Origin: Parafannyhessea umbonata
GTDB taxonomy: Bacteria > Actinomycetota > Coriobacteriia > Coriobacteriales > Atopobiaceae
Reading direction: 5' to 3'
DNA: 64,000 nucleotides
Assembly: GCF_900105025.1 (NCBI RefSeq)
Contig: NZ_LT629759.1
Location: 1,302,001 to 1,366,000 of the forward strand
Position 1 is the stretch's first letter. Each line of letters opens with the position of its first letter. Below are positions 1 to 64,000 of this stretch, one piece after another. A program made the position numbers and the translations under genes. A model generated the notes under the pieces. The model was not told where the DNA came from. It saw only the letters and a program-made list of their open reading frames with translations, and made no database searches.

Positions 1-279
1 GCGTTCCACTCCTCGCAGCGCACGGCGTCGAGCGCGTCGTTCATCCACTGGACCACGTGGAAGGGGTCCATGACCCACCTCGCGTTGGGGCAGCGGCGCT
101 TGACCAGCTGCCTTATCCACCTCGCGCCGTCGGCGGTCACCACCTCTATGGCGCGCCTCTGCTCGCGCGTGAGCTCGTCGAGGAACAGGTTGAGCACGTC
201 CTTGCCGGTGCCCTCGTGCGCCCAGATGAGGCAGCCGCGGTCGTGGTCGACGACCACCGTGACGTACTTGTGGCCCTTC
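1..279 (-). pseudogene. ISL3-family transposase, C-terminal piece (split by IS21-like insertion)
   Basis: Translating the minus strand from 279 gives an uninterrupted frame that begins KGHKYVTVVVDHDRG and contains the ISL3 signature MDPFHVVQWMNDA, including the conserved DPFHV box. It runs off the window edge without a stop. It continues exactly the frame of the piece at 2809-3310, which ends DETSYKK; the 2.5-kb insertion between them carries its own ends and a 5-bp duplication. The intact gene would be an ISL3 DDE transposase acting on its own element. As seen here it is inactivated. Confidence 0.9.
275..279. repeat. Target-site duplication, left copy (CCTTC)
   Basis: CCTTC lies directly before the IS end and recurs at 2809-2813 directly after the other end. 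Removing the element and one copy restores the ISL3 transposase reading frame. Confidence 0.85.
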
Positions 280-333
280 TGTTGATTTTCAATAGGAACT
301 GCGCGGATGTCGCACGGGGACCTGACCACCGTA

Positions 334-350
334 CGCATCGGGAATTGAGC
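334..350 (+). repeat. IS21 subterminal repeat, left
   Basis: CGCATCGGGAATTGAGC; the inverted partner at 2761-2777 differs at one position. Probable IstA binding sites, by analogy with other IS21 elements. Confidence 0.7.
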
Positions 351-464
351 AGTATTCGCATGGGGGCCGTGCCCGGGCCGCGCAAGGGGCACGGCCCCCG
401 CTATGTTTCCTCCGGGCGGGATTGATGATGAGTCGGACGAGGCCCGCCCGGAGAGGAAGGAAGG

Positions 465-1928
465 ATGACCGTGCCCCTTGACACAAGACAGGCTATCAGG
501 GAACTGGACGCCGGTGGTGCGTCCAGGTCGCAGATAGCGCGCGAGCTCCATGTGAGCCGCAACACCGTCCGCAAGTACGCGGACATGGAGGACATGTCGC
601 CGGCCGCGCCCGTGAGCGCGAGGCCGCACCCCGCGATCGACGCCGACGCCGCGTGGGTGGACTCCGTCCTGGAGGCCGACCTCGGCGCGCCCAGGAAGCA
701 GCGCCACACGGCGAAGAGGATCTACGACAGGCTGGTGGAGGAGCGCGGCTACGCGGGCTCCTACTCGACCGTGTGCCGATACGTGGGCGAGTGGAGGCGC
801 GGGCACTCGCGCTCCCCGCGCGAGGGCTACCTCGAGCTCGCCTGGGAGCCCGGCACCGCGCAGGTCGACTACGGGTCGTTCCGCGCGGTCGTCGCGGGCG
901 TCCCGCGCACCCTCAGGCTCCTCGTCGTGACGCTGCCCCACTCGAACGCCCGCTTCTGCGTGGCAATGGAGCTCGAGAGGTCCGAGTGCCTCTGCTGGGG
1001 CCTGCGCCTCGTCTTCGAGTGGGCCGGGCGGGCCCCGCGCGTCCTCGTGCTCGACAACGCCACGGAGGCCGGGCGCATGCTCCGCGGCATCGTCACCGAG
1101 TCCGAGCTGTTCTCGCACTTCAGGGCCCACTACCGCTGCGAGGTCCGCTTCTGCAACCCGCACTCCGGCAACGAGAAGGGCTCCGTCGAGAACGCCGTGG
1201 GGTTCCTCCGCCGGAACCTGCTCGTCCCCGTGCCCGAGGCCGCCTCGGTCGACGAGCTCAACGAGGGGCTCAGGGCCGGCTGCGAGCGGATCAACGCCGG
1301 CGCGAGGAACAGGGCCGGGGCGCCCACGCCGGAGGCGCTCCGCGAGGACCTCGCCGGGATGCTGGCCCTGCCGGGCGCGCCCTTCGACGCGGTCAGGTGG
1401 ACGCACGCGCGCGCCGACAAGCGCGGCTACGTGCGCGTGGACGGCAACCTCTACTGCGTCGGGCCCGCCTGGCACGACCGCGAGCTCGTGGTGGGCGTGC
1501 GCGCCAGGTCGGTCGAGGTCCTCGCCGACCGGGGCAGGCGCGTCGCCACGCTCGCGCGCAGCTTCGGTGAGGGCGAGACCGTGAGGAACCCGGCGTCGCT
1601 GATCCCGGCGCTGGTGGCGAGGCCGAGGGCCTTCGGGGAGTCGACCATCAGGCGCGACATGCCCGGGGCGCTCGTGGGAGAGCTCGACCGCTGCGACAAG
1701 GCCGGGAGGAGGAAGGCCCTCAGGGCGATAGGGAGGGCGTCCGAGCACTCCGGCTTCGGCGCCGCCTGCGAGGCGGCCGCGAGGATCTTCGCGGGCGGCA
1801 GGGTCCCGGACGACGCGTCCTGCGACGCGCTCGCGAGGCGCGTGGCCGCGGGCGGCCCCGAGCCGGGGCAGGCCGACCTCGCCGTCTACGACGGCTTCCT
1901 CGGGGAGGCGGCGCGGGATGCAGAGTAG
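465..1928 (+). CDS. istA: IS21-family transposase IstA
   Basis: 487-residue DDE transposase that cuts and joins IS21-type ends. An N-terminal helix-turn-helix is visible at about residues 20-38 (SRSQIARELHVSRNTVRKYA). The integrase core holds the three acidic residues expected: D in AQVDYGSF (about 135), D in VLVLDNATEAG (about 197) and E in KGSVENAV (about 242). The length fits the family. The ATG follows a purine-rich AGGAAGGA run directly. istB starts inside its last codons, as usual for the istAB pair. It is clearly different from the second IstA at 5681-7201, so the two elements are not recent copies of each other. Confidence 0.93.
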   Translation: MTVPLDTRQAIRELDAGGASRSQIARELHVSRNTVRKYADMEDMSPAAPVSARPHPAIDADAAWVDSVLEADLGAPRKQRHTAKRIYDRLVEERGYAGSYSTVCRYVGEWRRGHSRSPREGYLELAWEPGTAQVDYGSFRAVVAGVPRTLRLLVVTLPHSNARFCVAMELERSECLCWGLRLVFEWAGRAPRVLVLDNATEAGRMLRGIVTESELFSHFRAHYRCEVRFCNPHSGNEKGSVENAVGFLRRNLLVPVPEAASVDELNEGLRAGCERINAGARNRAGAPTPEALREDLAGMLALPGAPFDAVRWTHARADKRGYVRVDGNLYCVGPAWHDRELVVGVRARSVEVLADRGRRVATLARSFGEGETVRNPASLIPALVARPRAFGESTIRRDMPGALVGELDRCDKAGRRKALRAIGRASEHSGFGAACEAAARIFAGGRVPDDASCDALARRVAAGGPEPGQADLAVYDGFLGEAARDAE

Positions 1929-2676
1929 CGCGAGCGTGGCGGACGCGGTCGTGGAGGCCGGCAAGAGGTGCTCGCTCACGAAGTCCGTGCTCGCGGAGTG
2001 GGCCAGGAGGGGCACGCCCAGGCAGGTCGAGTACCTCCTCGGCTACCTCGAGGCCGAGGGCGCGAGCAGGGACGCCTCGAAGAGGGCGCAGCTCCTGAGG
2101 AGGTGCGCCCTGCCGCAGGCCAAGACCTTCGAGGGCTACGACTGGTCGTGCGTGTCCTGGCCGGACGGCTTCGGCAGGGACGACCTGCTCTCGCTGTCGT
2201 TCCTGGGCGGCCGCGAGGACCTCGTGCTCATGGGCGACGTCGGCACGGGCAAGACCCACATGGCCGAGGCGCTCTGCGTGCTGGCGTGCCAGTCGGCGCG
2301 GCCCGCGCGCTTCTTCACCGCCTCCTCGCTCGTCGGCAGGCTGCGCCGGGCCCGCGACGAGGGCAGGCTCGACCGCGAGCTCGCCCAGGTCGGCCGTGCC
2401 GAGCTGCTGGTCGTCGACGAGCTCGGGTTCCTCCCGCTCGACGTCGACGGGGCCAGGCTGCTCTTCCAGGTGGTCTCGCAGGCCTACGAGACGCAGTCCG
2501 TCGTCTTCACGACCAACCTGGAGTTCTCGAGGTGGGGGTCCGTCTTCGGCGACGACCAGATGGCCGCGGCCGTGATCGACCGCGTCGTCCACCACGGCAG
2601 GCTCCTCCAGTTCAGGGGCGAGTCCTACCGCGTGAGGCACGCGCTGATGTCCCCGGACGGGGGCGGCGCGGAGTAG
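1918..2676 (+). CDS. istB: IS21-family helper ATPase IstB
   Basis: 252-residue AAA+ ATPase of the DnaC/IstB type that selects the target and stimulates IstA. Walker A is seen as GDVGTGKTHMAEA (about residues 105-117) and Walker B as LLVVDELGFLPLD. The start overlaps the end of istA by 11 bp, indicating translational coupling. The final residues are followed by the right IS end, with repeats of CGCTCAA between 2757 and 2790. Function is assigned from the family and from the partner gene. Confidence 0.92.
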   Translation: MQSSASVADAVVEAGKRCSLTKSVLAEWARRGTPRQVEYLLGYLEAEGASRDASKRAQLLRRCALPQAKTFEGYDWSCVSWPDGFGRDDLLSLSFLGGREDLVLMGDVGTGKTHMAEALCVLACQSARPARFFTASSLVGRLRRARDEGRLDRELAQVGRAELLVVDELGFLPLDVDGARLLFQVVSQAYETQSVVFTTNLEFSRWGSVFGDDQMAAAVIDRVVHHGRLLQFRGESYRVRHALMSPDGGGAE

Positions 2677-2760
2677 GCGGTCCGGCGGCCGCGCCCGAAG
2701 CGGCGGAGGGCGGGCCCCGCGAGAATTGCGCAGGGCCCGCCCAAGTCAAGTGAGAAATCC

Positions 2761-2777
2761 GCTCAAATCCCGATGCG
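2761..2777 (-). repeat. IS21 subterminal repeat, right
   Basis: Inverted partner of 334-350 with one mismatch, about 31 bp from the right element end. Confidence 0.7.
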
Positions 2778-2808
2778 ATATTCGCTCAAGAACTATTGAC
2801 ATAACACA

Positions 2809-3310
2809 CCTTCTTGTACGACGTCTCGTCGATGCCGATGCGGCGCACGCCGTCGAACCTCGAGGCGCCGCGCGCGGCCTCCAGCTCGGCGTAGACGCGC
2901 CTGCACACGCCGCCCACGCTGTGCCACTCGACGCGGGCGAGCTCGGAGACCGCCGAGGCGGTGCAGCGGACCGCCAGCCACGCCACCCAGTCCTCGAAGT
3001 CGCGCGTGAAGCGCGCCCCGTGCCGCGCCCAGGGGACGGCCTCGGTGCGCACGCCGTGCTCCGGGCAGCGCACCCTGCAGGGCGCGTACTCCAGGTAGCA
3101 GGCCGAGCGCGCCAGGTCCATCGCCCTCCACAGCCTGGGGGCCCCGCGGTTCGCCATGTCGTAGAAGTCGCAGGCCCTGCCGCATACGGGGCAGCGGCGC
3201 TGCTCGCGCTTGTAGGGCCGGACGCTCACGACGATGCGCTCGGCCTCGATGCGCGCGCCCAGGACGACCGTGCGGGCCAGACCGAGGGCGAGAAGTAGTA
3301 GACTCTTCAT
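2809..3310 (-). pseudogene. ISL3-family transposase, N-terminal piece
   Basis: Begins with ATG at 3310 and runs to the insertion point. It carries the N-terminal zinc-ribbon of ISL3 transposases (CPVCGRACDFYD, then a second cysteine at CRVRCPEHG), a helix-turn-helix-like stretch, and the start of the catalytic domain at IGIDETSYKK, whose D is the first catalytic acid. The frame continues in the piece at 1-279. The terminal inverted repeat of this ISL3 element was not identified. A translation into the IS21 end would add only a few foreign residues before a stop. Confidence 0.9.
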
Positions 3311-3367
3311 GCGTCACACCTCTTCGGTTGTCTGAATTTGGCTTAGCAATCATAGGCGGATGACGCG

Positions 3368-3393
3368 GAAACGGCCCCTCCCGGGGCCGTTTC
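3368..3393. other. Perfect GC-rich hairpin, 11-bp stem
   Basis: GAAACGGCCCC and GGGGCCGTTTC flank a TCCC loop, 58 bp upstream of the ISL3 transposase start. There is no T-run on either side. It could be a transcription block protecting the transposase from outside read-through, or part of the ISL3 end. The rest of 3311-3476 shows no gene. Confidence 0.6.
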
Positions 3394-3547
3394 AGTTCCA
3401 GATCGTTGTTTTCGCCCGCTGAGCTGGGCCTATGCCGGAATCTCTCCCACAGAAACCACCGAAGAGCCAGTTTGTTTGACACGGATTTGCTTCTGCTACC
3501 GAAAGTCCTTGCCTAATGGTGCCCCAATCCTAGCCTTCCGGTCGTCC

Positions 3548-4258
3548 CTAGGCCACCCTCTCGTTGATTCCCGCGTAGTACCAGCTTGCCGGCGTGTCGT
3601 ACCCCAGCGACTGGTGAATCCTGGCGTCGTTGTAGTAGCCCACGAACTCGGCGACGAGGCGCCCCAGCTCCTTGGGCGTCGAGTACTCGTGTGTCCTCAG
3701 CCACTCCGACTTCAGGGTCCTGAACCACCTCTCCATCAGCACGTTGTCCCTCCAGCGGGCCCTGCCGTCCATGCTCTGCGTGACGCGGTTCGATGCGAGG
3801 AGCGAGACGTAGACGTCCGAGCCGAAGACCGACCCCTGGTCGGAGTTCATGACGGAGGGTGTGCCGTGCTCGGCGAAGGCCCGCCGCACGCACCTGACGA
3901 CATCCTCGGCCCGCATCGTGTCCGACAGCCTCCAGCCCACGATGTAGCGGCTGTGCCAGTCGATCACGGCGGTGAGGTACATGTGGTGGCCACCTATCTG
4001 GACGTAGGTGATGTCCGTCGACCACACCTGGTTGGGGAAGAGGATCTTCTTGCCTTTGAGCAGGTAGGGGAACCTCTTCGAGCGCTTGGATGGTTTGGAG
4101 AGCGAGGGAAGCGGGCAGCAGGGTCGTATGTTCATCTCGTGCATGAGGCTCGTCACGTGCCAGCGGGTGACGTCCTCGCCGTCCTTCCTGAGCTGCCTGG
4201 CGATCTTCCTCGCCCCGTACGCGGGGTTGTCCGCATGGATCCCGTCTATCTTTGCCAT
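3548..4258 (-). CDS. IS3-family transposase OrfB (DDE domain)
   Basis: 236 residues from ATG 4258 with the rve/DDE core: first D in WSTDITYVQIGG, second D in VMNSDQGSVF, E in DNVLMERWFRTLKSEWL. The open frame continues upstream of this ATG for about 40 codons and encodes the usual OrfB N-terminal motif (ITRKRASELLGVPRSSTYYER), which has no start codon of its own. The functional protein is therefore probably made by frameshifting from orfA. The frame relation is +1 (or -2), not the -1 normal for IS3 elements; see findings. Activity is uncertain. Confidence 0.88.
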   Translation of the reverse strand: MAKIDGIHADNPAYGARKIARQLRKDGEDVTRWHVTSLMHEMNIRPCCPLPSLSKPSKRSKRFPYLLKGKKILFPNQVWSTDITYVQIGGHHMYLTAVIDWHSRYIVGWRLSDTMRAEDVVRCVRRAFAEHGTPSVMNSDQGSVFGSDVYVSLLASNRVTQSMDGRARWRDNVLMERWFRTLKSEWLRTHEYSTPKELGRLVAEFVGYYNDARIHQSLGYDTPASWYYAGINERVA

Positions 4259-4370
4259 GAGGCGCTCGTCCTCCTCGGAGGTCTCCTTCTTCTCCCTGCG
4301 CTCGTAGTAGGTGGAGCTTCTAGGTACGCCCAGGAGCTCCGAGGCCCTCTTGCGGGTGATGCCGGCATGC

Positions 4371-4769
4371 TCACCCGCGGCCTCCCGGCACCTCTCCCGG
4401 GTCGTAGCCGCACTCGTCGCAAAACCGCTGGAGGAAGTCGCGCTCGACGGTGAGCTGGCCGATCGTCCTCAGCAGCTCGTCGTGCTCCTTTGCAGCGGCT
4501 TCCTCCCTGGCCTTCCTCTCGCGCTCCTGCTTGGTCTTGCCGAAGACGTCGGTGGCGCCCTCGTCGAGGAGCTGGTCCCTCCACTCGGCGGCGAGCGAGG
4601 GCGCTATCCCGTTCTCCGACGCCACCTGGGAGAGGGTCTTCTCGCCCTTGTAGACCTCAAGCGCGACCCTCATCTTGAACTTGGGGTCGTACTTCCTTCT
4701 CGTCGTCTTGCCCATGATTCCAAAGCCCTTCCGTGCCTTTCGACACATCTTAGGGCTTTCGGTAGGCAT
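4371..4769 (-). CDS. IS3-family OrfA (HTH DNA-binding protein)
   Basis: 132 residues with ATG at 4769. It contains a helix-turn-helix (FKMRVALEVYKGEKTLSQVASENGIAP region, residues about 30-60) and a following leucine-rich coiled segment (HDELLRTIGQLTVERDFLQRF) as in IS3 OrfA proteins, which bind the IS ends and dimerise. The alternative ATG at 4712 (MGKTTRRKYDPKFK) looks more like the usual family N-terminus. It stops at 4371, inside the region that must be translated in another frame for OrfB. Confidence 0.85.
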   Translation of the reverse strand: MPTESPKMCRKARKGFGIMGKTTRRKYDPKFKMRVALEVYKGEKTLSQVASENGIAPSLAAEWRDQLLDEGATDVFGKTKQERERKAREEAAAKEHDELLRTIGQLTVERDFLQRFCDECGYDPGEVPGGRG

Positions 4770-4785
4770 GGCTCAAACGTGTCTA

Positions 4786-5120
4786 GATCTGGGCAGCCAT
4801 ATCACGCCTCCGCCGTCGAGGCGGTTCGGTCGAGGGGGCTCAGGAGCCTGCACGGCGTCGACGCGGCGATCGCGAGGGCGGAGGCCGAGGGGCGCGCCAA
4901 GGACGCAAGGCTCCTCTCGGACGCGCGGGAGTGCTGCGAGGAGCACGGGCTCCTTCCCGAGACGGCACACCATACCAGCGGAAACGCCAGGCCCTCGAAG
5001 CGCCACGCAAACAAGCGGCGGTCCTCCGCCGCGGGCGGCACACGCCACGCGGAGGGCGCGGGACAGAGGCAGATGGAGGTCCGGAGGGACGACCGCGGCG
5101 AGAGGGGCGACTCAAGGTGA
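4786..5120 (+). pseudogene. Truncated ICE gene, C-terminal remnant
   Basis: Open frame entering directly from the IS3 end and ending with TGA at 5118-5120. The encoded segment (for example GVDAAIARAEAEGRAKDARL, then a basic, low-complexity tail) has the codon bias of the ICE genes. No start is visible, so this is read as the 3' end of a gene cut by the IS. I do not recognise the family. Its last bases overlap the GTG of the next gene, a coupling typical of the ICE. Confidence 0.5.
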
Positions 5121-5522
5121 GGATCACGGTCTGGTACGAGGACGGCGGCCTCGAGGAGTTCGACACGACGGCGCTCACCACCGCCGGGGCGCTCGGTGCG
5201 CCGGACGCGATGACTGACGTGGCCGTCCGGCTCGTAGAGGGCGACGGCATGTGGGCCGAGCTCAGCTGGTACGACTCCGCATCCATCGGCGGCGGTGACG
5301 AGCAGCTCGCCCCCAGGCGCGCAGGCTGCAGGGCGCACCTGCTCTCGGAGGGCGAGCTCGCGCGCGTGAGGTCGTGCGACGTCGACGGCGCGCGCTGGCT
5401 CACGCGCGTGGGGCCGGACCTCGTCGACGAGCGCAGGCTCTCGGAGCTCCTCGCGCTCCTATACGAGCCGCCGGTCGAGGGGATGTCCCTCGCGAGGAGG
5501 TCCGTCTGGCTGCTCGGGCACC
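5117..5522 (+). pseudogene. Conserved-type ICE gene, 5' part (split by second IS21 element)
   Basis: Starts at GTG 5117 (VRITVWYEDGGLEEFDTTAL), overlapping the stop of the preceding remnant. The frame is open to the IS end at 5523. Joined to 8041-8164 across one copy of GCACC it gives a protein of about 180 residues ending RHDAIVPNEVG. The N-terminal 50 residues look like a small beta-rich domain and the C-terminal part is helical; the function is not known to me. As sequenced it would read a few foreign residues into the IS and stop at 5554. Confidence 0.75.
5518..5522. repeat. Target-site duplication, left copy (GCACC)
   Basis: GCACC directly precedes the second IS21 element and recurs at 8041-8045 after it. 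Confidence 0.9.
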
Positions 5523-5680
5523 TGTGTTTGATAGCGTCTTATTTGCGGGTTTGAGCGTCGGAAAGTTTCGGGTCTGAGCACGAAAAAATTACTGGTTCGT
5601 GCATGGGCACGCCGACCATCCCGCGATTGGCCCAACATGTCGTTGCTTCGGTTTACGACGTGAGGAGGGCCAGAGGGGAA

Positions 5681-7201
5681 ATGATCGGCGTGGACAAGAT
5701 AGAGGATATACGCAGGAGGGCGCGGCGTGGCGAGCCGATTGCGGCGATCGCGAGGGCGGTCGGCGTGTCGGAGCCCACTGCGAGGAAGTACGCCAGGATG
5801 GACGACCTGTCGCCCGAGCCCCCGAGGAGGAGGAAGCCCGAGAGCGAGGTGCTCGCCCCCTACGAGGGGACGATAGACTCCTGGCTCGACGACGACTGCA
5901 GGAACTGGCGTAAGCAGCGCCACACGGCCGTGAGGGTGTATGTGAGGCTTCGGGACGAGCTGGGCTACGACGGCTCCTACTCAACCGTGCAGCGCTACGT
6001 CAGGCGCCGCCGCGAGGAGATGGCCAGGGAGCGTGACCGCAGGGACGCCGAGGGCTTCCTTACGCTGAGCTGGCTGCCCGGCGAGGTCCAGGTCGACTTC
6101 GGGGAGGCGGACTTCAGGGTGCGTGGCGTCCTCACCAGGGGCAAGTACCTGACCGTCACCTTCCCGCACTCCAACGTGGGGCTCACCCAGGTGTTCTGGG
6201 GCGAGACGTCCGAGTGCGTCTGCCAGGGGCTCCGCAACGTCTTCGAGTTCGCGGGCGGCGTGCCGAGGAGGGCCGTCTTCGACAACGCCACCGAGGTCGG
6301 CAGGCGCGTCGGGGGCGAGGTCAGGCTCTCGGAGCTCTTCCGGCGCTTCGCGGCGCACTACGGGCTCGACTACACCTTCACCAACCCCTACTCGGGCAAC
6401 GAGAAGGGCAATGTCGAGAACAAGGTCGGGTGCCACAGGAGGAACCTCTTCGTGCCCGTCCCGTCGTTCCACGACGTCTCCGCGTTCAACCGCAGGCTGC
6501 TCGGGGACTGCCTCGACCTCAGCGCGGGCAAGCGCCACTACAGGCTCGGCACGCCCGAGCTCGAGCTGTTCGGGGAGGACAAAGACGCGCTCTCGCCGCT
6601 GCCGCCGGCCGCGTTCTCGTGTGTGAGGTGGGAGACCAGGACGTGCAACAAGCAGGGCACCTTCACCGTAGGCGGCCCCCACCGCTACTCGGCCGGGCCC
6701 GCCTACGCGCGCCGCCGGGTCGACGTCGCCCTGGGCGCCTTCGACGTCACGGTCTGCGACGCCTCGACCGGGGAGGTGGTCGCCACCTACGAGCGCGAGT
6801 GGGGCGAGGCCCCGACCGACAGCTCCGATCCGACCCTGCAGCTCAGGCTGCTGTGCGCGAGGCCCGCGGGTTGGAGGGACTCGAGCGTCAGGGCGTCGCT
6901 GCCGGCGGAGCTCGTGTCGTTCCTGGACTCCGAGCGCCCGGCAGACCTCGCCGCCGACCTGAGGGTGCTGCGCGACGAGAGCGCCGAGCGCGGCTGGGCC
7001 GCCGCCGTGGAGGGCATGTCGCGCTCGCTCGCGTCGACGGGCGGCCTCGATCGCGCGAGCGTCGCGCTGTCGGCTGCCAGGGCCGCCGCGGGCGACGAGC
7101 GCGTCGAGTACGACGAGGAGGTCGACCTGGGCGTCTACGACGGGGCGCTGAGGCTGCTCGAGGGAGGCGACCGCCATGCCGCAGACGAGCTCGGAGCGTG
7201 A
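5681..7201 (+). CDS. istA: IS21-family transposase IstA
   Basis: 506 residues from ATG 5681. This start is preferred over ATG 5603 because the protein then begins MIGVDKIEDIRRRARRGEPI, the usual IstA N-terminus, and purine-rich ribosome-site candidates (AGGAGGG, AGAGGGG) precede it. Helix-turn-helix at IAAIARAVGVSEPTARKYA. Catalytic acids: D in VQVDFGEAD, D in RAVFDNATEVG, E in KGNVENKVG. It carries out strand transfer at IS21 ends. Its end overlaps istB by 26 bp. Confidence 0.93.
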   Translation: MIGVDKIEDIRRRARRGEPIAAIARAVGVSEPTARKYARMDDLSPEPPRRRKPESEVLAPYEGTIDSWLDDDCRNWRKQRHTAVRVYVRLRDELGYDGSYSTVQRYVRRRREEMARERDRRDAEGFLTLSWLPGEVQVDFGEADFRVRGVLTRGKYLTVTFPHSNVGLTQVFWGETSECVCQGLRNVFEFAGGVPRRAVFDNATEVGRRVGGEVRLSELFRRFAAHYGLDYTFTNPYSGNEKGNVENKVGCHRRNLFVPVPSFHDVSAFNRRLLGDCLDLSAGKRHYRLGTPELELFGEDKDALSPLPPAAFSCVRWETRTCNKQGTFTVGGPHRYSAGPAYARRRVDVALGAFDVTVCDASTGEVVATYEREWGEAPTDSSDPTLQLRLLCARPAGWRDSSVRASLPAELVSFLDSERPADLAADLRVLRDESAERGWAAAVEGMSRSLASTGGLDRASVALSAARAAAGDERVEYDEEVDLGVYDGALRLLEGGDRHAADELGA

Positions 7202-7940
7202 GGCCGCGCAGGCGGCCTTCCGCGACGCCGCCAGGGCGCTCTTCATATCCGGCGACACCATCGCCGCCTTCCTCGGCTCCGCGACGCCCGGCCAGGTCGC
7301 GGCATGCACGTCGATGCTCGAGTCGGAGATCGCCCACCGCGACAGGGCGAAGCGGGCGCGCCTGCTCAGGCAGGCGAGGTTCCCCGTGCCGAAGTCGATC
7401 GAGGGGTTCGACTGGTCGAATGTGGCGTTCCCCGACGACTGGGGTCGCGAGGACATGTGCTCCCTGGCGTTCGTGCGCGACGCGGAGGACCTCGTGTTCT
7501 ACGGGCAGACGGGGCGCGGGAAGACCCACATGGCCACCGCGCTCGGGATCGCCGCGACGTCCGCGGGCTACCCCGCGGGGTTCTGGCAGACGGCCCAGCT
7601 GGTGCCGCGGCTGGGCAAGGCCAAGCGCGAGGGGACGCCCGGCGGGCTGCTCGCCGACGTGGCCAAGGCGAGGCTCCTGGTCCTGGACGAATTCGGCTAC
7701 GCGCCTTTCGACGTGGACGGGGCGAGGCTGCCCTGCCAGGTGATATCCGAGAGCTACGAGAGGAGGAGCGTCATATCCGCCGCCAACGTCGAGTCCGGCA
7801 GGTGGGGCACCGTCTTCGCGGACGACAAGCTCGCAGCGGCGATCGTCGACCGCGTCGCGCGCCACGGCAGGCTCGTGGAGTTCGGGGGCCCGAGCCACAG
7901 GCTGGAGGAGAGCCTGATGCTCGGGAAGTCGGGAAGGTAG
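7176..7940 (+). CDS. istB: IS21-family helper ATPase IstB
   Basis: 254 residues; Walker A GQTGRGKTHMATA and Walker B LLVLDEFGYAPFD are clear. Starts inside the end of istA, so the two are coupled. Related to the first IstB in layout (RHGRLVEFGGPSHR near the end matches HHGRLLQFRGESYR), but clearly diverged in sequence. Confidence 0.93.
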   Translation: MPQTSSEREAAQAAFRDAARALFISGDTIAAFLGSATPGQVAACTSMLESEIAHRDRAKRARLLRQARFPVPKSIEGFDWSNVAFPDDWGREDMCSLAFVRDAEDLVFYGQTGRGKTHMATALGIAATSAGYPAGFWQTAQLVPRLGKAKREGTPGGLLADVAKARLLVLDEFGYAPFDVDGARLPCQVISESYERRSVISAANVESGRWGTVFADDKLAAAIVDRVARHGRLVEFGGPSHRLEESLMLGKSGR

Positions 7941-8040
7941 GGAGGCGCCGGCGGGCCCGTGACGAAACCCGAAAAACTTTCGTGCACGGACCCGAAAGAA
8001 ATCCATGCTCAAAGTCGAAAGTCAGGCTTGACTAAACACA

Positions 8041-8164
8041 GCACCTCGCGGACGCGGACGATGGCCTCGGCATGGACGGCGCCCTCTCGCTCATGGGCAT
8101 GACGCGGGCGAGCTACCAATTCCTGTCCCGACACGATGCTATCGTCCCAAACGAGGTGGGATAG
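8041..8164 (+). pseudogene. Conserved-type ICE gene, 3' part (continuation of 5117-5522)
   Basis: After one copy of GCACC is removed, the frame continues as LADADDGLGMDGALSLMGMT and ends RHDAIVPNEVG followed by TAG at 8162-8164. It has no start of its own. The perfect frame continuation and the duplication show a clean, probably recent insertion. Confidence 0.85.
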
Positions 8165-8188
8165 CCGTCCGACAGGAGGTGGGCAACC

Positions 8189-8263
8189 ATGGCAAGGAGA
8201 CTGGTCAGGCTCGTGTTCTCGTTCTTCCGCTGGCTCTGCAGGGTCGTGCTTTTCTGGGTCTAG
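8189..8263 (+). CDS. 24-residue hydrophobic, arginine-rich peptide
   Basis: ATG at 8189 follows an excellent AGGAGG (8174-8179), and the frame ends with TAG at 8261-8263. The product, starting MARRLVRLVFSF, is a single hydrophobic helix with Arg spaced through it and Trp near the end, so it probably inserts in or lies on the membrane. It begins 25 bp after the stop of the disrupted ICE gene and would belong to the same transcript. It is too short for a family assignment. It might be a membrane-active toxin-like peptide, a leader, or a small accessory of the conjugation region; only its reading frame and ribosome site are seen. Confidence 0.55.
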   Translation: MARRLVRLVFSFFRWLCRVVLFWV

Positions 8264-8336
8264 TCACGGATCCCCGATTCGTCATCCTCCGCTCGGCGTT
8301 GGCAAATTGGTCGTTCATAGGACCCGTTTTACGGCG

Positions 8337-8359
8337 ATTTCGTAGAATTACAACGAAAT
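8337..8359. promoter_or_regulatory. Operator-like palindrome upstream of the AAA/RloB pair
   Basis: ATTTCGT and ACGAAAT are separated by 9 bp, followed at 8365-8370 by a TAAAAT that could serve as a -10 box. It lies in the AT-richer 8264-8428 gap, 70 bp before the AAA gene start. A regulator is not evident nearby. Confidence 0.4.
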
Positions 8360-8428
8360 TCGACTAAAATGGCCATGTCCGAGAACAATATTGACGAATG
8401 TCAAAGCAAACAGAAGGAGGGGGCGCTA

Positions 8429-9637
8429 ATGGGGAACGCGAAGCTTTTATCGTTCAGGATTGCCAACTATCGGTCTTTCTACACGCCGCAGTCCTTCAAT
8501 TTTTCAGATGGAGACGGACGGCCAAGGCCACTGACCGTAATCTATGGCCCAAACTCCAGCGGAAAATCGAACAGCGCATACGCCCTGCAAGACTTCAGGG
8601 CATGCATAGTGAACTCAGCAAGCGCCAACTGGCGTCTCCCATACATCCCGTTCATGCTGCGTCAGGGGGCAACGGGCAAGCCAACCGAGTTCGAGGCGGT
8701 ATTCACTTTCGAGGGAAGACGTTACAGCTACTCCTTTGCATTTGTCTCCGAGCGGGTGATCGAGGAGACCCTGAGAGCAGAGTCCCCCAAGACAGGTCGC
8801 ATGAACCTCGTCTTCCATCGTGGAGACAGGGGCGTTGACTCAAAGTCCGCAAGCAAGAACGGTTTTGGAAAGACGCTGCAAGAGAGAACGAGGCCCGAGA
8901 CACTCCTCGTCACAAAGGCACATGAGGACAACAACCCCTTCTCGGCTGCCGTCTTTTCTCTCGTCGAATCCACCCCGATAATGCTGGATCGGGGTCCAGA
9001 TCGCACGCCGCAATTCGTTGACATGCTCAAGGGAAATGAGGACCTGCGAGGAAAGATTCTCAAGCTCCTACGGGATTGCGACTTCACGATACGTGACATC
9101 GCGATTGGCGAAACGAGGTTCTCTGAAGACGACTTGTCGGCGATTCCCCTTCCAGCAGAAATCCGGCAGGCACTGGCCGCTAAGGGAGGCACGACCTTCA
9201 GCACGCTCCATGCAGTTCGCGATGACGAGTTGAGCATCGTTGGGATGGGGGCGATGGACTTCTGGTCTCTCGAGTCAAACGGCACAAGGAAGTTCTTCGA
9301 GATGGCCGTACCCATCGTTGACGCACTTGACAACGGATATACGCTGTACCTCGACGAATACGGTAGCTACCTCCATCCCAGCCTCGCGAAGGCGCTTGTC
9401 GCCCTTTTCAAGAGCGCGGAGAACAAGAGGGGCGCCTGCCTTATCGTGAACACGCAGGACACATCGCTCATGGGGGACGTCGCTGAGCGTGACGACATTC
9501 TCCTCGTTGACAAGAACATGGCAGAGGAGTCACGTGTCTCCTCGCTCAAGGACCGTGGTGCACGCACGACAGAGCCTCTGGAAGACCGGTACCTACGGGG
9601 GCTGTACGGTTCAGTTCCACGAGTTAGGACCAGGTAG
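8429..9637 (+). CDS. AAA family ATPase, RloA/AbiLi-like (probable defence protein)
   Basis: 402 residues from ATG 8429, chosen because AAGGAGGG lies 9-10 nt upstream and the protein then begins MGNAKLLSFRIANYRSF, the usual start of OLD/RecF-like ATPases; an in-frame ATG at 8369 lacks such a site. Walker A is IYGPNSSGKSNSAYAL (about residues 42-57). The Walker B region is TLYLDEYGSYLHPSLAKAL, followed by LIVNTQDTSLM. The next gene, an RloB-like protein, starts directly after the stop. AAA plus RloB pairs are known as RloAB/AbiL-type phage-defence or abortive-infection modules. GC is well below that of its neighbours, indicating separate acquisition. The role in defence is inferred from family and context. 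Confidence 0.82.
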   Translation: MGNAKLLSFRIANYRSFYTPQSFNFSDGDGRPRPLTVIYGPNSSGKSNSAYALQDFRACIVNSASANWRLPYIPFMLRQGATGKPTEFEAVFTFEGRRYSYSFAFVSERVIEETLRAESPKTGRMNLVFHRGDRGVDSKSASKNGFGKTLQERTRPETLLVTKAHEDNNPFSAAVFSLVESTPIMLDRGPDRTPQFVDMLKGNEDLRGKILKLLRDCDFTIRDIAIGETRFSEDDLSAIPLPAEIRQALAAKGGTTFSTLHAVRDDELSIVGMGAMDFWSLESNGTRKFFEMAVPIVDALDNGYTLYLDEYGSYLHPSLAKALVALFKSAENKRGACLIVNTQDTSLMGDVAERDDILLVDKNMAEESRVSSLKDRGARTTEPLEDRYLRGLYGSVPRVRTR

Positions 9638-10249
9638 ATGGCGCCGAGGAGGCGGCAGAGACTGCCGCGCATCCTTCTAATCGTGTGCGAGGGAAAGACA
9701 GAGAAGGCGTACTTCGACATTCTCGGTGATATCTATCGGCCCCCACAGTTCGTCAAAGTCGTGGTCTATGGTCAGCAGGGACAACATTTGGCTCTAATCG
9801 ACAAGGCTGTCGCAAAGCGGGACGAGTTGTGTAAAGAGTTGGAACTGTCAGAGGATGACGTTGAGTGCTGGGCCGCCTGCGATGAAGACCAGATGCCCTG
9901 CAGCTATTCTGAGCTCGTGCACTACGCGGAATCGCACGAAGTTCGGCTGGCGTTCTCCGCTCCACAGTTTGAGATGTATCTACTTCAGCATTTTGTGCAG
10001 TCCGGCTCCGTTGACAAAGTTGACGTATTCCGCCAGCTTACCCAATATCGGAATCGATACGGAGGCGAAGGGGACTACTGCGACGAGACGAAGTCGGACC
10101 TTACCTGGATGGCAAGGGCAATTGATGCCACTCCAAAGATTGTCAAGACCGCGATCACGAACTCCGACATCCGGGACCGCTCAACCAAGAGACCGTTCTT
10201 CACGGTTCAGGAGCTGTCTAAGCGCATACTTGAGCTATCCAACTGGTGA
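9638..10249 (+). CDS. RloB-like protein (probable nuclease-type effector of the AAA pair)
   Basis: 203 residues; the ATG is contiguous with the stop of the AAA gene. The N-terminus has the Toprim-like motif RILLIVCEGKTEKAYFD, with the conserved Glu, an acidic motif CWAACDEDQM at about residue 75, and the characteristic SAPQFEMYLLQHF. This matches the RloB/AbiLii family (PF13707-type), which is paired with AAA ATPases. Toprim-type folds usually act on nucleic acids, so this is likely the effector, with the ATPase as sensor; that is inference. The base composition is low in GC, like its partner. Confidence 0.82.
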   Translation: MAPRRRQRLPRILLIVCEGKTEKAYFDILGDIYRPPQFVKVVVYGQQGQHLALIDKAVAKRDELCKELELSEDDVECWAACDEDQMPCSYSELVHYAESHEVRLAFSAPQFEMYLLQHFVQSGSVDKVDVFRQLTQYRNRYGGEGDYCDETKSDLTWMARAIDATPKIVKTAITNSDIRDRSTKRPFFTVQELSKRILELSNW

Positions 10250-10262
10250 CTCGGAATTCTCA

Positions 10263-11372
10263 TCATCGAAGTCTCCCAGGCAGTTGTCGTGTCTCTTCAA
10301 GCGATACGTCGCTCATGCTCAAAGACGCGTCTCTGGCATTCGTCGCCCTGCTCGCTAGCGACATCAGATCTGTGCGGGAGAAGCGGAGAGGTTGCCTACT
10401 TGATAGCTCTTCCTTACGAAGTCTTTCCCTCCTGTCCGTGACGAAGTCCGCAGCCTTTGACGCTTGCGTTGCGGCCTTCGCGAGCGCGGACGGGTCGTCG
10501 CGGATAGCGGTGAGCCACCCCTGCAGGTAGGCGGCATGGTTCTCGAGGAACGTCCTGCCCATGTCGGCGTTGGCGTAGGCGCCCATGTCCAGGCCCGCGT
10601 CCGCCGCGGCGAAGGCGGAGCCCAGCTCCGCCACGAGCTCCTCCCGCGCGTAGCCCTCCTCCGACCTCTCCACCTCGCGGCCGACCTCGCGCGCCGTCGA
10701 GTGGCACATCTCGTGCAGGAGCGTGCGAGCGAACGCGTCCATCGAGGTGAACTGCGTGCGGAGCGGCAGCGTGATCGTGTCGGTCGAGGGGCGGTAGTAC
10801 GCCTCGTCGACGCGCTCCTCGCGGACCGGGCACCTCGATGACTCTATGAGCTCGTCCGCCACGCGCTCCACCTCGGCGTTCTCCGGGGCGTGCGCGCTCG
10901 GATCGTAGGGCTCGATCCCCTCCACCTGGGAGGCGTTGAACACGTGGTGGAGCCTCCCGCGGAGGAAGGCGTCCTTGAGCGTCTCCTCGGGGAGCCTCCC
11001 CGTGCGGACGAGCTGCTCGGCCCTCTGGAGGGTGACGACGCCGGAGCCCGGGACGCGCACGTACCAGCTCCAGAACTCCACCGTCGCCGGCGAGCGGGCG
11101 CCCCTCGCCACGTGCCAGCCGGCGTCCCTCGCCTGGTTGAACGTGCACCACCTGGGGTCGTCGAAGCCGTCCCTGCGCATCGCCGCCGCGAGCGAGAGCC
11201 TGTTCATGCCGCGGTATGTCCTTCCCGTGGCGGCGTTCACGGGCGACCAGCACCCCTTCCACTCCGCCGCCCATGCGAGCCCGCCTCGCTCCATCGCGGC
11301 GGAGATCTCCTCGACGACCTGGCGCCTCGCCTCCGCGATCGCCTCCCGGCTGCCCCCTGAGTCCCTTGCCAT
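10263..11372 (-). CDS. ArdC-type antirestriction protein with zincin-like metallopeptidase domain
   Basis: 369 residues. The N-terminal ssDNA-binding ArdC domain (DUF1738) is seen in WSPVNAATGRTYRGMNRLSL and in WCTFNQARDAGWHVARGA. The C-terminal metallopeptidase has HEMCHST, an HExxH zinc motif, at about residue 218, with a downstream [11 protein letters not shown] supplying the third ligand. Such proteins protect incoming single-stranded ICE DNA from host restriction. The last roughly 50 residues (after RRERLR) are coded by lower-GC DNA and do not look like the family's usual end, so the tail was probably replaced when the AAA/RloB cargo inserted. Confidence 0.85.
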   Translation of the reverse strand: MARDSGGSREAIAEARRQVVEEISAAMERGGLAWAAEWKGCWSPVNAATGRTYRGMNRLSLAAAMRRDGFDDPRWCTFNQARDAGWHVARGARSPATVEFWSWYVRVPGSGVVTLQRAEQLVRTGRLPEETLKDAFLRGRLHHVFNASQVEGIEPYDPSAHAPENAEVERVADELIESSRCPVREERVDEAYYRPSTDTITLPLRTQFTSMDAFARTLLHEMCHSTAREVGREVERSEEGYAREELVAELGSAFAAADAGLDMGAYANADMGRTFLENHAAYLQGWLTAIRDDPSALAKAATQASKAADFVTDRRERLRKEELSSRQPLRFSRTDLMSLASRATNARDASLSMSDVSLEETRQLPGRLR

Positions 11373-11393
11373 GAGAATCCCCCTGTCACGGTG

Positions 11394-11421
11394 GCAGGGC
11401 GGCCCCGTGGGACCGCCCTGC
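11394..11421. other. Perfect 9-bp stem hairpin between ICE genes
   Basis: GCAGGGCGG and CCGCCCTGC flank a 10-nt loop in the gap between the small membrane gene and ardC. No T-run follows, so it is more likely a transcript-processing or pausing structure than a strong terminator. Confidence 0.5.
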
Positions 11422-11430
11422 GCGTCTCGC

Positions 11431-11553
11431 CTATGCCCCGTCGGTGCCGTCGCCTGCGGATGCCGCCCTGCACAGCGCGAGCGCCATGAGGGCCGTCCCC
11501 GCGGCGGCCATCCCCGCGAAGAACCAGATGAGCGGGACGAACGGGTTACTCAT
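11431..11553 (-). CDS. Small single-span membrane protein
   Basis: 40 residues, starting MSNPFVPLIWFFAGM. One hydrophobic helix (about residues 5-30) is followed by a short polar end. The ATG at 11553 overlaps the stop of the adhesin gene by 8 bp, so it is translated by coupling. Small one-span proteins next to surface adhesins are common in ICEs, but I do not know its function. Confidence 0.6.
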   Translation of the reverse strand: MSNPFVPLIWFFAGMAAAGTALMALALCRAASAGDGTDGA

Positions 11554-14500
11554 CGCCGTCGCCTCCACCGAGCGGGTCCGGCCCCGTCGCGGGCCCTCGG
11601 CGGATCTCGATCCCGGCGTCCCCGTCCGCGTCGCGGCGTCCGCGGCGCCTGAGCGCGCGTGCGCCCGCGAGGGAGAGCCCCGCGGCGGAGCAGAGGCCGG
11701 CGATCGTCGCCAGGGGCGCGCCGGCGTCGCCCGTCTTGGGAAGCTGGCCACCGCCCTTGGTGGCCTTCTCCTCCTTGGGGGTCTCGGGCGGGGCCTCGGT
11801 GATGCTCACCGTCTGCCCCTCGTCCTCGAGGTCGGCGTGGGTGGCGACGGTCTTCCCATCGTGGGCGATGGTCTCGAAGGCAACCACGTCGTGCCCTGCG
11901 AGCGCGCTGCCGTCGAACTCGAACGTGACGTCGGTGCTGCCGGACTCGGCGTCCGCGGTGAAGGTGGCGCTGGCGGTGACGGGGCTGCCGTCGCTTCCCT
12001 TGACCCTCTCGCCCGTGGACTTGTCCATGAGCGTGCCCGTGACCGTGTACTCGCGGCCCTTGACGAGCCCGGACCACTCGACCCTGTCCGTGATGGCGAC
12101 CTTGTCCGCGGCCGTGGCCTCGTGGTCGCCGTCCGCCGCGTCGGTCGCCGTGGTGTGGATGCCGGGCAGGCTCACCGTCTGCCCCTCGTCCTTCAGATTG
12201 GCGTGGGTGGCGACGACCTTGCCCGCGCGGGAGAGCTCCTCCGTGCAGACGAGCCTCCTCCCCTCGAGCCCGGTGCCGTCCACGTCGAAGGCGACCTCGA
12301 CGGTGCCCTCGGAGGACTCGGGGGTGACGGTCGTCTCCGCCGTGGCGAGCTCCTTGCCCGTCTCGGCGTCGAGCAGGCGTCCCCTGACCCTGTACTCGGT
12401 CCCGGGGGTGACGTTGGAGTAGGAGACGGTGTCGGCGACGCGTTGGCCGGGAGCCGCGTCTATCACCTTGTCGCCGTCCGCCGCATCCCTCGCCGACGTC
12501 GTGACCTGGGGGAACGCCACGCTCTGCCCCTCGTCCGAGAGGTCGGCGTGCGTGGCGTACTCGTGGCCGTGGCGCGAGAGCTCCTCGAAGGCGACGACCG
12601 TGCGGCCCGCGAGGTCGGAGCCGTCGAACCTGAACGTGACTGTCGCCTTTCCGCTTGCCTCCTCGGGTGTGAGCTTCGTGGTTGCGGTGACCTTCTCGCC
12701 CTTCGCGTCCGTGACGGCCTCGCCGGTCTCGCGGTCCATGAGGGTGCCGGTGAGGGTGTACTCCTTCCCGGGCACGAGGCTCTCGTACTCGACGGTGTCC
12801 GTGATGGTCACGTCGTCGTCTGCCGCCGCGTCGTGGGAGCCGTCCTCGGCGTCCGTCGCGGTGGTGCCGATCTTGGGGAACAGGACCGTCTGCCCCTCAT
12901 CGTCGATGTCTGCGTGCGTGGCAACCACCTTCCCGCCCTGGCTGAGCTCCTCGAACGCCACGACGGAGTGGCCGGAGAGCCCGGTCGCGTCGAACTCGAA
13001 GGTGACCTTGGCCTTGCCCGTGGAGAGCTTGGGGGCCAGCTTCGCCGTGGCGGTGACGGCCTTGCCGTCCGCGCCGGTCACGGCCTTGCCGGTCTCGCGG
13101 TCCATGAGGGTTCCCGCGAGCTCGTACTCCTTCCCTGGCACGAGGTTCTCGTACTCGACCTCGTCGGTGAGCTCGACGCGCTCGGCGGCCTCGGCCAGGT
13201 GCTCGCCGCCCTCGCCGGTGAGGGTCGTGGCGATGCGCGGCCCCTGGTCGTCATCTACTGTTCCGAGGTTCACGGTGGTGGCGTCGCGCGTGACCCGCGC
13301 GGTCATGCTCACGAGGCGGAGCCCCTGGTTCGCGGCGCACGGGAGCTCCTCGACGAGGTACGTGTCGTAGGGCAGGGCGCCCTTGGAGTCGTCCGGGGCG
13401 GTCTGGGAGTCCGCGGTGCCGCTGAACCACACGCCCGCGGAGGCGTCCCAGGTCCCCTCGCCCGCCGAGTCGTTGGCGTTCGTGCGCGTGGTGTGGGCGG
13501 CCCAGGACGACGAGGTGCTGGCCTGGCCGTTCTCGTCGGTCACGATGATGTGGGACTCGCCCGTGGTGGCGGAGGTGATCCGGAACGGCACGCCCGCGAG
13601 GCGCGCCATGCTGCCGGACTCGGCCTTCACGAGCTCGATGTCGCCGCGCCTGACCTGCTCGGCGACCGTGGGGGTGGCGTAGGTGGAGACGGTCTCGGCG
13701 GTGCCCTCGCCGGTCACGTGGACGACGTGGGTGGCGTCGTCCCCCAGGTATCCGTTGGGGGCGGAGGTCTCGGTGATGGCGACCGTTCCCACCGGCACGC
13801 AGGCCTCGCCCCTGGAGTCTCGGTAGAGCGCGTCGCCCGTGGCGGACCCGAGGTCGGCGGTGCCGTCCTCGCCCGTGGTGACTGTCCAGATGCGGGTGGC
13901 CTTCGCGGGGAGGCTCCCCTCGTCGTACTGCCCGTCGTAGTAGCGGACCTCGAAGGTGGCGCCCTTGAGCGTCGCGGCGCCCAGCGGGGACGCCTTGCCC
14001 GTCTCCGCGTCGGCCTTCGCGAGCACGATCCCCAGCGGGTTCACCTGGGGGGCGTCGGTCGCCGTGGCCTTGGTGGTCCTCCCCGCCTCCACCGTGAGGG
14101 GGATCACGTCGGTCGAGAGCGCGTAGTTCCTCGCGGGCTTGGTCTCCCTCGCCCAGTAGCTCCCGGCGCGCAGCCCCTGGGCGGAGCCGTGCCCGCTCGC
14201 GTCGGTGACGATCGTCGCGACCGCCTGGGTGCAGGCCTCGTCGGAGTAGACGGTGTAGGTCGCGCCCTCGAGCGAGTAGCTGCCGTTGGCGTCGGACACC
14301 TCGTGGTTCGCGGACGACTTGGTGAGCTCGACGCCGCCCGTGGGGAGCACCTCTACGACGCTCTGGACCGTGCCGTTCGGCGAGTACCAGACCTTGCTCG
14401 CGCGGTCCCAGGCGCCCGCCTTGCCCGCGTGGGCGCGTGCGTCGGCGACCGCCGCCTGGATCTTGCCCGCGTCGGCGCGGCTCGCCCTGCCGCCGGCGCC

Positions 14501-14965
14501 GCTGTAGACGTTGCCCGACATCCTCCCGACGCTGTAGGCGCCGCTGGAGAGGTCCACGTCCATGCCGCAGAGCATCCACACGGCCACGTTGATCGCCTGG
14601 TCGGGCCTCTCGAGGCCGAGCGGGTTGCCCGGCGCCATGATGTGGACGAGGTACGCCAGCGCGTGCGGGTCGGGCAGGATGCCCGTGGCCTCGCCCGTGT
14701 AGTCCCACCTGGTGAACGTGGTCCCCGTGGGGTTGTGCGCCTCGGGGCTGATGCAGAAGAGCTGGCTGCCGGAGTCGCTCCCGAACGAGAGGAAGCCCTC
14801 GCCGCCGTTGGTCTCCGTCGTCACCCTCATGGTCCCGGTCGAGGCGTACGCCACCGCGGGCGCCAGCGCGCCCAGGGCCTGGCTGAGCACGAGCGCGGCC
14901 GATGCGATGGCCGCGACCACCCTCCGCGCGATCGTTCCCCTCGCCCTCTTTCTCACTCGTCCCAT
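11546..14965 (-). CDS. LPXTG cell-wall adhesin: thioester domain, SpaA-like domains, four VaFE repeats
   Basis: 1,139 residues. ATG 14965 is chosen because GGGAGGA lies just upstream and a signal peptide follows (MGRVRKRARG, then a hydrophobic stretch to AVAYAS); the frame is open further upstream but overlaps another gene. The N-terminal TQXA/thioester-like domain has the Cys in LFCISPEAHNPTG and the Gln in QAINVAVWMLCG, which could form a reactive thioester. Then come about three SpaA/prealbumin-like domains (GGVELTKSS, IVLAKADAETG, DIELVKAESG) and four VaFE (ester-bond) repeats of about 120 residues each (for example LVPGKEYELAGTLMD and VVAFEELS). The C-terminus has LPKTGD, a hydrophobic span and an Arg-rich tail for sortase anchoring. 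Likely role: cell-cell contact during conjugation or host adhesion. Confidence 0.88.
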   Translation of the reverse strand: MGRVRKRARGTIARRVVAAIASAALVLSQALGALAPAVAYASTGTMRVTTETNGGEGFLSFGSDSGSQLFCISPEAHNPTGTTFTRWDYTGEATGILPDPHALAYLVHIMAPGNPLGLERPDQAINVAVWMLCGMDVDLSSGAYSVGRMSGNVYSGAGGRASRADAGKIQAAVADARAHAGKAGAWDRASKVWYSPNGTVQSVVEVLPTGGVELTKSSANHEVSDANGSYSLEGATYTVYSDEACTQAVATIVTDASGHGSAQGLRAGSYWARETKPARNYALSTDVIPLTVEAGRTTKATATDAPQVNPLGIVLAKADAETGKASPLGAATLKGATFEVRYYDGQYDEGSLPAKATRIWTVTTGEDGTADLGSATGDALYRDSRGEACVPVGTVAITETSAPNGYLGDDATHVVHVTGEGTAETVSTYATPTVAEQVRRGDIELVKAESGSMARLAGVPFRITSATTGESHIIVTDENGQASTSSSWAAHTTRTNANDSAGEGTWDASAGVWFSGTADSQTAPDDSKGALPYDTYLVEELPCAANQGLRLVSMTARVTRDATTVNLGTVDDDQGPRIATTLTGEGGEHLAEAAERVELTDEVEYENLVPGKEYELAGTLMDRETGKAVTGADGKAVTATAKLAPKLSTGKAKVTFEFDATGLSGHSVVAFEELSQGGKVVATHADIDDEGQTVLFPKIGTTATDAEDGSHDAAADDDVTITDTVEYESLVPGKEYTLTGTLMDRETGEAVTDAKGEKVTATTKLTPEEASGKATVTFRFDGSDLAGRTVVAFEELSRHGHEYATHADLSDEGQSVAFPQVTTSARDAADGDKVIDAAPGQRVADTVSYSNVTPGTEYRVRGRLLDAETGKELATAETTVTPESSEGTVEVAFDVDGTGLEGRRLVCTEELSRAGKVVATHANLKDEGQTVSLPGIHTTATDAADGDHEATAADKVAITDRVEWSGLVKGREYTVTGTLMDKSTGERVKGSDGSPVTASATFTADAESGSTDVTFEFDGSALAGHDVVAFETIAHDGKTVATHADLEDEGQTVSITEAPPETPKEEKATKGGGQLPKTGDAGAPLATIAGLCSAAGLSLAGARALRRRGRRDADGDAGIEIRRGPATGPDPLGGGDGDE

Positions 14966-15459
14966 TGCCCGCGTCCTCCCTGCTCGCGTGCCTGTCTTGC
15001 GTCCCCCGCGATGCCGCGCGAGCCCTCCCGCGCCTCGCTCGCGCGCGTCCCCAGGGCCCGCCCCTGCGAGTGCTCGCGCGCCCAGCGGCGACGGCCCTCC
15101 ACGATCGCGTCCCTGAGCTCGGCGGGGTCGACCCGCGCGCTCTCGCGCACGCGCCTCCCGTCCTCGCCGAGGACGGGGTTGCCCTCGGCGTCGAGGACCG
15201 AGCGGCGCAGGAGCACCTGCCGGTCCGCGGGGAGCGGCAGGTCTCGCCACCTCTCACCGCGCAGGGCCGACGGCCCCACCGACAGCGGCGTGAACTCCCA
15301 GCCGCCGTAGTCCGTCCCCCCGACGACCGTCCCGGAGGGGACGCGGGCCTGGTTGAACTCGCGCTCCTCCCCGGTCCTGCGGTCCGTGTAGCGGATGTGC
15401 TCCCGCACGAAGTTCTCGTGCAGGGTGACCACCACCCGGCCGTCCCTCTCTCCTTCCAT
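14953..15459 (-). CDS. Conserved-type ICE protein of unknown function
   Basis: 168 residues starting MEGERDGRVVVTLHENF, with AGGAAGGA-rich sequence before the ATG. The first 75 residues look like a compact beta domain (VREHIRYTDRRTGEEREF, GGWEFTPLSVGPSAL); the C-terminal half is Arg/Glu-rich and probably helical. No signal peptide or membrane span, so it is cytoplasmic. It overlaps the adhesin gene by 13 bp and is co-transcribed with the transfer genes. The first part resembles the small DNA-binding-like proteins found among ICE transfer genes, but I cannot name a family. Confidence 0.7.
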   Translation of the reverse strand: MEGERDGRVVVTLHENFVREHIRYTDRRTGEEREFNQARVPSGTVVGGTDYGGWEFTPLSVGPSALRGERWRDLPLPADRQVLLRRSVLDAEGNPVLGEDGRRVRESARVDPAELRDAIVEGRRRWAREHSQGRALGTRASEAREGSRGIAGDARQAREQGGRGQWDE

Positions 15460-15512
15460 TCCTTCCTCCTATCCTTCGGGCCCTCCCGGGCCGCCCTTTG
15501 GGAGCCTGTTCG

Positions 15513-16502
15513 CTACCCGCCGAGGGCGTCCCTGGCCCATGCCCCGCTCTTCGCGAGCGAGAGCACGAGCAGGACGCACATGGCGAGGTACTGGAGCGCG
15601 TAGCTGAGCCCGCCCACGACCGAGTCGACGGGCGTACCGGTGCCGGCGCTCGCCGCGTTGAGCCCGCCGAGCACGACGGGGAACGCTATGAGGAGCAGCG
15701 TGATCACGAGGCCCGCGAGGCACACGGACGCGAACTGCCTGAGGTAGCCGACCCCCATCTGCCTGGTCTCGTCCAGGCCCAGGAGCGCCAGCGGGATGGG
15801 GCTGAGCGCCGCCATCACGTAGAGCTGGATCGCCCTGGCCCAGGTGACGACGAGGGCCACCACGTAGGCGACCACCACGACGAGCCAGCTGACGAGCGCG
15901 ACGACGACCATCGCGAGGAGCGCCGCCACGTCGTCGTCCTCGGTCACGATCGAGACGGCCGAGAGGTCCATGGCCCCGCCCGTGCCGAACAGCGCCGTCA
16001 CGCGGGTTATCGCGAGGCGCGCGACCTCGTAGAGGGCCCTCATGAGCTCGAACGAGTTCTGCACGAGGAAGAGGTTCACGGCGAAGAACACGAGCAGGAA
16101 CACGACCTCCCTGATGGCCGGGACGGAGGCGTTGCCGTCCATGCGCTGGGAGATGTGCACGAGCTGGGCCGTGAAGACCATGGAGAGGACCCCGCAGCCG
16201 ATGGGCAGGACGGCCGCCTGCCAGGCGCCGCGCGCCATCTCGGCGAGCGTCGTTCCGCCCGCCGTGCCGAGCATCGACGAGAAGGGCTTGGAGAGCACGC
16301 CCTCCACCCCTATCGACGCGAGCACCCTCGCCTGGGCGGCGAAGATCCAGTTGCAGGTGTCGCGCAGGACCCCGCACATCCACGAGTTGATGTCGTCGGC
16401 TATCGAGGCGAAGGCCGGGTGCGGGACGAGGAGCGCGACGGCGAGCGCGAGCCCCGCGGCGGCGGCGAGCCGGAGGGCCCCCGCCCTCTTTGCTCCGCGC
16501 AT
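15513..16502 (-). CDS. TrbL/VirB6-like conjugal transfer membrane protein
   Basis: 329 residues from ATG 16502. An N-terminal signal-like helix (about residues 10-33, ending HPAFAS) is followed by a short outside region with two cysteines (WMCGVLRDTCNW) and then about six hydrophobic helices, ending in a membrane span before GAWARDALGG. The length, helix pattern and position after VirB4 and the wall hydrolase fit the TrbL/VirB6 channel subunit of Gram-positive type IV secretion systems. The start lies at the stop of the gene upstream. Confidence 0.78.
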   Translation of the reverse strand: MRGAKRAGALRLAAAAGLALAVALLVPHPAFASIADDINSWMCGVLRDTCNWIFAAQARVLASIGVEGVLSKPFSSMLGTAGGTTLAEMARGAWQAAVLPIGCGVLSMVFTAQLVHISQRMDGNASVPAIREVVFLLVFFAVNLFLVQNSFELMRALYEVARLAITRVTALFGTGGAMDLSAVSIVTEDDDVAALLAMVVVALVSWLVVVVAYVVALVVTWARAIQLYVMAALSPIPLALLGLDETRQMGVGYLRQFASVCLAGLVITLLLIAFPVVLGGLNAASAGTGTPVDSVVGGLSYALQYLAMCVLLVLSLAKSGAWARDALGG

Positions 16503-16504
16503 GG

Positions 16505-17248
16505 CTAGCCCGTCACCGAGAACGCGCCGCCGGACCACTCCACCGAGACGACGGTCCTGCCGGGGTCGTCGCAGGTGAAGGTCGCGGTCACGCGGTCCTC
16601 GTTCGTGTCGAGGAAGACCTCGCCGTCGAATGCGGCCTCCGACGCGCCGGGCACGTGCATCGAGACCCAGAGCCTGACCGCGGCGTCGAGCGCGGTCTCG
16701 TCCCCGCCCACGAGCGACAGGTACTCGTCGTCCACGCCCGTGACGCGGACCTCCCCGTCGGTCGGCGCCGGGACCCAGTCGAAGGCGACCCGCAGCTGCT
16801 CGCAGTGCAGCCTCGCGTCGTCCCCGTCGCCCGTGATGGTGGCGGTCGCCTGCACCACGGTGCCGTCCGCGCGGGTGATCGAGAGCTCGCAGCTCCCCGC
16901 GGAGTCCTCCGTCACGCGGTAGCTCGAGGTGTAGGTGTTCGTCCCGTCTGTCTCGACGATCCTGCCGCCGGACGCCGTGAGGCGCTCGGACGCGTCGTCG
17001 GCGCCCATCCACTCGCGGGACTCGAGCGCCGACGCGCACGACCCCGCCTCGCCCGTCTCGTCGGCGCTCCCTCCCGCGTCCGACCCGGCGGCGTCGGTCG
17101 CCGCCGCCTGCGTCGCGGTCGCCCCGGAGGTCCCGCCGTCCGTCGCCGACGCGCTTCTTGCCGCCGAGCACCGCACCAGTGAGGCCGCCACGAGGACGGC
17201 GACGGCCCCCGCCGCCGCTATCGCCACGGCCCTCTTCCGTCTCTCCAT
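16505..17248 (-). CDS. Membrane-anchored or secreted ICE protein, unknown
   Basis: 247 residues starting MERRKRAVAIAAAGAVAVLV, with AGGAGGGAGA upstream of ATG 17248. The N-terminus is a signal anchor; a Cys follows at LVRCSA but the Arg at -1 does not fit a good lipobox. Residues about 32-70 are a low-complexity Ala/Thr/Gly/Ser linker, then comes a beta-rich domain of about 170 residues with a cysteine near each end. By position between the wall hydrolase and VirB6 it may be an extracellular subunit of the transfer apparatus, perhaps VirB8-like in role; sequence alone does not prove this. Confidence 0.7.
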   Translation of the reverse strand: MERRKRAVAIAAAGAVAVLVAASLVRCSAARSASATDGGTSGATATQAAATDAAGSDAGGSADETGEAGSCASALESREWMGADDASERLTASGGRIVETDGTNTYTSSYRVTEDSAGSCELSITRADGTVVQATATITGDGDDARLHCEQLRVAFDWVPAPTDGEVRVTGVDDEYLSLVGGDETALDAAVRLWVSMHVPGASEAAFDGEVFLDTNEDRVTATFTCDDPGRTVVSVEWSGGAFSVTG

Positions 17249-17262
17249 GTCCCCTCTCCCTC

Positions 17263-18996
17263 CTAGTACCTGATCGCGCAGGTGAAGTAGCCGATGCCCG
17301 TGCCCACGCGCACGTGGTCGCCGGGCTTCGGCGCGTGTATGTACGAGTCGCCGCCTATGTAGATGCCGACGTGGCCCGGCTTCCAGAGGATGTCGCCGGG
17401 CTGGGCCTGCGAGAGCGGCACGCGCGTGCCGGCGGCCGCCTGGTCCTCCGAGTTGCGCGGGATCCGGATCCCCGCCTGCGCGTAGCACCACTGCGTGAGG
17501 CCGGAGCAGTCGAGCGCCCTGTAGGGCGTCGTCCCTCCCCAGACGTAGGGCGTGCCGATCTGCGTCTGGGCCGCGGCGACGATGGCGCCGCCCCCGGTGC
17601 CCGCGGTCCCGGCCGCCCGGAGGTCCGCCGCCGTCATGGAGTCGAACCTCCTGAGCCCGTAGGCGTCCATCGCGGACTTGAGCGACTCCACGTAGGAGGA
17701 CGACGTGGCGTAGCCCGCCTCCTTGAGGCCCTCCGCCATGAGGTCGGAGTCGCGGGCCGCCACGGCCTGCCGGATCTTGGCGTTGTCGCGGTAGTTGGCC
17801 GCCTGCAGGAGCACGCGCGAGCGGAACCTGATGCAGTCCTCCGCGGACCTGAACCTCGTGAACGCGGCGGCGACGGTGACGCTCGCGCCGCCGTACTCCT
17901 CGCTCGTCTGCCACGACTCCTTCCCGGTGACCTCCGGGCAGGAGGCGAAGCTCGACGCCCACTTGATGCCGAAGAGGTTGTTGTCGCGGGTCGCGAGCCC
18001 GGATAGGTGGTCCCCGACGCCGGACTCGACGATGATCTGCGCGAGCGTGCACCCCGCGGGGTGCCCGTACTCGTCCTGGCACTCGAGCGCGGCGAGCACC
18101 ATCGAGTAGGTGACGTAGGGCGGCAGGCCCTCCACCGAGCGGCGCGCCTCGTCCTCGTGCTCCCAGAACCCGAAGACGGACCCCAGCGCCTGCGAGACGA
18201 GGGTCGCGGCCAGCACGGCCGCGAGGATCCCGGCCACGGCCCCGGCGAGCGGCAGTGCCGCCCCGGACGCGGCGGCGGCCTTGCCGGCGGCGTCCCTGCG
18301 CGCGGGCGGTGCGGCCGCCGCCCCCTGGGCCGCGACGCCCGCGGGGGCGGCGGTCCGGTGGGCGCGGGAGATCGCGCGCCGCACGCGGGACTCGCGGAGG
18401 CCCACGCGGCGCCTGCCGCGACCGCGCCTCGCGAGCGAGTCGCTCGTGCGCGGCTCGTGCGCGACCCTCGCGGCCCCCGTGGCGGTGCCGCGCCGCGTGG
18501 CGGCGGGCGCGGGCGGCCTCCCCTCCGTGGCGGCGGCGGGCGACGCGGCGCCGTTCCGGGCAGTGGTTTGGCCTTGCGCCGCCGGGTCGGGCGGCGCCTC
18601 GCTCTCCGTCGCCTCCGCCTGCGCGCCTCCCGTGCCTGCGGCGTCGTGGCCGGTGCCGCCCTCGCGGGCCCTGCGGACTGCGCGGTCGCGCGCCGAGCGT
18701 GCGACGCGGCGGAGCGCGTCGTCCCCGAGGTCGTCGTCGCCGTCGGCGTCGGCCCCGAAGGCGTCCCGGCCTGCGGCGGCGACGGGTACCGCGGCCCGCC
18801 CCGCCTGCCTGCGGGCGCTCGAGCCGCGCCCGCGCCGGGGCCCGCGCCTGCCCCCGAGGGCCCGTGTGGGCTCCGCGTCCGCGTCGCGCACGATCCCCGC
18901 GCGCACGGCGTCGGTCCTGCCCTCGAAGGCGACGGACGCCGGGTCCGGGGCCTGGGATGCCAGGCGGCTCTCGGCGTCCTTCGCGTCGGCGCTCAT
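17263..18996 (-). CDS. Conjugal-transfer peptidoglycan hydrolase: glucosaminidase + NlpC/P60
   Basis: 577 residues. A basic, Ala/Arg-rich cytoplasmic N-terminus of about 220 residues, a transmembrane helix (GAVAGILAAVLAATLV), then an outside part. The first enzyme domain is a glucosaminidase-type lysozyme fold (LAQIIVESGVGDHLSG, NNLFGIKW, with E of VESG as catalytic acid). The second is NlpC/P60 with the catalytic Cys in LDCSGLTQW and His in KPGHVGIYIGG. It opens the wall for the mating channel, a VirB1/CwlT-like role. The ATG overlaps the stop of virB4 by 4 bp. Confidence 0.9.
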   Translation of the reverse strand: MSADAKDAESRLASQAPDPASVAFEGRTDAVRAGIVRDADAEPTRALGGRRGPRRGRGSSARRQAGRAAVPVAAAGRDAFGADADGDDDLGDDALRRVARSARDRAVRRAREGGTGHDAAGTGGAQAEATESEAPPDPAAQGQTTARNGAASPAAATEGRPPAPAATRRGTATGAARVAHEPRTSDSLARRGRGRRRVGLRESRVRRAISRAHRTAAPAGVAAQGAAAAPPARRDAAGKAAAASGAALPLAGAVAGILAAVLAATLVSQALGSVFGFWEHEDEARRSVEGLPPYVTYSMVLAALECQDEYGHPAGCTLAQIIVESGVGDHLSGLATRDNNLFGIKWASSFASCPEVTGKESWQTSEEYGGASVTVAAAFTRFRSAEDCIRFRSRVLLQAANYRDNAKIRQAVAARDSDLMAEGLKEAGYATSSSYVESLKSAMDAYGLRRFDSMTAADLRAAGTAGTGGGAIVAAAQTQIGTPYVWGGTTPYRALDCSGLTQWCYAQAGIRIPRNSEDQAAAGTRVPLSQAQPGDILWKPGHVGIYIGGDSYIHAPKPGDHVRVGTGIGYFTCAIRY

Positions 18997-21479
18997 CTGG
19001 CGCCCCTCCCGCCGGAGGCGCGCTTGAGCTCGGCGACCTCGTCGGGCTTCGTGTTGAAGAGGTCGTAGAGCTGGCCCCTCGGGAAGTCGTCCTTTATGGG
19101 CACGCGGGCGGCGCCGGCGATGAGGAGGCCCTCGCCGGGCTTGGCGGACTCGTCGATGTATCCCTCCTCGCGCTCCGAGAGCCCCAGCAGGTCAGCCCAG
19201 GCCCTGCGGTCGAGCGGCGACTGCTTGTGGAGCAGCACGAAGTCGGAGTTGAGGACCATGTTGCGGGCCTCCTCGTGCTCCAGCATGTAGACGGAGTTCT
19301 GCGTGATGCCCGTGCAGATCAGGTTGAACTTGCGGCCCTCGGCCCAGAACTTCGAGAAGTAGCTCACGATCGAGGGGTGCTCGAAGAGCGACTGCACCTC
19401 GTCGATGTAGAGCCAGGTCGTGACGCCGCGCTCGAAGTTGGCGTACATGCGGTTGCGCACGCTCTCCAGTGCCGTGAGCATGCCGAAGGTGCGCATGTTC
19501 TGCGAGAGGTCGCGCAGGTCGACGCAGGTGATGCGCGCGTCGAACCCCACGTTGCTCTCGTGGCTGAAGAACGAGGTGGCCCCGCGCACGTAGCGCTCGT
19601 AGCGCAGCGCTATCCCCCTGGCCTCGGGCTCGGGCTGCGCGAGCAGGCCCTCGTAGAGGTCCGCGAGCACCGGCACCCTCCCCTCGGCGGCGCAGCGCTC
19701 GTAGGCGTCCTCGACGCAGCGGCTGATGATGGACTTGTCCGCCTCGGGCAGGCCCTGCCGGCCCTCCGCCATGGTCGCGCCGGACAGCGCGAGGAACGCG
19801 TCTATCTTGAAGGCGCGCTGCGAGGCCGTGGCGTGGCCCTCCACGTCCGCGAGGTCGAACGGGTTGAGGTGGGCGTCCGAGTCCGGGCCGAGCCTGATGC
19901 ACGTGCCGCCGTTGGGCACGACGACCGAGGAGTACTCGCCGGCCGGGTCGAAGACGATGACCTGGTCGTCGGGGTACGCCAGTATCGTGTTCTCGATCTC
20001 GCGCTTGACCGAGAAGGACTTTCCGCTGCCGGGCTTTCCCGCCACGTAGCCCATGGGGCTCGCGAGGCGCTTGCGGTTGCAGATCACGAGGTTCGAGCTC
20101 TCCTTGTTCTGCCCGTAGTAGCCGCCGCCCTCCTGGTTGAGCTCCTGGGTGGCGAAGGGCATCTGCACGGCGATCTCCGCCGTGGTCATGAAGCGCCCCA
20201 CGTCCACGTGGTTGTTGCCCAGGGGCAGGATCGAGTTCATGCCCTCGCGCTGGCGGTAGTCGAGCGCCTCGAGCTCGATGGAGTTCGACCTCGCGGCGCG
20301 CGTGATCTGGAGCACGCGCTCGTCGAGCTCGGCCTCCGTGTCGGCGTAGGCCCATGCGAGCCCCGTGTAGCGGAAGAGCCGCTGGTTCTTGTTCTGCAGG
20401 TCGTCGAGGAGGTCCTCCGCCTCCTCCTTGGAGTAGCGCAGCTCCGAGGGCAGGATCGTGTAGTCGTAGCCGCGCTTCACGGCGGCTCGCTGCTCGTCGA
20501 TGATCTCCTTGTCCATCCAGGCGAGGCGCTGCTTCACGAAGGAGACCGCCCGCGCCTTGTCCATGCCCTGCACGTGGATGGAGACGGAGAGCGGGATCGG
20601 CAGGTCCACGATCTCGGCGATGCAGCGGTCCATGAGCTCGCTGCCGAACGAGCGGAACACGAGCGCCTGGCACCAGGTGCCGTCGATGCGGAGCTTGGAG
20701 GCCGAGCCCCCGGGCTTGGTCTCGATGCAGCCCGGGCACACCAGGTCCTTCGCCCTGAGCCCCGTGTGCGCTGCGAGGAGCGACCAGTCCGTCGGGATGC
20801 GGCGGCCCGGCCTTATGAGGGCGCCCATCGCCTCGAGGCGCGCCGGCCCGTCCAGGGGCTCGACCTCGCACCTCACGCGCTGGAGCGCCTGGGTGACCTC
20901 GCCGCGGATCCTCGCGAGGCGGGGCACCGCCGACTCCACGTCGCGCGCCCCGACCGCGTAGGTGAGGTGGCGCGTGCGCACGAGGTTCGAGATGCCCTCG
21001 CGCATCTTGTCGTTGAGGATGCGGTTGTACTCGGCGGCGAAGCGCCCCGTCACCGGGTCGGACTCGTCGAAGAACGATCGGCTGCCGATCTCCTCCGCGG
21101 GGATCGGCGTGTTGGTGATGGAGAGCTGCACCGACGAGTCGGCGCCGAACCCGTCCAGGAGCTGGCACCAGGCGGAGAAGACCGCCTCCTGGGCCTCCTT
21201 CCGGGCGCTCTGGTAGCTGATGTCCGAGAAGGCCACGGTCTGCGAGAAGAGCCCGCGCTCCACCTCGCAGATCCCGTCCGCCCACATGGACTCGAACCCG
21301 ATGGCGTCGTAGACGTCGCGCGCCGCGTGGCGGCGGCGCCTCTGCTCGGCGGTGGCGTCGGCGAGCTCGCGGTCCTGCTCGCGCATGCGCTGCCCGACGG
21401 ACTTGCCCCTGCCGGCGAGCCTCAGCCTCGGCCCGCGCCCCTCTCCCTCGCCGCTAGCTTCCTTCCTTGCTCGGCTCAC
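18993..21479 (-). CDS. VirB4/TraE-type conjugation ATPase
   Basis: 828 residues, GTG start at 21479. Walker A is VAGKPGSGKSFSVKREI (about residue 470) and the Walker B region is TTWLYIDEVQSLFEHP. The N-terminal half has the VirB4 domain. Length and order after PrgI fit the VirB4 ATPase that powers type IV secretion in Gram-positive ICEs. It overlaps prgI by 26 bp and the wall-hydrolase gene by 4 bp, so the cluster is translated as one operon. A 1,092-codon open frame on the opposite strand is a composition artefact. Confidence 0.92.
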   Translation of the reverse strand: MSRARKEASGEGEGRGPRLRLAGRGKSVGQRMREQDRELADATAEQRRRRHAARDVYDAIGFESMWADGICEVERGLFSQTVAFSDISYQSARKEAQEAVFSAWCQLLDGFGADSSVQLSITNTPIPAEEIGSRSFFDESDPVTGRFAAEYNRILNDKMREGISNLVRTRHLTYAVGARDVESAVPRLARIRGEVTQALQRVRCEVEPLDGPARLEAMGALIRPGRRIPTDWSLLAAHTGLRAKDLVCPGCIETKPGGSASKLRIDGTWCQALVFRSFGSELMDRCIAEIVDLPIPLSVSIHVQGMDKARAVSFVKQRLAWMDKEIIDEQRAAVKRGYDYTILPSELRYSKEEAEDLLDDLQNKNQRLFRYTGLAWAYADTEAELDERVLQITRAARSNSIELEALDYRQREGMNSILPLGNNHVDVGRFMTTAEIAVQMPFATQELNQEGGGYYGQNKESSNLVICNRKRLASPMGYVAGKPGSGKSFSVKREIENTILAYPDDQVIVFDPAGEYSSVVVPNGGTCIRLGPDSDAHLNPFDLADVEGHATASQRAFKIDAFLALSGATMAEGRQGLPEADKSIISRCVEDAYERCAAEGRVPVLADLYEGLLAQPEPEARGIALRYERYVRGATSFFSHESNVGFDARITCVDLRDLSQNMRTFGMLTALESVRNRMYANFERGVTTWLYIDEVQSLFEHPSIVSYFSKFWAEGRKFNLICTGITQNSVYMLEHEEARNMVLNSDFVLLHKQSPLDRRAWADLLGLSEREEGYIDESAKPGEGLLIAGAARVPIKDDFPRGQLYDLFNTKPDEVAELKRASGGRGAR

Positions 21480-21870
21480 GGAGCTCGGCCCCCCTCCTCC
21501 TGGCGCGGCGCCTGTGGCGGCGCGTCGTCCTAACTGCGATTGGCCCGTCTGGGAGACGGTGGGCCTCCGGGCCCCTGTAGAGCAGCACGCCGTCGCCCGT
21601 CGCGTGCTCCCAAAGGAGCGGCAGGAACCGCTCCGCCCGCATGCCGTGCGGCCGCCAGAACCCGGCGAGCCAGAACGGCAGCGACGCGCACATGACGGGC
21701 AGGCTCGCGTCCGCGGCCTCGATGCCCAGCAGGAGCTGGCACGCGGCCGCCGCGGCGACCGACGTGGCGAGCCCGCCCGCGACGCACAGCAGCGTGCGCA
21801 GGCTGAGCTTGCCGACGACCTTCTCCTGGTACTCGCCTATGTCCTTGTGGACGGCGACCGAGAGCGGCAT
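21454..21870 (-). CDS. PrgI family type IV secretion membrane protein
   Basis: 138 residues. The typical PrgI N-terminus (SVAVHKDIGEYQEKVVGKLSLRTL) is followed by two hydrophobic helices (CVAGGLATSVAAAAACQLLLGI; LPVMCASLPFWLAGFW) and a basic tail. PrgI is a VirB3-like partner of VirB4; here its gene precedes and overlaps virB4. Start ATG 21870. Confidence 0.88.
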   Translation of the reverse strand: MPLSVAVHKDIGEYQEKVVGKLSLRTLLCVAGGLATSVAAAAACQLLLGIEAADASLPVMCASLPFWLAGFWRPHGMRAERFLPLLWEHATGDGVLLYRGPEAHRLPDGPIAVRTTRRHRRRARRRGAELREPSKEGS

Positions 21871-21880
21871 GGCCGGCCCC

Positions 21881-22099
21881 CTAGGCCGGGAGCCAGGACG
21901 TGTCGATCATCCCGAAGTAGACCGCCGCGGCCACGACGATGGCGCCGCCCGCGATGGTCGAGATGGCGCTCGCTATCTGCGAGCCGCCAGCCTCGGGCCC
22001 CCTGATCGCGATTCCCAGGGCGACCGCGCCCCAGACGATGAGGAAGCTCCCGAGGAACGTGACGCACCCCGAGACGAGCCTGATGATGTTGGAGAGCAT
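21881..22099 (-). CDS. Maff2-type small membrane protein (VirB2-like position)
   Basis: 72 residues beginning MLSNIIRLVSGCVTFLGSFL, with two hydrophobic helices separated by a short polar loop with Ser and Gly. This matches the Maff2 family that sits between TraG and PrgI in Tn1549-type ICEs, in the place of a VirB2-like pilin. GGGAGGGG precedes ATG 22099. It ends 10 bp before prgI. Confidence 0.75.
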   Translation of the reverse strand: MLSNIIRLVSGCVTFLGSFLIVWGAVALGIAIRGPEAGGSQIASAISTIAGGAIVVAAAVYFGMIDTSWLPA

Positions 22100-22188
22100 C
22101 GCACCCCTCCCGTGTCGGATCCCTGCATTGCGGCGGCCTTTCCCGGTCGCGGCGCGGGTCGGCCGCCGGGTCCCCGCGCGGCCGTGGC

Positions 22189-24003
22189 TCATTTCATCCG
22201 TCCCGCCCCCTCCCCGCCGCCCGCGAGGGCGCCGCGCGAGAGCTCGCCCGCCCTGGGGTGGGACTCCGGGCTCAGCTTGCGGTCCATCACGGGGTCGCAG
22301 CCCGAGACGAGGAGGATCGCCATGCGGCGGTCCATCCTGCCGACCTCGGACGCCTGTATGAGGTCTCGGGCCTCGTGCTGGTAGCTCCTGGAGGAGCCGC
22401 CCGAGGGCCCGCGGCTCTCGGTGCTGGAGAGGGTGGAGACGGTCTGCTGCCCCACCTGCTCGGATATGGCCTTGTTGGTCTTGGTGGACTTGCCGCCGAG
22501 GAAGAGCGTCGTGTCGCAGCAGTCCGCGATGGTCTCGGCGTCCTCGCCGTAGCGCGCGGTGAGCTGCGAGAGCGACTGCACGACGAGCGTCATCCCGATG
22601 TTCCTGGACCGGACGGTGGCTATGGTGGTCTGGATGTCGGGGAGCTTGCCGATGGTGCAGAACTCGTCGAGCACGAGGTGCACCGGCGTCGGGAGCGAGC
22701 CCCCGTAGCGCACGAGCGCCCGGTCGCAGAGCCTTCCCACGCACTGCCACGCGAGGATCGCGTAGAGGAAGTTGTACGTGCTCTTGGTCTCGGAGGGCGT
22801 CGCGAAGATCGCCACGCGCGCGCCGGGGTCGCCCATCCCCTCGAGCCCGAGGTCGTCGTCCGAGAGGACCTCGCGGAGCTCGGCGGAGTCGAGCTTGCCC
22901 AGGCGGGCGTTGCAGCTGATGATGATCGACTTGAGGGTCTTCCCCGCGGCCGTCTTGAACGCGTGGTAGCGCGAGAGCGAGAAGTCGCCCGGGGCGGGCT
23001 CGGTCACGGGCACCCAGCGCACGCCCGGGCCGCGCCCGCGCGTGACCGACCTGCCGTCGCCCGAGGCGGCCTCGCGCACGGGCACGCACGTGCAGCCGGT
23101 GCGCAGCTCCTCGAAGAGCACGTCGAGCGGGCTCATGAACGACTCGTCCTCGTCCCTCGCCTCCGCGAGCGACAGCAGCGTCATGAGCCCCGGCAGGTTG
23201 CGGTCCGCCTCGGGGCAGTGCTCGACGAGGTACCCCACGAGCGCGGTGTACAGGAGCCGCTCGGCGTTCTCCCAGAAGGGGTCAGCCGAGCTCGTCCTCT
23301 CGCCGTTCGTGTTCTCTATGAGGCAGTCGACGAACTCGAGCACGTCCTGCTGGGTGCGCACGTAGGCGAGCGGGTTGTAGTGGCTCGAGCGCGAGAAGTC
23401 CACGGTGTTGAGCCACGCCACGCGGTAGCCGTGGGCGCGCAGCATCGCCCCGCAGGTGGGCTCGAGCGTGCCCTTGGGGTCGGTGACCAGGTAGGACGCG
23501 TTCATCTGCATGATGTTGGGGAGCACGTAGCCGCGCGTCTTGCCCGAGCCGGAGCCGCCCACCACGAGCACGTTGCGGTTGCGCTCGTAGCGCGCGTCGT
23601 GGTCGTCCCGGGACATCGCGAGGGACACGCCCTCCGTGAGCAGGATGTTGTGGTCGGGGTGCGCGCGGTCCGCGAAGGGGCGCATCTCGCGGGCGTCCGC
23701 CCAGCGGGCGCTGCCGCCCTCCTCGCCGCGCCGCCAGTTGCCGGAGTGCGCGAGGGCGCGCGCCCACGCGACCCACACGGCGCACGCCGCCACAGTGCCG
23801 CAGGCGAGCTGCGCGGGTCCCGCCGCCGGCAGCAGGTGCCGGGCGAGAGCGTGCGCGGGAAGGCCGGCGAGGGCGGACTCGACGGCGCCGACAGGGTCCG
23901 CGCCGGACGCGGCGGCGAGGTCCGCGAGGAGGTCGGCTGCGTCGAACGCGGCCGCGGAGCCGATGGCCGCGGCCAGTGTCCCCTTTGGTTTGCCGGCGCT
24001 CAC
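22189..24003 (-). CDS. VirD4/TraG type IV coupling protein
   Basis: 604 residues; GTG start overlapping the PcfB-like stop. An N-terminal membrane part (AQLACGTVAACAVWVAWARAL) is followed by the ATPase: Walker A LVVGGSGSGKTRGYVLPN (about residue 148), Walker B VHLVLDEFCTIGKLPD. Conserved coupling-protein motifs SYLVTDPKGTL and NPLAYV are present. It brings the relaxase-DNA complex to the secretion channel. Confidence 0.93.
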   Translation of the reverse strand: MSAGKPKGTLAAAIGSAAAFDAADLLADLAAASGADPVGAVESALAGLPAHALARHLLPAAGPAQLACGTVAACAVWVAWARALAHSGNWRRGEEGGSARWADAREMRPFADRAHPDHNILLTEGVSLAMSRDDHDARYERNRNVLVVGGSGSGKTRGYVLPNIMQMNASYLVTDPKGTLEPTCGAMLRAHGYRVAWLNTVDFSRSSHYNPLAYVRTQQDVLEFVDCLIENTNGERTSSADPFWENAERLLYTALVGYLVEHCPEADRNLPGLMTLLSLAEARDEDESFMSPLDVLFEELRTGCTCVPVREAASGDGRSVTRGRGPGVRWVPVTEPAPGDFSLSRYHAFKTAAGKTLKSIIISCNARLGKLDSAELREVLSDDDLGLEGMGDPGARVAIFATPSETKSTYNFLYAILAWQCVGRLCDRALVRYGGSLPTPVHLVLDEFCTIGKLPDIQTTIATVRSRNIGMTLVVQSLSQLTARYGEDAETIADCCDTTLFLGGKSTKTNKAISEQVGQQTVSTLSSTESRGPSGGSSRSYQHEARDLIQASEVGRMDRRMAILLVSGCDPVMDRKLSPESHPRAGELSRGALAGGGEGAGRMK

Positions 24004-24701
24004 TTTGACCGCTCCTCGCGCCTGGGCGCTAGGTCGCGCCCGCGCTCGCGGTCGCGCGCGCCGGACCCGTCGCGCATGGCCTCCGACGCCTCGCGTGCGC
24101 GCCTGCCGCGGTCCTCCAGGGGCTCCGCGTCTCGGTCCTTCCGGGCAACGGCCTTCCCGTCGCCGCGGGTCTCGCCGGTGTGGTCGTCGTCGCGCGCCTC
24201 GTCGGCGTGGCCCCTCTCGTCGCGGTCCCCGTCGTCGCGGGCACGGGCGTCGCGCTCCGCGCGCTCGGCGGCCCTATGGGTCTCCTCGATGAGGTGGTCC
24301 AGGCACTCGGCCACCCTCGGCGCGTCGTCCAGCCTGAAGACGAGCTCGGTCCTGCCGTCCCGTCCCTCCACGAAGCCGTTGCCGACGCCGTGCGCCTCGA
24401 GGTCGGAGTGGATGATCCCCTTGAGCTCCTCGAATCCGTCGATGGCCTTGAGCTCGCGGACGTCGAGGCGGGCGTACTTGGGCGTCGCGCCATCGCGCGG
24501 CTCCTCCCTCGCGGGCCCCGGCGCCGCCTGGTCGCCGAGCTGCCGCCTGAGCGCGGAGAGCGCCTCCTCGATCCTCGCGGCCGCCTCGCCCATGGCGCCG
24601 TCGCGCGCGGAGAGCCCGGAGCGCTCCGCGGCGACCGTGCCGGCGCGGACGATCATGTCGTAGAGCCTCTGTCCCGAGTCGTCGCCGTAGTCGTCCGCCA
24701 T
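24000..24701 (-). CDS. PcfB family protein (DUF3801)
   Basis: 233 residues from ATG 24701 (MADDYGDDSGQRLYDMIVRAG). The core KYARLDVRELKAIDGFEELK and LVFRLDDAPRVAECLDHL resembles PcfB/DUF3801 proteins, which help bring the relaxosome to the coupling protein. The last 80 residues are a highly charged Asp/Arg/Glu low-complexity tail. Its gene directly precedes and overlaps virD4, as in related ICEs. Confidence 0.75.
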   Translation of the reverse strand: MADDYGDDSGQRLYDMIVRAGTVAAERSGLSARDGAMGEAAARIEEALSALRRQLGDQAAPGPAREEPRDGATPKYARLDVRELKAIDGFEELKGIIHSDLEAHGVGNGFVEGRDGRTELVFRLDDAPRVAECLDHLIEETHRAAERAERDARARDDGDRDERGHADEARDDDHTGETRGDGKAVARKDRDAEPLEDRGRRAREASEAMRDGSGARDRERGRDLAPRREERSK

Positions 24702-24775
24702 GCCCGCCCCCCGTTCCTTGCGTGAGGGGCGGGCCGCCGGGACGGCCGCGCCCGGCCGAGTCCCCGCCATGTCCT

Positions 24776-24805
24776 GTGTGGCGCCGCGGCGACGCCGCCC
24801 CACAC
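24776..24805. repeat. Two-step GC palindrome in the pcfB-dnaC gap
   Basis: Outer arms GTGTGG/CCACAC enclose GCGGCG-A-CGCCGC. It lies in the 168-bp gap between the helicase-loader stop and the pcfB-like start. It could be an oriT-type or terminator structure; no T-run is present. The rest of the gap shows nothing specific. Confidence 0.45.
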
Positions 24806-24869
24806 CCTTCTACAGGGGATGGGACGGCGCGTGTCGGCCCGCCGGGGCGCCTGGCTTCCCTGGGCTTCC

Positions 24870-25721
24870 CTAGGGTATCCCGTCATAAACTCTCCGCATC
24901 TGCGGGGGCGTGGCGGCGGCGCGCCGCTTGTCCGGACCGCCGAGCCTCACGTCGTCGCACGTCTGCCTGATCCGCGAGACTATCGCCCTCGCGGTCTCCG
25001 CCTCGCCCCGCCTCGCGAGCCGCGCCTCGAGCTCGTCCATGGTGTACTGGGTGGTGATGACCGTGGACCGCATCCCCTCGTAGCGCGCGTTCAGCAGCTC
25101 GAAGAGCGTCATGACCGTCCAGGGCGACTGCGCCTCCTTCCCAAGGTCGTCGAGCACGAGCACCTCGCACGAGAGGTATCGCTCCTTCACCGAGGCGGCG
25201 CGGGCCGGCGAGGCGTCGTCGAAGGTGTCCCTGATCCTCGCGAGGAGCCCGACCGAGGTCGTGAAGGCGACGGTCTCCCCCCGGTCGAGGAGCACGGACG
25301 CGATGCCGGCGGCGTTGTACGTCTTGCCCACGCCGATCCCGCCGTGGATGTAGAGGCCGTTGCCTGCGCCGTGGCGGTACCCCATCGCGAACGACGCGCA
25401 CGCCTCGTCCGTGGGGAGCGCCGATCGGAAGCGGCGGCCTATCCCGCACCGTGCGAGGCGGGCCTCGCGGTCCTGCGCCTGGCGCTCGCCCTCCGCGCGG
25501 CGCGACTCCTCCTCCGCGGCTGCCGCGCCGCTGCACGAGCAGCGCTCCCTGGAGACCCACACGACCCTCTCGCCGACGACGACGCCCCTCGCCTCGAGCG
25601 CCCTCCCGCAGAACGGGCAGCGCGCGGCGGGCGGCTCGGGGCCGAGCCCCAGCTCCCTCGCCTGGGCCGGCCCGATGAGCGAGCGCCTGGGGTCCGGCGC
25701 CTTTGCTGTCTCTCCTTTCAT
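24870..25721 (-). CDS. DnaC/IstB-like helicase loader ATPase (ICE replication)
   Basis: 283 residues. An N-terminal zinc-ribbon-like part (CPFCGRAL ... ERCSCSG) is followed by AAA+ motifs: Walker A IHGGIGVGKTYNAAGI and Walker B CEVLVLDDLGKEAQSP, then a sensor-type STVITTQYT. DnaC-like loaders follow a replication initiator in Tn1549-type ICEs and are thought to support replication of the excised circle. It is not an IS gene: no IS ends or istA accompany it. Start at ATG 25721 after AGGAGAGACAGC. Confidence 0.85.
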   Translation of the reverse strand: MKGETAKAPDPRRSLIGPAQARELGLGPEPPAARCPFCGRALEARGVVVGERVVWVSRERCSCSGAAAAEEESRRAEGERQAQDREARLARCGIGRRFRSALPTDEACASFAMGYRHGAGNGLYIHGGIGVGKTYNAAGIASVLLDRGETVAFTTSVGLLARIRDTFDDASPARAASVKERYLSCEVLVLDDLGKEAQSPWTVMTLFELLNARYEGMRSTVITTQYTMDELEARLARRGEAETARAIVSRIRQTCDDVRLGGPDKRRAAATPPQMRRVYDGIP

Positions 25722-25738
25722 GTCCCTCCTCTCTTATC

Positions 25739-25848
25739 GGGTGACGCCGCGTCACCCCTGCCGCTGACGCGATGTCATGGGGGCCCGGTTGGCGGCGTGA
25801 CGTCCCGTCATGGGCGTGGGGCCTCCCGCCATGCCACGCCGTCATGGG
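25739..25848. repeat. Iteron-like repeats and palindrome, possible ICE replication origin or regulatory region
   Basis: GTCATGGG occurs at 25774-25781, 25807-25814 and 25841-25848, spaced 33 and 34 bp. A palindrome GGGTGACG-CCG-CGTCACCC covers 25739-25757, and another TGACG box lies at 25798-25802. The array fills the gap between the two-domain HTH gene and the DnaC-like gene. Near-constant spacing of about three helical turns fits iterons or operators. Confidence 0.5.
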
Positions 25849-25852
25849 TGGC

Positions 25853-26506
25853 TCAGCCTCCCACGGACCTGTTCCTCCGTTCCGTGACCCTGACCGCCCG
25901 CTCGACCGCGCTGTCCACGAGCCCGTACCTCTTTGTGATCCGCTTGTTGGGCAGCACGTGCTCGCCGAGCTCGACGATGAGGCCCCTGGCCTCCAGCGCT
26001 GAGACCGCCCGGTGGACCTGTCGCTCGCTGACGCCGAGCATGCGTGCCGTGCCCCTCTTGCTCTCGTAGAACTCGACGCCCTCGTGCCTGCAGAAGCCGA
26101 AGATCCTCGCGTAGACGAGCAGCTCACAGCCTCGGAGGCCCATCCCCTCTGTCATGAACCGGTAGACCCGCACGTACTCGACGGCGCGCTCGTGCGCCCT
26201 CCCGTCAGTGCCCCGTGCCATGGGAGGACCTCTTGTAGACCGTCGCGTTCCTCCCCGCGGGGAGTCCTTGTAGGGGACCGTGTTCCTGTCCCACCAGAGC
26301 TTGAACTCGTCCGCGTGGACGAGGGGGTTCCTGCGCTGGTCCTCGAAGATCCTGAAGGGTATCGGATCGACGTCCCTCAAGGCGAGCTCACGGACCGTGG
26401 TCACCTTCACGTGCATCAGCTTTCCCACGTCCGCTATGGTCGGGTAGTCCTGCACCATCTGCAGGACGTAGATTACCCTCTCCTCTTCGCCGCCTCTTCC
26501 ACTCAT
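25853..26506 (-). CDS. Two-domain HTH protein, possible ICE replication initiator or regulator
   Basis: 217 residues. The first 80 (DYPTIADVGKLMHVKVTTVRELA ... RNPLVHADEFKLWWD) look like a HTH/adaptor domain. Residues about 95-217 form a winged helix (ESKRGTARMLGVSERQVHRAVSALEARGLIVEL). The position, two genes from the excisionase and directly before the DnaC-like loader, is that of the RepA-type initiator in Tn1549-like ICEs, but I do not see a clear RepA_N signature. A second ATG at 26221 (MARGTDGRAHER) could start the winged-helix part alone. Confidence 0.6.
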   Translation of the reverse strand: MSGRGGEEERVIYVLQMVQDYPTIADVGKLMHVKVTTVRELALRDVDPIPFRIFEDQRRNPLVHADEFKLWWDRNTVPYKDSPRGGTRRSTRGPPMARGTDGRAHERAVEYVRVYRFMTEGMGLRGCELLVYARIFGFCRHEGVEFYESKRGTARMLGVSERQVHRAVSALEARGLIVELGEHVLPNKRITKRYGLVDSAVERAVRVTERRNRSVGG

Positions 26507-26667
26507 CGGAATCGCCCCCGTTCGCCTCGTTGGGTTCCGACCGGCGTCCGAAGCCGGTGGTGGGGGCCTGCTGGCAGGCCGTTGGAGACGCGGGCCCGGC
26601 CTGCCGGCCGCTGCTCATAAAACGTTATACGAGCGACGTTGCCTTGTTCTTTCAGGGGCACGGCGGG

Positions 26668-26958
26668 TCACCAGACCAGACCTGCCGCTACGGCGACGTC
26701 GAGGGCGCGCTTGCTCACGCGAATCCTCCTGCCGACCCTGCTCACGGGTATGGCGCCGTTCTTCACGAGCCGGTACAGGGTGCGCCTGGAGATCCCCAGG
26801 TAGAGCTCGACCGAACGCGTGTCCATCCAGATGTCGCCATCGGCACCCGCCGCGCAGATGCGGGCGATCCTCTCGAGGTCCTCCTCGTTCCTCGGAACTG
26901 CGGGGGATTCTCCCCGATGCCCGTTGTCCGTTCGGCTCCCGGCCTGATCCGCAGCCAT
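26668..26958 (-). CDS. Excisionase-like helix-turn-helix protein
   Basis: 96 residues from ATG 26958, with GGGAGG upstream. The C-terminal 50 residues (MDTRSVELYLGISRRTLYRLV, then IPVSRVGRRIRVSKRAL) are a MerR/Xis-type winged HTH as in excisionases. It is the last ICE gene before the tRNA-Val end. Likely role: directing excision by the integrase, which is not in the window, or regulating it. Confidence 0.75.
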   Translation of the reverse strand: MAADQAGSRTDNGHRGESPAVPRNEEDLERIARICAAGADGDIWMDTRSVELYLGISRRTLYRLVKNGAIPVSRVGRRIRVSKRALDVAVAAGLVW

Positions 26959-27008
26959 GCGAATCCCTCCCAAATGTTCCCGTCTCGGGTGACATCGTGT
27001 GCCACCAT

Positions 27009-27063
27009 GTGCCAGTCGTGCGCGTCGCCGCGAGTGGCGACGACACATGTATATGACTGGCAC
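27009..27063. repeat. Nested inverted repeats near the ICE end
   Basis: Outer arms GTGCCAGTC (27009-27017) and GACTGGCAC (27055-27063) enclose inner arms CGTCGCC (27023-27029) and GGCGACG (27036-27042). It lies 50 bp upstream of the excisionase-like start, so it could be its operator or an Xis/integrase site. Confidence 0.55.
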
Positions 27064-27301
27064 TTTCGTCAGTGCTGACCTCGCGCGAACGCCTGACTTC
27101 CACGGGCTTCCCGTGGGTTCCCGACCAGAAAATCGACACAGCTACGGATGGCTGGGCGAGGGGTTTTGGAAGGCCGATGCCTGCACGAACCGGCTTCGGG
27201 GGAGTGAAAGTTGTGTCTGCATAATGGAGAGTTCAAAATGTATAAGGAAAATTCTGACACGCAGATGAAACGGCATGCTGCGGAAGCGTCCTGAATGGGT
27301 T

Positions 27302-27332
27302 GCGTGCACTACGCGTGCACTCTTGCGTGCAC
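27302..27332. repeat. Three direct GCGTGCAC repeats
   Basis: Copies at 27302-27309, 27313-27320 and 27325-27332, starts 11 and 12 bp apart, i.e. on one face of the helix. Adjacent to the tRNA-Val terminator. Possible integrase arm-type sites. Confidence 0.5.
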
Positions 27333-27370
27333 CAAACGAAAACAGGCCAGAGGACATAGCCTCTGGCCTG
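27333..27370 (-). terminator. Terminator of tRNA-Val
   Basis: CAGGCCAGAGG and CCTCTGGCCTG form a perfect 11-bp stem; on the minus strand a GTTTTCGTTT run follows. It lies directly after the tRNA-Val 3' end. Confidence 0.85.
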
Positions 27371-27378
27371 CGAGTTTA

Positions 27379-27453
27379 TGGTGGGCGTTAGAAGATTTGA
27401 ACTTCTGACCTCTTCCGTGTCAGGGAAGCGCTCTCCCCCTGAGCTAAACGCCC
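27379..27453 (-). tRNA. tRNA-Val (GAC)
   Basis: Cloverleaf on the minus strand: acceptor GGGCGTT, anticodon loop CTGACAC giving GAC, T arm with TTCAAATC, CCA encoded at 27379-27381. Likely attachment-site neighbour of the ICE. Confidence 0.95.
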
Positions 27454-27494
27454 GAATGTTTGCGCACTGGCTGGGGTCGCTCAGTGCGTTAGTT

Positions 27495-27523
27495 ACTATA
27501 GAGGAACGGACCCGCCGACGCAA
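27495..27523 (-). promoter_or_regulatory. Promoter of tRNA-Val
   Basis: TTGCGT and TATAGT separated by 17 bp, about 41 bp upstream of the tRNA 5' end on the minus strand. Confidence 0.7.
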
Positions 27524-27609
27524 CCACCAATTTGAGAAATCTTGAAATTGCGTTGCGGCCGGCGAGCGCCGGCGACCGGCCTACGACCGGCCGGCACCGG
27601 GCGCCTCTA

Positions 27610-28884
27610 TTACAGCCCCTGCCCTCCAGCCACGGGAAGCGTCAGCTCCCCCGGCACGCCCGACCTCGGCGGGCGCAGCTCCGGACGTGCGATGATGCCC
27701 CCGCCCAGGCACTCGAGCCCGTCGTAGATGACGGCGCTCTGCCCCGGGGCGACGGTGCGGACGGGCTCCGCATACTCCACAAGCACCGAGGCGCTGCCCT
27801 TCTCGCCTGCGGCACTCTTCTCGCCTGCGGCGTTCTTCTCCCCTGCAAGGGCCTGTTGGGGCGGCGCGGGCGAGAAGAGCGTGACGTGCGCGGGGCGGAG
27901 GTCTCCGGTATGGCGGCTGCGCACGAGGTAGTCGCCGGGCGCCGGGGGCTCGCCGTGAATCCATCGGACGTCCGTGAGCAGGACGCGACGCGTCCAGAGC
28001 GCGGGGCAGGCGGGGTCCGCCGTGGCGTAGACCGTGTTGGTGTCGACGTCCGTGGCGACGACGTAGCGCTTGGGGCCGCCGCCGATGCCAAGGCCCTTGC
28101 GCTGGCCGACCGTGAAGAGGAAGGCGCCGTCGTGGCCGCCGATGACGCGGCCGGTCTCCCACTCCACGATGTCGCCGGCGCGGCGCTCGAGCGTGCTCAG
28201 CAGGAAGTTGCGGATGCCGACGGGGCCGATGAAGCAGATGCCGTCCGAGTCCGGCTTTGCCTCCACGCCGAGGCCGCGCTCCGCGCACATGCGGCGGACC
28301 TGCGCCTTTGTGGGGATGTCGCCTATGGGGAACAGCGTGCGCGCGAGTGTCGCCTCGCCCACGCGCCACAGGAAGTACGTCTGGTCCTTGTGCTCGTCCG
28401 CGGCGCGGAGCAGGTGCGTGCGCGCAGGCATGCCGGGGGCCGCAGCGGGCTCGCGCGTGACGCGCGCGTAGTGGCCCGTCGCGACGAAGTCCGCACCCTC
28501 CAAAAACGCGCGGCGCGCGAACGTGCCAAACTTGACGGTCTGGTTGCACATGACGTCCGGGTTGGGCGTGAGGCCGTGGGCGTAGGCGTCAACCAGGTAG
28601 TCGACCACGGTGGACTTATACTCCGCCTCGCAATCCCACACGTCGAGGTCGATCCCCAGCGTGACGGCGACGCGCTCCGCGTCCGCGAGGTCGTCCGCCC
28701 ACGTGCACTTGAAGCCGGGCAGGTCGCGAGACCAGTTGCGCATGTAGACGGCATGCACGCGATAGCCCTGCTCTTGCAGGAGCGCCGCGGCGAGCGCGGA
28801 GTCCACGCCGCCGCTCATGCCGAGGTAGACGGTCTGGCCGCGTCCGGGTGCGGCGGGCGCGCCGCTATACGTGCTGTTAGGCAT
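27610..28884 (-). CDS. mnmA: tRNA-specific 2-thiouridylase MnmA
   Basis: 424 residues; makes 2-thiouridine at position 34 of Lys, Glu and Gln tRNAs using sulfur relayed from a cysteine desulfurase. N-terminal PP-loop LGMSGGVDSALAAALL, catalytic Cys in TPNPDVMCNQTVKF, second Cys in DSDGICFIG. Start ATG 28884 has GGGGAGG upstream and overlaps the stop of the desulfurase gene, a natural operon. The C-terminal beta-barrel carries an unusual insertion of GEK-containing repeats (GEKNAAGEKSAAGEKG), coded by an 18-bp repeat. Confidence 0.95.
   Translation of the reverse strand: MPNSTYSGAPAAPGRGQTVYLGMSGGVDSALAAALLQEQGYRVHAVYMRNWSRDLPGFKCTWADDLADAERVAVTLGIDLDVWDCEAEYKSTVVDYLVDAYAHGLTPNPDVMCNQTVKFGTFARRAFLEGADFVATGHYARVTREPAAAPGMPARTHLLRAADEHKDQTYFLWRVGEATLARTLFPIGDIPTKAQVRRMCAERGLGVEAKPDSDGICFIGPVGIRNFLLSTLERRAGDIVEWETGRVIGGHDGAFLFTVGQRKGLGIGGGPKRYVVATDVDTNTVYATADPACPALWTRRVLLTDVRWIHGEPPAPGDYLVRSRHTGDLRPAHVTLFSPAPPQQALAGEKNAAGEKSAAGEKGSASVLVEYAEPVRTVAPGQSAVIYDGLECLGGGIIARPELRPPRSGVPGELTLPVAGGQGL
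27799..27843. repeat. 18-bp tandem repeat inside mnmA
   Basis: Three units start at 27799, 27817 and 27835, each holding CTTCTCGCC (the third CTTCTCCCC) followed by TGC. They code for the GEK repeats in the C-terminal domain of MnmA. Confidence 0.8.
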
Positions 28885-30142
28885 CGCGAACCTCCCCAAG
28901 GCCCATGCGGGCCGCCTCCGCGCGGACGACGCGGCAGATGGCGTCCGCCGCATAGTCCACGTCCCCCTCCGTGGTGGGCCGGCCGAGCGTGATCCTGAGC
29001 GAGCCCGCCGCGACGCGCTCCGGCACGCCCATGGCCGAAAGCACGTGGCTCACGCGCATCTTGCTGGCGGCGCACGCGGAGCCCGTGCCCACGCTCACGC
29101 CCTCGCGCTCCAGCAGGATCACGAGGCGGCGCGCCTCGAGCCCCGGGAAGCTCACGTGCAGCAGGCCGGGCAGGCGGTTCGCGGCCTTGCGCGGGCCCGC
29201 GACCACGCACCACGGGAACTCGCGCACCAGGCGCGCCTGCAGAGCGTCGCGCAGCGTGGCGAGGCGACGGCACTCCCGGGGGCGCAGGCGCTCCGCAAGC
29301 TCGAGTGCGCAGGCGAACGCCATCACGCCGGCCACGTTCTGCGTGCCGGAGCGAACGCCGCCCTCCTGCCCGCCGCCGCGCACGAGCGGGCGCAGGCGCA
29401 CGCCGTCGGCCGCGTACAAGAGGCCCACCTGCTTCGGGCCGTACACCTTGGCCGCGGACACCGTCACGAGGTCCGCCCCCAAGGACGACACGTTCACGGA
29501 GCAGTAGCCGGCCGCCTGCGAGGCGTCCGTGTGGAGCAGGATCGGACGCCCTTCTCGCCCGGCGAGGCGGCGTGCGCGCTCCGCCGCCACGACGGCCGCG
29601 ATCTTGCGGATGGGCTGGATGGCGCCCACCTCGCCGTTGGCAAGCGACACGGACACGAGCTCCGTCGCAGGCCCGATAGCGCGAGCCACGTCCGCCGGGT
29701 CCACGCGGCCGTCCGGCCCCACGGGAATGGTGGCGTGGTCGCGCGCGGCGGCCGCCTCGAGCACGCTCTGGTGCTCCGTCGCGGCCACGAGCACCTGGCC
29801 CGATACCGCGGCGATCGCGAGGTTGTTCGCCTCTGTGGCACCGGCGGTGAGCGTGACGTTTGCGGGCCGTGCGCCCAGCACGTGCGCCAGGCGGGCGCGG
29901 GCGTCCTCAAGGTCCACACCGACCGCGCGTGCGGCGGCGTACGGGGCCGATGGGTTCTGGAAGCGCTCGGACAGGTACGGCAGCATGGCCGCCACGGCCT
30001 CGGGCGCCATGGGCGTGGCCGCGGCAAAGTCCAGGTAGACGTCGCGGCGCGGCGCCGGGTGCGTGGACGGCGCGGGCGAGAAGTGCGTGGGCGTTTGCGT
30101 TGTGACCGCCTCCTGAGGACGATGCTTAAACGAAAAGGACAC
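28877..30142 (-). CDS. Cysteine desulfurase (NifS/IscS family)
   Basis: PLP enzyme that takes sulfur from cysteine, here most likely for MnmA, whose gene overlaps its end. The recognisable part runs from VYLDFAAATPMAPEAV: PLP region LTAGATEANNLAI and AATEHQSVLEA, the PLP lysine in LVTVSAAKVYGPKQVGLLY, the active-site Cys in SVGTGSACAASKMR. The start is unclear. The only canonical in-frame starts after tRNA-Cys are GTG 30142, which lies within the tRNA terminator hairpin, and an ATG inside the conserved core. The best ribosome site (AGGAGG, 30114-30109) is followed 8 nt later by ACG at 30100, giving TQTPTHFSPAP. The annotated start is therefore provisional. Confidence 0.85.
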   Translation of the reverse strand: MSFSFKHRPQEAVTTQTPTHFSPAPSTHPAPRRDVYLDFAAATPMAPEAVAAMLPYLSERFQNPSAPYAAARAVGVDLEDARARLAHVLGARPANVTLTAGATEANNLAIAAVSGQVLVAATEHQSVLEAAAARDHATIPVGPDGRVDPADVARAIGPATELVSVSLANGEVGAIQPIRKIAAVVAAERARRLAGREGRPILLHTDASQAAGYCSVNVSSLGADLVTVSAAKVYGPKQVGLLYAADGVRLRPLVRGGGQEGGVRSGTQNVAGVMAFACALELAERLRPRECRRLATLRDALQARLVREFPWCVVAGPRKAANRLPGLLHVSFPGLEARRLVILLEREGVSVGTGSACAASKMRVSHVLSAMGVPERVAAGSLRITLGRPTTEGDVDYAADAICRVVRAEAARMGLGEVRDA

Positions 30143-30160
30143 CTGCCGTTGCAGATGCCC
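30133..30160 (-). terminator. Terminator of tRNA-Cys (copy next to the desulfurase gene)
   Basis: GGGCATCTGC pairs with GCAGGTGTCC (two G-U pairs), followed on the minus strand by TTTTCGTTT. It ends just before the desulfurase ribosome site. Confidence 0.65.
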
Positions 30161-30171
30161 TGTGCGTGCGT

Positions 30172-30245
30172 TGGAGGCGAGACCCGGATTCGAACCGGGG
30201 ATAAAGGCTTTGCAGGCCTCTGCCTTACCACTTGGCCATCTCGCC
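30172..30245 (-). tRNA. tRNA-Cys (GCA), first copy
   Basis: Minus-strand cloverleaf with acceptor GGCGAGA, anticodon loop CTGCAAA giving GCA, T loop TTCGAAT, CCA encoded. Identical to the copy at 30577-30650. Confidence 0.95.
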
Positions 30246-30256
30246 CTGAGATATGA

Positions 30257-30278
30257 AAAAGGCCGGTCGAAACCGGCC
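30257..30278 (-). terminator. Hairpin with T-run between tRNA-Gly and tRNA-Cys (first pair)
   Basis: GGCCGGT and ACCGGCC form a 7-bp stem; TTTTTC follows on the minus strand. It could partly terminate after tRNA-Gly or guide processing. Confidence 0.5.
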
Positions 30279-30289
30279 ATAAGCTCCTA

Positions 30290-30365
30290 TGGAGCGGGCT
30301 ACGGGGATCGAACCCGCGACCTCCACCTTGGCAAGGTGGCGCGCTACCAACTGCGCTAAGCCCGC
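30290..30365 (-). tRNA. tRNA-Gly (GCC), first copy
   Basis: Acceptor GCGGGCT, anticodon loop TTGCCAA giving GCC, T arm GTTCGATC, CCA encoded. Identical to the copy at 30691-30766. Confidence 0.95.
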
Positions 30366-30378
30366 AAGCGCAGGGATT

Positions 30379-30407
30379 AATATACGCGACTCCCCCACCC
30401 TGCGCAA
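30379..30407 (-). promoter_or_regulatory. Promoter of the first tRNA-Gly/tRNA-Cys pair
   Basis: TTGCGC, 17 bp, TATATT on the minus strand, ending 13 bp before the tRNA-Gly 5' end. Confidence 0.75.
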
Positions 30408-30540
30408 GGGGGAGTTTTTTCCAACGCCTCTGCACACAGGTTCTCCACGTTTGGGATTAGGGACCGCGCATGTGCCGCTCCCGGCGACGGCCGGCATGGC
30501 CGTTCTTCTCGCCACGCTAGCGCCCTTACCGCCGTATGGC

Positions 30541-30567
30541 AAAAAGGGCACCCCGTAGGGTGCCCTT
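30541..30567 (-). terminator. Terminator of tRNA-Cys (second copy)
   Basis: AAGGGCACCC and GGGTGCCCTT form a perfect stem with a 4-nt loop; the minus strand ends in a T-run. Confidence 0.8.
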
Positions 30568-30576
30568 CACGTCCGT

Positions 30577-30650
30577 TGGAGGCGAGACCCGGATTCGAAC
30601 CGGGGATAAAGGCTTTGCAGGCCTCTGCCTTACCACTTGGCCATCTCGCC
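30577..30650 (-). tRNA. tRNA-Cys (GCA), second copy
   Basis: Same sequence as the copy at 30172-30245, CCA included. Confidence 0.95.
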
Positions 30651-30654
30651 ATAT

Positions 30655-30679
30655 GAAAAGAGCCGATGTGAACCGGCTC
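30655..30679 (-). terminator. Hairpin with T-run between tRNA-Gly and tRNA-Cys (second pair)
   Basis: GAGCCG and CGGCTC arms, CTTTTC on the minus strand after the stem; weaker than its counterpart at 30257-30278 and different in sequence. Confidence 0.4.
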
Positions 30680-30690
30680 CGATGAATGCA

Positions 30691-30766
30691 TGGAGCGGGC
30701 TACGGGGATCGAACCCGCGACCTCCACCTTGGCAAGGTGGCGCGCTACCAACTGCGCTAAGCCCGC
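30691..30766 (-). tRNA. tRNA-Gly (GCC), second copy
   Basis: Same sequence as the copy at 30290-30365, CCA included. Confidence 0.95.
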
Positions 30767-30779
30767 GAACGCGAGGAAT

Positions 30780-30808
30780 AATATACGTGACGCAGCCGCC
30801 CGATGCAA
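30780..30808 (-). promoter_or_regulatory. Promoter of the second tRNA-Gly/tRNA-Cys pair
   Basis: TTGCAT, 17 bp, TATATT on the minus strand, 13 bp before the tRNA-Gly 5' end. Confidence 0.75.
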
Positions 30809-30958
30809 GCATGAATTTCAAATTTGTTTGCAAGAACCGCGTCGCACGCGCAAAACCGCAGGTACAAGCCGCAAGATATTTGGAATTAAGACTTGAGTCG
30901 CGCGCCTTGGGCCTCCGCATAGTCGCCACGGGGCGCCCCACCCCGGCGCAGGGCGCGC

Positions 30959-31705
30959 CTATACCAGCTTCACGATGCGCACCAGCGTGCCGCACCCACC
31001 AGAGCGCTTGCGGATGGTGACGGAGTCCGCCAGGAGCCGCATCAGCCTGATGCCGCGGCCCCGCTCCTCGTTGGGGTGCTCCTGCGCGGGCAGCTGCCCG
31101 CGACGCACGCTTATGCCGCAGCCGCGGTCCGTCACGTCAATCACGGCGCGATCCGGGTAGGCCGACACCGTGACCAGCGCGTCGCGCCCGTCCGTATGGT
31201 CGATGGCGTTGCCCATGGCCTCGCCTATGGCCAGCGTTATGTCGAACACCTGGTCATCCGAGAAGGGCATCCGCCTCAGCAGGGCCTCCACCTTGCCACG
31301 CGTCTCCTGCAGGTCCGTGGCGTTAACGCGCAGGGCCGTGCGCCACGTGGGCATGACGGTTGGGTCGAGCTCAGGCACCTCCGGCCGGGCGTTCGTGCCG
31401 GATATCGGCGCGAAGTCAACCACCCGCGCGATCCTTAAGGTGCGCAGCACGCGGTCGCTCACGTTTATGAGCGAAAGCAGGCCGCCCGCCTGCCTCATGC
31501 TGCGAATCTCCCTAAACAGCAGCGCCATGCCCGCGGAGTCCACGTACTGCACGCCCGCCATGTTCAGGATGACCCTGCGACAGCCGGACGCGATGAGCGA
31601 GTCCACCGTGTCCCGCACGCGCGGCGCGGTCGTCACGTCCAGGTCGCCCTCCACGGGCACCAGAGCTATGTTGGGCATGGTCTCCATACCCTGCTTGTTC
31701 CCCAT
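30959..31705 (-). CDS. STAS domain fused to anti-sigma-factor-type HATPase
   Basis: 248 residues; regulatory protein of a partner-switching pathway. N-terminal STAS domain (about residues 10-105) with the phosphorylatable Ser in VQYVDSAGMALL. C-terminal GHKL kinase domain (about 125-248) with N box LAIGEAMGNAIDHT, G1 DVTDRGCGI and G2 ERGRGIRLMRLL, as in RsbW/SpoIIAB. These are usually two proteins. It lies directly after the SpoIIE-type phosphatase gene, its likely partner. ATG 31705 is the longest start; ATG 31678 (MPNIALVPVEGDLD) has GGAG just before it and fits the STAS family better. Confidence 0.85.
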   Translation of the reverse strand: MGNKQGMETMPNIALVPVEGDLDVTTAPRVRDTVDSLIASGCRRVILNMAGVQYVDSAGMALLFREIRSMRQAGGLLSLINVSDRVLRTLRIARVVDFAPISGTNARPEVPELDPTVMPTWRTALRVNATDLQETRGKVEALLRRMPFSDDQVFDITLAIGEAMGNAIDHTDGRDALVTVSAYPDRAVIDVTDRGCGISVRRGQLPAQEHPNEERGRGIRLMRLLADSVTIRKRSGGCGTLVRIVKLV

Positions 31706-31716
31706 CGCAGGCGCGG

Positions 31717-33942
31717 CTAAGCACGCGGCTGCTGCCGTTTGCCAACTTGGTCGAAGCGCAGCGCCACCATGGCGACGTCGTCCTCAAGATGGCGGCTCGT
31801 AAAGCGGTCCAGCGCGTCCAGAAGCCGGCCCAGAAGCCCGTCGAAGCCGCGCGGCGCCTCGCGCATCACGGCGTCGCGCAGGCCGTCCTCCCCAAAGAAC
31901 GCCCCGTCCGTGGCGCGGGCCTCCGTCGTGCCGTCCGTGTACAGCAGCAGCATGTCTCCCGCGCCCAGGCTCACGCGCCCGTTGCGGTACGTCATCTCGT
32001 GGAACGCGCCCACCACGCCCGACTGCACGTCCAGCGCCTCGATCGCGCCCGTGGACGCCCGCACCAGAAACGCGGGCGGATGCCCGGCGCTGCAGTACGT
32101 CAGCCTGCCGCCGCGCAGGTCCACCATGCCCACAAACAGCGTCGCGAACGTCTCGAGCCTAGAGAAGCCCAGGAGGAACTCGTTGAGGAGCCTCACCATG
32201 TGCGCCGGGGCAAGGCCCTGCCAGCTGTACGCGCCAAGCGCCGTCTTCACGGCGGCGCTGACCGAGGCGGCCTCCACCCCCTTGCCGGACACGTCGCCCA
32301 TGATCACGCAGGCTCGGTCGTTGGGAAGCCGAATCAGATCGTAGAAGTCGCCGCCGATGACGGCCGCCTGCGTCGCGGACGAGTAGATGCCGTCCGCGGA
32401 TATGCCGGGCACGCGCTGCAGCTCGTTGCGCATGCCGGTCTGCAGCGCCTGGGCGATGTGCTTGTCCTGGCGGCGCACCTCGTCGCCGTGGGCAAGGCCG
32501 GACGCGTCCGTCGCCACGCGCTCCAGGAACTTCAGCTCGAGGTCGTCCAGGGGCTCCGCATCCGCCTCGCGCAGCACCAGGCAGAAGCAGCGCGTGCCAT
32601 CCACCATGCCGGCGTCCACCAGGGCGCCCACGGCCGGCTCGCCCTCCTGCACCAGCGCGGACGCGAGCGCGGAGCCCTCGCGCACCGGCTGTACCACGAC
32701 CTCGTTTCCCGCCTGGTCGCCCTCCGCCGCGCCCAGGTCCGCCGCCAGGCTGCACGTCCTGCCGTCAGGAAGCGTCGCGCGCATGCGCCCGGGCTCGTCC
32801 GCGTCCTCGGCCAGCTGCACGCACGACGCGTCAAGCACCCCCGCCGCCGCCTCCAGCGCCGCAGCCACGCTCTTCTCGTCCACCGAGCCTGCGCTCATCA
32901 TGGACTCGCGGATGCCGGAAGCCGCCTCGCGCAGGTCTGTCTCGCGCTGGGCGCGCATCGCGGAAAACGCACCCGCCAGCTGGACGGAGAGGTACTGCGC
33001 CACGGCGTCCAGCAGCTCCGAGTCCTCTCGGCGCATGGGGTGAACGTGGTCCCAGCCCACCTCGATCAGCGCCAGAAGGTGGCGGCCAAACCAGACGGGC
33101 ACCGCGATGAAGCTCGCGAACGGGGGCAGCACGGACGACATCACGTGGTAGATCTCGCGCGTCTCCTCGTTCACCACGTTGCGTCGCGCCAGGCGCCCGC
33201 GCCTGAGGTCCGCGCCCTCCGGCGCCAGCACGCGCAGCCTCAGCGCGTGGCCCGCCTGCGAGGCGAGCCGCTCGATGGTGCGCCCGAACGACATGAACCT
33301 GGGCACGCGCGCCTCGCCGAGCGAGCTGCTCGTCCCGCGCAGGTGGTAGCCGTCCGCCTCCGCCACGTAGAACACGGTGCCCGTCGCGTCCATCGTGTCC
33401 GTGATCTCTTCCAGCACGCGGCTGAACAGCGTCTGCACGTCGCGCGAGTCAAGCGTCTCGAGCACGATGCTCAGCGTGCCGGACAGCCGGTGGTTCGCGC
33501 GCGAGAGCTCCTGCACCAGCCGGTCGTGCTCGCGCTCCTCCGCCTGGCGCGAGTCGTCCTCGTACGCCACCAGAAGGTACGTCTCGCCGGGCGCGCTCAC
33601 GCGGTCGCAGCGCACGGATATGCCCGTCTCCGCGCCCGCGGCGCCCACCACCACGAGCGACGACGTGCTTCCGTCTGTCGAGAAGGGAAGTGCCCGCGGG
33701 TCGAAGGCATCGTCCGGGACCACGCCGGCGGCCGGCGGAAACAGCGCGCGAACGTCCGCGCCCACGAGGTTCTGACGGCCGAACAGGCGCTCCGCCGCCT
33801 CGTTGGCCATGAGGATGCGGCCGAGGCCGTCGAACGCCAGCACGGCGTCACTCGTGAGCGAGAGGAGCCCCGCGAGCGCGCCGGAGACGCTCCTTTCGCC
33901 TATGCCCTCGACCCGCCTGAAACCAAGGCCCGTGCCTGCCAT
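31717..33942 (-). CDS. SpoIIE-family PP2C phosphatase with PAS and GAF sensors
   Basis: 741 residues. PAS-like domain at the N-terminus (LTSDAVLAFDGLGRILMANEAAERLFG), two GAF-like regions in the middle (around TVFYVAEADGYHL and AASGIRESMMSAGSVDE), then a SpoIIE/PP2C catalytic domain with metal-binding acids in VIGGDFYDLI, VIMGDVSGKGVEAA, LLYTDGTTEARA and LEDDVAMVAL. It would dephosphorylate the STAS domain encoded 11 bp downstream and so release a sigma or other partner in response to a small-molecule or redox signal. GGGGGAG precedes ATG 33942. Confidence 0.9.
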   Translation of the reverse strand: MAGTGLGFRRVEGIGERSVSGALAGLLSLTSDAVLAFDGLGRILMANEAAERLFGRQNLVGADVRALFPPAAGVVPDDAFDPRALPFSTDGSTSSLVVVGAAGAETGISVRCDRVSAPGETYLLVAYEDDSRQAEEREHDRLVQELSRANHRLSGTLSIVLETLDSRDVQTLFSRVLEEITDTMDATGTVFYVAEADGYHLRGTSSSLGEARVPRFMSFGRTIERLASQAGHALRLRVLAPEGADLRRGRLARRNVVNEETREIYHVMSSVLPPFASFIAVPVWFGRHLLALIEVGWDHVHPMRREDSELLDAVAQYLSVQLAGAFSAMRAQRETDLREAASGIRESMMSAGSVDEKSVAAALEAAAGVLDASCVQLAEDADEPGRMRATLPDGRTCSLAADLGAAEGDQAGNEVVVQPVREGSALASALVQEGEPAVGALVDAGMVDGTRCFCLVLREADAEPLDDLELKFLERVATDASGLAHGDEVRRQDKHIAQALQTGMRNELQRVPGISADGIYSSATQAAVIGGDFYDLIRLPNDRACVIMGDVSGKGVEAASVSAAVKTALGAYSWQGLAPAHMVRLLNEFLLGFSRLETFATLFVGMVDLRGGRLTYCSAGHPPAFLVRASTGAIEALDVQSGVVGAFHEMTYRNGRVSLGAGDMLLLYTDGTTEARATDGAFFGEDGLRDAVMREAPRGFDGLLGRLLDALDRFTSRHLEDDVAMVALRFDQVGKRQQPRA

Positions 33943-34070
33943 CGCGCTCCCCCGAATCGTCGCCTACGGACGCCAACGCCTACGGACGCCAACGTCCTTA
34001 GCATACCCGGAGTTGCGCCCCGCTAGGATGACGTTGGGAGGCTGTCGGCGGCCGCCAGCCCGGCGACGCC

Positions 34071-34493
34071 CTAGCCCGCGATGCCCAGCTCCTGCGCCGT
34101 GAGGCCCGTGAAGCCCGCCTGCGCCAGCTTGATGTTGACGGGCTCGCCCTGCACGCACACGATGTCGACCACGCGCCCGTTGAAGCTGCAGCAGTACGCG
34201 TACGCCACGTTGAGGTCCGCGCTCACGAAGCGGTGAAGCACCGTCGCAAGGCCTCCGGGCACGTCCGGGACCTCCGTCGCCACGACGTTCGTCAGCTCCG
34301 CATGGAAGCCCTTCTCGCCCAGGAGCCCCGCCGCCCTGACGGGGTGGTCGCAGATGAGGCGGACGCAGCTGAAGTCGCTCGAGTCCGCCACCATGAGGCC
34401 CATCACCTGGATGTTCGCCGCGCCGAGCGCCTGGCTCATCCGCTCGAGGGTCCCGGGCCTGTTGGGAAGGAAGACGGTCACCTGCTTGATCAT
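34071..34493 (-). CDS. ACT-domain protein (two ACT repeats)
   Basis: 140 residues from ATG 34493. The two halves are both ACT-like: QVTVFLPNRPGTLERMSQAL, and VPDVPGGLATVLHRFVSADLNVAYAY. Free-standing tandem ACT proteins bind amino acids and act as sensors or regulators of enzymes. The neighbourhood does not identify the target. The longer frame upstream lacks a good ribosome site. Confidence 0.8.
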   Translation of the reverse strand: MIKQVTVFLPNRPGTLERMSQALGAANIQVMGLMVADSSDFSCVRLICDHPVRAAGLLGEKGFHAELTNVVATEVPDVPGGLATVLHRFVSADLNVAYAYCCSFNGRVVDIVCVQGEPVNIKLAQAGFTGLTAQELGIAG

Positions 34494-34605
34494 GGGACGC
34501 CCCCAATCGCGCTTGCCGACATCCGTCGGCTTTTGCCCCCATGCTAGGAGCCGCGCGTTTCGGGTTGTTTGCCTGGGGGTTTCCTTCGGTAACCGCGGGG
34601 ATAAA

Positions 34606-34639
34606 AGGAAAGTCCCCACCGGCCTTAGCCGATGGGGAC
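34606..34639 (-). terminator. Terminator of tRNA-Leu
   Basis: GTCCCCATCGGC and GCCGGTGGGGAC form a 12-bp stem (one G-U pair) followed on the minus strand by TTTCCTTTT. Confidence 0.8.
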
Positions 34640-34650
34640 CCTTGTTCACG

Positions 34651-34741
34651 TGGTGTCGGAGGCGGGACTTGAACCCGCACGACCTTTTAGTCAGTCACTA
34701 GCACCTCAAGCTAGCGCGTCTGCCAATTCCGCCACTCCGAC
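34651..34741 (-). tRNA. tRNA-Leu (GAG)
   Basis: Long-variable-arm cloverleaf: acceptor GTCGGAG, anticodon stem CTAGC/GCTAG with loop TTGAGGT giving GAG, T arm GTTCAAGTC, CCA encoded at 34651-34653. Confidence 0.95.
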
Positions 34742-34760
34742 GTGAGTTCGTGCGAGAGGT

Positions 34761-34790
34761 ATATTAGCACGGCCGATTCTGTGGATGCAA
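34761..34790 (-). promoter_or_regulatory. Promoter of tRNA-Leu
   Basis: TTGCAT, 18 bp, TAATAT on the minus strand, about 20 bp before the tRNA 5' end. Confidence 0.6.
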
Positions 34791-34878
34791 CAACTATTTC
34801 GAAAAACTTTTGCCGCGCCCCAGCAGCGAACCGACGTGCAAGCCGTCGCGAGCGACCGCCCCAGTCGATGTGGCTCCC

Positions 34879-35919
34879 CTACTCCGTGCCCAAATCGACC
34901 GCAGAGCCCTTGATGGGGTGCGGCTCCGCAAAGTGGCACGCGCAGAAATGGCCGGGCGCCACCTCGCGCAGCTTCGGCACGTCCTTAGAGCACACGTCCT
35001 TCGCGATCGGGCAGCGCGTGTGGAACGGGCAGCCCGTGGGCGGGTCGATCGGCGAGGGGGGATCGCCCTTGAGGATGATGCGCTTGCGGCTGTGCTGGAC
35101 GTCGGGGTCCGGTATGGGCACCGCGGAGAGCAACGACTGCGAGTACGGGTGGTACGGCTCGTCGTAGAGCGACTTCCAGTCCGAGTACTCCATGAGGTGG
35201 CCGAGGTACATGACGGCCACGCGGTCGCTGATGTGCTGCACGACGGAGAGGTCGTGCGCGATGAACAGGTACGCCGTCCCGAACTGCTTCTGCAGGTCGG
35301 ACAGGAGGTTCAGCACCTGGGCCTGGATGGAGACGTCGAGCGCGGAGACGGGCTCGTCGCAGATGATGAGCTTCGGGCGCAGGGCGAACGCGCGGGCGAT
35401 GCCGACGCGCTGGCGCTGACCGCCCGAGAACTCGTGCGGGTAGCGATTGATGTGCTCGGGGTTCAGGCCGACGGTGTCCAGCAGGCTGCGCACGTAGTCC
35501 ATGCGCTCCTTCGCGTTCGGCATCACGTTGTGGATGACGAGCGGCTCCGAGACGATCTCGCCGATGGTCATGCGCGGGTTGAGGGAGGCGTAGGGGTCCT
35601 GGAAGATGTACTGCATGTTGCGGCGCATCTCCTTGAGCTCCCTTTTCTTCATCTTCGCGACGTCCTTGCCGTCGAAGATGACCCTGCCGGAGGTGGGGTT
35701 GTTCAGGCGCATGATGGTGCGGCCGGTCGTAGACTTGCCGCAGCCGGACTCGCCGACGAGGCCGAAGGTCTCGCCCGGGTAGATCTCGAACGAGATGTCC
35801 TCGACGGCATGCACCCTCTTCGCACCGGCACGGCGCGCGAACACGCCGGACTCGACCGGGAACTCCTTCGTGAGGTGCTCGACGCGCAGCAGAGGCTCGC
35901 GGCTCTTCTCGTCTGCCAT
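34879..35919 (-). CDS. oppF: Oligopeptide ABC transporter ATPase OppF
   Basis: 346 residues from ATG 35919, which overlaps the oppD stop (TAATG). Walker [19 protein letters not shown], signature [16 protein letters not shown], Walker [18 protein letters not shown]-terminal oligopeptide-transporter domain with the Cys-rich [14 protein letters not shown] motif, which in this family can bind an Fe-S cluster. It works with OppD to power peptide uptake and is the last gene of the opp operon. Confidence 0.95.
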
Positions 35920-37025
35920 TACGCCTCGCCTCCCTTCGATGCCTTCGCAGCCAAGGAGCGGGAAGTCTCGGGCGCGTTGGCCTTGATGAACTCGGGGTCG
36001 TTGGCGAAGTGGCACTTGGTGTAGTGGCCCGTGCTCGTGTAGTAGGGCTCGGGCTTCTTCTGGCGGCAGATGTCCTTTGCATAGGGGCACCTGGGCGAGA
36101 AGGGGCAGCCCTTTGGTGCGTTAACGAGCGAGGGCGGGTTGCCCTTGATCGGGGTGAGGGGCTGCTTCTCGTCCTCGATCTGCTTGGGGATCGAGCGGAT
36201 GAGGCCCCAGGTGTACGGGTGCATGGAGCCGTAGAAGATCTCGTCTGCCGTGCCGAACTCCACGGGGGAGCCGGCGTACATGACCATGATCTTGTCGGCC
36301 ACGTCCGCGACGACGCCGAGGTCATGGGTGATCATGATGATGGCGTTGCCGTTCTTCTCCTGCATCTGCTGCATCAGCTCGATGATCTGCGCCTGAATCG
36401 TGACGTCGAGGGCCGTCGTGGGCTCGTCGGCGATCAGGATGTCGGGGTCGCACGCGAGCGCCATGGCGATCATGACGCGCTGGCGCATGCCGCCGGAGAA
36501 CTCGTGCGGGTAGTCCTTCACGCGCTGCTCCGCGTTGGGGATGCCGACCATGGTGAGGAGCTCGATGGAGCGCTTCATGGCCTGGTCCTTGCTGTAGCCG
36601 AGGTGCAGGCGCATGCCCTCGCTCAGCTGGCGGCCGATGGTGTAGACCGGGTTCAGCGACGTCATCGGGTCCTGGAAGATCATTGCGATGTCGTTGCCGC
36701 GGATGTGCTGCATCTCGGCCTCGGACATCTTGAGCAGCGACTTGCCGCGGTAGCGGACGTCGCCCCCCTCGATCCTTCCCGGCGGCATGTCGATGAGGCC
36801 CATGATGGTGAGCGAGGTGACCGACTTGCCCGAGCCGGACTCGCCGACGACGCCGAGGGTCTCTCCGCGGTCGAGCGTATAGGACACGCCGTCGACTGCC
36901 TTGACGACGCCGTCCTGCGTGTGGAAGTACATCTTGAGGTCGTCGACCTCGAGGAGGTGGGAGCCCTCCGGAACGGGCTGGTTCTTCAGCTCCACCCAGT
37001 TGTCCTGCTTCTTCTTGCGTGCCAT
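35919..37025 (-). CDS. oppD: Oligopeptide ABC transporter ATPase OppD
   Basis: 368 residues. Walker [19 protein letters not shown], signature [16 protein letters not shown], Walker [18 protein letters not shown]. The C-terminal motif [14 protein letters not shown] matches OppD/DppD proteins. Second ATPase subunit of the transporter; it overlaps oppF by one base and follows oppC by 3 bp. Confidence 0.95.
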
Positions 37026-37028
37026 GTC

Positions 37029-37976
37029 TTATGCGTCCTTCATCTTGACATCGAGTGCGTCGCGCAGGCCGTCACCAAGGAGCGTGAAGGCGAGCACCGT
37101 AGTGAGGATGGCGAGGCCCGGCATGATCATGAGCCACGGCTCAGTGCTCAGGTAGGTCTGGCCAGACTGGATGAGGCTTCCCCAGGAGGGGTCGGGCGGA
37201 ACGACGCCCATGCCCAGGTAGGAAAGCGCCGACTCGGTGAGGATGGCGCCGCCGATGTTCATGGTCGCGTAGACGACGATTGACGCGACGGAGTTCGGGA
37301 AGATGTGACGCGCGATGATGCGGAGGTCCGAGGCTCCCATGGAGCGCGCCGCGTCGACGTAGTCGTTCTCCTTGACGGTGAGAATCGCGGAGCGGAACAC
37401 GCGGGCGATGGACGGCCAGCCGAGGATGCCGATGGCGATGAACACGTTCTGGATGCCCGGACCGATGACGGCGAGCATCGCGATGACGAACAGCGTGTAC
37501 GGGAACGCGAGGAAGATGTCTGCAAGACGCATGATGATCGTGTCCCAGATGCCACCGTAGTACGCCGCGATGGCGCCCATCACGAGGCCGATGGCCGTGG
37601 AGATCGCCGTCGCGAGCACGCCGACGGCGAGGGAGATGCGCGCGCCGTAGATGACGCGGGAGAGCACGTCGCGACCGAGCTGGTCCGTGCCGAACGGGTG
37701 CTTGGCGCTCATGGGCATGCGCACGTCGAACAGCTGGGCGTTTGGCTTGCCGAGCGTCTGGGGGACCCAGAGGTCCGCGCTCAGGGCGAGGATGACCATG
37801 AAGATGATCCACACGACCGCGATGATCGCGAGCTTGTTCCTGCGAAGGCGCTTCCACGCGTCGCCCCACAGGGTCCTGGCGGGGGCGGACGCGTCCCCCT
37901 CGGCCTGGCCGGAGACCTCAGCCTGCGACTCCATGACCTTCTCGTCCTTCTTGTTGTCCTTTTCCACTTCGCTCAC
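37029..37976 (-). CDS. oppC: Oligopeptide ABC transporter permease OppC
   Basis: 315 residues, GTG start. A polar N-terminal 45 residues, a first span (LAIIAVVWIIFMVILAL), then the BPD_transp_1 core with the EAA loop near AARSMGASDLRIIARHIFPNS and about six spans. Membrane subunit paired with OppB. Confidence 0.93.
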   Translation of the reverse strand: MSEVEKDNKKDEKVMESQAEVSGQAEGDASAPARTLWGDAWKRLRRNKLAIIAVVWIIFMVILALSADLWVPQTLGKPNAQLFDVRMPMSAKHPFGTDQLGRDVLSRVIYGARISLAVGVLATAISTAIGLVMGAIAAYYGGIWDTIIMRLADIFLAFPYTLFVIAMLAVIGPGIQNVFIAIGILGWPSIARVFRSAILTVKENDYVDAARSMGASDLRIIARHIFPNSVASIVVYATMNIGGAILTESALSYLGMGVVPPDPSWGSLIQSGQTYLSTEPWLMIMPGLAILTTVLAFTLLGDGLRDALDVKMKDA

Positions 37977-37979
37977 CCC

Positions 37980-39017
37980 CTACTCGTTCTTCCCGGCGCC
38001 GTACCTGATGCGAGGATCGAGGAACGCGTACGAGACGTCGACGATGAGATTGATGACCATGACGACCACGACGATGACCGTCACGGAGCCCATGACGATG
38101 GGCCAGTCGCGCTGCGTGATGGCGCGGTAGGTCTCGAAGCCGACTCCGGGCCAGTTGAAGACCGTCTCGGTGAGGATGGCGCCTGCCATCATGCCGCCGA
38201 AGTCGATGCCGATGTAGGTGACGACGGGGATGAGGGCGTTCTTGAGCGCGTGGTGCCAGATGACGTCCCTGCGGGAGAGGCCCTTCGCGCGCGCGGTCCT
38301 GATGTAGTCCTGGTTCATGACCTCGAGGAGCTGCGAGCGCATGATGCGCGCGGTGTATGCCGTGGAGACGGCCGCGAGCGTGATGGCGGGAAGGATGTAG
38401 TACACCCAGTCGTCGAACTCGGCCGCGGGGCCTCCCGCGCCGGAGATCGGGAGGTAGAACCCTCCGCCCGTCGAGTCTTTCAGGAAGATGCCGAAGAATA
38501 GCTGCAGCAGCATGCCGAGCCAGAACGCTGGCATCGCGACCATGATCGACGTTACGAGCGTCACGAGGATGTCCCAGAACGAGTATCTCTTCAAGGCCGA
38601 GACCATGCCCGCGCCGATGCCGACAACCGTCTCTATGATGATGGCCACTATCGAGAGCCTGATGGTGTACGGGTACTTTGCCGCGAGGATGGAGGCGACG
38701 GACTGGCCCTTGCGCTGGTACGACGTACCAAGGTCACCGTGGAGAAGGCCGTTGACGTACAGGCCGTAGCGCTTCCACAGCGGCGTGGGCACCGTGTTGC
38801 CCTTGCTGTCACGGATTGGCTTGCCGTTGGCGTCGGTCTCGACGAGGTGGTACGTGACGCGAAGGTTGAGCTCGGTCTGGGGATCGAGCTTCTTCTCGCC
38901 TGCCATGAGCTTGACCGGATCGCCTGGCACGATGTTCTCCAACGCGAAGAGAATGAGCGTCACACCCAGAAACACAGGTATGAACTGGAGAACTCGTTTG
39001 AGAATGTATTTCCCCAT
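37980..39017 (-). CDS. oppB: Oligopeptide ABC transporter permease OppB
   Basis: 345 residues from ATG 39017 (MGKYILKRVLQFIPVFLGVT), the usual OppB/DppB start. It has an enlarged outside loop between spans 1 and 2 (residues about 30-105) and the EAA motif in RTARAKGLSRRDVIWHHALKNA. Forms the channel with OppC. The stop is 3 bp before the oppC start. Confidence 0.93.
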   Translation of the reverse strand: MGKYILKRVLQFIPVFLGVTLILFALENIVPGDPVKLMAGEKKLDPQTELNLRVTYHLVETDANGKPIRDSKGNTVPTPLWKRYGLYVNGLLHGDLGTSYQRKGQSVASILAAKYPYTIRLSIVAIIIETVVGIGAGMVSALKRYSFWDILVTLVTSIMVAMPAFWLGMLLQLFFGIFLKDSTGGGFYLPISGAGGPAAEFDDWVYYILPAITLAAVSTAYTARIMRSQLLEVMNQDYIRTARAKGLSRRDVIWHHALKNALIPVVTYIGIDFGGMMAGAILTETVFNWPGVGFETYRAITQRDWPIVMGSVTVIVVVVMVINLIVDVSYAFLDPRIRYGAGKNE

Positions 39018-39183
39018 ACTAGGAATCCCCTTGTTTTGTCCAACAGATGCATATTGAATCCCTCGGCGCAACCCCTCCCGACAAGATTCAAACAATAGTG
39101 AGTATAGCCATGTGATGATTCTTGAAATTCCAATGTGGAGACGCGTTATTCAAATGGTCATATTGCCGTAAAGCGGGTTTCGT

Positions 39184-39221
39184 AAAAAGTGGCGTGGGGC
39201 ACCGGATTCCCGATGCCCCAC
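39184..39221 (-). terminator. Terminator or attenuator between oppA and oppB
   Basis: GTGGGGCATCGG and CCGGTGCCCCAC form a 12-bp stem, followed on the minus strand by GCCACTTTTTACG. Placed after oppA, it can raise binding-protein levels relative to the membrane and ATPase subunits. Confidence 0.8.
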
Positions 39222-39263
39222 GACGAATAGCTCAAGGCGCTACGACGTTAGGCCGGCACCCTG

Positions 39264-40892
39264 CTACGCAAGCTTGGCGTTCGCGAAGTCTGCCTTGCCC
39301 TGCGGGTCATAGTAGAGGCTTGCAAGCTTGTCGGACGCAACGTGGTTGTGCGAGTAGAACATGATGGGGATGACCGGGAGGTCCTTGGCGATCATCTGGT
39401 TGATCTCGCGGTACTTCTCCCTGCGCTCGTCGTCATCCGTGACCTGACGTGCTGCGTCGATTGCCTTGTCGACGTCGGCGTTTACGTACTTGGCGTAGTT
39501 GTTGTCAGCCGTGCTGTAGAAGTTGGGATAGATGAAGTTATCCATGGTGGGATAGTCTGCGATCCAGCCCAGACGACCAACCTGGTACTTGCCGTCGGAA
39601 AGCGCGGTCAGGTAGCTTGCCCACTCCATGGAGGACTGCTTCACCTTGAAGCCGACGGCCTCGAGGTTGTCCTGGATGACGGACATGATGTCCTCGTGGC
39701 CACCGCCGGAGTTGTAGGAGAGGGTGATCTCCGTGCCGGCGAGGTTGTTCTCGTCGACGATCTTCTTTGCGGCGTCCTTGTCGTACTTCGAGAACTCCCA
39801 GAGGTCCTTCTCGTTGTCGTCGATGATGGGCGGCACGAAGCTCGTGGCAGGCTTGCGGGTGCCCTCGAACAGCTTGTCGATGATCTTCTGGCGGTCGATG
39901 GCGAGAGACATTGCCTTGCGGACGTTGGGGTCCTTCATGGTCTCATCGTTCAGGTTGAGCGTCAGGTAGTAGATCGAGGTCTCGGCGCCAGTGATGACCT
40001 GGTGCTTCGGGGTGCAGGTGTAGCCGTCCTTGGACTTGCCGTACTTCTTCTGCGTGTCCTTGATGCGGCCGGTCGGGATGGACGTGAAGTCCATGTTTCC
40101 TGCCTCGAACTCGTTGAAGGCGGTCTGCGGATCCTTCTGGATGGAGAAGTAGATCTTCTTCAGCGAGGGCTTCTTGCCATAGTAGTCGTCAAAGCGCTTG
40201 ACGTTGATGTACTGGCCAGACTCCCACTTGCCGACCATCATGAAGGGGCCGTTGCCGATGGGCTTGGTCAGGAACTTCTTGGGGTCGTCGGTCGCGGCCT
40301 TGGGGACCGGAGCGAGAGCGGGGTGGCAGCAGATGTACGGGAAGTCTGCCATCGGGGCGCTCAGCTTCACGACGAGGGTGTCGTCGTCGGGGCAGGTAAC
40401 GCCAGAGAGCTCCTTAGCGGTGCCCTTCTGCATCTCGTCGTATCCGACGACGGGAGCGAGGTGGTAGTTGATCTCGGACGGGGTCGGCATCTTCGGGTCA
40501 CAGATGCGCTCCCAGCCACGCTTGAAATCCGCGGCGGTGACCTTGTCGCCGTTGTGGAACTTCGCACCCTTCACCAGGTGGAAGGTGAACTCGGTGGCGT
40601 CGTCGTTGACCTCCCAGGACTCGGCGGCCTTCGGAACGACCTCCTCCTTGTCCCAGTCGTAGTCGCACAGCGAGTCGAAGAGGATGTGCTCGACCTGCGT
40701 GCCCTCGGACTCCTGGGTGTTATAGGGGTCGATAGCGACGGGGTCGTTAATGTAGAACTTCATGCTGCCGTCGTTGGAACCGGACTCGCCGGAACCACTC
40801 TTCTTGCCGCAGGCTGCGAGCGCAGTGAGCGCGCTTGCGGCCAGGCCGCCCTTTACGAAGGAGCGACGGCCCATCATGAGCTTGTCTGCCAT
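39264..40892 (-). CDS. oppA: Oligopeptide-binding lipoprotein OppA
   Basis: 542 residues from ATG 40892, with GGAGG 5 nt upstream. Lipoprotein/Tat-like signal: MADKLMMGRRSFVKGG with twin Arg, then SALTALAACGKK with a good lipobox (LAAC). SBP_bac_5 domain with typical segments FHLVKGAKFHNGDKVTAADF, VRKAMSLAIDRQKI and LGWIADYPTMDNF. It captures peptides outside the cell for OppBCDF. Separated from oppB by 246 bp containing a terminator. Confidence 0.95.
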   Translation of the reverse strand: MADKLMMGRRSFVKGGLAASALTALAACGKKSGSGESGSNDGSMKFYINDPVAIDPYNTQESEGTQVEHILFDSLCDYDWDKEEVVPKAAESWEVNDDATEFTFHLVKGAKFHNGDKVTAADFKRGWERICDPKMPTPSEINYHLAPVVGYDEMQKGTAKELSGVTCPDDDTLVVKLSAPMADFPYICCHPALAPVPKAATDDPKKFLTKPIGNGPFMMVGKWESGQYINVKRFDDYYGKKPSLKKIYFSIQKDPQTAFNEFEAGNMDFTSIPTGRIKDTQKKYGKSKDGYTCTPKHQVITGAETSIYYLTLNLNDETMKDPNVRKAMSLAIDRQKIIDKLFEGTRKPATSFVPPIIDDNEKDLWEFSKYDKDAAKKIVDENNLAGTEITLSYNSGGGHEDIMSVIQDNLEAVGFKVKQSSMEWASYLTALSDGKYQVGRLGWIADYPTMDNFIYPNFYSTADNNYAKYVNADVDKAIDAARQVTDDDERREKYREINQMIAKDLPVIPIMFYSHNHVASDKLASLYYDPQGKADFANAKLA

Positions 40893-41349
40893 ACTGTCCT
40901 CCAATTTCCGACTTCGCGGCCGGTGGCAACGCCCGACCGCCCATGTCGGCGCAGGTCAAAGACCCCTGTCCGACTTTTTTTGATTTTCGTTCAATATGCA
41001 TGCCGATGCAAACACGAATATCTGAGCGGTCCTAGTGCCACAAAAGGCATTTTGGTCAAATCACGGCCGTACGCTGGCCTTTTCTGAATTGCGCAACTGG
41101 TTTTGCAGATGATTAGGCGAGTCCAGAGTTTACATGTGCGAAATATTTGAAACGGTAGGAAACATTTTCACGATGGTTGAGAAACACATCGTTTACGATG
41201 CGTGCGCCCTCCGTATCCCAACAGCGAAAACCGCTTGTTGTGCTCACGATCACATGACGAGCATTCGCAGGGGAACGGTAAAAGGTTTACGCGAATACGT
41301 AGTACCCAGAAGTCTCATTCGTTTACCTAGGCTCTCATCCATATAACAA
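40893..41349. other. Upstream region of oppA, with palindromes
   Basis: About 457 bp without a credible gene; an open frame at 41134-41346 lacks codon bias and a ribosome site. A palindrome CATCGT-TT-ACGATG lies at 41187-41200 and an imperfect hairpin around 41219-41240 (CAACAGCG ... CGCTTGTTG). The stretch is AT-richer than its neighbours. I see no confident -35/-10 pair, but the opp promoter must lie here. Confidence 0.5.
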
Positions 41350-41379
41350 AAAGGGGCGCCCGGATTAACGGACGCCCCT
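41350..41379 (-). terminator. Terminator after secG
   Basis: An 11-bp stem (AGGGGCG start, CGCCCCT end) with a 6-nt loop and TTTTTG on the minus strand. Confidence 0.85.
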
Positions 41380-41402
41380 GCTCTATGAGATGCTCTGGCA
41401 GA

Positions 41403-41654
41403 CTAGCCAATGGTCCCGACAGGGAAGGTGAGCGCAAGAATGCAGATGGTCACGCCAAAGACGATGGCGGTGATGACCGTCAGACGATCAAGATTCTTCT
41501 CCCAGATGCCCGAACCAGCAGCAGAGTTGTACATGGACGACGCAATCATGTCCGAAACGCCCGTTCCCTTGCCCGAGTGCATGAGGATGAGGATGATCGT
41601 CAGTGCGGCAGACACGGCAAGAACGATCAGAAGGAATACATTGAGTGCGCCCAC
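41403..41654 (-). CDS. secG: Preprotein translocase subunit SecG
   Basis: 83 residues from GTG 41654 (VGALNVFLLIVLAVSAALTI), with AAAGGAG upstream; the length fits SecG. Two membrane spans (about 5-25 and 58-80) and the conserved loop MHSGKGTGVSDMI between them. Accessory subunit of the SecYEG channel. It follows tpiA, separated by a strong terminator, an order common in Gram-positive bacteria. Confidence 0.93.
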   Translation of the reverse strand: MGALNVFLLIVLAVSAALTIILILMHSGKGTGVSDMIASSMYNSAAGSGIWEKNLDRLTVITAIVFGVTICILALTFPVGTIG

Positions 41655-41669
41655 GTGGTTCTCCTTTAG

Positions 41670-41704
41670 AAAAAAGGCTGGCATCGCCTGTGCGACGCCA
41701 GCCT
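41670..41704 (-). terminator. Terminator between tpiA and secG
   Basis: AGGCTGGCGTCGC and GCGATGCCAGCCT form a 13-bp stem with a 4-nt loop, followed on the minus strand by TTTTTTC. The secG ribosome site begins right behind it. Confidence 0.88.
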
Positions 41705-41797
41705 AACTTGCTTCACACGACAGAAGAGAATAACACAGGCGTAGCAACTACGGCCATATGACTTGCTCTTCTCCCCTGCTTCTTCGCAGAGTGAAGA

Positions 41798-42562
41798 CTA
41801 CATGGCAGCCTTTACCATTGCGGCGAAGGAGTCTGCCTTGAGAGACGCGCCGCCCACGAGGGCACCATCGACGTCCTCCTTCTCGAGGAAGCCAGCGACG
41901 TTGTTGGGCTTTGCGGAACCACCGTAGAGGACGCGGATGCCGTCAGCGGTCTCCTTGCCAAAGATGTCGGCGAGGGTCTTACGGATTGCACCGCAGACCT
42001 CCTGGGCGTCGTCGGCAGTGGCGGTCTTGCCAGTGCCGATAGCCCAGATGGGCTCGTAGGCGACGACGTACTTCGAGGGATCGGTGATCTCGAGGCCCTC
42101 GGTGTCCTTCTTGATCTGGTCGACGACGAACTCGACGTGCTTGCCGGCCTCGCGGACCTCGAGGGGCTCACCGCAGCAGCTGATGGGTACGATGCCGTGA
42201 GCCATCAGGGCCTTGGCCTTCTTGTTGATGTCCTCGTCGGTCTCGCCGAAGTAGCCGCGACGCTCGGAGTGACCAATGATGCAGTACGTTGCGCCAATGT
42301 TGGTCAGCATGTTCGGAGCGGTCTCGCCGGTGAAGGCGCCGGACTCCTCCCAGTAGACGTTCTGGGCACCGAGTGCGAAGGGGGCGTTCTCCTGCTCGAT
42401 GACCTCGGCGACGCCCTTGAGGTCGACGGCGGGCGGGCAGACGACGACGTCGACGTCGCCGGTGCCGTCAGCGAGCTCCTTCGCGAGACCCTGTGCGAGG
42501 ACGACGCCCTCGGTGTAGGTCTCGTTCATCTTCCAGTTGCCTGCGATCATACGGTTACGCAT
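41798..42562 (-). CDS. tpiA: Triosephosphate isomerase
   Basis: 254 residues from ATG 42562. Interconverts dihydroxyacetone phosphate and glyceraldehyde 3-phosphate in glycolysis. Substrate Lys in IAGNWKMN, catalytic His in IIGHSERR, catalytic Glu in VVAYEPIWAIGTGK, phosphate loop VLYGGSAKPNN. The start overlaps the pgk stop by 8 bp. Confidence 0.96.
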   Translation of the reverse strand: MRNRMIAGNWKMNETYTEGVVLAQGLAKELADGTGDVDVVVCPPAVDLKGVAEVIEQENAPFALGAQNVYWEESGAFTGETAPNMLTNIGATYCIIGHSERRGYFGETDEDINKKAKALMAHGIVPISCCGEPLEVREAGKHVEFVVDQIKKDTEGLEITDPSKYVVAYEPIWAIGTGKTATADDAQEVCGAIRKTLADIFGKETADGIRVLYGGSAKPNNVAGFLEKEDVDGALVGGASLKADSFAAMVKAAM

Positions 42563-43754
42563 CGAGAAGCGCCTCCACTCCAGGAAGGGCCTTGCCCTCG
42601 ACGAGCTCCATGGAAGCGCCACCGCCGGTGGAGATCCAGCTCATCTTGTCGGCAAGGTCGAACTTGTTGATTGCCGCGACGGAGTCGCCACCGCCGATGA
42701 TGGAGGTGCCACCATTGCCCTTGACCTCGGCAACTGCCTCGGCGACCGCCTTGGTGCCAACGGCGAACTGATCCATCTCGAAAACGCCCATGGGGCCGTT
42801 CCAGAAGACGGTCTTCGCGCCCTTGATGGCCTCGGCGTAGAGCTCGCGGGTCTTGGGACCGATGTCCATGCCCATGCGGTCATCGGGAATCTTGTCGGAG
42901 TCGACGACCTCGCCCTCGGCGTCCTCGCCGAAGTGGTCTGCGACGACGTTGTCGACGGGGAGCAGGATCTTGACGCCCTTCTCCTCTGCCTTCTTCAGCA
43001 TCTCGCCAGCGCGCTCGACCCAGTCCTCCTCTTTGAGGGAGGTACCGACCTTGTAGCCCTTGGCCAGGAAGAAGGTGTAGGCCATGCCGCCACCGATTAT
43101 CAGGGTGTCAGCGGAGTCGATCAGGTGGTCGAGGACACCAATCTTGCTGGAGACCTTGGAGCCGCCGACGATTGCGACGAACGGGCGCTCGGGATCGGCG
43201 AAGATCGAGGTCAGGGTATCGACCTCCTTCTCCAGCAGGAAGCCCGCGACGGCCGGGATGTAGGCGGCCGGGCCTACGACGGAGCCCTGTGCACGGTGCG
43301 CGGTGCCGAAGGCGTCAAGGACGAAGATGTCGCCGTAGGACGCGAGCTTCTTCGCGATCTCAGGGTCGTTCTTCTTCTCGCGCTTGTCGAAGCGGACGTT
43401 CTCGAGCACGAGGATGTCACCGGGCTTGACGGCGGCAACGGCCTTCTCGGCCTTCTCGCCGTAGGTGTCATCCACGAACTTGACATCGTAGCCGGTGAGC
43501 TCAGCGAGCTTCTCGGCAGCGGGCTTCAGGGACAGCTCGGGCTCGGGGCCGTCGCCCTTGGGGCGACCAAGGTGGCTCATGAGCACGATGCCGGCATTGT
43601 GCTCCTTTAGGTACTTGATGGTGGGGATGGCCGCCCTGACGCGGGTGTCATCGGTGACGACGCCGTCCTTCAGGGGGACGTTGAAGTCAACGCGCATGAT
43701 GATGCGCTTGCCGTCGACGTCGACGTCGCGGACGGTCTTCTTGGTAAAGGCCAT
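42555..43754 (-). CDS. pgk: Phosphoglycerate kinase
   Basis: 399 residues from ATG 43754, AAGGAGTG upstream. Makes ATP from 1,3-bisphosphoglycerate. Characteristic IIMRVDFNVPLKDG near the N-terminus, SHLGRPKGDGPE, and the nucleotide loop GGDSVAAINKF near the C-terminus. Middle gene of gap-pgk-tpiA. Confidence 0.96.
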   Translation of the reverse strand: MAFTKKTVRDVDVDGKRIIMRVDFNVPLKDGVVTDDTRVRAAIPTIKYLKEHNAGIVLMSHLGRPKGDGPEPELSLKPAAEKLAELTGYDVKFVDDTYGEKAEKAVAAVKPGDILVLENVRFDKREKKNDPEIAKKLASYGDIFVLDAFGTAHRAQGSVVGPAAYIPAVAGFLLEKEVDTLTSIFADPERPFVAIVGGSKVSSKIGVLDHLIDSADTLIIGGGMAYTFFLAKGYKVGTSLKEEDWVERAGEMLKKAEEKGVKILLPVDNVVADHFGEDAEGEVVDSDKIPDDRMGMDIGPKTRELYAEAIKGAKTVFWNGPMGVFEMDQFAVGTKAVAEAVAEVKGNGGTSIIGGGDSVAAINKFDLADKMSWISTGGGASMELVEGKALPGVEALLDA

Positions 43755-43792
43755 ACTTGCACACTCCTTACGAATTTGGACTGCCTGCAAGA

Positions 43793-43837
43793 CAAAAGGG
43801 GCGCGGCCGCGGCCCTTGGACCTGCGACCGCACCCCT
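43793..43837 (-). terminator. Terminator or attenuator between gap and pgk
   Basis: A 14-bp stem (AGGGGTGCGGTCGC with GCGGCCGCGCCCCT, two T-G pairs) followed by TTTTGTC on the minus strand. It would lower pgk-tpiA transcription relative to gap. Confidence 0.75.
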
Positions 43838-43863
43838 CTGTTTACCCTAGAGCAAGCGCGTCA

Positions 43864-44889
43864 CTAGGCGACGAACTTCTCGAAGTACTTGATGGTGCGG
43901 ACCATCTGGGAGGTGAAGGAGTTCTCGTTGTCGTACCAAGAGGTGACCTGGACGAGGCTCTGGCCGTTGCCGAGCGGGTTGACCATGGTCTGGGTGGCGT
44001 CGAACAGCGAGCCATAGGTCATGCCGACGATGTCGCGAGAGACGATCTGGTCCTCGTTGTAGCCGAAGGTCTCGGGGATCTTCTCGGAGTAGGCCTTCAT
44101 CGCGGCGTTGACGCCCTCGACGGTGACCTCCTTGTCAACCACGGCATAGAGGTTGGTGAGGGAGCCGGTCGGCGTCGGGACGCGCTGGGCGGCACCGATG
44201 AGCTTGCCGTTGAGCTCAGGAAGGACCAGGCCGATGGCCTTGGCGGCACCGGTGGTGTTCGGGACGATGTTCTCCGCGCCGGCGCGGGAACGACGGAAGT
44301 TGCCCTTGCGCTGCGGGCCGTCGAGGATCATCTGGTCGCCGGTGTAGGCGTGGATGGTCGTCATGATGCCGGAGACGATGGGGGCGAAGTCGTTCAGGCC
44401 CTTGGCCATAGGAGCAAGGCAGTTGGTGGTGCAGGAGGCAGCGGAGATGATGTCATCGTCAGCGGTCAGCGTCTCGTGGTTGACGTTGTAGACGATGGTC
44501 TTGAGGTCGTTGCCTGCGGGGGCGGAGATGACGACCTTCTTGGCGCCAGCGTTCAGGTGAGCCTGAGACTTTGCCTTGGAGGTGTAGAAGCCGGTGCACT
44601 CGAGGACGACATCGACGCCGAGCTCGCCCCAAGGCAGGTTGTTGGCGTCAGCCTCCTTGTAAATCTTAATGGTCTTGCCGTCGACGGTAATGGAATCCTC
44701 ACCGGCGGTAACCTCGTGGTCGCGAGAGTAGTTGCCCTGCGTAGAGTCATACTTCAGCAGGTATGCGAGCATCTCAGGGGAGGTGAGGTCGTTGATTGCG
44801 ACGATCTCGGAGCCCTCGTGACCGAACATCTGACGGAAGGCCAGACGACCGATGCGGCCAAAGCCGTTGATTGCAACCTTAACTGCCAT
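43864..44889 (-). CDS. gap: Glyceraldehyde-3-phosphate dehydrogenase (type I)
   Basis: 341 residues from ATG 44889. NAD-binding [15 protein letters not shown], catalytic Cys in [12 protein letters not shown], His in [10 protein letters not shown]. Oxidises glyceraldehyde 3-phosphate in glycolysis. First gene of the gap-pgk-tpiA set, preceded by a strong ribosome site (AAAGGAG) and a structured regulatory region. Confidence 0.96.
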
Positions 44890-44959
44890 GCTTACTCCTT
44901 TCGCGAGGCCGCCCGAGGCCCTTCCCCGAGCCGACCAGCAAGAACTTGCACTGCCTTGC

Positions 44960-45026
44960 ATTTTACCCACTTTTGTCCGTAACAAATTCGCAAAGACCCT
45001 CATCTGCGAAAAATGTCGGTAACAAA
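44960..45026 (-). promoter_or_regulatory. Promoter/operator region of gap
   Basis: Two 13-bp direct repeats TGTCSGTAACAAA (44974-44986 and 45014-45026, 40 bp apart) bracket a palindrome TTCGCA-N12-TGCGAA (44987-45010). A TAAAAT that could be the -10 box of gap lies next to the array (44965-44960 on the minus strand), with AATTTG 17 bp upstream as a weak -35. The order suggests a regulator binding over or beside the -35 box. Confidence 0.6.
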
Positions 45027-45129
45027 CTGAGTTGTCCATGTATTTGTGGGCATATTTTCGGCGAACGGCATCAAAATCCCAGATGGACGAGAGGGGCTGG
45101 CATCCTCGACTTCGGCGAATGACTCCCGA

Positions 45130-46074
45130 TTATTGGTCATTCGTACTCGCAGCCTCCTCGACCAGCCGTTGCAGACGAAGCACTCGATGATACATGGCGG
45201 ACTTCGAGGAGACGGGGTTGCACCTCTTGCCCAAGGCCGCGAGCGACACCTCGGGGTTCTCCCTCCTGAGCAGGCAGAACTCCCTCAGTGCTGGCGGTAG
45301 CGCCCTGAGGCCAATCGTTCTCTCCGCCCGCGCGATGAGTTCCAGCTGCTCCGCGGCGGCTCCCGTCGAGCGAGCCTGGTTCGCGATCTCCGCGTTCACG
45401 CGGCGGTTCACGTCGTTCTTCAGCGACTTCACGCGCCGCACGTTGTTTATTGCCTGCGCAGTGCGGGTGGCGCCCATGGCACGCAGGAGCGTCTCTATCT
45501 CGTCGAAGCTCTTAAGGTAGATGGCGTAGCTACCCCGGCGCCTGTTCAGGCGCGCCTCGACGCCCAAATCCGCCATGATGCCCATGAGCTGCCGAGCGAA
45601 CTCCTCCCCCGTCACCGCTATCTCGAGATGAAAGTCCCCGCGCGGGTCCGCGATGAAGCCGCCCGCCATGAACGCGCCGCGCACGTACGCCCGCTTGCAG
45701 CAGTCGCGCTCCACAAGGCGCGCGGGCACGCCGGGGGTGAGGCCGTGCCCGCGCTCCAGGATGCCCAGCCGTACCAGGTCATCCTCGAGCTCGTCCTGCT
45801 CCGGGATCTCTATCAGATAGTTGCGGGTCTTGTGCAGGTTGGAATGGCGCACGGTGAGCGGCGTCTCGAGCTCGAACAGCTCGTGCGTAAGCTTGATCAT
45901 CGTGCGGGCCACGGCCCCGGTCTCCGTCGCGACGCGTATGGAGTATCGTCCGCTGCCGCGAAACGACAGCGTCCCGCACACGCGGGTTATCGCGGACAGC
46001 TGGGCGTACGCGCAGTAGGGGCACTCCCCCTCCACGCGCGACAGCTCGTCTTTGACCTGCGCGGTAAACGACAT
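45130..46074 (-). CDS. whiA: DNA-binding protein WhiA
   Basis: 314 residues. N-terminal LAGLIDADG-like domain (SFTAQVKDELSRVEGECPYC, then CCKRAYVRGAFMAGGFI) and a C-terminal HTH (REFCLLRRENPEVSLAALGKRCNPVSSKSAMYHRV region). WhiA is a transcription factor of Gram-positive bacteria, linked in actinobacteria to cell division and sporulation genes. It lies in the conserved uvrC-rapZ-whiA group. Confidence 0.95.
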   Translation of the reverse strand: MSFTAQVKDELSRVEGECPYCAYAQLSAITRVCGTLSFRGSGRYSIRVATETGAVARTMIKLTHELFELETPLTVRHSNLHKTRNYLIEIPEQDELEDDLVRLGILERGHGLTPGVPARLVERDCCKRAYVRGAFMAGGFIADPRGDFHLEIAVTGEEFARQLMGIMADLGVEARLNRRRGSYAIYLKSFDEIETLLRAMGATRTAQAINNVRRVKSLKNDVNRRVNAEIANQARSTGAAAEQLELIARAERTIGLRALPPALREFCLLRRENPEVSLAALGKRCNPVSSKSAMYHRVLRLQRLVEEAASTNDQ

Positions 46075-46098
46075 CTCTTTCCCATCCTCCCGGAGCGG

Positions 46099-47034
46099 CT
46101 ACAGGCGCGGCGCCGCGCCCTTCTCGGCCAGCGCAAGGTCCCTGTGCGACAGCGTGACGTGGTAGCCCTGCCTCTGAAGGTAGTTTGCCGTGGTGTTCGC
46201 GATCACGACGCTGCGGTGCTGGCCTCCGGTGCAGCCGACGGCGATGGACAGCTGGGCCTTGCCCTCGGCGATGTAGCCGGGCATCACCACGTCGAGCAGG
46301 CCCTCCCACGCGGTAAGGAAGCGCTTCGTGACGTCGTTTCCCAGCACGAACTCGCGCACGGGGTCGTCGTTTCCCGTGAGGGTGCGCATGGTGGGATCGT
46401 AGAACGGGTTTGGCAGGAAGCGCACGTCGATCATGAGGTCCGCCTCCACCGGCATGCCGTGCTTGAACCCGAACGAGTACACGCTCACGTCCAGCAGCTG
46501 CTGGTCCGTCAGCTCCGAGAACGCGCGGCGTATCCGGTTGCGCAGCGTGGCCGGACGCATGCGCGACGTGTCGATCACCAGGTCGGCACGGTCGCGCACC
46601 ACGGAGAGCTGCTCGCGCTCGCGGCCGATGGCGCTCTCCAGCGACTCGCCCGGCAGCGCGACGGGATGGCGGCGGCGCGTCTCCTTGTAGCGGCGGATGA
46701 GCACCTCGTCAGAGCAGTCCAGAAACAGCAGCTTAACGGTGAGCTCGTGCTCCCCCAGCTGGCGCAGCGCGTCGAACATCTCGTCGAACAGTCCCTGGCT
46801 GCGCAGGTCGCACGTGACCGCCAGGTGCCTGCCGACGCCGGAGTTGATGCCCACGACGTTCGCGATGTCCAGTATCAGCCGCGGCGGCAGGTTGTCGATG
46901 CAGTAGTACCCCATGTCCTCGAACACGTGCATCGCCTGCGTGCGGCCCGATCCGGACATGCCGGTGATGACCACGATGTCGGGCACGCGGTCCAACCGCG
47001 CGGCCTGCCTCATGCTCTGCGAGCGTTCCGTCAC
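46099..47034 (-). CDS. rapZ: RNase adapter protein RapZ (YvcJ family)
   Basis: 311 residues from GTG 47034, preceded by GGGGAGG; ATG 47013 is an alternative. P-loop VVITGMSGSGRTQAMHVFED and the C-terminal conserved region IAVGCTGGQHRSVVIA. A nucleotide-binding protein; in enterobacteria it guides RNase E, in Gram-positives the role is less clear. Always near whiA in these bacteria. Confidence 0.93.
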   Translation of the reverse strand: MTERSQSMRQAARLDRVPDIVVITGMSGSGRTQAMHVFEDMGYYCIDNLPPRLILDIANVVGINSGVGRHLAVTCDLRSQGLFDEMFDALRQLGEHELTVKLLFLDCSDEVLIRRYKETRRRHPVALPGESLESAIGREREQLSVVRDRADLVIDTSRMRPATLRNRIRRAFSELTDQQLLDVSVYSFGFKHGMPVEADLMIDVRFLPNPFYDPTMRTLTGNDDPVREFVLGNDVTKRFLTAWEGLLDVVMPGYIAEGKAQLSIAVGCTGGQHRSVVIANTTANYLQRQGYHVTLSHRDLALAEKGAAPRL

Positions 47035-47074
47035 GTTACGACCCCTCCCCGCGCCGGTCGGCGCGTCGTCTGCT

Positions 47075-47116
47075 GGCGAGAAGAGCGCGCGGCCATGGCC
47101 GCAGGCGCTTCTCGCC
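47075..47116. other. Large hairpin in the uvrC-rapZ gap, built from an inverted 9-mer pair
   Basis: GGCGAGAAG (47075-47083) and CTTCTCGCC (47108-47116) enclose GCGGCC-AT-GGCCGC. No T-run follows. It uses the 9-mer that is repeated through the chromosomal part of the window. Confidence 0.7.
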
Positions 47117-47152
47117 CGTGCGCGGCACCTTGGCGGCACCGCTACCAAGAGC

Positions 47153-49195
47153 TTACCCCTCGGGCTGGACATCGTGCACGGCGGGACCCTGGCTCGCGTC
47201 CGACTCCCGGTCCGCGCCCTGCGTGCGGGCCGCCTCGTCCTCCCACGCGCGGAGCGTCTGCCATATGTCGCGCGCGACGGACTCCGGCACGCCCTTCACG
47301 GCGGCGATGTCCTCCACCGAGGCCGCACGCAGGCGCTTCATGGAGCCGAAGTGGCGCATGATGGCGCGGCGGCGCTTTGGGCCGACGCCTTCGACCTCGT
47401 CCAGGATCGACACGGACTGCGCCTTGGTGCGCAGCTCGCGGTGGAACGTGATCGCGAAGCGGTGGGACTCGTCGCGCACCTGCTTGATGAGGTAGAGTGA
47501 CGCCGATCCGGACGGCAGCACCACCGGCGTGTCGTCCCACGGGACGAACACCTCCTCGTCCGACTTCGCGAGGCCGCAGACCGGGATGTCGAGCCCCAGC
47601 TCCTCGAGCTGCGTCATCGCGGCCGTGAGCTGCGGCTTGCCGCCGTCGACCACCAGAAGGTCCGGCGCGGCGGCCGCAAAGCGCGCATCCGCCATGCGCT
47701 CCGGGCTGTAGCGGCGGCCCAGGACCTCCTGCATGCTCACGAAGTCGTTCGCCTCGTCCAGATCCGCGCGGATCTTGAAGCGGCGGTACTGCGCCTTGTC
47801 CGGGCGACCGTTCGTGAACACGACCATGGACGCCACCGTGAACGCCCCGTGCAGCGTCGATATGTCGAAGCACTCTATGCGCATGGGCGGCGCGTCCAGG
47901 GCAAGGGCGCTCTCCAGTTGGAGAAGGGCCTGGTTCGTGCGGTCGTCCGCGTATCCCGTCCTCACCATGTACCGGTTGAGGGCGTGGTGGGCGTTCTTGG
48001 CCGCCATGTCCAGAAGGCGGCTCTTCTCGCCCCGCTGGGGGCGGTGTATGCGACAGACGCGGCCGCGCTTCTGCGTGAGCCACTCGCCCAGAAGCTCCGC
48101 GTCCGGCAGGTCGACGGCGAGGTCGACCTCCGCGGGGATGTCGGAGGTCTCGTCGTAGTAGCGCTTCAGGAAGCCGGCCTCCAGCTCCACCTCGTCCACG
48201 TCCATCCCCTTGTTAAGGACGAACTCGCTCGTGCGGATGGTGCGTCCCTCTCGCACCACGAACACGCAGGCGCAGCTGATGGTCTCCTCGCGGAAGAACC
48301 CAATCAGATCCAGGCTCACGCTGGAGGGGAACGTCACCTGCTGGCGGTCGTCCAGGCCGTTTATGACCTCCAGGCGGTGCTTGATGCGGCCGGCGCGCTC
48401 GAACTCGAGGTTCTGGGCGGCATCCCGCATCTGCCCCTCCAGCTCCTCCACGATCTGGCTGCGGCGGCCCGCCAGGAAGTTCTCCACCTGCCTCACGTGC
48501 GAGGCGTACTCCACCGTGTCGATGGCGCCGCAGCACGCACCGGGGCCTCGCCCGACGTGGTAGTCGAAGCACGGGCGACCGCGCTTCGCGAGCACCATGT
48601 TGGCCACGGCGACGTCGTCCGGGTGGCTTTGCAGATAGCGGCGGCAGCGCTTCCACTCCGCACACGTGGATATGCAGATGGGCACCGCCTTGCGCAGCGT
48701 GTCGATCGTCTCGCGCGCGGCGCGGGCGTCCGTGTACGGGCCAAAGTAGCGCGTGCCCTTGCGGTGGCGCTCGCGCGTGTACTTGATGGCCGGAAACGCA
48801 TCGGACTCCGTGATCGCGATGTACGGATAGCTCTTGTCGTCCTTGAAGTCGACGTTGAAGTACGGGTGGTACTGCTCGATGAGGTTTCGCTCCAGCACGA
48901 GCGCCTCGTGCTCCGAGCCGAGGACCACGTAGTCGAAGCTGCGCACCACCTGCATCATGAGGGGGATCTTCGCGCGGTCGTCCGTCAGGTTCACGTACTG
49001 CAGCATGCGGCTGCGCAGGTTCTTCGCCTTGCCGACGTAGATGACCTCGCCCTTGCCGTCCTTCCACAGGTAGCAGCCCGGACTCGTGGGCACCTGGCTC
49101 ACCTGCTCCGCTATGGAGGGAAGCCCCAGCGCCTCCGGGCGCGGGGACGCTCCCCCAAGGTCGGGCATGTGCGGCGCGGGGTCCTTCACAGACAT
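47153..49195 (-). CDS. uvrC: Excinuclease ABC subunit UvrC
   Basis: 680 residues. GIY-YIG nuclease at the N-terminus (TSPGCYLWKDGKGEVIYVGKAKNL), UvrBC coiled-coil (DAAQNLEFERAGRIKHRL), RNase H-like C-terminal nuclease (RIECFDISTLHGAFTVASMVVF) and a tandem HhH end (DEVEGVGPKRRRAIMRHFGS). Makes both incisions in nucleotide excision repair with UvrA (61585) and UvrB. Confidence 0.96.
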   Translation of the reverse strand: MSVKDPAPHMPDLGGASPRPEALGLPSIAEQVSQVPTSPGCYLWKDGKGEVIYVGKAKNLRSRMLQYVNLTDDRAKIPLMMQVVRSFDYVVLGSEHEALVLERNLIEQYHPYFNVDFKDDKSYPYIAITESDAFPAIKYTRERHRKGTRYFGPYTDARAARETIDTLRKAVPICISTCAEWKRCRRYLQSHPDDVAVANMVLAKRGRPCFDYHVGRGPGACCGAIDTVEYASHVRQVENFLAGRRSQIVEELEGQMRDAAQNLEFERAGRIKHRLEVINGLDDRQQVTFPSSVSLDLIGFFREETISCACVFVVREGRTIRTSEFVLNKGMDVDEVELEAGFLKRYYDETSDIPAEVDLAVDLPDAELLGEWLTQKRGRVCRIHRPQRGEKSRLLDMAAKNAHHALNRYMVRTGYADDRTNQALLQLESALALDAPPMRIECFDISTLHGAFTVASMVVFTNGRPDKAQYRRFKIRADLDEANDFVSMQEVLGRRYSPERMADARFAAAAPDLLVVDGGKPQLTAAMTQLEELGLDIPVCGLAKSDEEVFVPWDDTPVVLPSGSASLYLIKQVRDESHRFAITFHRELRTKAQSVSILDEVEGVGPKRRRAIMRHFGSMKRLRAASVEDIAAVKGVPESVARDIWQTLRAWEDEAARTQGADRESDASQGPAVHDVQPEG

Positions 49196-49207
49196 GGGCG
49201 CACCACG

Positions 49208-50452
49208 CTAGAACGAGGTGTCCGTGGGCTCGGGATAGTACTTCGCGAACTTGCGGATCTGGTTCTTCTCGGTAAGCTCCACGTCCAGGCGGCGACGCAG
49301 GCCCCAGTCAGCGTCGTAGCGCTGCGGGTCGAACACCTTGCCGGCAGCCACGAGCGAGTTCACCTCGGCCAGCAGTGTCTCGTCGCGCACGTAGCGACGC
49401 AGAAGCGATATGGGGACCAGCGTGTAGAGGATGGTATCCGCCACGACGCGCGGCTCTTCTCCCCTGCCGTCCACCAGGTCGAGCGTGGCGACCTCCATGG
49501 GGTTCACGCCGCCGGCGAGGTTGTAGAACGAGTTGCGGCCGATCCTGGGGTTGCAGTCCAAAAACAGCTCGCGGCCGGTCTTGGGGTCGCGCTTGATGTC
49601 GAAGTTCGCGAAACCGCGGTATCCCGCGTCGGAAAGCATCGCGGCCGCCTTCTGCCACTGCTCCGGGTTCTGGCGCGTGATCATGGCGACGGGGTTGCCC
49701 AGCATCGCGGGCGCGTGGTCCTCAAGCAGAACCTGCGCGCCGCCAAGCATGAGGGGCTTGCCGTCGCGGCCGATGTAGATGGTGAGCGAGTCCATGTAGG
49801 TGTCGTCCCCGCCGATGAGCTCCTGCACCAGGAAGTCGCCCGCGAAGCCGGCGGCGCGAAGCTCCGCCCACAGCGCGTCCAGCTGCGACTGCTCCGTCAT
49901 GTAGTAGACCTTCTTGAAACCCTGCACGATGAGGTGGTAGTAGTCGGCCGAGACCGCGGGCTTCGCCACCACGGGGAAGGCGATCTGCGTGGGCGCGATA
50001 AGATCCGTCCCCGCCAGGTGCACGACGTCCATGGCCGGCACGTCCAGCCCGTGCTCGCGGCAGAGCCTTGAGAACGTGGCCTTGTCGCACACGGCCTCGA
50101 ACGCGTCGCGCGGCGGGCACAGGCACGTCACGTTCTTGGGCAGCTGGGCCGCGATGTCCTCCAAAAGCTCGATCAGCTGGTCGGTGTTGCCCACCAGAAG
50201 CACGCGCCTGCCCTCGCTTGCCTGCGCGATGGCGCTCACGGCCGGTACCACGTCCTTTGGCTCGAGGCTTGCCACCGTGCGCGGATCGATTATGCGCGAG
50301 TGCTCGATAGCGCCTATGAAGCCGGTGTTGAGCGCGATGGTACGCACGCCAAACGCCTGGTGGAACTCGCGGCAGAGCGCGTACGCGCCGATGTCGCCGC
50401 CGATGACGACGGGGACGATGTCGCTGCGGGTTGCATTGGGGCCAGTCTGCAT
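49208..50452 (-). CDS. ATP-grasp carboxylate-amine ligase, possibly cell-wall D-aspartate ligase-like
   Basis: 414 residues; GGAGGATCTT precedes ATG. The ATP-grasp core is visible: Lys in FPVVAKPAVSADYY, GDFLVQELIGGDD, and the metal-binding end GFANFDIKRDPKTGRELFLDCNPRIGRN. The length equals that of D-aspartate ligases that add the bridge residue to peptidoglycan precursors. The neighbours murJ and a FemX-like transferase support a wall role, but the substrate is inferred. Confidence 0.75.
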   Translation of the reverse strand: MQTGPNATRSDIVPVVIGGDIGAYALCREFHQAFGVRTIALNTGFIGAIEHSRIIDPRTVASLEPKDVVPAVSAIAQASEGRRVLLVGNTDQLIELLEDIAAQLPKNVTCLCPPRDAFEAVCDKATFSRLCREHGLDVPAMDVVHLAGTDLIAPTQIAFPVVAKPAVSADYYHLIVQGFKKVYYMTEQSQLDALWAELRAAGFAGDFLVQELIGGDDTYMDSLTIYIGRDGKPLMLGGAQVLLEDHAPAMLGNPVAMITRQNPEQWQKAAAMLSDAGYRGFANFDIKRDPKTGRELFLDCNPRIGRNSFYNLAGGVNPMEVATLDLVDGRGEEPRVVADTILYTLVPISLLRRYVRDETLLAEVNSLVAAGKVFDPQRYDADWGLRRRLDVELTEKNQIRKFAKYYPEPTDTSF

Positions 50453-50464
50453 AAGATCCTCCAG

Positions 50465-52258
50465 CTACTTACGCTTGCGGCCAAAGCGCGCAAGGATGGT
50501 GTTGACGGCGGCGGCCTCCGGCGCCTTCAGCGCGACGGCGAGGCCATACGTCACGAGCACGGCGGGCACGCCCGCGAAGACGCAATACAGGATGCTGCGG
50601 GACATGGAGCCAAGCCACGGACCCGCGAAGCGGTTCAGCAGGGCGAGAAGGACAACGGCCACGGCCGAGCCCGCCAGCCCAAAGACGATGGAACGTAAAA
50701 ACGACGCGAACATGGAGCGAAGCCCGAGCGGGCCGAGCGTGCGGCGCAGGTTGAGGTAGGTCACCACGTCGATTGCGATGAAGAACAGCGTGGACGAGAA
50801 GGCCACGCCCGCAAGCCCCAGCACGCCCGTGAACGCGAAGCAGAACGCAATCTGCACCACGGCGGCCACGATGGACGCGATGGTCAGGAAGATCATCTTG
50901 CGAAGCGACGAGCAGATCTTCTGCAGGTACGTGCTGATGCCGTAGAACGGCAGCGCCGTGGCGAGCCAGCTGAGGTACAAGATCGTGTCCTTCAGGCCCG
51001 CGGAGTCGAACTTGCCGGCCGCGAGGATGGTGATGAGGCCGGGCGCGAACACCACGAGGAACATGGCGAACGGCACCAGCATGAACACGATGCGCTCCGT
51101 GCCAAAGCGCACGGCGCTCTTGAACGCCTCCATGTCACCGCCAGCCACGTAGTCGGAAAGCTCCGTGAACAGCGCGATGGTGATGGGGATGGCGAACACG
51201 GAGTATGGGAGCATGTACCACAGGCGCGCGTAGTACGCGATGGAGGCGCCGGCCGCGGTTATCTGCAGTGCGGACGACGTCTGCACGGCGACCGTCGGGA
51301 ACGACACCACGGTGAGCACGAGCGTGGGCACGCCGATGGAGAGCGTCTCCTTAAGTGCGGGATCGTGCAGGTCTATGTGGAAGCGCAGGTGGATGTTGTG
51401 CCGCCTGATGGAAGGCAGCTGCACCAACACCTGCACGAGCACGCCGAGCGGGTTGCCGATGGCGAGCGCGAGCACCGCAAGCGACTTGTTGGTAGGCACG
51501 AGCAGCGCGTAGATCAAAAACGACGCCGTGCACACGATGTTGTTGAAGATGGGCGCCGCGTTGGACCACAGGTAGTCTCGCTCCGCGTTCAGCACGCCGG
51601 AAACCAGCGAATCCAGTGCGTACAGCACGACCTCCACCACGAAGAACCTGAACAGGTATGCGGAGAGGTCCGCGTCGAAGTCGGCGTTTGCCGAGAAGGA
51701 CTGCGTCCATATGATGAAGCCCGCGAATATCCACGACAGGACCGTGACCACGAGCAGGATGACCGTGACGATCGAAATGAGGTTCGACGCGTACTCGTCC
51801 GCGCCGCGCCTGCCAAGCCGCTTCTTGACGGACATGTACACCGGCAGGAACGCCGTCATGATCATGCCGCCCATGACGAGCTCATACAGCTGGTTCGGCA
51901 GGTTGTTCGCCACGGTGTAGCAGCTCGCGAGCGCCGTGACGCCCAGCGCGTACGCCTGGCCCCACGTGCGGAAGAAGCCCGTGATGCGGCTGATGATGAC
52001 GAGCACGCTCATGAGCGCGGCACTGCGCCCGACGGCGGCCTGTGTCGCGGCCTCGTCCTGCGCGGTCGCGGTGCCAGGCTCCTCCGGATCCTCCACGGCC
52101 ACGACGGAGTCCGCCGCGACGACCGGGTCCGCGGCGGAGATGCGCTCGAGCCGCGTCGTGACGGCGGCGGAGCCCCCACGCATGTGGCGGGCGGGCTCCG
52201 CGAAGCCGACTGTGCTCACGTGCGGGTCGCCCTGGCTGGTGCGAAGATGCTTAGCCAT
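50465..52258 (-). CDS. murJ: Lipid II flippase MurJ (MviN family)
   Basis: 597 residues from ATG 52258. A 95-residue polar N-terminal extension (Ala/Val/Glu-rich) precedes the membrane part, which starts at AALMSVLVIISRITGFFRTWGQAYALG, the classic MurJ motif. About 14 spans follow, ending in a short basic tail (RFGRKRK). Flips lipid II for peptidoglycan synthesis. Its ATG is 7 bp after the hisI stop. Confidence 0.93.
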   Translation of the reverse strand: MAKHLRTSQGDPHVSTVGFAEPARHMRGGSAAVTTRLERISAADPVVAADSVVAVEDPEEPGTATAQDEAATQAAVGRSAALMSVLVIISRITGFFRTWGQAYALGVTALASCYTVANNLPNQLYELVMGGMIMTAFLPVYMSVKKRLGRRGADEYASNLISIVTVILLVVTVLSWIFAGFIIWTQSFSANADFDADLSAYLFRFFVVEVVLYALDSLVSGVLNAERDYLWSNAAPIFNNIVCTASFLIYALLVPTNKSLAVLALAIGNPLGVLVQVLVQLPSIRRHNIHLRFHIDLHDPALKETLSIGVPTLVLTVVSFPTVAVQTSSALQITAAGASIAYYARLWYMLPYSVFAIPITIALFTELSDYVAGGDMEAFKSAVRFGTERIVFMLVPFAMFLVVFAPGLITILAAGKFDSAGLKDTILYLSWLATALPFYGISTYLQKICSSLRKMIFLTIASIVAAVVQIAFCFAFTGVLGLAGVAFSSTLFFIAIDVVTYLNLRRTLGPLGLRSMFASFLRSIVFGLAGSAVAVVLLALLNRFAGPWLGSMSRSILYCVFAGVPAVLVTYGLAVALKAPEAAAVNTILARFGRKRK

Positions 52259-52265
52259 GCGGGGC

Positions 52266-52679
52266 CTACCTATCGGACTCTGCTGCGCCCTCCGCGGGGG
52301 AAAGCTCGCGGAAGAAGCAGCTCCTGTGGCCCGTGTGGCAGGCGGGACCCGGCGAGTCCACCTCGACGAGCAGGGTGTCCGCGTCGCAATCGACGAGCAC
52401 CCGCTTGACCTGCTGCACGTTTCCGCTGGTCGCACCCTTGTTCCACAGCTCCTGGCGGCTGCGCGACCAGAACCACGTCGTCCCGGTCTTGAGCGTGAGG
52501 GCGAGCGACTCCTCGCTCATCCACGCGACCATGAGGACCTCGCCCGTATCGTGCTGCTGCACGACGGCGGGAACGAGGCCGCGCTCGTCGAAGCGCACGG
52601 CGACGTCGCCGAGCGGGACGAGCACGCTCTTCTCGCCTGCGTACGTGTGCTGGCAGTTGCCTTCCTGCGATGCGGACAT
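52266..52679 (-). CDS. hisI: Phosphoribosyl-AMP cyclohydrolase HisI
   Basis: 137 residues; third step of histidine synthesis. Characteristic [38 protein letters not shown] and the zinc cysteines in [12 protein letters not shown] and [13 protein letters not shown]. The HisE (pyrophosphatase) half is not fused and is not in the window. It is separated from the other his genes by a FemX-like gene. Confidence 0.95.
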
Positions 52680-52688
52680 GGAGCCTCC

Positions 52689-53690
52689 CTAGCCGCGAAC
52701 CTTGTTGAGAATCTTCTTGCCGGCAAGGAGCGACTTGTAGAACGTGGCCCTGACGGGCAGGTCGCGGTCGGGCGAGACGTGCCTGACCTCCTTGCTGAAC
52801 TTGGTCTTGAACGTGTTGAGGGTCATGAGGTCCGGGAACTCCTCCGAGCCTATGCCCATCTGGTCGTAGTCGACGCAGCCCATCTTGCCGAGCGCGCAGC
52901 ACTCGAAGAAGATGAGCCCGTCCGTGGCGAGCGCGCGCTCCTTGCCCGAGCGGCTGGCGCCGTAGTAGCGCACGGCGTGACGGCCGGATATGGTGGCCAT
53001 GGTCCACGTGATGACGCGGCCGTCCACCCTGCCCGCGAAGACGCGGCAGTGCTCGGGGCCAAGGCAACGGATCGTGTTCTCGTAGTCGTCGATCGGCGCG
53101 GGGACGAAGCCGTCGCGCTCGCTGGTCTCGACCATGACGTCGTAGTACTCCGAGAAGGACTTCGCGGCGAGCTCGGTCTCGTCCGCGTAGGTGGCGGGCG
53201 TCTCGCGCAGCGCCTTGCGCACGTCCCTGCGGCCGCGGCCCTTCATGCGCGCGAGGATGTCGTCCTCGGACCCCGTGATGTCAATCACGACGGTCGTGTC
53301 GTACGGCTTCATGGAGAGTGTTGGGTGGCTCACGTCGAGCTCGTGCTCGATGGCAAGGCGCACGAACACGATCTTGCGATCGCGGGCGGAGACGAAGTCG
53401 CGCAGGGCCACCATGGCCTCGCGCTCTTCCTCCTCTGTCAGCTCGCGCGCCCAGACGGGCCCGTGGTGAGAGCGGAGGTAGTGGTATCCGTGCGTCTCGT
53501 AGTCGGTGAAGGCCACGACGCCCAGCGTTTCTCCCTCGTCGCCCTGTATGGCGGCGCAGCCCCAGAACGTGCGCCCCGGGACGGTCTCCTCGTAGCTCGC
53601 CCACTCTGGGGTCTGCTCTATGGGAAGCTCGATGCCAAGGCGGTCTGCCTCGGCCACGAGCTGGTCAAACGTGAGTTCCTTAGCTTGCAT
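52689..53690 (-). CDS. FemAB/FemX-like peptidoglycan bridge aminoacyltransferase
   Basis: 333 residues; GGAGAATGC before ATG. Two GNAT-like halves as in FemABX proteins (PIEQTPEWASYEE ... FWGCAAIQ; SFSEYYDVMVETSERDGF; VRYYGASRSGKERALATDGLIFFECC). These enzymes add amino acids from tRNA to the peptidoglycan side chain. The ATP-grasp gene and murJ nearby suggest one wall-building group. It lies between hisF and hisI. Confidence 0.82.
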   Translation of the reverse strand: MQAKELTFDQLVAEADRLGIELPIEQTPEWASYEETVPGRTFWGCAAIQGDEGETLGVVAFTDYETHGYHYLRSHHGPVWARELTEEEEREAMVALRDFVSARDRKIVFVRLAIEHELDVSHPTLSMKPYDTTVVIDITGSEDDILARMKGRGRRDVRKALRETPATYADETELAAKSFSEYYDVMVETSERDGFVPAPIDDYENTIRCLGPEHCRVFAGRVDGRVITWTMATISGRHAVRYYGASRSGKERALATDGLIFFECCALGKMGCVDYDQMGIGSEEFPDLMTLNTFKTKFSKEVRHVSPDRDLPVRATFYKSLLAGKKILNKVRG

Positions 53691-53788
53691 GCATTCTCCA
53701 GCCGCTTGCAGCCCAAACTTCTTGCATCAAGCCATTTTAAGATGCGGCAGGCGACGGGACGGCAAATGCGCCGTAGCTTCATAAGTGT

Positions 53789-53829
53789 TGCGCCAGAAAC
53801 GGCGTATGGAATATGCGGCCTCTGGCGCA
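53789..53829. other. Long imperfect hairpin after hisF
   Basis: Arms TGCGCCAGA and TCTGGCGCA with a partly paired inner part, in the 150-bp gap between hisF and the FemX-like gene. No T-run; it may weaken read-through from the his operon. Confidence 0.5.
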
Positions 53830-53840
53830 CCGACGCCACG

Positions 53841-54611
53841 CTAGAAGTCCAGGCGCACGGGGATGCCCTGGCTGGCCATGTACTCCTTCACCTGACGGAT
53901 GGTGTAGGTACCGAAGTGGAACACGCTTGCCGCAAGCACGGCGTCCGCCTCGCCGTCGATGATGCCCTCGGCGAAGTGCTCGAGCTTCCCGACTCCGCCG
54001 GATGCGATCACGGGAATGGGCACCGCGCGAGCCACGGCACGCGTGAGGGGTATGTCGAATCCGTCCTTGGTTCCGTCGCGGTCCATGCTGGTGAGGAGAA
54101 TCTCACCGGCACCGCGACGCGCGGCCTCCTCCGCCCACGCGACGGCATCGATGCCCGTGGGCTTGCGCCCCCCGGCGGTGTACACTTCCCACTTGTCGCC
54201 CTTGCCCTCGACGTGGCGGGCGTCTATCGCCACGACGACCGCCTGGCTTCCGAAGGCGGACGCCGCGGCCGTGATGAGCCCCGGGTCGCGCACTGCGGCC
54301 GAGTTGACGGACACCTTGTCCGCACCGGCGGATATCATCGTCCTCATGCCCGCAACGTCACGGAAGCCGCCGCCCACCGTGTAGGGGATGCGGAGCTGCT
54401 CGGCGGCGCGAGACGCAAGCTCGACGGTGGTGGACCTGTCGTCCGACGTGGCCGTGATGTCCAGAAACACGACCTCGTCCGCACCCTCCAGGTCGTAGGT
54501 GCTCGCGAGCTCGACCGGGTCGCCCGCGTCGCGCAGGCTCACGAAGTTGACACCCTTGACGACACGGCCGTCCTTCACGTCCAGGCATGGGATGACGCGC
54601 TTGGTAAGCAT
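53841..54611 (-). CDS. hisF: Imidazole glycerol phosphate synthase subunit HisF
   Basis: 256 residues. Cyclase half of the enzyme. N-terminal catalytic Asp in [16 protein letters not shown] and C-terminal [16 protein letters not shown]; phosphate sites [10 protein letters not shown] and [13 protein letters not shown]. Pairs with HisH. It is the last gene of the continuous his block. Confidence 0.96.
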
Positions 54612-54625
54612 GTGCGAATCTCCTC

Positions 54626-55369
54626 TCAGTCTCGACGCCCAGCGGCGGCGAGCGCATCTTCGAGCGTGAAGCTCCCCTCGTACAGGGCGCGACCCGTGAT
54701 GGCGCCCTCTATCACGTCGGAGCCAAGGGCCGCAAGCGCGCGGATGTCATCGAGGGTCGCGATGCCGCCCGACGCGACGACGGGAAAGCCCGCAACCCTG
54801 GCGATGTGCCTGTAGGCGTCGACATCGACCCCCGTCTGCATGCCGTCACGAGATATGTCCGTGAATACGAGGTGCCGGTAGCCGAGGTCTGCGAGATGGG
54901 CGACGAGCGTGTCCGCCGCGATTCCCTCCCCGTCGCGCCAGCCGTCCACGCGGACCTCGCCGTCGCGTGCCGCTACGTCCGCGACCACGTGCTCGGGGAA
55001 CAGGCGCGCCGCCTCTCCCGCGAACTCCGGGTCGCGCACGAGCGCCGTACCGATGGCGATGCGCCTCGCGCCGGCGTCCACTAGTCTGCGCACGGCATTC
55101 ATGTCGCGCACGCCGCCGCCCGTGTCGACGTCTATCACGCCCAGGGAGCAGATGTCCGCGATGGCCCGATGGTTCTTCTCGACCGCCTCCGCGTCCTCGC
55201 GAAACGCCGAGGAGAGGTCCACGACATGCACCCATCTGGCTCCACGCGCGGCAAAGTCCCTTGCGACCGCAACCGGATCGGTCGAGTACACGTCCATCTG
55301 CGAGCGGTCACCACGCCGGAGACGGACGACCTGTCCCGCGACGAGATCTATGGCAGGAAAGAGAATCAT
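54626..55369 (-). CDS. hisA: Phosphoribosylformimino-5-aminoimidazole carboxamide ribotide isomerase HisA
   Basis: 247 residues, beta-alpha barrel. Catalytic Asp in [19 protein letters not shown] and in [15 protein letters not shown]; phosphate loop [12 protein letters not shown]. Fourth step of histidine synthesis. It starts 3 bp after hisH. Confidence 0.96.
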
Positions 55370-55372
55370 GCG

Positions 55373-56032
55373 CTAGCCCCTGACGATGTCGACGAAGTTC
55401 TGCAGGATCTTGAGGCCGGCACGCGAGGACTTCTCCGGATGGAACTGTACGCCGAATACGTTGTCCTTCCAGATTGCCGACGTGAAGGAACGCGTGTAGT
55501 GCGTCCGCATGATGACGTCCCTCACGTCCACGTCGTCCGCGAGCGCGTAGGAATGCGTGAAGTAGAAGTTCGCGCCCTCCGGAACGTCCACCAGAAGCGG
55601 GCAGACCCGGCCGTTCTGGGTGAGGTATGCCTGGTCCCATCCCACGTGCGGAACCTTCAGCTTCGTCGACTCGAGACGCGTGACCGAGCCTTCGAGCACA
55701 CCGAGGCCCGGAACCCACTCGCCGCCGAAGGACGAGTTCTGGGCATGCTCCGTCCCACGCTCGAACAGGAGCTGGAGGCCCAGACAGATGCCAAGGAACG
55801 GAACCCCGTTCCCAATGGCGGCTACGACCGCGTCTGCCTGGCCCGTACTCCTCATGTACGCGAGCGCATCCTCGAAGCTGCCCACGCCGGGCAGGATGAT
55901 GCCGCGAGACCCGCGGATGTCGGACGGGTCGTCCGAGACGTACGCGGACCCACCCGCGGCACCGAGCCCCCTGACGACGCTCTGGAGGTTTCCCTTGTGG
56001 TAGTCGACGACGACAATGTCTCCCGTGATCAT
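55373..56032 (-). CDS. hisH: Imidazole glycerol phosphate synthase subunit HisH
   Basis: 219 residues from ATG 56032, overlapping the hisB stop by one base. Class I glutamine amidotransferase: Cys in FLGICLGLQLLF, His-x-Glu in FGVQFHPEKSS. Supplies ammonia to HisF. Confidence 0.95.
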   Translation of the reverse strand: MITGDIVVVDYHKGNLQSVVRGLGAAGGSAYVSDDPSDIRGSRGIILPGVGSFEDALAYMRSTGQADAVVAAIGNGVPFLGICLGLQLLFERGTEHAQNSSFGGEWVPGLGVLEGSVTRLESTKLKVPHVGWDQAYLTQNGRVCPLLVDVPEGANFYFTHSYALADDVDVRDVIMRTHYTRSFTSAIWKDNVFGVQFHPEKSSRAGLKILQNFVDIVRG

Positions 56033-56619
56033 CACAGGCTCCCCTTCGTTGACGGAACGCCGTGCACGCGCGGGTCGATCTCGACGGCCGCGCGAATGGC
56101 GCGCGCAACTGCCTTGAACGCGCACTCGAGGATGTGATGCGCGTTTTCGCCTGCAATCTCCCTCACGTGAAGGGTGATGCCCGCATCGCGCGCGAACCCC
56201 TGGAAGAACTCGTGGCCGAGCTCGGTATCGAACGTGCCGACCTTCTGCGCGGCTATGGGAACGTCCCAGTACAGCTCTCCGCGGCCGCTCACGTCTATCG
56301 CCGCAAGCACCAGCGCCTCGTCCATGGGGACCGTCACGTCCGAGAAGCGCGTGATGCCGCTCTTGTCGCCTAGCGCCTGGGCAAGGGCCTGACCAAGCAC
56401 GATGCCCACGTCCTCGACCGTGTGATGGTCGTCGACCCACGTGTCGCCGGTCGCGTGGACCGTGAGGTCACAGAGCGAATGCCTCCCGAGGGCGCTTAGC
56501 ATGTGGTCAAAGAAGCCCACTCCCGTGGAGATGTCGCACGCACCCGTTCCGTCCAGGTCAAGCGTCACCGTGATGTCCGTCTCCCCCGTCTTGCGGGTGA
56601 CGGTGGCCGATCTTGCCAT
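56032..56619 (-). CDS. hisB: Imidazoleglycerol-phosphate dehydratase HisB
   Basis: 195 residues, the single-domain dehydratase without the phosphatase half. Metal-binding repeats: [60 protein letters not shown] precedes ATG. Confidence 0.96.
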
Positions 56620-56620
56620 G

Positions 56621-57718
56621 CTATTCCCCCTTCAGAAGTTGTCGCAGCGCATCGAGAAGAGCGTCGTTCTCGTCTGGCATCCCCACGGTGATGCGCAGGC
56701 AGTCCCTTAGCCCTGGCGCGGACGAGAAGTCGCGTACGAGAATGGAGAACTCGTCGCGCAGGCGGTTGCGCACCACATGGGCGTCGGGCATCCTGACGAG
56801 CAGGAAATTCGCCGCACTCGGCCATACCGTCACGCCAAGGTCCTCCATGGTGGCAAGCTCGTCCAGCAGGCGATCGCGCTCCGACGCAATGCTCGCAATC
56901 GTCGGCCCGAATGACTTGCGGTTCTTCACCGCGGCAAGCCCAGCGGCCTGAGAGAACACGTTCACGGAGTATGGCTGCCTCACCGCCGCAAGGGCATTCA
57001 CGACGGACGGGCTCGCCAGCACGTAGCCTATGCGCCCTCCCGCGAGGCAGAATGCCTTCGACAGCGTGTGCAAGACCGCAAGGTTGTCGTACTCCGCAAG
57101 GAGCGGCTCCGCCGAAGACCCGTCCGGCGCGAACTCCATGTATGCCTCGTCCAACAGGACTATGCCAGGACATGCCTCGCACAACCTTCGCGTCTGCTCG
57201 ATGGGAAAGAGGTTTCCCGTCGGGTTGTTCGGAGACGTCACCACAACGATGCTCGCGCGGGAGGCCGCCTCCGCCAATGCGTCCGCATCGCACTCGAACG
57301 TGTCGGGGTTGCGCGGGACGTCCACGACCGTCGTCTCGACGAGCTCCGCGTACAGGCGGTACACCGAGAACGTGGGCTCGCAGCTCACGAGCACGTGGTC
57401 ACGCCCGCCAAAAGCGAGGAAGAGGTTGAACAGCAGCTCGTCGCCGCCATTTCCAACGATCACGTGATCTTCCCCGACGCCATGCCAGCGGGCGAGCTCG
57501 GATCTGAGCTCGTTCGAGAGGGGCTGCGGATAGCGGTTCGTCACCGCGTCGCATAGCCCCCTGTCGACGGCCGCCTTGACCTCCGGCGGCATGCCGTATG
57601 TGTTCTCGTTCGCCGAGAGGTTTATCCTCACCTGAGAGAACGCCGGATCATACGGCTCAAGCGCCGCGGCCGACGGCCTCATGACGGCACGAATCCTGTC
57701 TGAGATGCCTTGGGGCAC
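56621..57718 (-). CDS. hisC: Histidinol-phosphate aminotransferase HisC
   Basis: 365 residues from GTG 57718, which has AGGAGGAG 5-6 nt upstream; a further GTG at 57733 lies before this site. PLP fold type [17 protein letters not shown], the Lys in [17 protein letters not shown], Arg in FLLVRMPD. The stop is one base from the hisB start. Confidence 0.93.
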
Positions 57719-57759
57719 GATGCTCCTCCTCACGTCCCATGTTTCTGCCGCCTCGCAGC

Positions 57760-59157
57760 CTAGTCCCTGCCGCCTTCAAGGTTGGGGACGCCCGGCTCCT
57801 CAAGCTTACGCGGCCACGCGGTCGCCATCGCATCCGCACACGCGGCGGTAACGTCAGAGAAACGCTCCGTTTTCTCTTCGAGCAACTTACGACGCATTCC
57901 GACGGAAAGGGCGTGGGCCCACAGGCCCTCCGCCTGGGCAAGCGCCTGCACCGCCGGGCCATCCGCCGCAAGTCCCTGGGGCGTGTACGAGATGACGCTC
58001 GAACGCTTCTGGAAGTCGTAGACACCAAGGGGATTCGAGAAGACCGCAGTGCCGCCGGTCGGAAGCGTGTGGTTTGGCCCGGCGACATAGTCTCCCAGCG
58101 GCTCCGACGACCAGGGTCCCACGAATATCGCACCCGCATTCTGGATGCGACCGAGGAGGTCGAACGCCTGCGCGCAGTGAAGTTCCAGGTGCTCCGGCGC
58201 AATCAGGTTTACCGCGTCGATCGCCGCGTCGAGGCTATCGGTACTGACGACGAGGCCGTGTTCGAGCGAGGCTCGCGTGATCTTCTCGCGCGGGCTCTGT
58301 CCTGCCAGGATGTCAATGGCCGCCTCGACCTCCTCCGCAAGCGAAGGGGCATCGGTAACCAGGTAGCACGTGGCAAGAGGATCGTGCTCCGCCTGTGCCA
58401 TGAGGTCCGCCGCAACGACGGCCGGTTCCGCGGTTGCGTCCGCGAGCACGCAGACCTCAGAGGGGCCTGCGACCATGTCGATACCCACGTCGCCGGAGAC
58501 GTAGCGCTTCGCCGCCGCAACGTAGGCGTTGCCGGGTCCCACGATCTTAGCGACCTTCGGGATGGACTCGGTGCCGTAGGCAACAGCGCCTATCGCCTGT
58601 GCGCCTCCCACGGCATACACCTCGTCGACGCCGGCGACTGCCGCCGCCGCAAGCGTGTACGCCGAAAGCGAACCGTCCCTCTGGGGCGGGGTGACCATGA
58701 TCACGCGCGGGACGCCCGCAACCTTTGCCGGCACGGTATCCATGAGCACCGTAGACGGATACTGCGCGCGGCCGCCGGGAACGTACACCGCGACAGAGGG
58801 AACCGGCGTCACCTTTACGCCGAGGATGGTGCCGTCCTCCCTCGTCGTGAACCACGACTGCTCGCGCTCACGCTCGTGGAAGTCGCGAATCTGACGATAG
58901 GCGCGTTTGAGGGACTCGAGGAACTCGGGGTCGACCATGTCAAGCGCGCCTTTAACGACCTCGTCGGGGACGCGGAAGCTCTTGGGGCATGCGCCATCGA
59001 ACTTCAAGCAGAAGTCGCGGACCGCAGCATCCTTCCCCTCCCGGACTGCGTCTACAATCTGCTGGGCGGAGTCCATGATCTCCTTTGGCAGTGCGCCCTG
59101 ACGCATGAGATCTTTCTGCTGAAGCCTCTGCTCGCCGGAAAGCGTTACGTTTCTCAT
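57760..59157 (-). CDS. hisD: Histidinol dehydrogenase HisD
   Basis: 465 residues from ATG 59157 (AAGGAGA upstream). Zinc-dependent final enzyme: VAVYVPGGRAQYPSTVLM, GPGNAYVAAAKRYV, AGPSEVCVLAD, and the His pair in APEHLELHCAQ. It ends 42 bp before hisC. Confidence 0.96.
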   Translation of the reverse strand: MRNVTLSGEQRLQQKDLMRQGALPKEIMDSAQQIVDAVREGKDAAVRDFCLKFDGACPKSFRVPDEVVKGALDMVDPEFLESLKRAYRQIRDFHEREREQSWFTTREDGTILGVKVTPVPSVAVYVPGGRAQYPSTVLMDTVPAKVAGVPRVIMVTPPQRDGSLSAYTLAAAAVAGVDEVYAVGGAQAIGAVAYGTESIPKVAKIVGPGNAYVAAAKRYVSGDVGIDMVAGPSEVCVLADATAEPAVVAADLMAQAEHDPLATCYLVTDAPSLAEEVEAAIDILAGQSPREKITRASLEHGLVVSTDSLDAAIDAVNLIAPEHLELHCAQAFDLLGRIQNAGAIFVGPWSSEPLGDYVAGPNHTLPTGGTAVFSNPLGVYDFQKRSSVISYTPQGLAADGPAVQALAQAEGLWAHALSVGMRRKLLEEKTERFSDVTAACADAMATAWPRKLEEPGVPNLEGGRD

Positions 59158-59167
59158 GGCATTCTCC

Positions 59168-60835
59168 TTAGTGGTCTGCCGCAACGACCTGGGCGAGCCT
59201 TGCCGCGAGGTCGCGGATGCGAGTGTCGTAGCGATATGCCGCCGGTCCCGAGAAGAACCGCGCGGTGCAGTTCATAACCTCGTCCACAATGACGAGGTCA
59301 TTCTCGGCAAGAGTTGTTCCCGTCGCCGTGATGTCCACGATTCGGTCGGTCATGCCGACGATAGGACCAAGCTCGATGTTGCCATGCAGCTGCACGATAT
59401 CGACCTGCTGGCCGATGCGGTCGTAGTAGCTCTGGGTGATCCTGGGATACTTCGTAGCCACGCGGACCGTGCCGCGCCAGCTGTACGCATCCTCCGCGGC
59501 ACCGGCCTTGGACCTCGGCTCCGCCACGACGAAGCGGCAGCCACCGCATCGCAGGTCCACGAGCTGGATGAGGTCATGGTTCGCCTCGAATATGGAGTCA
59601 TAGCCGCAGATGCCACAATCGGCGCCACCATGCGCCACGAAGGCGGGCGCGTCTTGCGCTCGGACAATGACGTACTCGTAGTCACCTTCGCGAACGATGA
59701 GCTTGCGCCCCAGGTCGCGAAGGCTATCCGTGGGCAGGCCAGCCGACTCCAACACGCGCACCGCGTCCTTGAAGAGCGAGCCCTTCGGCACGGCAATCCT
59801 CAACGGCCTCTCCGACAGGCTCACATCCGAGCTTACGACGCCGCTCTCGCCCTGCTCACCCAGAATCTCCTGCAGACGCTCGAGGGAGAGGGCGAAGCCG
59901 CAGGATGCCACGTTCGGCCTGCCGAAGTTCGCGAGCACCGCATCATAGCGGCCACCGGAAGCGATCGAGGCGGTAATGCCCTCGGCGTAGCCCTTGAAGA
60001 TGATGCCCGTATAGTAGTCGAAGGAGTTCGCGATCGAGAAGTCGAAGGTGAGGCGCCCTTCTTCGACGAGGTCCGCAAGCGACGAGACGAGCGCACGCAG
60101 CTCGCTCGTTCCCCGGTCGGCCACTGGTATGCCGGCTGCGTCGAGAAGCACGTCGGCCTCCTCGATTACGCTCGAATCGCCAGCAAGGCGGGGAATCCTC
60201 CTCAGCGCCTCTCGAACGGACGGGTCGAGCTCGGTCGAGTCGACGAGCTCGTCCAGGCTCACGAGATCGGACTCGTGAGCGAGCCTTAGCGCCCTATCCT
60301 CGAACTCACTCGAAGGGGACCGACGAGCAAGCAGCGCCTTCAGGGGCAAGACGGAACCGCAAACGATGCGCCAGGCTGGCGCCTCCAGCGCATCGAGCGT
60401 CTCGGCAAGCAGAGAGACAACCTCGGTCTCGGGAAGGGTGCCTCCACCATCCGCGCCGAAATACTCGACGCCAAGCTGGGTGAACTGACGCGGCTGTCCC
60501 TTGAGCGTCGACTCCTCGCGCACGACCGGAGCAGCGTAGCGCAGGCGGAGCGGAAGGTCGTCCGCGCTGGTCCTGGCGGAAACCATGCGAGCTATGGGAA
60601 GCGTAAGGTCAGGCCTCACCATGAGGAGGCTGCCGTCACCATCGAAGAGCTGGAATGGAGAGTCCTGGAGCTTGCCTCCAAGCGAGAGCAGGTTCCTGTC
60701 CTCTATAAGGGGCGTCTCGACCGGCAGGTACCCATGACGCGAGAAGCACTCGCGCACCGTACCAGTGATGCGCTCTCGCGCGAGCGCCTCCGTAGGTAGA
60801 ATGTCCCTAAAGCCACGTGGGGTCACTGCCGACAT
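59168..60835 (-). CDS. hisG: HisZ-HisG fusion: ATP phosphoribosyltransferase with regulatory domain
   Basis: 555 residues from ATG 60835. Residues about 1-335 are HisZ, a catalytically inactive histidyl-tRNA-synthetase-like chain (TPRGFRDILPTEA, MVRPDLTLPIARMV, GGRYDAVLANFGRP). From about 345 a short-form HisG follows (RPLRIAVPKGSLFKDAVRVLE, VDITATGTTLAENDL with the PRPP loop). Short HisG needs HisZ for activity and histidine feedback; normally they are separate proteins. First gene of the his operon. A frame-based start at 60928 is rejected because the extra residues do not match HisZ. Confidence 0.93.
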   Translation of the reverse strand: MSAVTPRGFRDILPTEALARERITGTVRECFSRHGYLPVETPLIEDRNLLSLGGKLQDSPFQLFDGDGSLLMVRPDLTLPIARMVSARTSADDLPLRLRYAAPVVREESTLKGQPRQFTQLGVEYFGADGGGTLPETEVVSLLAETLDALEAPAWRIVCGSVLPLKALLARRSPSSEFEDRALRLAHESDLVSLDELVDSTELDPSVREALRRIPRLAGDSSVIEEADVLLDAAGIPVADRGTSELRALVSSLADLVEEGRLTFDFSIANSFDYYTGIIFKGYAEGITASIASGGRYDAVLANFGRPNVASCGFALSLERLQEILGEQGESGVVSSDVSLSERPLRIAVPKGSLFKDAVRVLESAGLPTDSLRDLGRKLIVREGDYEYVIVRAQDAPAFVAHGGADCGICGYDSIFEANHDLIQLVDLRCGGCRFVVAEPRSKAGAAEDAYSWRGTVRVATKYPRITQSYYDRIGQQVDIVQLHGNIELGPIVGMTDRIVDITATGTTLAENDLVIVDEVMNCTARFFSGPAAYRYDTRIRDLAARLAQVVAADH

Positions 60836-61027
60836 CGTCCCGTTCCTCTCGCCCGCGCGGCCCGACTCTACGCCTGTGCCGCATGGCAGAAATAGAATGC
60901 CTGACTTGAAGTGCGAGTACTTTATCACACTAAAGTGAACCTAGGTGATGCCAAAGAAAACGGTAACGCCCGTGAAACGTATTGCGTTAGAGTGATCCAA
61001 CGGCCTGCGAGGACCTCGAAAGGGCCG
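60836..61027. other. Upstream region of the his operon
   Basis: 192 bp without a gene. It holds GATAAAGT-like AT-rich sequence around 60920-60935 that may be part of a promoter. I do not see a T-box, a His-rich leader peptide or a clear riboswitch. Confidence 0.4.
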
Positions 61028-61534
61028 CTATGCCGTCGCTGGAGTGCGGGTGATGTCTGCGAACGTAGCCCCGAGGAACTCTGCGAGACTCACCGGATTA
61101 AGTGTGAGCGACAGGCCCCTGCGCCCACCGGAGATGCCAATCTCGTCGAAAAGCTGTGCGGTCTCGTCGATGAGGGTCGGGAACTGCTTCTTCATGCCGA
61201 CGGGCGTGCACCCACCCCTGACGTAGCCCGTAAGCGGCTCGAGGTCCTTGATGGCAATCAGGGCAAGGGACTTCTCCCCAGCTACGGCTGCCGCCTTCTT
61301 GAAGTCCAGCTCCTCCGCGACCGGAATGCAGCACACGACGTGGTCGCCCGAGGGAGCCACGCATACAAGGGTCTTAAACTGGCTGTCGGGATCCTCCCCC
61401 GCCTCCTGCGCCATACGGAGGCCGAGGCCACGGGAGATGTCATCCTCTTCCTGCTCGTGCCACTCGTATGCGATGCCGCCCCTCTCGAGTTCGCGCATCG
61501 CGTTTGTCTTCTGGACCTTATCCTTCTTGGACAT
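61028..61534 (-). CDS. YbaK/EbsC-family aminoacyl-tRNA deacylase
   Basis: 168 residues from ATG 61534 (MSKKDKVQKTNAMRELERGG). YbaK signature: conserved Lys in QFKTLVCVAPSG, PVAEELDFKKAAAVAGEKSLALI and the loop YVRGGCTPVGMKKQFPTLID. Family members remove Cys mischarged on tRNA-Pro. Its ATG is 50 bp after the uvrA stop. Confidence 0.93.
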   Translation of the reverse strand: MSKKDKVQKTNAMRELERGGIAYEWHEQEEDDISRGLGLRMAQEAGEDPDSQFKTLVCVAPSGDHVVCCIPVAEELDFKKAAAVAGEKSLALIAIKDLEPLTGYVRGGCTPVGMKKQFPTLIDETAQLFDEIGISGGRRGLSLTLNPVSLAEFLGATFADITRTPATA

Positions 61535-61584
61535 CGCATCAAGCCCCTCTATTTTGCCAGCATCTGCCCACCAGAACGTGTTTT

Positions 61585-64000
<2,416 letters not shown>

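Follow-up and report, generated by a model that had tools for sequence, protein, structure and literature searches.

In the abbreviated 2-thiouridine pathway of Bacillus subtilis (YrvO-MnmA), the gene yrvO precedes mnmA, according to the excerpt of PMC5372745. We describe a locus of the gut bacterium Parafannyhessea umbonata of the same layout, with a cysteine desulfurase gene directly upstream of mnmA, in which a real ACG start, common to two genomes, is probably used. Non-AUG initiation in bacteria is exemplified by infC, which starts with AUU, and a 64-codon study in E. coli was reportedly carried out by Hecht in 2017.

Start usage has been given as 94% ATG, 5% GTG and 1% TTG in the sections of PMC3305630 at hand, and the available text of PMC4633059 names ATG, GTG, TTG and ATT as robust starts, ACG being absent from it. 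According to excerpts of two further papers, an ACG start in E. coli gives detectable expression (in the group at 0.1-1.5% relative to ATG; PMC6925171) and reduced the OFF-state of a regulator 31.6-fold with the regulator still active (PMC10449621). Among the matches listed in our literature search (organelles, viruses, eukaryotes, synthetic constructs and unrelated work, subscription papers aside) no natural bacterial ACG start was found. Since gene finders as a rule accept ATG, GTG and TTG, genes of this kind would enter annotation with an incorrect start or a truncated product.

The start site and its neighbourhood

The window (the whole stretch of DNA that was analysed, 64,000 nucleotides) carries on its minus strand, in this order, tRNA-Gly, tRNA-Cys, a terminator-like hairpin, AGGAGG, ACG, the desulfurase frame and then mnmA. 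The features concerned are:

30172..30245, minus strand: tRNA-Cys (GCA)
30136..30161, minus strand: terminator-like stem-loop 3' of tRNA-Cys, containing GTG 30142-30140 (from fold statistics)
30140..30142, minus strand: in-frame GTG, rejected as start (out of frame in the relative L033; Shine-Dalgarno pairing -3.1 kcal/mol)
30109..30114, minus strand: Shine-Dalgarno AGGAGG (anti-Shine-Dalgarno pairing -10.3 kcal/mol; -11.2 in L033)
30098..30100, minus strand: inferred ACG start codon, placed behind the ribosome site (same codon in L033, position 145)
28877..30100, minus strand: cysteine desulfurase gene, class-V aminotransferase fold (ACG to TAA, 407 residues)
27610..28884, minus strand: mnmA, tRNA 2-thiouridine(34) synthase (NCBIfam NF001138 and TIGR00420 above cut-off)

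As claimed in an earlier note on this DNA, AGGAGG (30114-30109) is followed after eight nucleotides by ACG (30100-30098), from where the frame runs uninterrupted down to the stop at 28877. Equally confirmed is that no ATG, GTG or TTG follows in frame before the conserved core: the first canonical codon downstream is ATG 30010, within the conserved ATPM stretch of that core. The ribosome site thus lies at a working distance from the ACG, as expected of a natural ACG start, the eight-nucleotide spacing being toward the long end. Its pairing (-10.3 and -11.2 kcal/mol in the two genomes, against -4.2 and -8.2 at the ATG sites of the relatives L034 and L035) exceeds the median of -8.5 kcal/mol in our genome sample, yet it is ordinary, given that 110 of 341 sampled starts are equal or stronger.

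In the window, the stretch from the upstream stop to the core holds two in-frame canonical codons, namely GTG 30142 and ATG 30280. The note had named the GTG as the sole upstream candidate; it was right in placing this codon inside the tRNA-Cys terminator stem (none of 200 shuffles equals the 47-nt fold of this hairpin; z -4.44), but ATG 30280 also lies upstream in frame. Because the latter sits in the spacer that separates tRNA-Gly from tRNA-Cys, a protein starting there would be read through tRNA-Cys; we rejected it as a start, usable only if tRNA-Cys itself were translated.

The product of the frame matches Pfam Aminotran_5 with 160.8 bits (cut-off 21.5; E 6e-47) over model positions 1-370 of 371. 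It (P0003) contains the stretches SAAKVYGPKQ and GTGSACAAS, which we take to hold the PLP lysine and the catalytic cysteine, respectively. The best NCBIfam models of the NifS/IscS equivalog type all remain below cut-off, the highest being TIGR03402 (307 bits against 530.75). For mnmA the family scan was done on a longer ORF starting at 28953, and the probable start, judged from the letters, is ATG 28884-28882, overlapping the end of the desulfurase gene. By analogy with YrvO, the desulfurase and MnmA are predicted to function in 2-thiouridine synthesis.

Two copies of the tRNA-Gly/tRNA-Cys pair occur in the window (30172-30365 and 30577-30766) and in L034, but only one each in L035 and L036. 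Behind mnmA a tRNA-Val is found (27379-27453 in the window), likewise in L033, L034 and L035; with tRNA-Val present in all four loci, the order tRNA-Gly-Cys, desulfurase, mnmA, tRNA-Val is kept.

Relatives and competing readings

The homologue search kept 80 of 344 loci. The core could be located in 79 of these (not in L048), and the pattern YLDxAAATP was likewise found in 79 of the 80; in 77 the locus also includes the upstream stop (L037 and L090 are truncated). Of these 77 assessable loci, 76 have one or more canonical codons on the way from stop to core, whose presence does not prove their use. The sole exception is L033, from P. umbonata 105184, the nearest relative found outside the window's own genome (93% protein identity) and identical to G001 across the 1500 bases compared. 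None of the 62 codons between its upstream stop and the core is ATG, GTG or TTG. In the window only the two codons rejected above occur upstream of the core, so that neither genome offers a usable canonical start there.

The note had proposed to check close relatives at 30098-30100, and L033 indeed has the identical ACG behind the identical ribosome site (AAGGAGG, the spacer again being eight bases), although at the 92% nucleotide identity of the pair a match of three bases is in itself not significant. The ACG arrangement is present in these two genomes only (the window genome and L033/G001). The next relatives, L034 and L035, have an in-frame ATG located 13 and 25 codons upstream of the core, a place similar to that of the ACG; the simplest history is therefore that the ATG disappeared before the window genome and L033 separated. 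Such a loss in their common ancestor is probable from the sequences compared, though the leaders of L034 and L035 do not align well enough to give the exact column of that ATG.

The open reading frames of the window and L033 are of equal length and without interruption; 1124 of 1224 nucleotides agree and 100 differ (dS 0.249, dN 0.031, dN/dS about 0.12). The desulfurase frame is intact and under purifying selection. The first 21 codons, with three non-synonymous and two synonymous differences, show no sign of selection by themselves, as the changes are too few. The short leader differs by one nucleotide in length, unlike the reading frame.

These figures bear on the possibility that the start has been lost and the gene is no longer expressed or is beginning to decay. 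The absence of a canonical start would fit, but the low dN/dS is that of a pair of genomes which have both lost it, their 408 codons contain no stop or frameshift, and the Shine-Dalgarno sequence is kept. Part of the divergence could be older than the loss only if the loss had occurred in parallel. We regard a silent gene as improbable.

A shortened enzyme, with ATG 30010 or the CTG of YLD in the core as its start, appears more doubtful again. ATG 30010 is canonical and occurs in both genomes; its Shine-Dalgarno pairing, however, amounts to merely -1.7 kcal/mol, and a start in the core would drop the YLDxAAATP that nearly all homologous loci possess.

Translation from GTG 30142 is highly improbable. 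This codon is in frame in the window, but it is part of the terminator stem and has a poor Shine-Dalgarno sequence, and the matching triplet in L033 is out of frame, so it cannot be the common start. Where the note had allowed for relatives that use this GTG, the relative found contains no canonical start at all. Very unlikely to the same degree is that the transcript is edited from C to U: ACG is one such change away from AUG, and editing of this kind is described for chloroplasts in the excerpt of PMC9845219, but nothing supports it in P. umbonata.

The note had offered three options, namely that the ACG is the start, that it is a mutated ATG, or that it is a sequencing error. The first two stand, merged into one, a fixed change that is probably now used. 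The third is scarcely credible: with the same ACG and ribosome site in a separately assembled genome at a dS of about 0.25, a sequencing or assembly error for ATG would have to occur twice. The data of L033, read at the level of sequence, weigh strongly against both the error and the GTG start.

Start codons in a sample of the genome

How common such starts are was judged from a sample of 464,000 bases (the window and 20 further stretches), in which a retrained codon model called 345 genes. The starts chosen were ATG in 279, GTG in 51 and TTG in 12 genes, whereas three had no candidate. A gene was flagged if no canonical start had at least four of six Shine-Dalgarno bases; this applied to 25 of the 345, namely the three without any canonical candidate and 22 (the desulfurase gene included) with a match of at most three of six. 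The three comprise two transposases (rve and HTH_21 domains) and one apparently frameshifted phage-like ORF (L123). No second clear non-canonical start was found in the 464-kb sample, the one-by-one inspection covering the desulfurase gene and the three genes without a candidate; each of the 21 further flagged genes has a canonical codon with a weaker Shine-Dalgarno sequence. Judged from this sample, the ACG start is rare in the window genome.

An earlier test, which looked for genes whose coding sequence extends ahead of any canonical codon, flagged six in the sample. By eye, four of these are ordinary ATG starts and the other two are the transposase at window position 4366 and the phage-like ORF of L123; the desulfurase gene was missed by this test due to its chance in-frame GTG. 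A scan with the first codon model, whose training set contained shadow ORFs, gave no excess of ACG but was too noisy to be relied on.

In the transposase at 3551-4366 (HTH_21 and rve) coding begins 36 codons upstream of the first canonical start, and another transposase built in the same way, at L133:7518-8345, is without a canonical start and has a run of A upstream; this type is presumably made by programmed frameshift. The phage-like ORF at L123:16290-16714 is seemingly broken by a frameshift; the ORF flagged at 16408 gave no family match, and the second part no Pfam match.

Proposed initiation and comparison with known systems

A search pattern for initiator tRNA that covers the CAU anticodon only was matched once in each of three genomes of the genus, and in the window genome the match was confirmed as tRNA-Met by ARAGORN. 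IF3 is likewise present in one copy in each of the three. With a CAU initiator in each genome, the ACG would most simply be read by the normal initiator tRNA, with a mismatch at the second base. A scan of 30000-30900 for one promoter type found no promoter-like site, so that transcription by read-through from the tRNA operon is likely.

The model that we propose is as follows. ACG would have replaced the ATG start before the window genome and that of P. umbonata 105184 diverged from their common ancestor, the gene staying functional. AGGAGG would place the ribosome, the initiator tRNA would pair with the first and third bases of the ACG, and formyl-methionine should be the first residue of the protein. 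An ATG would probably initiate far more strongly, a deficit that the above-median Shine-Dalgarno sequence may offset in part. The tRNA-Cys terminator immediately precedes the gene, whose mRNA would probably stem from read-through of the tRNA operon. The desulfurase would then supply sulfur, together with the product of the mnmA gene overlapping its end, for 2-thiouridine in tRNA. We consider this model, taken as a whole, likely.

It might be argued that selection has kept the ACG as a throttle, an extreme start codon behind the tRNA-Cys terminator holding down a sulfur donor for tRNA thiolation. We find this unlikely; if true, the output would be set by the stringency of initiation or by read-through of the tRNA-Cys transcript, and thiolation would be coupled to the state of translation.

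The likeness to chloroplasts, where ACG starts or edited ACG codons are described in the excerpt of PMC9845219, is that ACG replaces AUG in a translation system of bacterial type; chloroplasts edit ACG, whereas for P. umbonata neither editing nor editing machinery is shown. Compared with YrvO, the P. umbonata gene differs in its ACG start and in a protein that falls under every listed NCBIfam cut-off. As in infC, a near-cognate codon behind a good Shine-Dalgarno sequence would start a conserved gene; unlike in infC, the mismatch affects the second base of the codon, and no link to autoregulation by an initiation factor was seen.

The ACG starts engineered in E. coli share with the present one the position behind a ribosome site, and according to the excerpts of PMC6925171 and PMC10449621 they initiate at a low level; the P. 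umbonata case, in contrast, is natural and common to two genomes. The ACG start would thus belong with the known near-cognate starts, and regulation and mere tolerance both fit the sequences. A natural ACG in two bacterial genomes would widen the range of start codons that functional bacterial genes are known to tolerate, and the gene offers a simple test of how initiation persists at a second-base mismatch.
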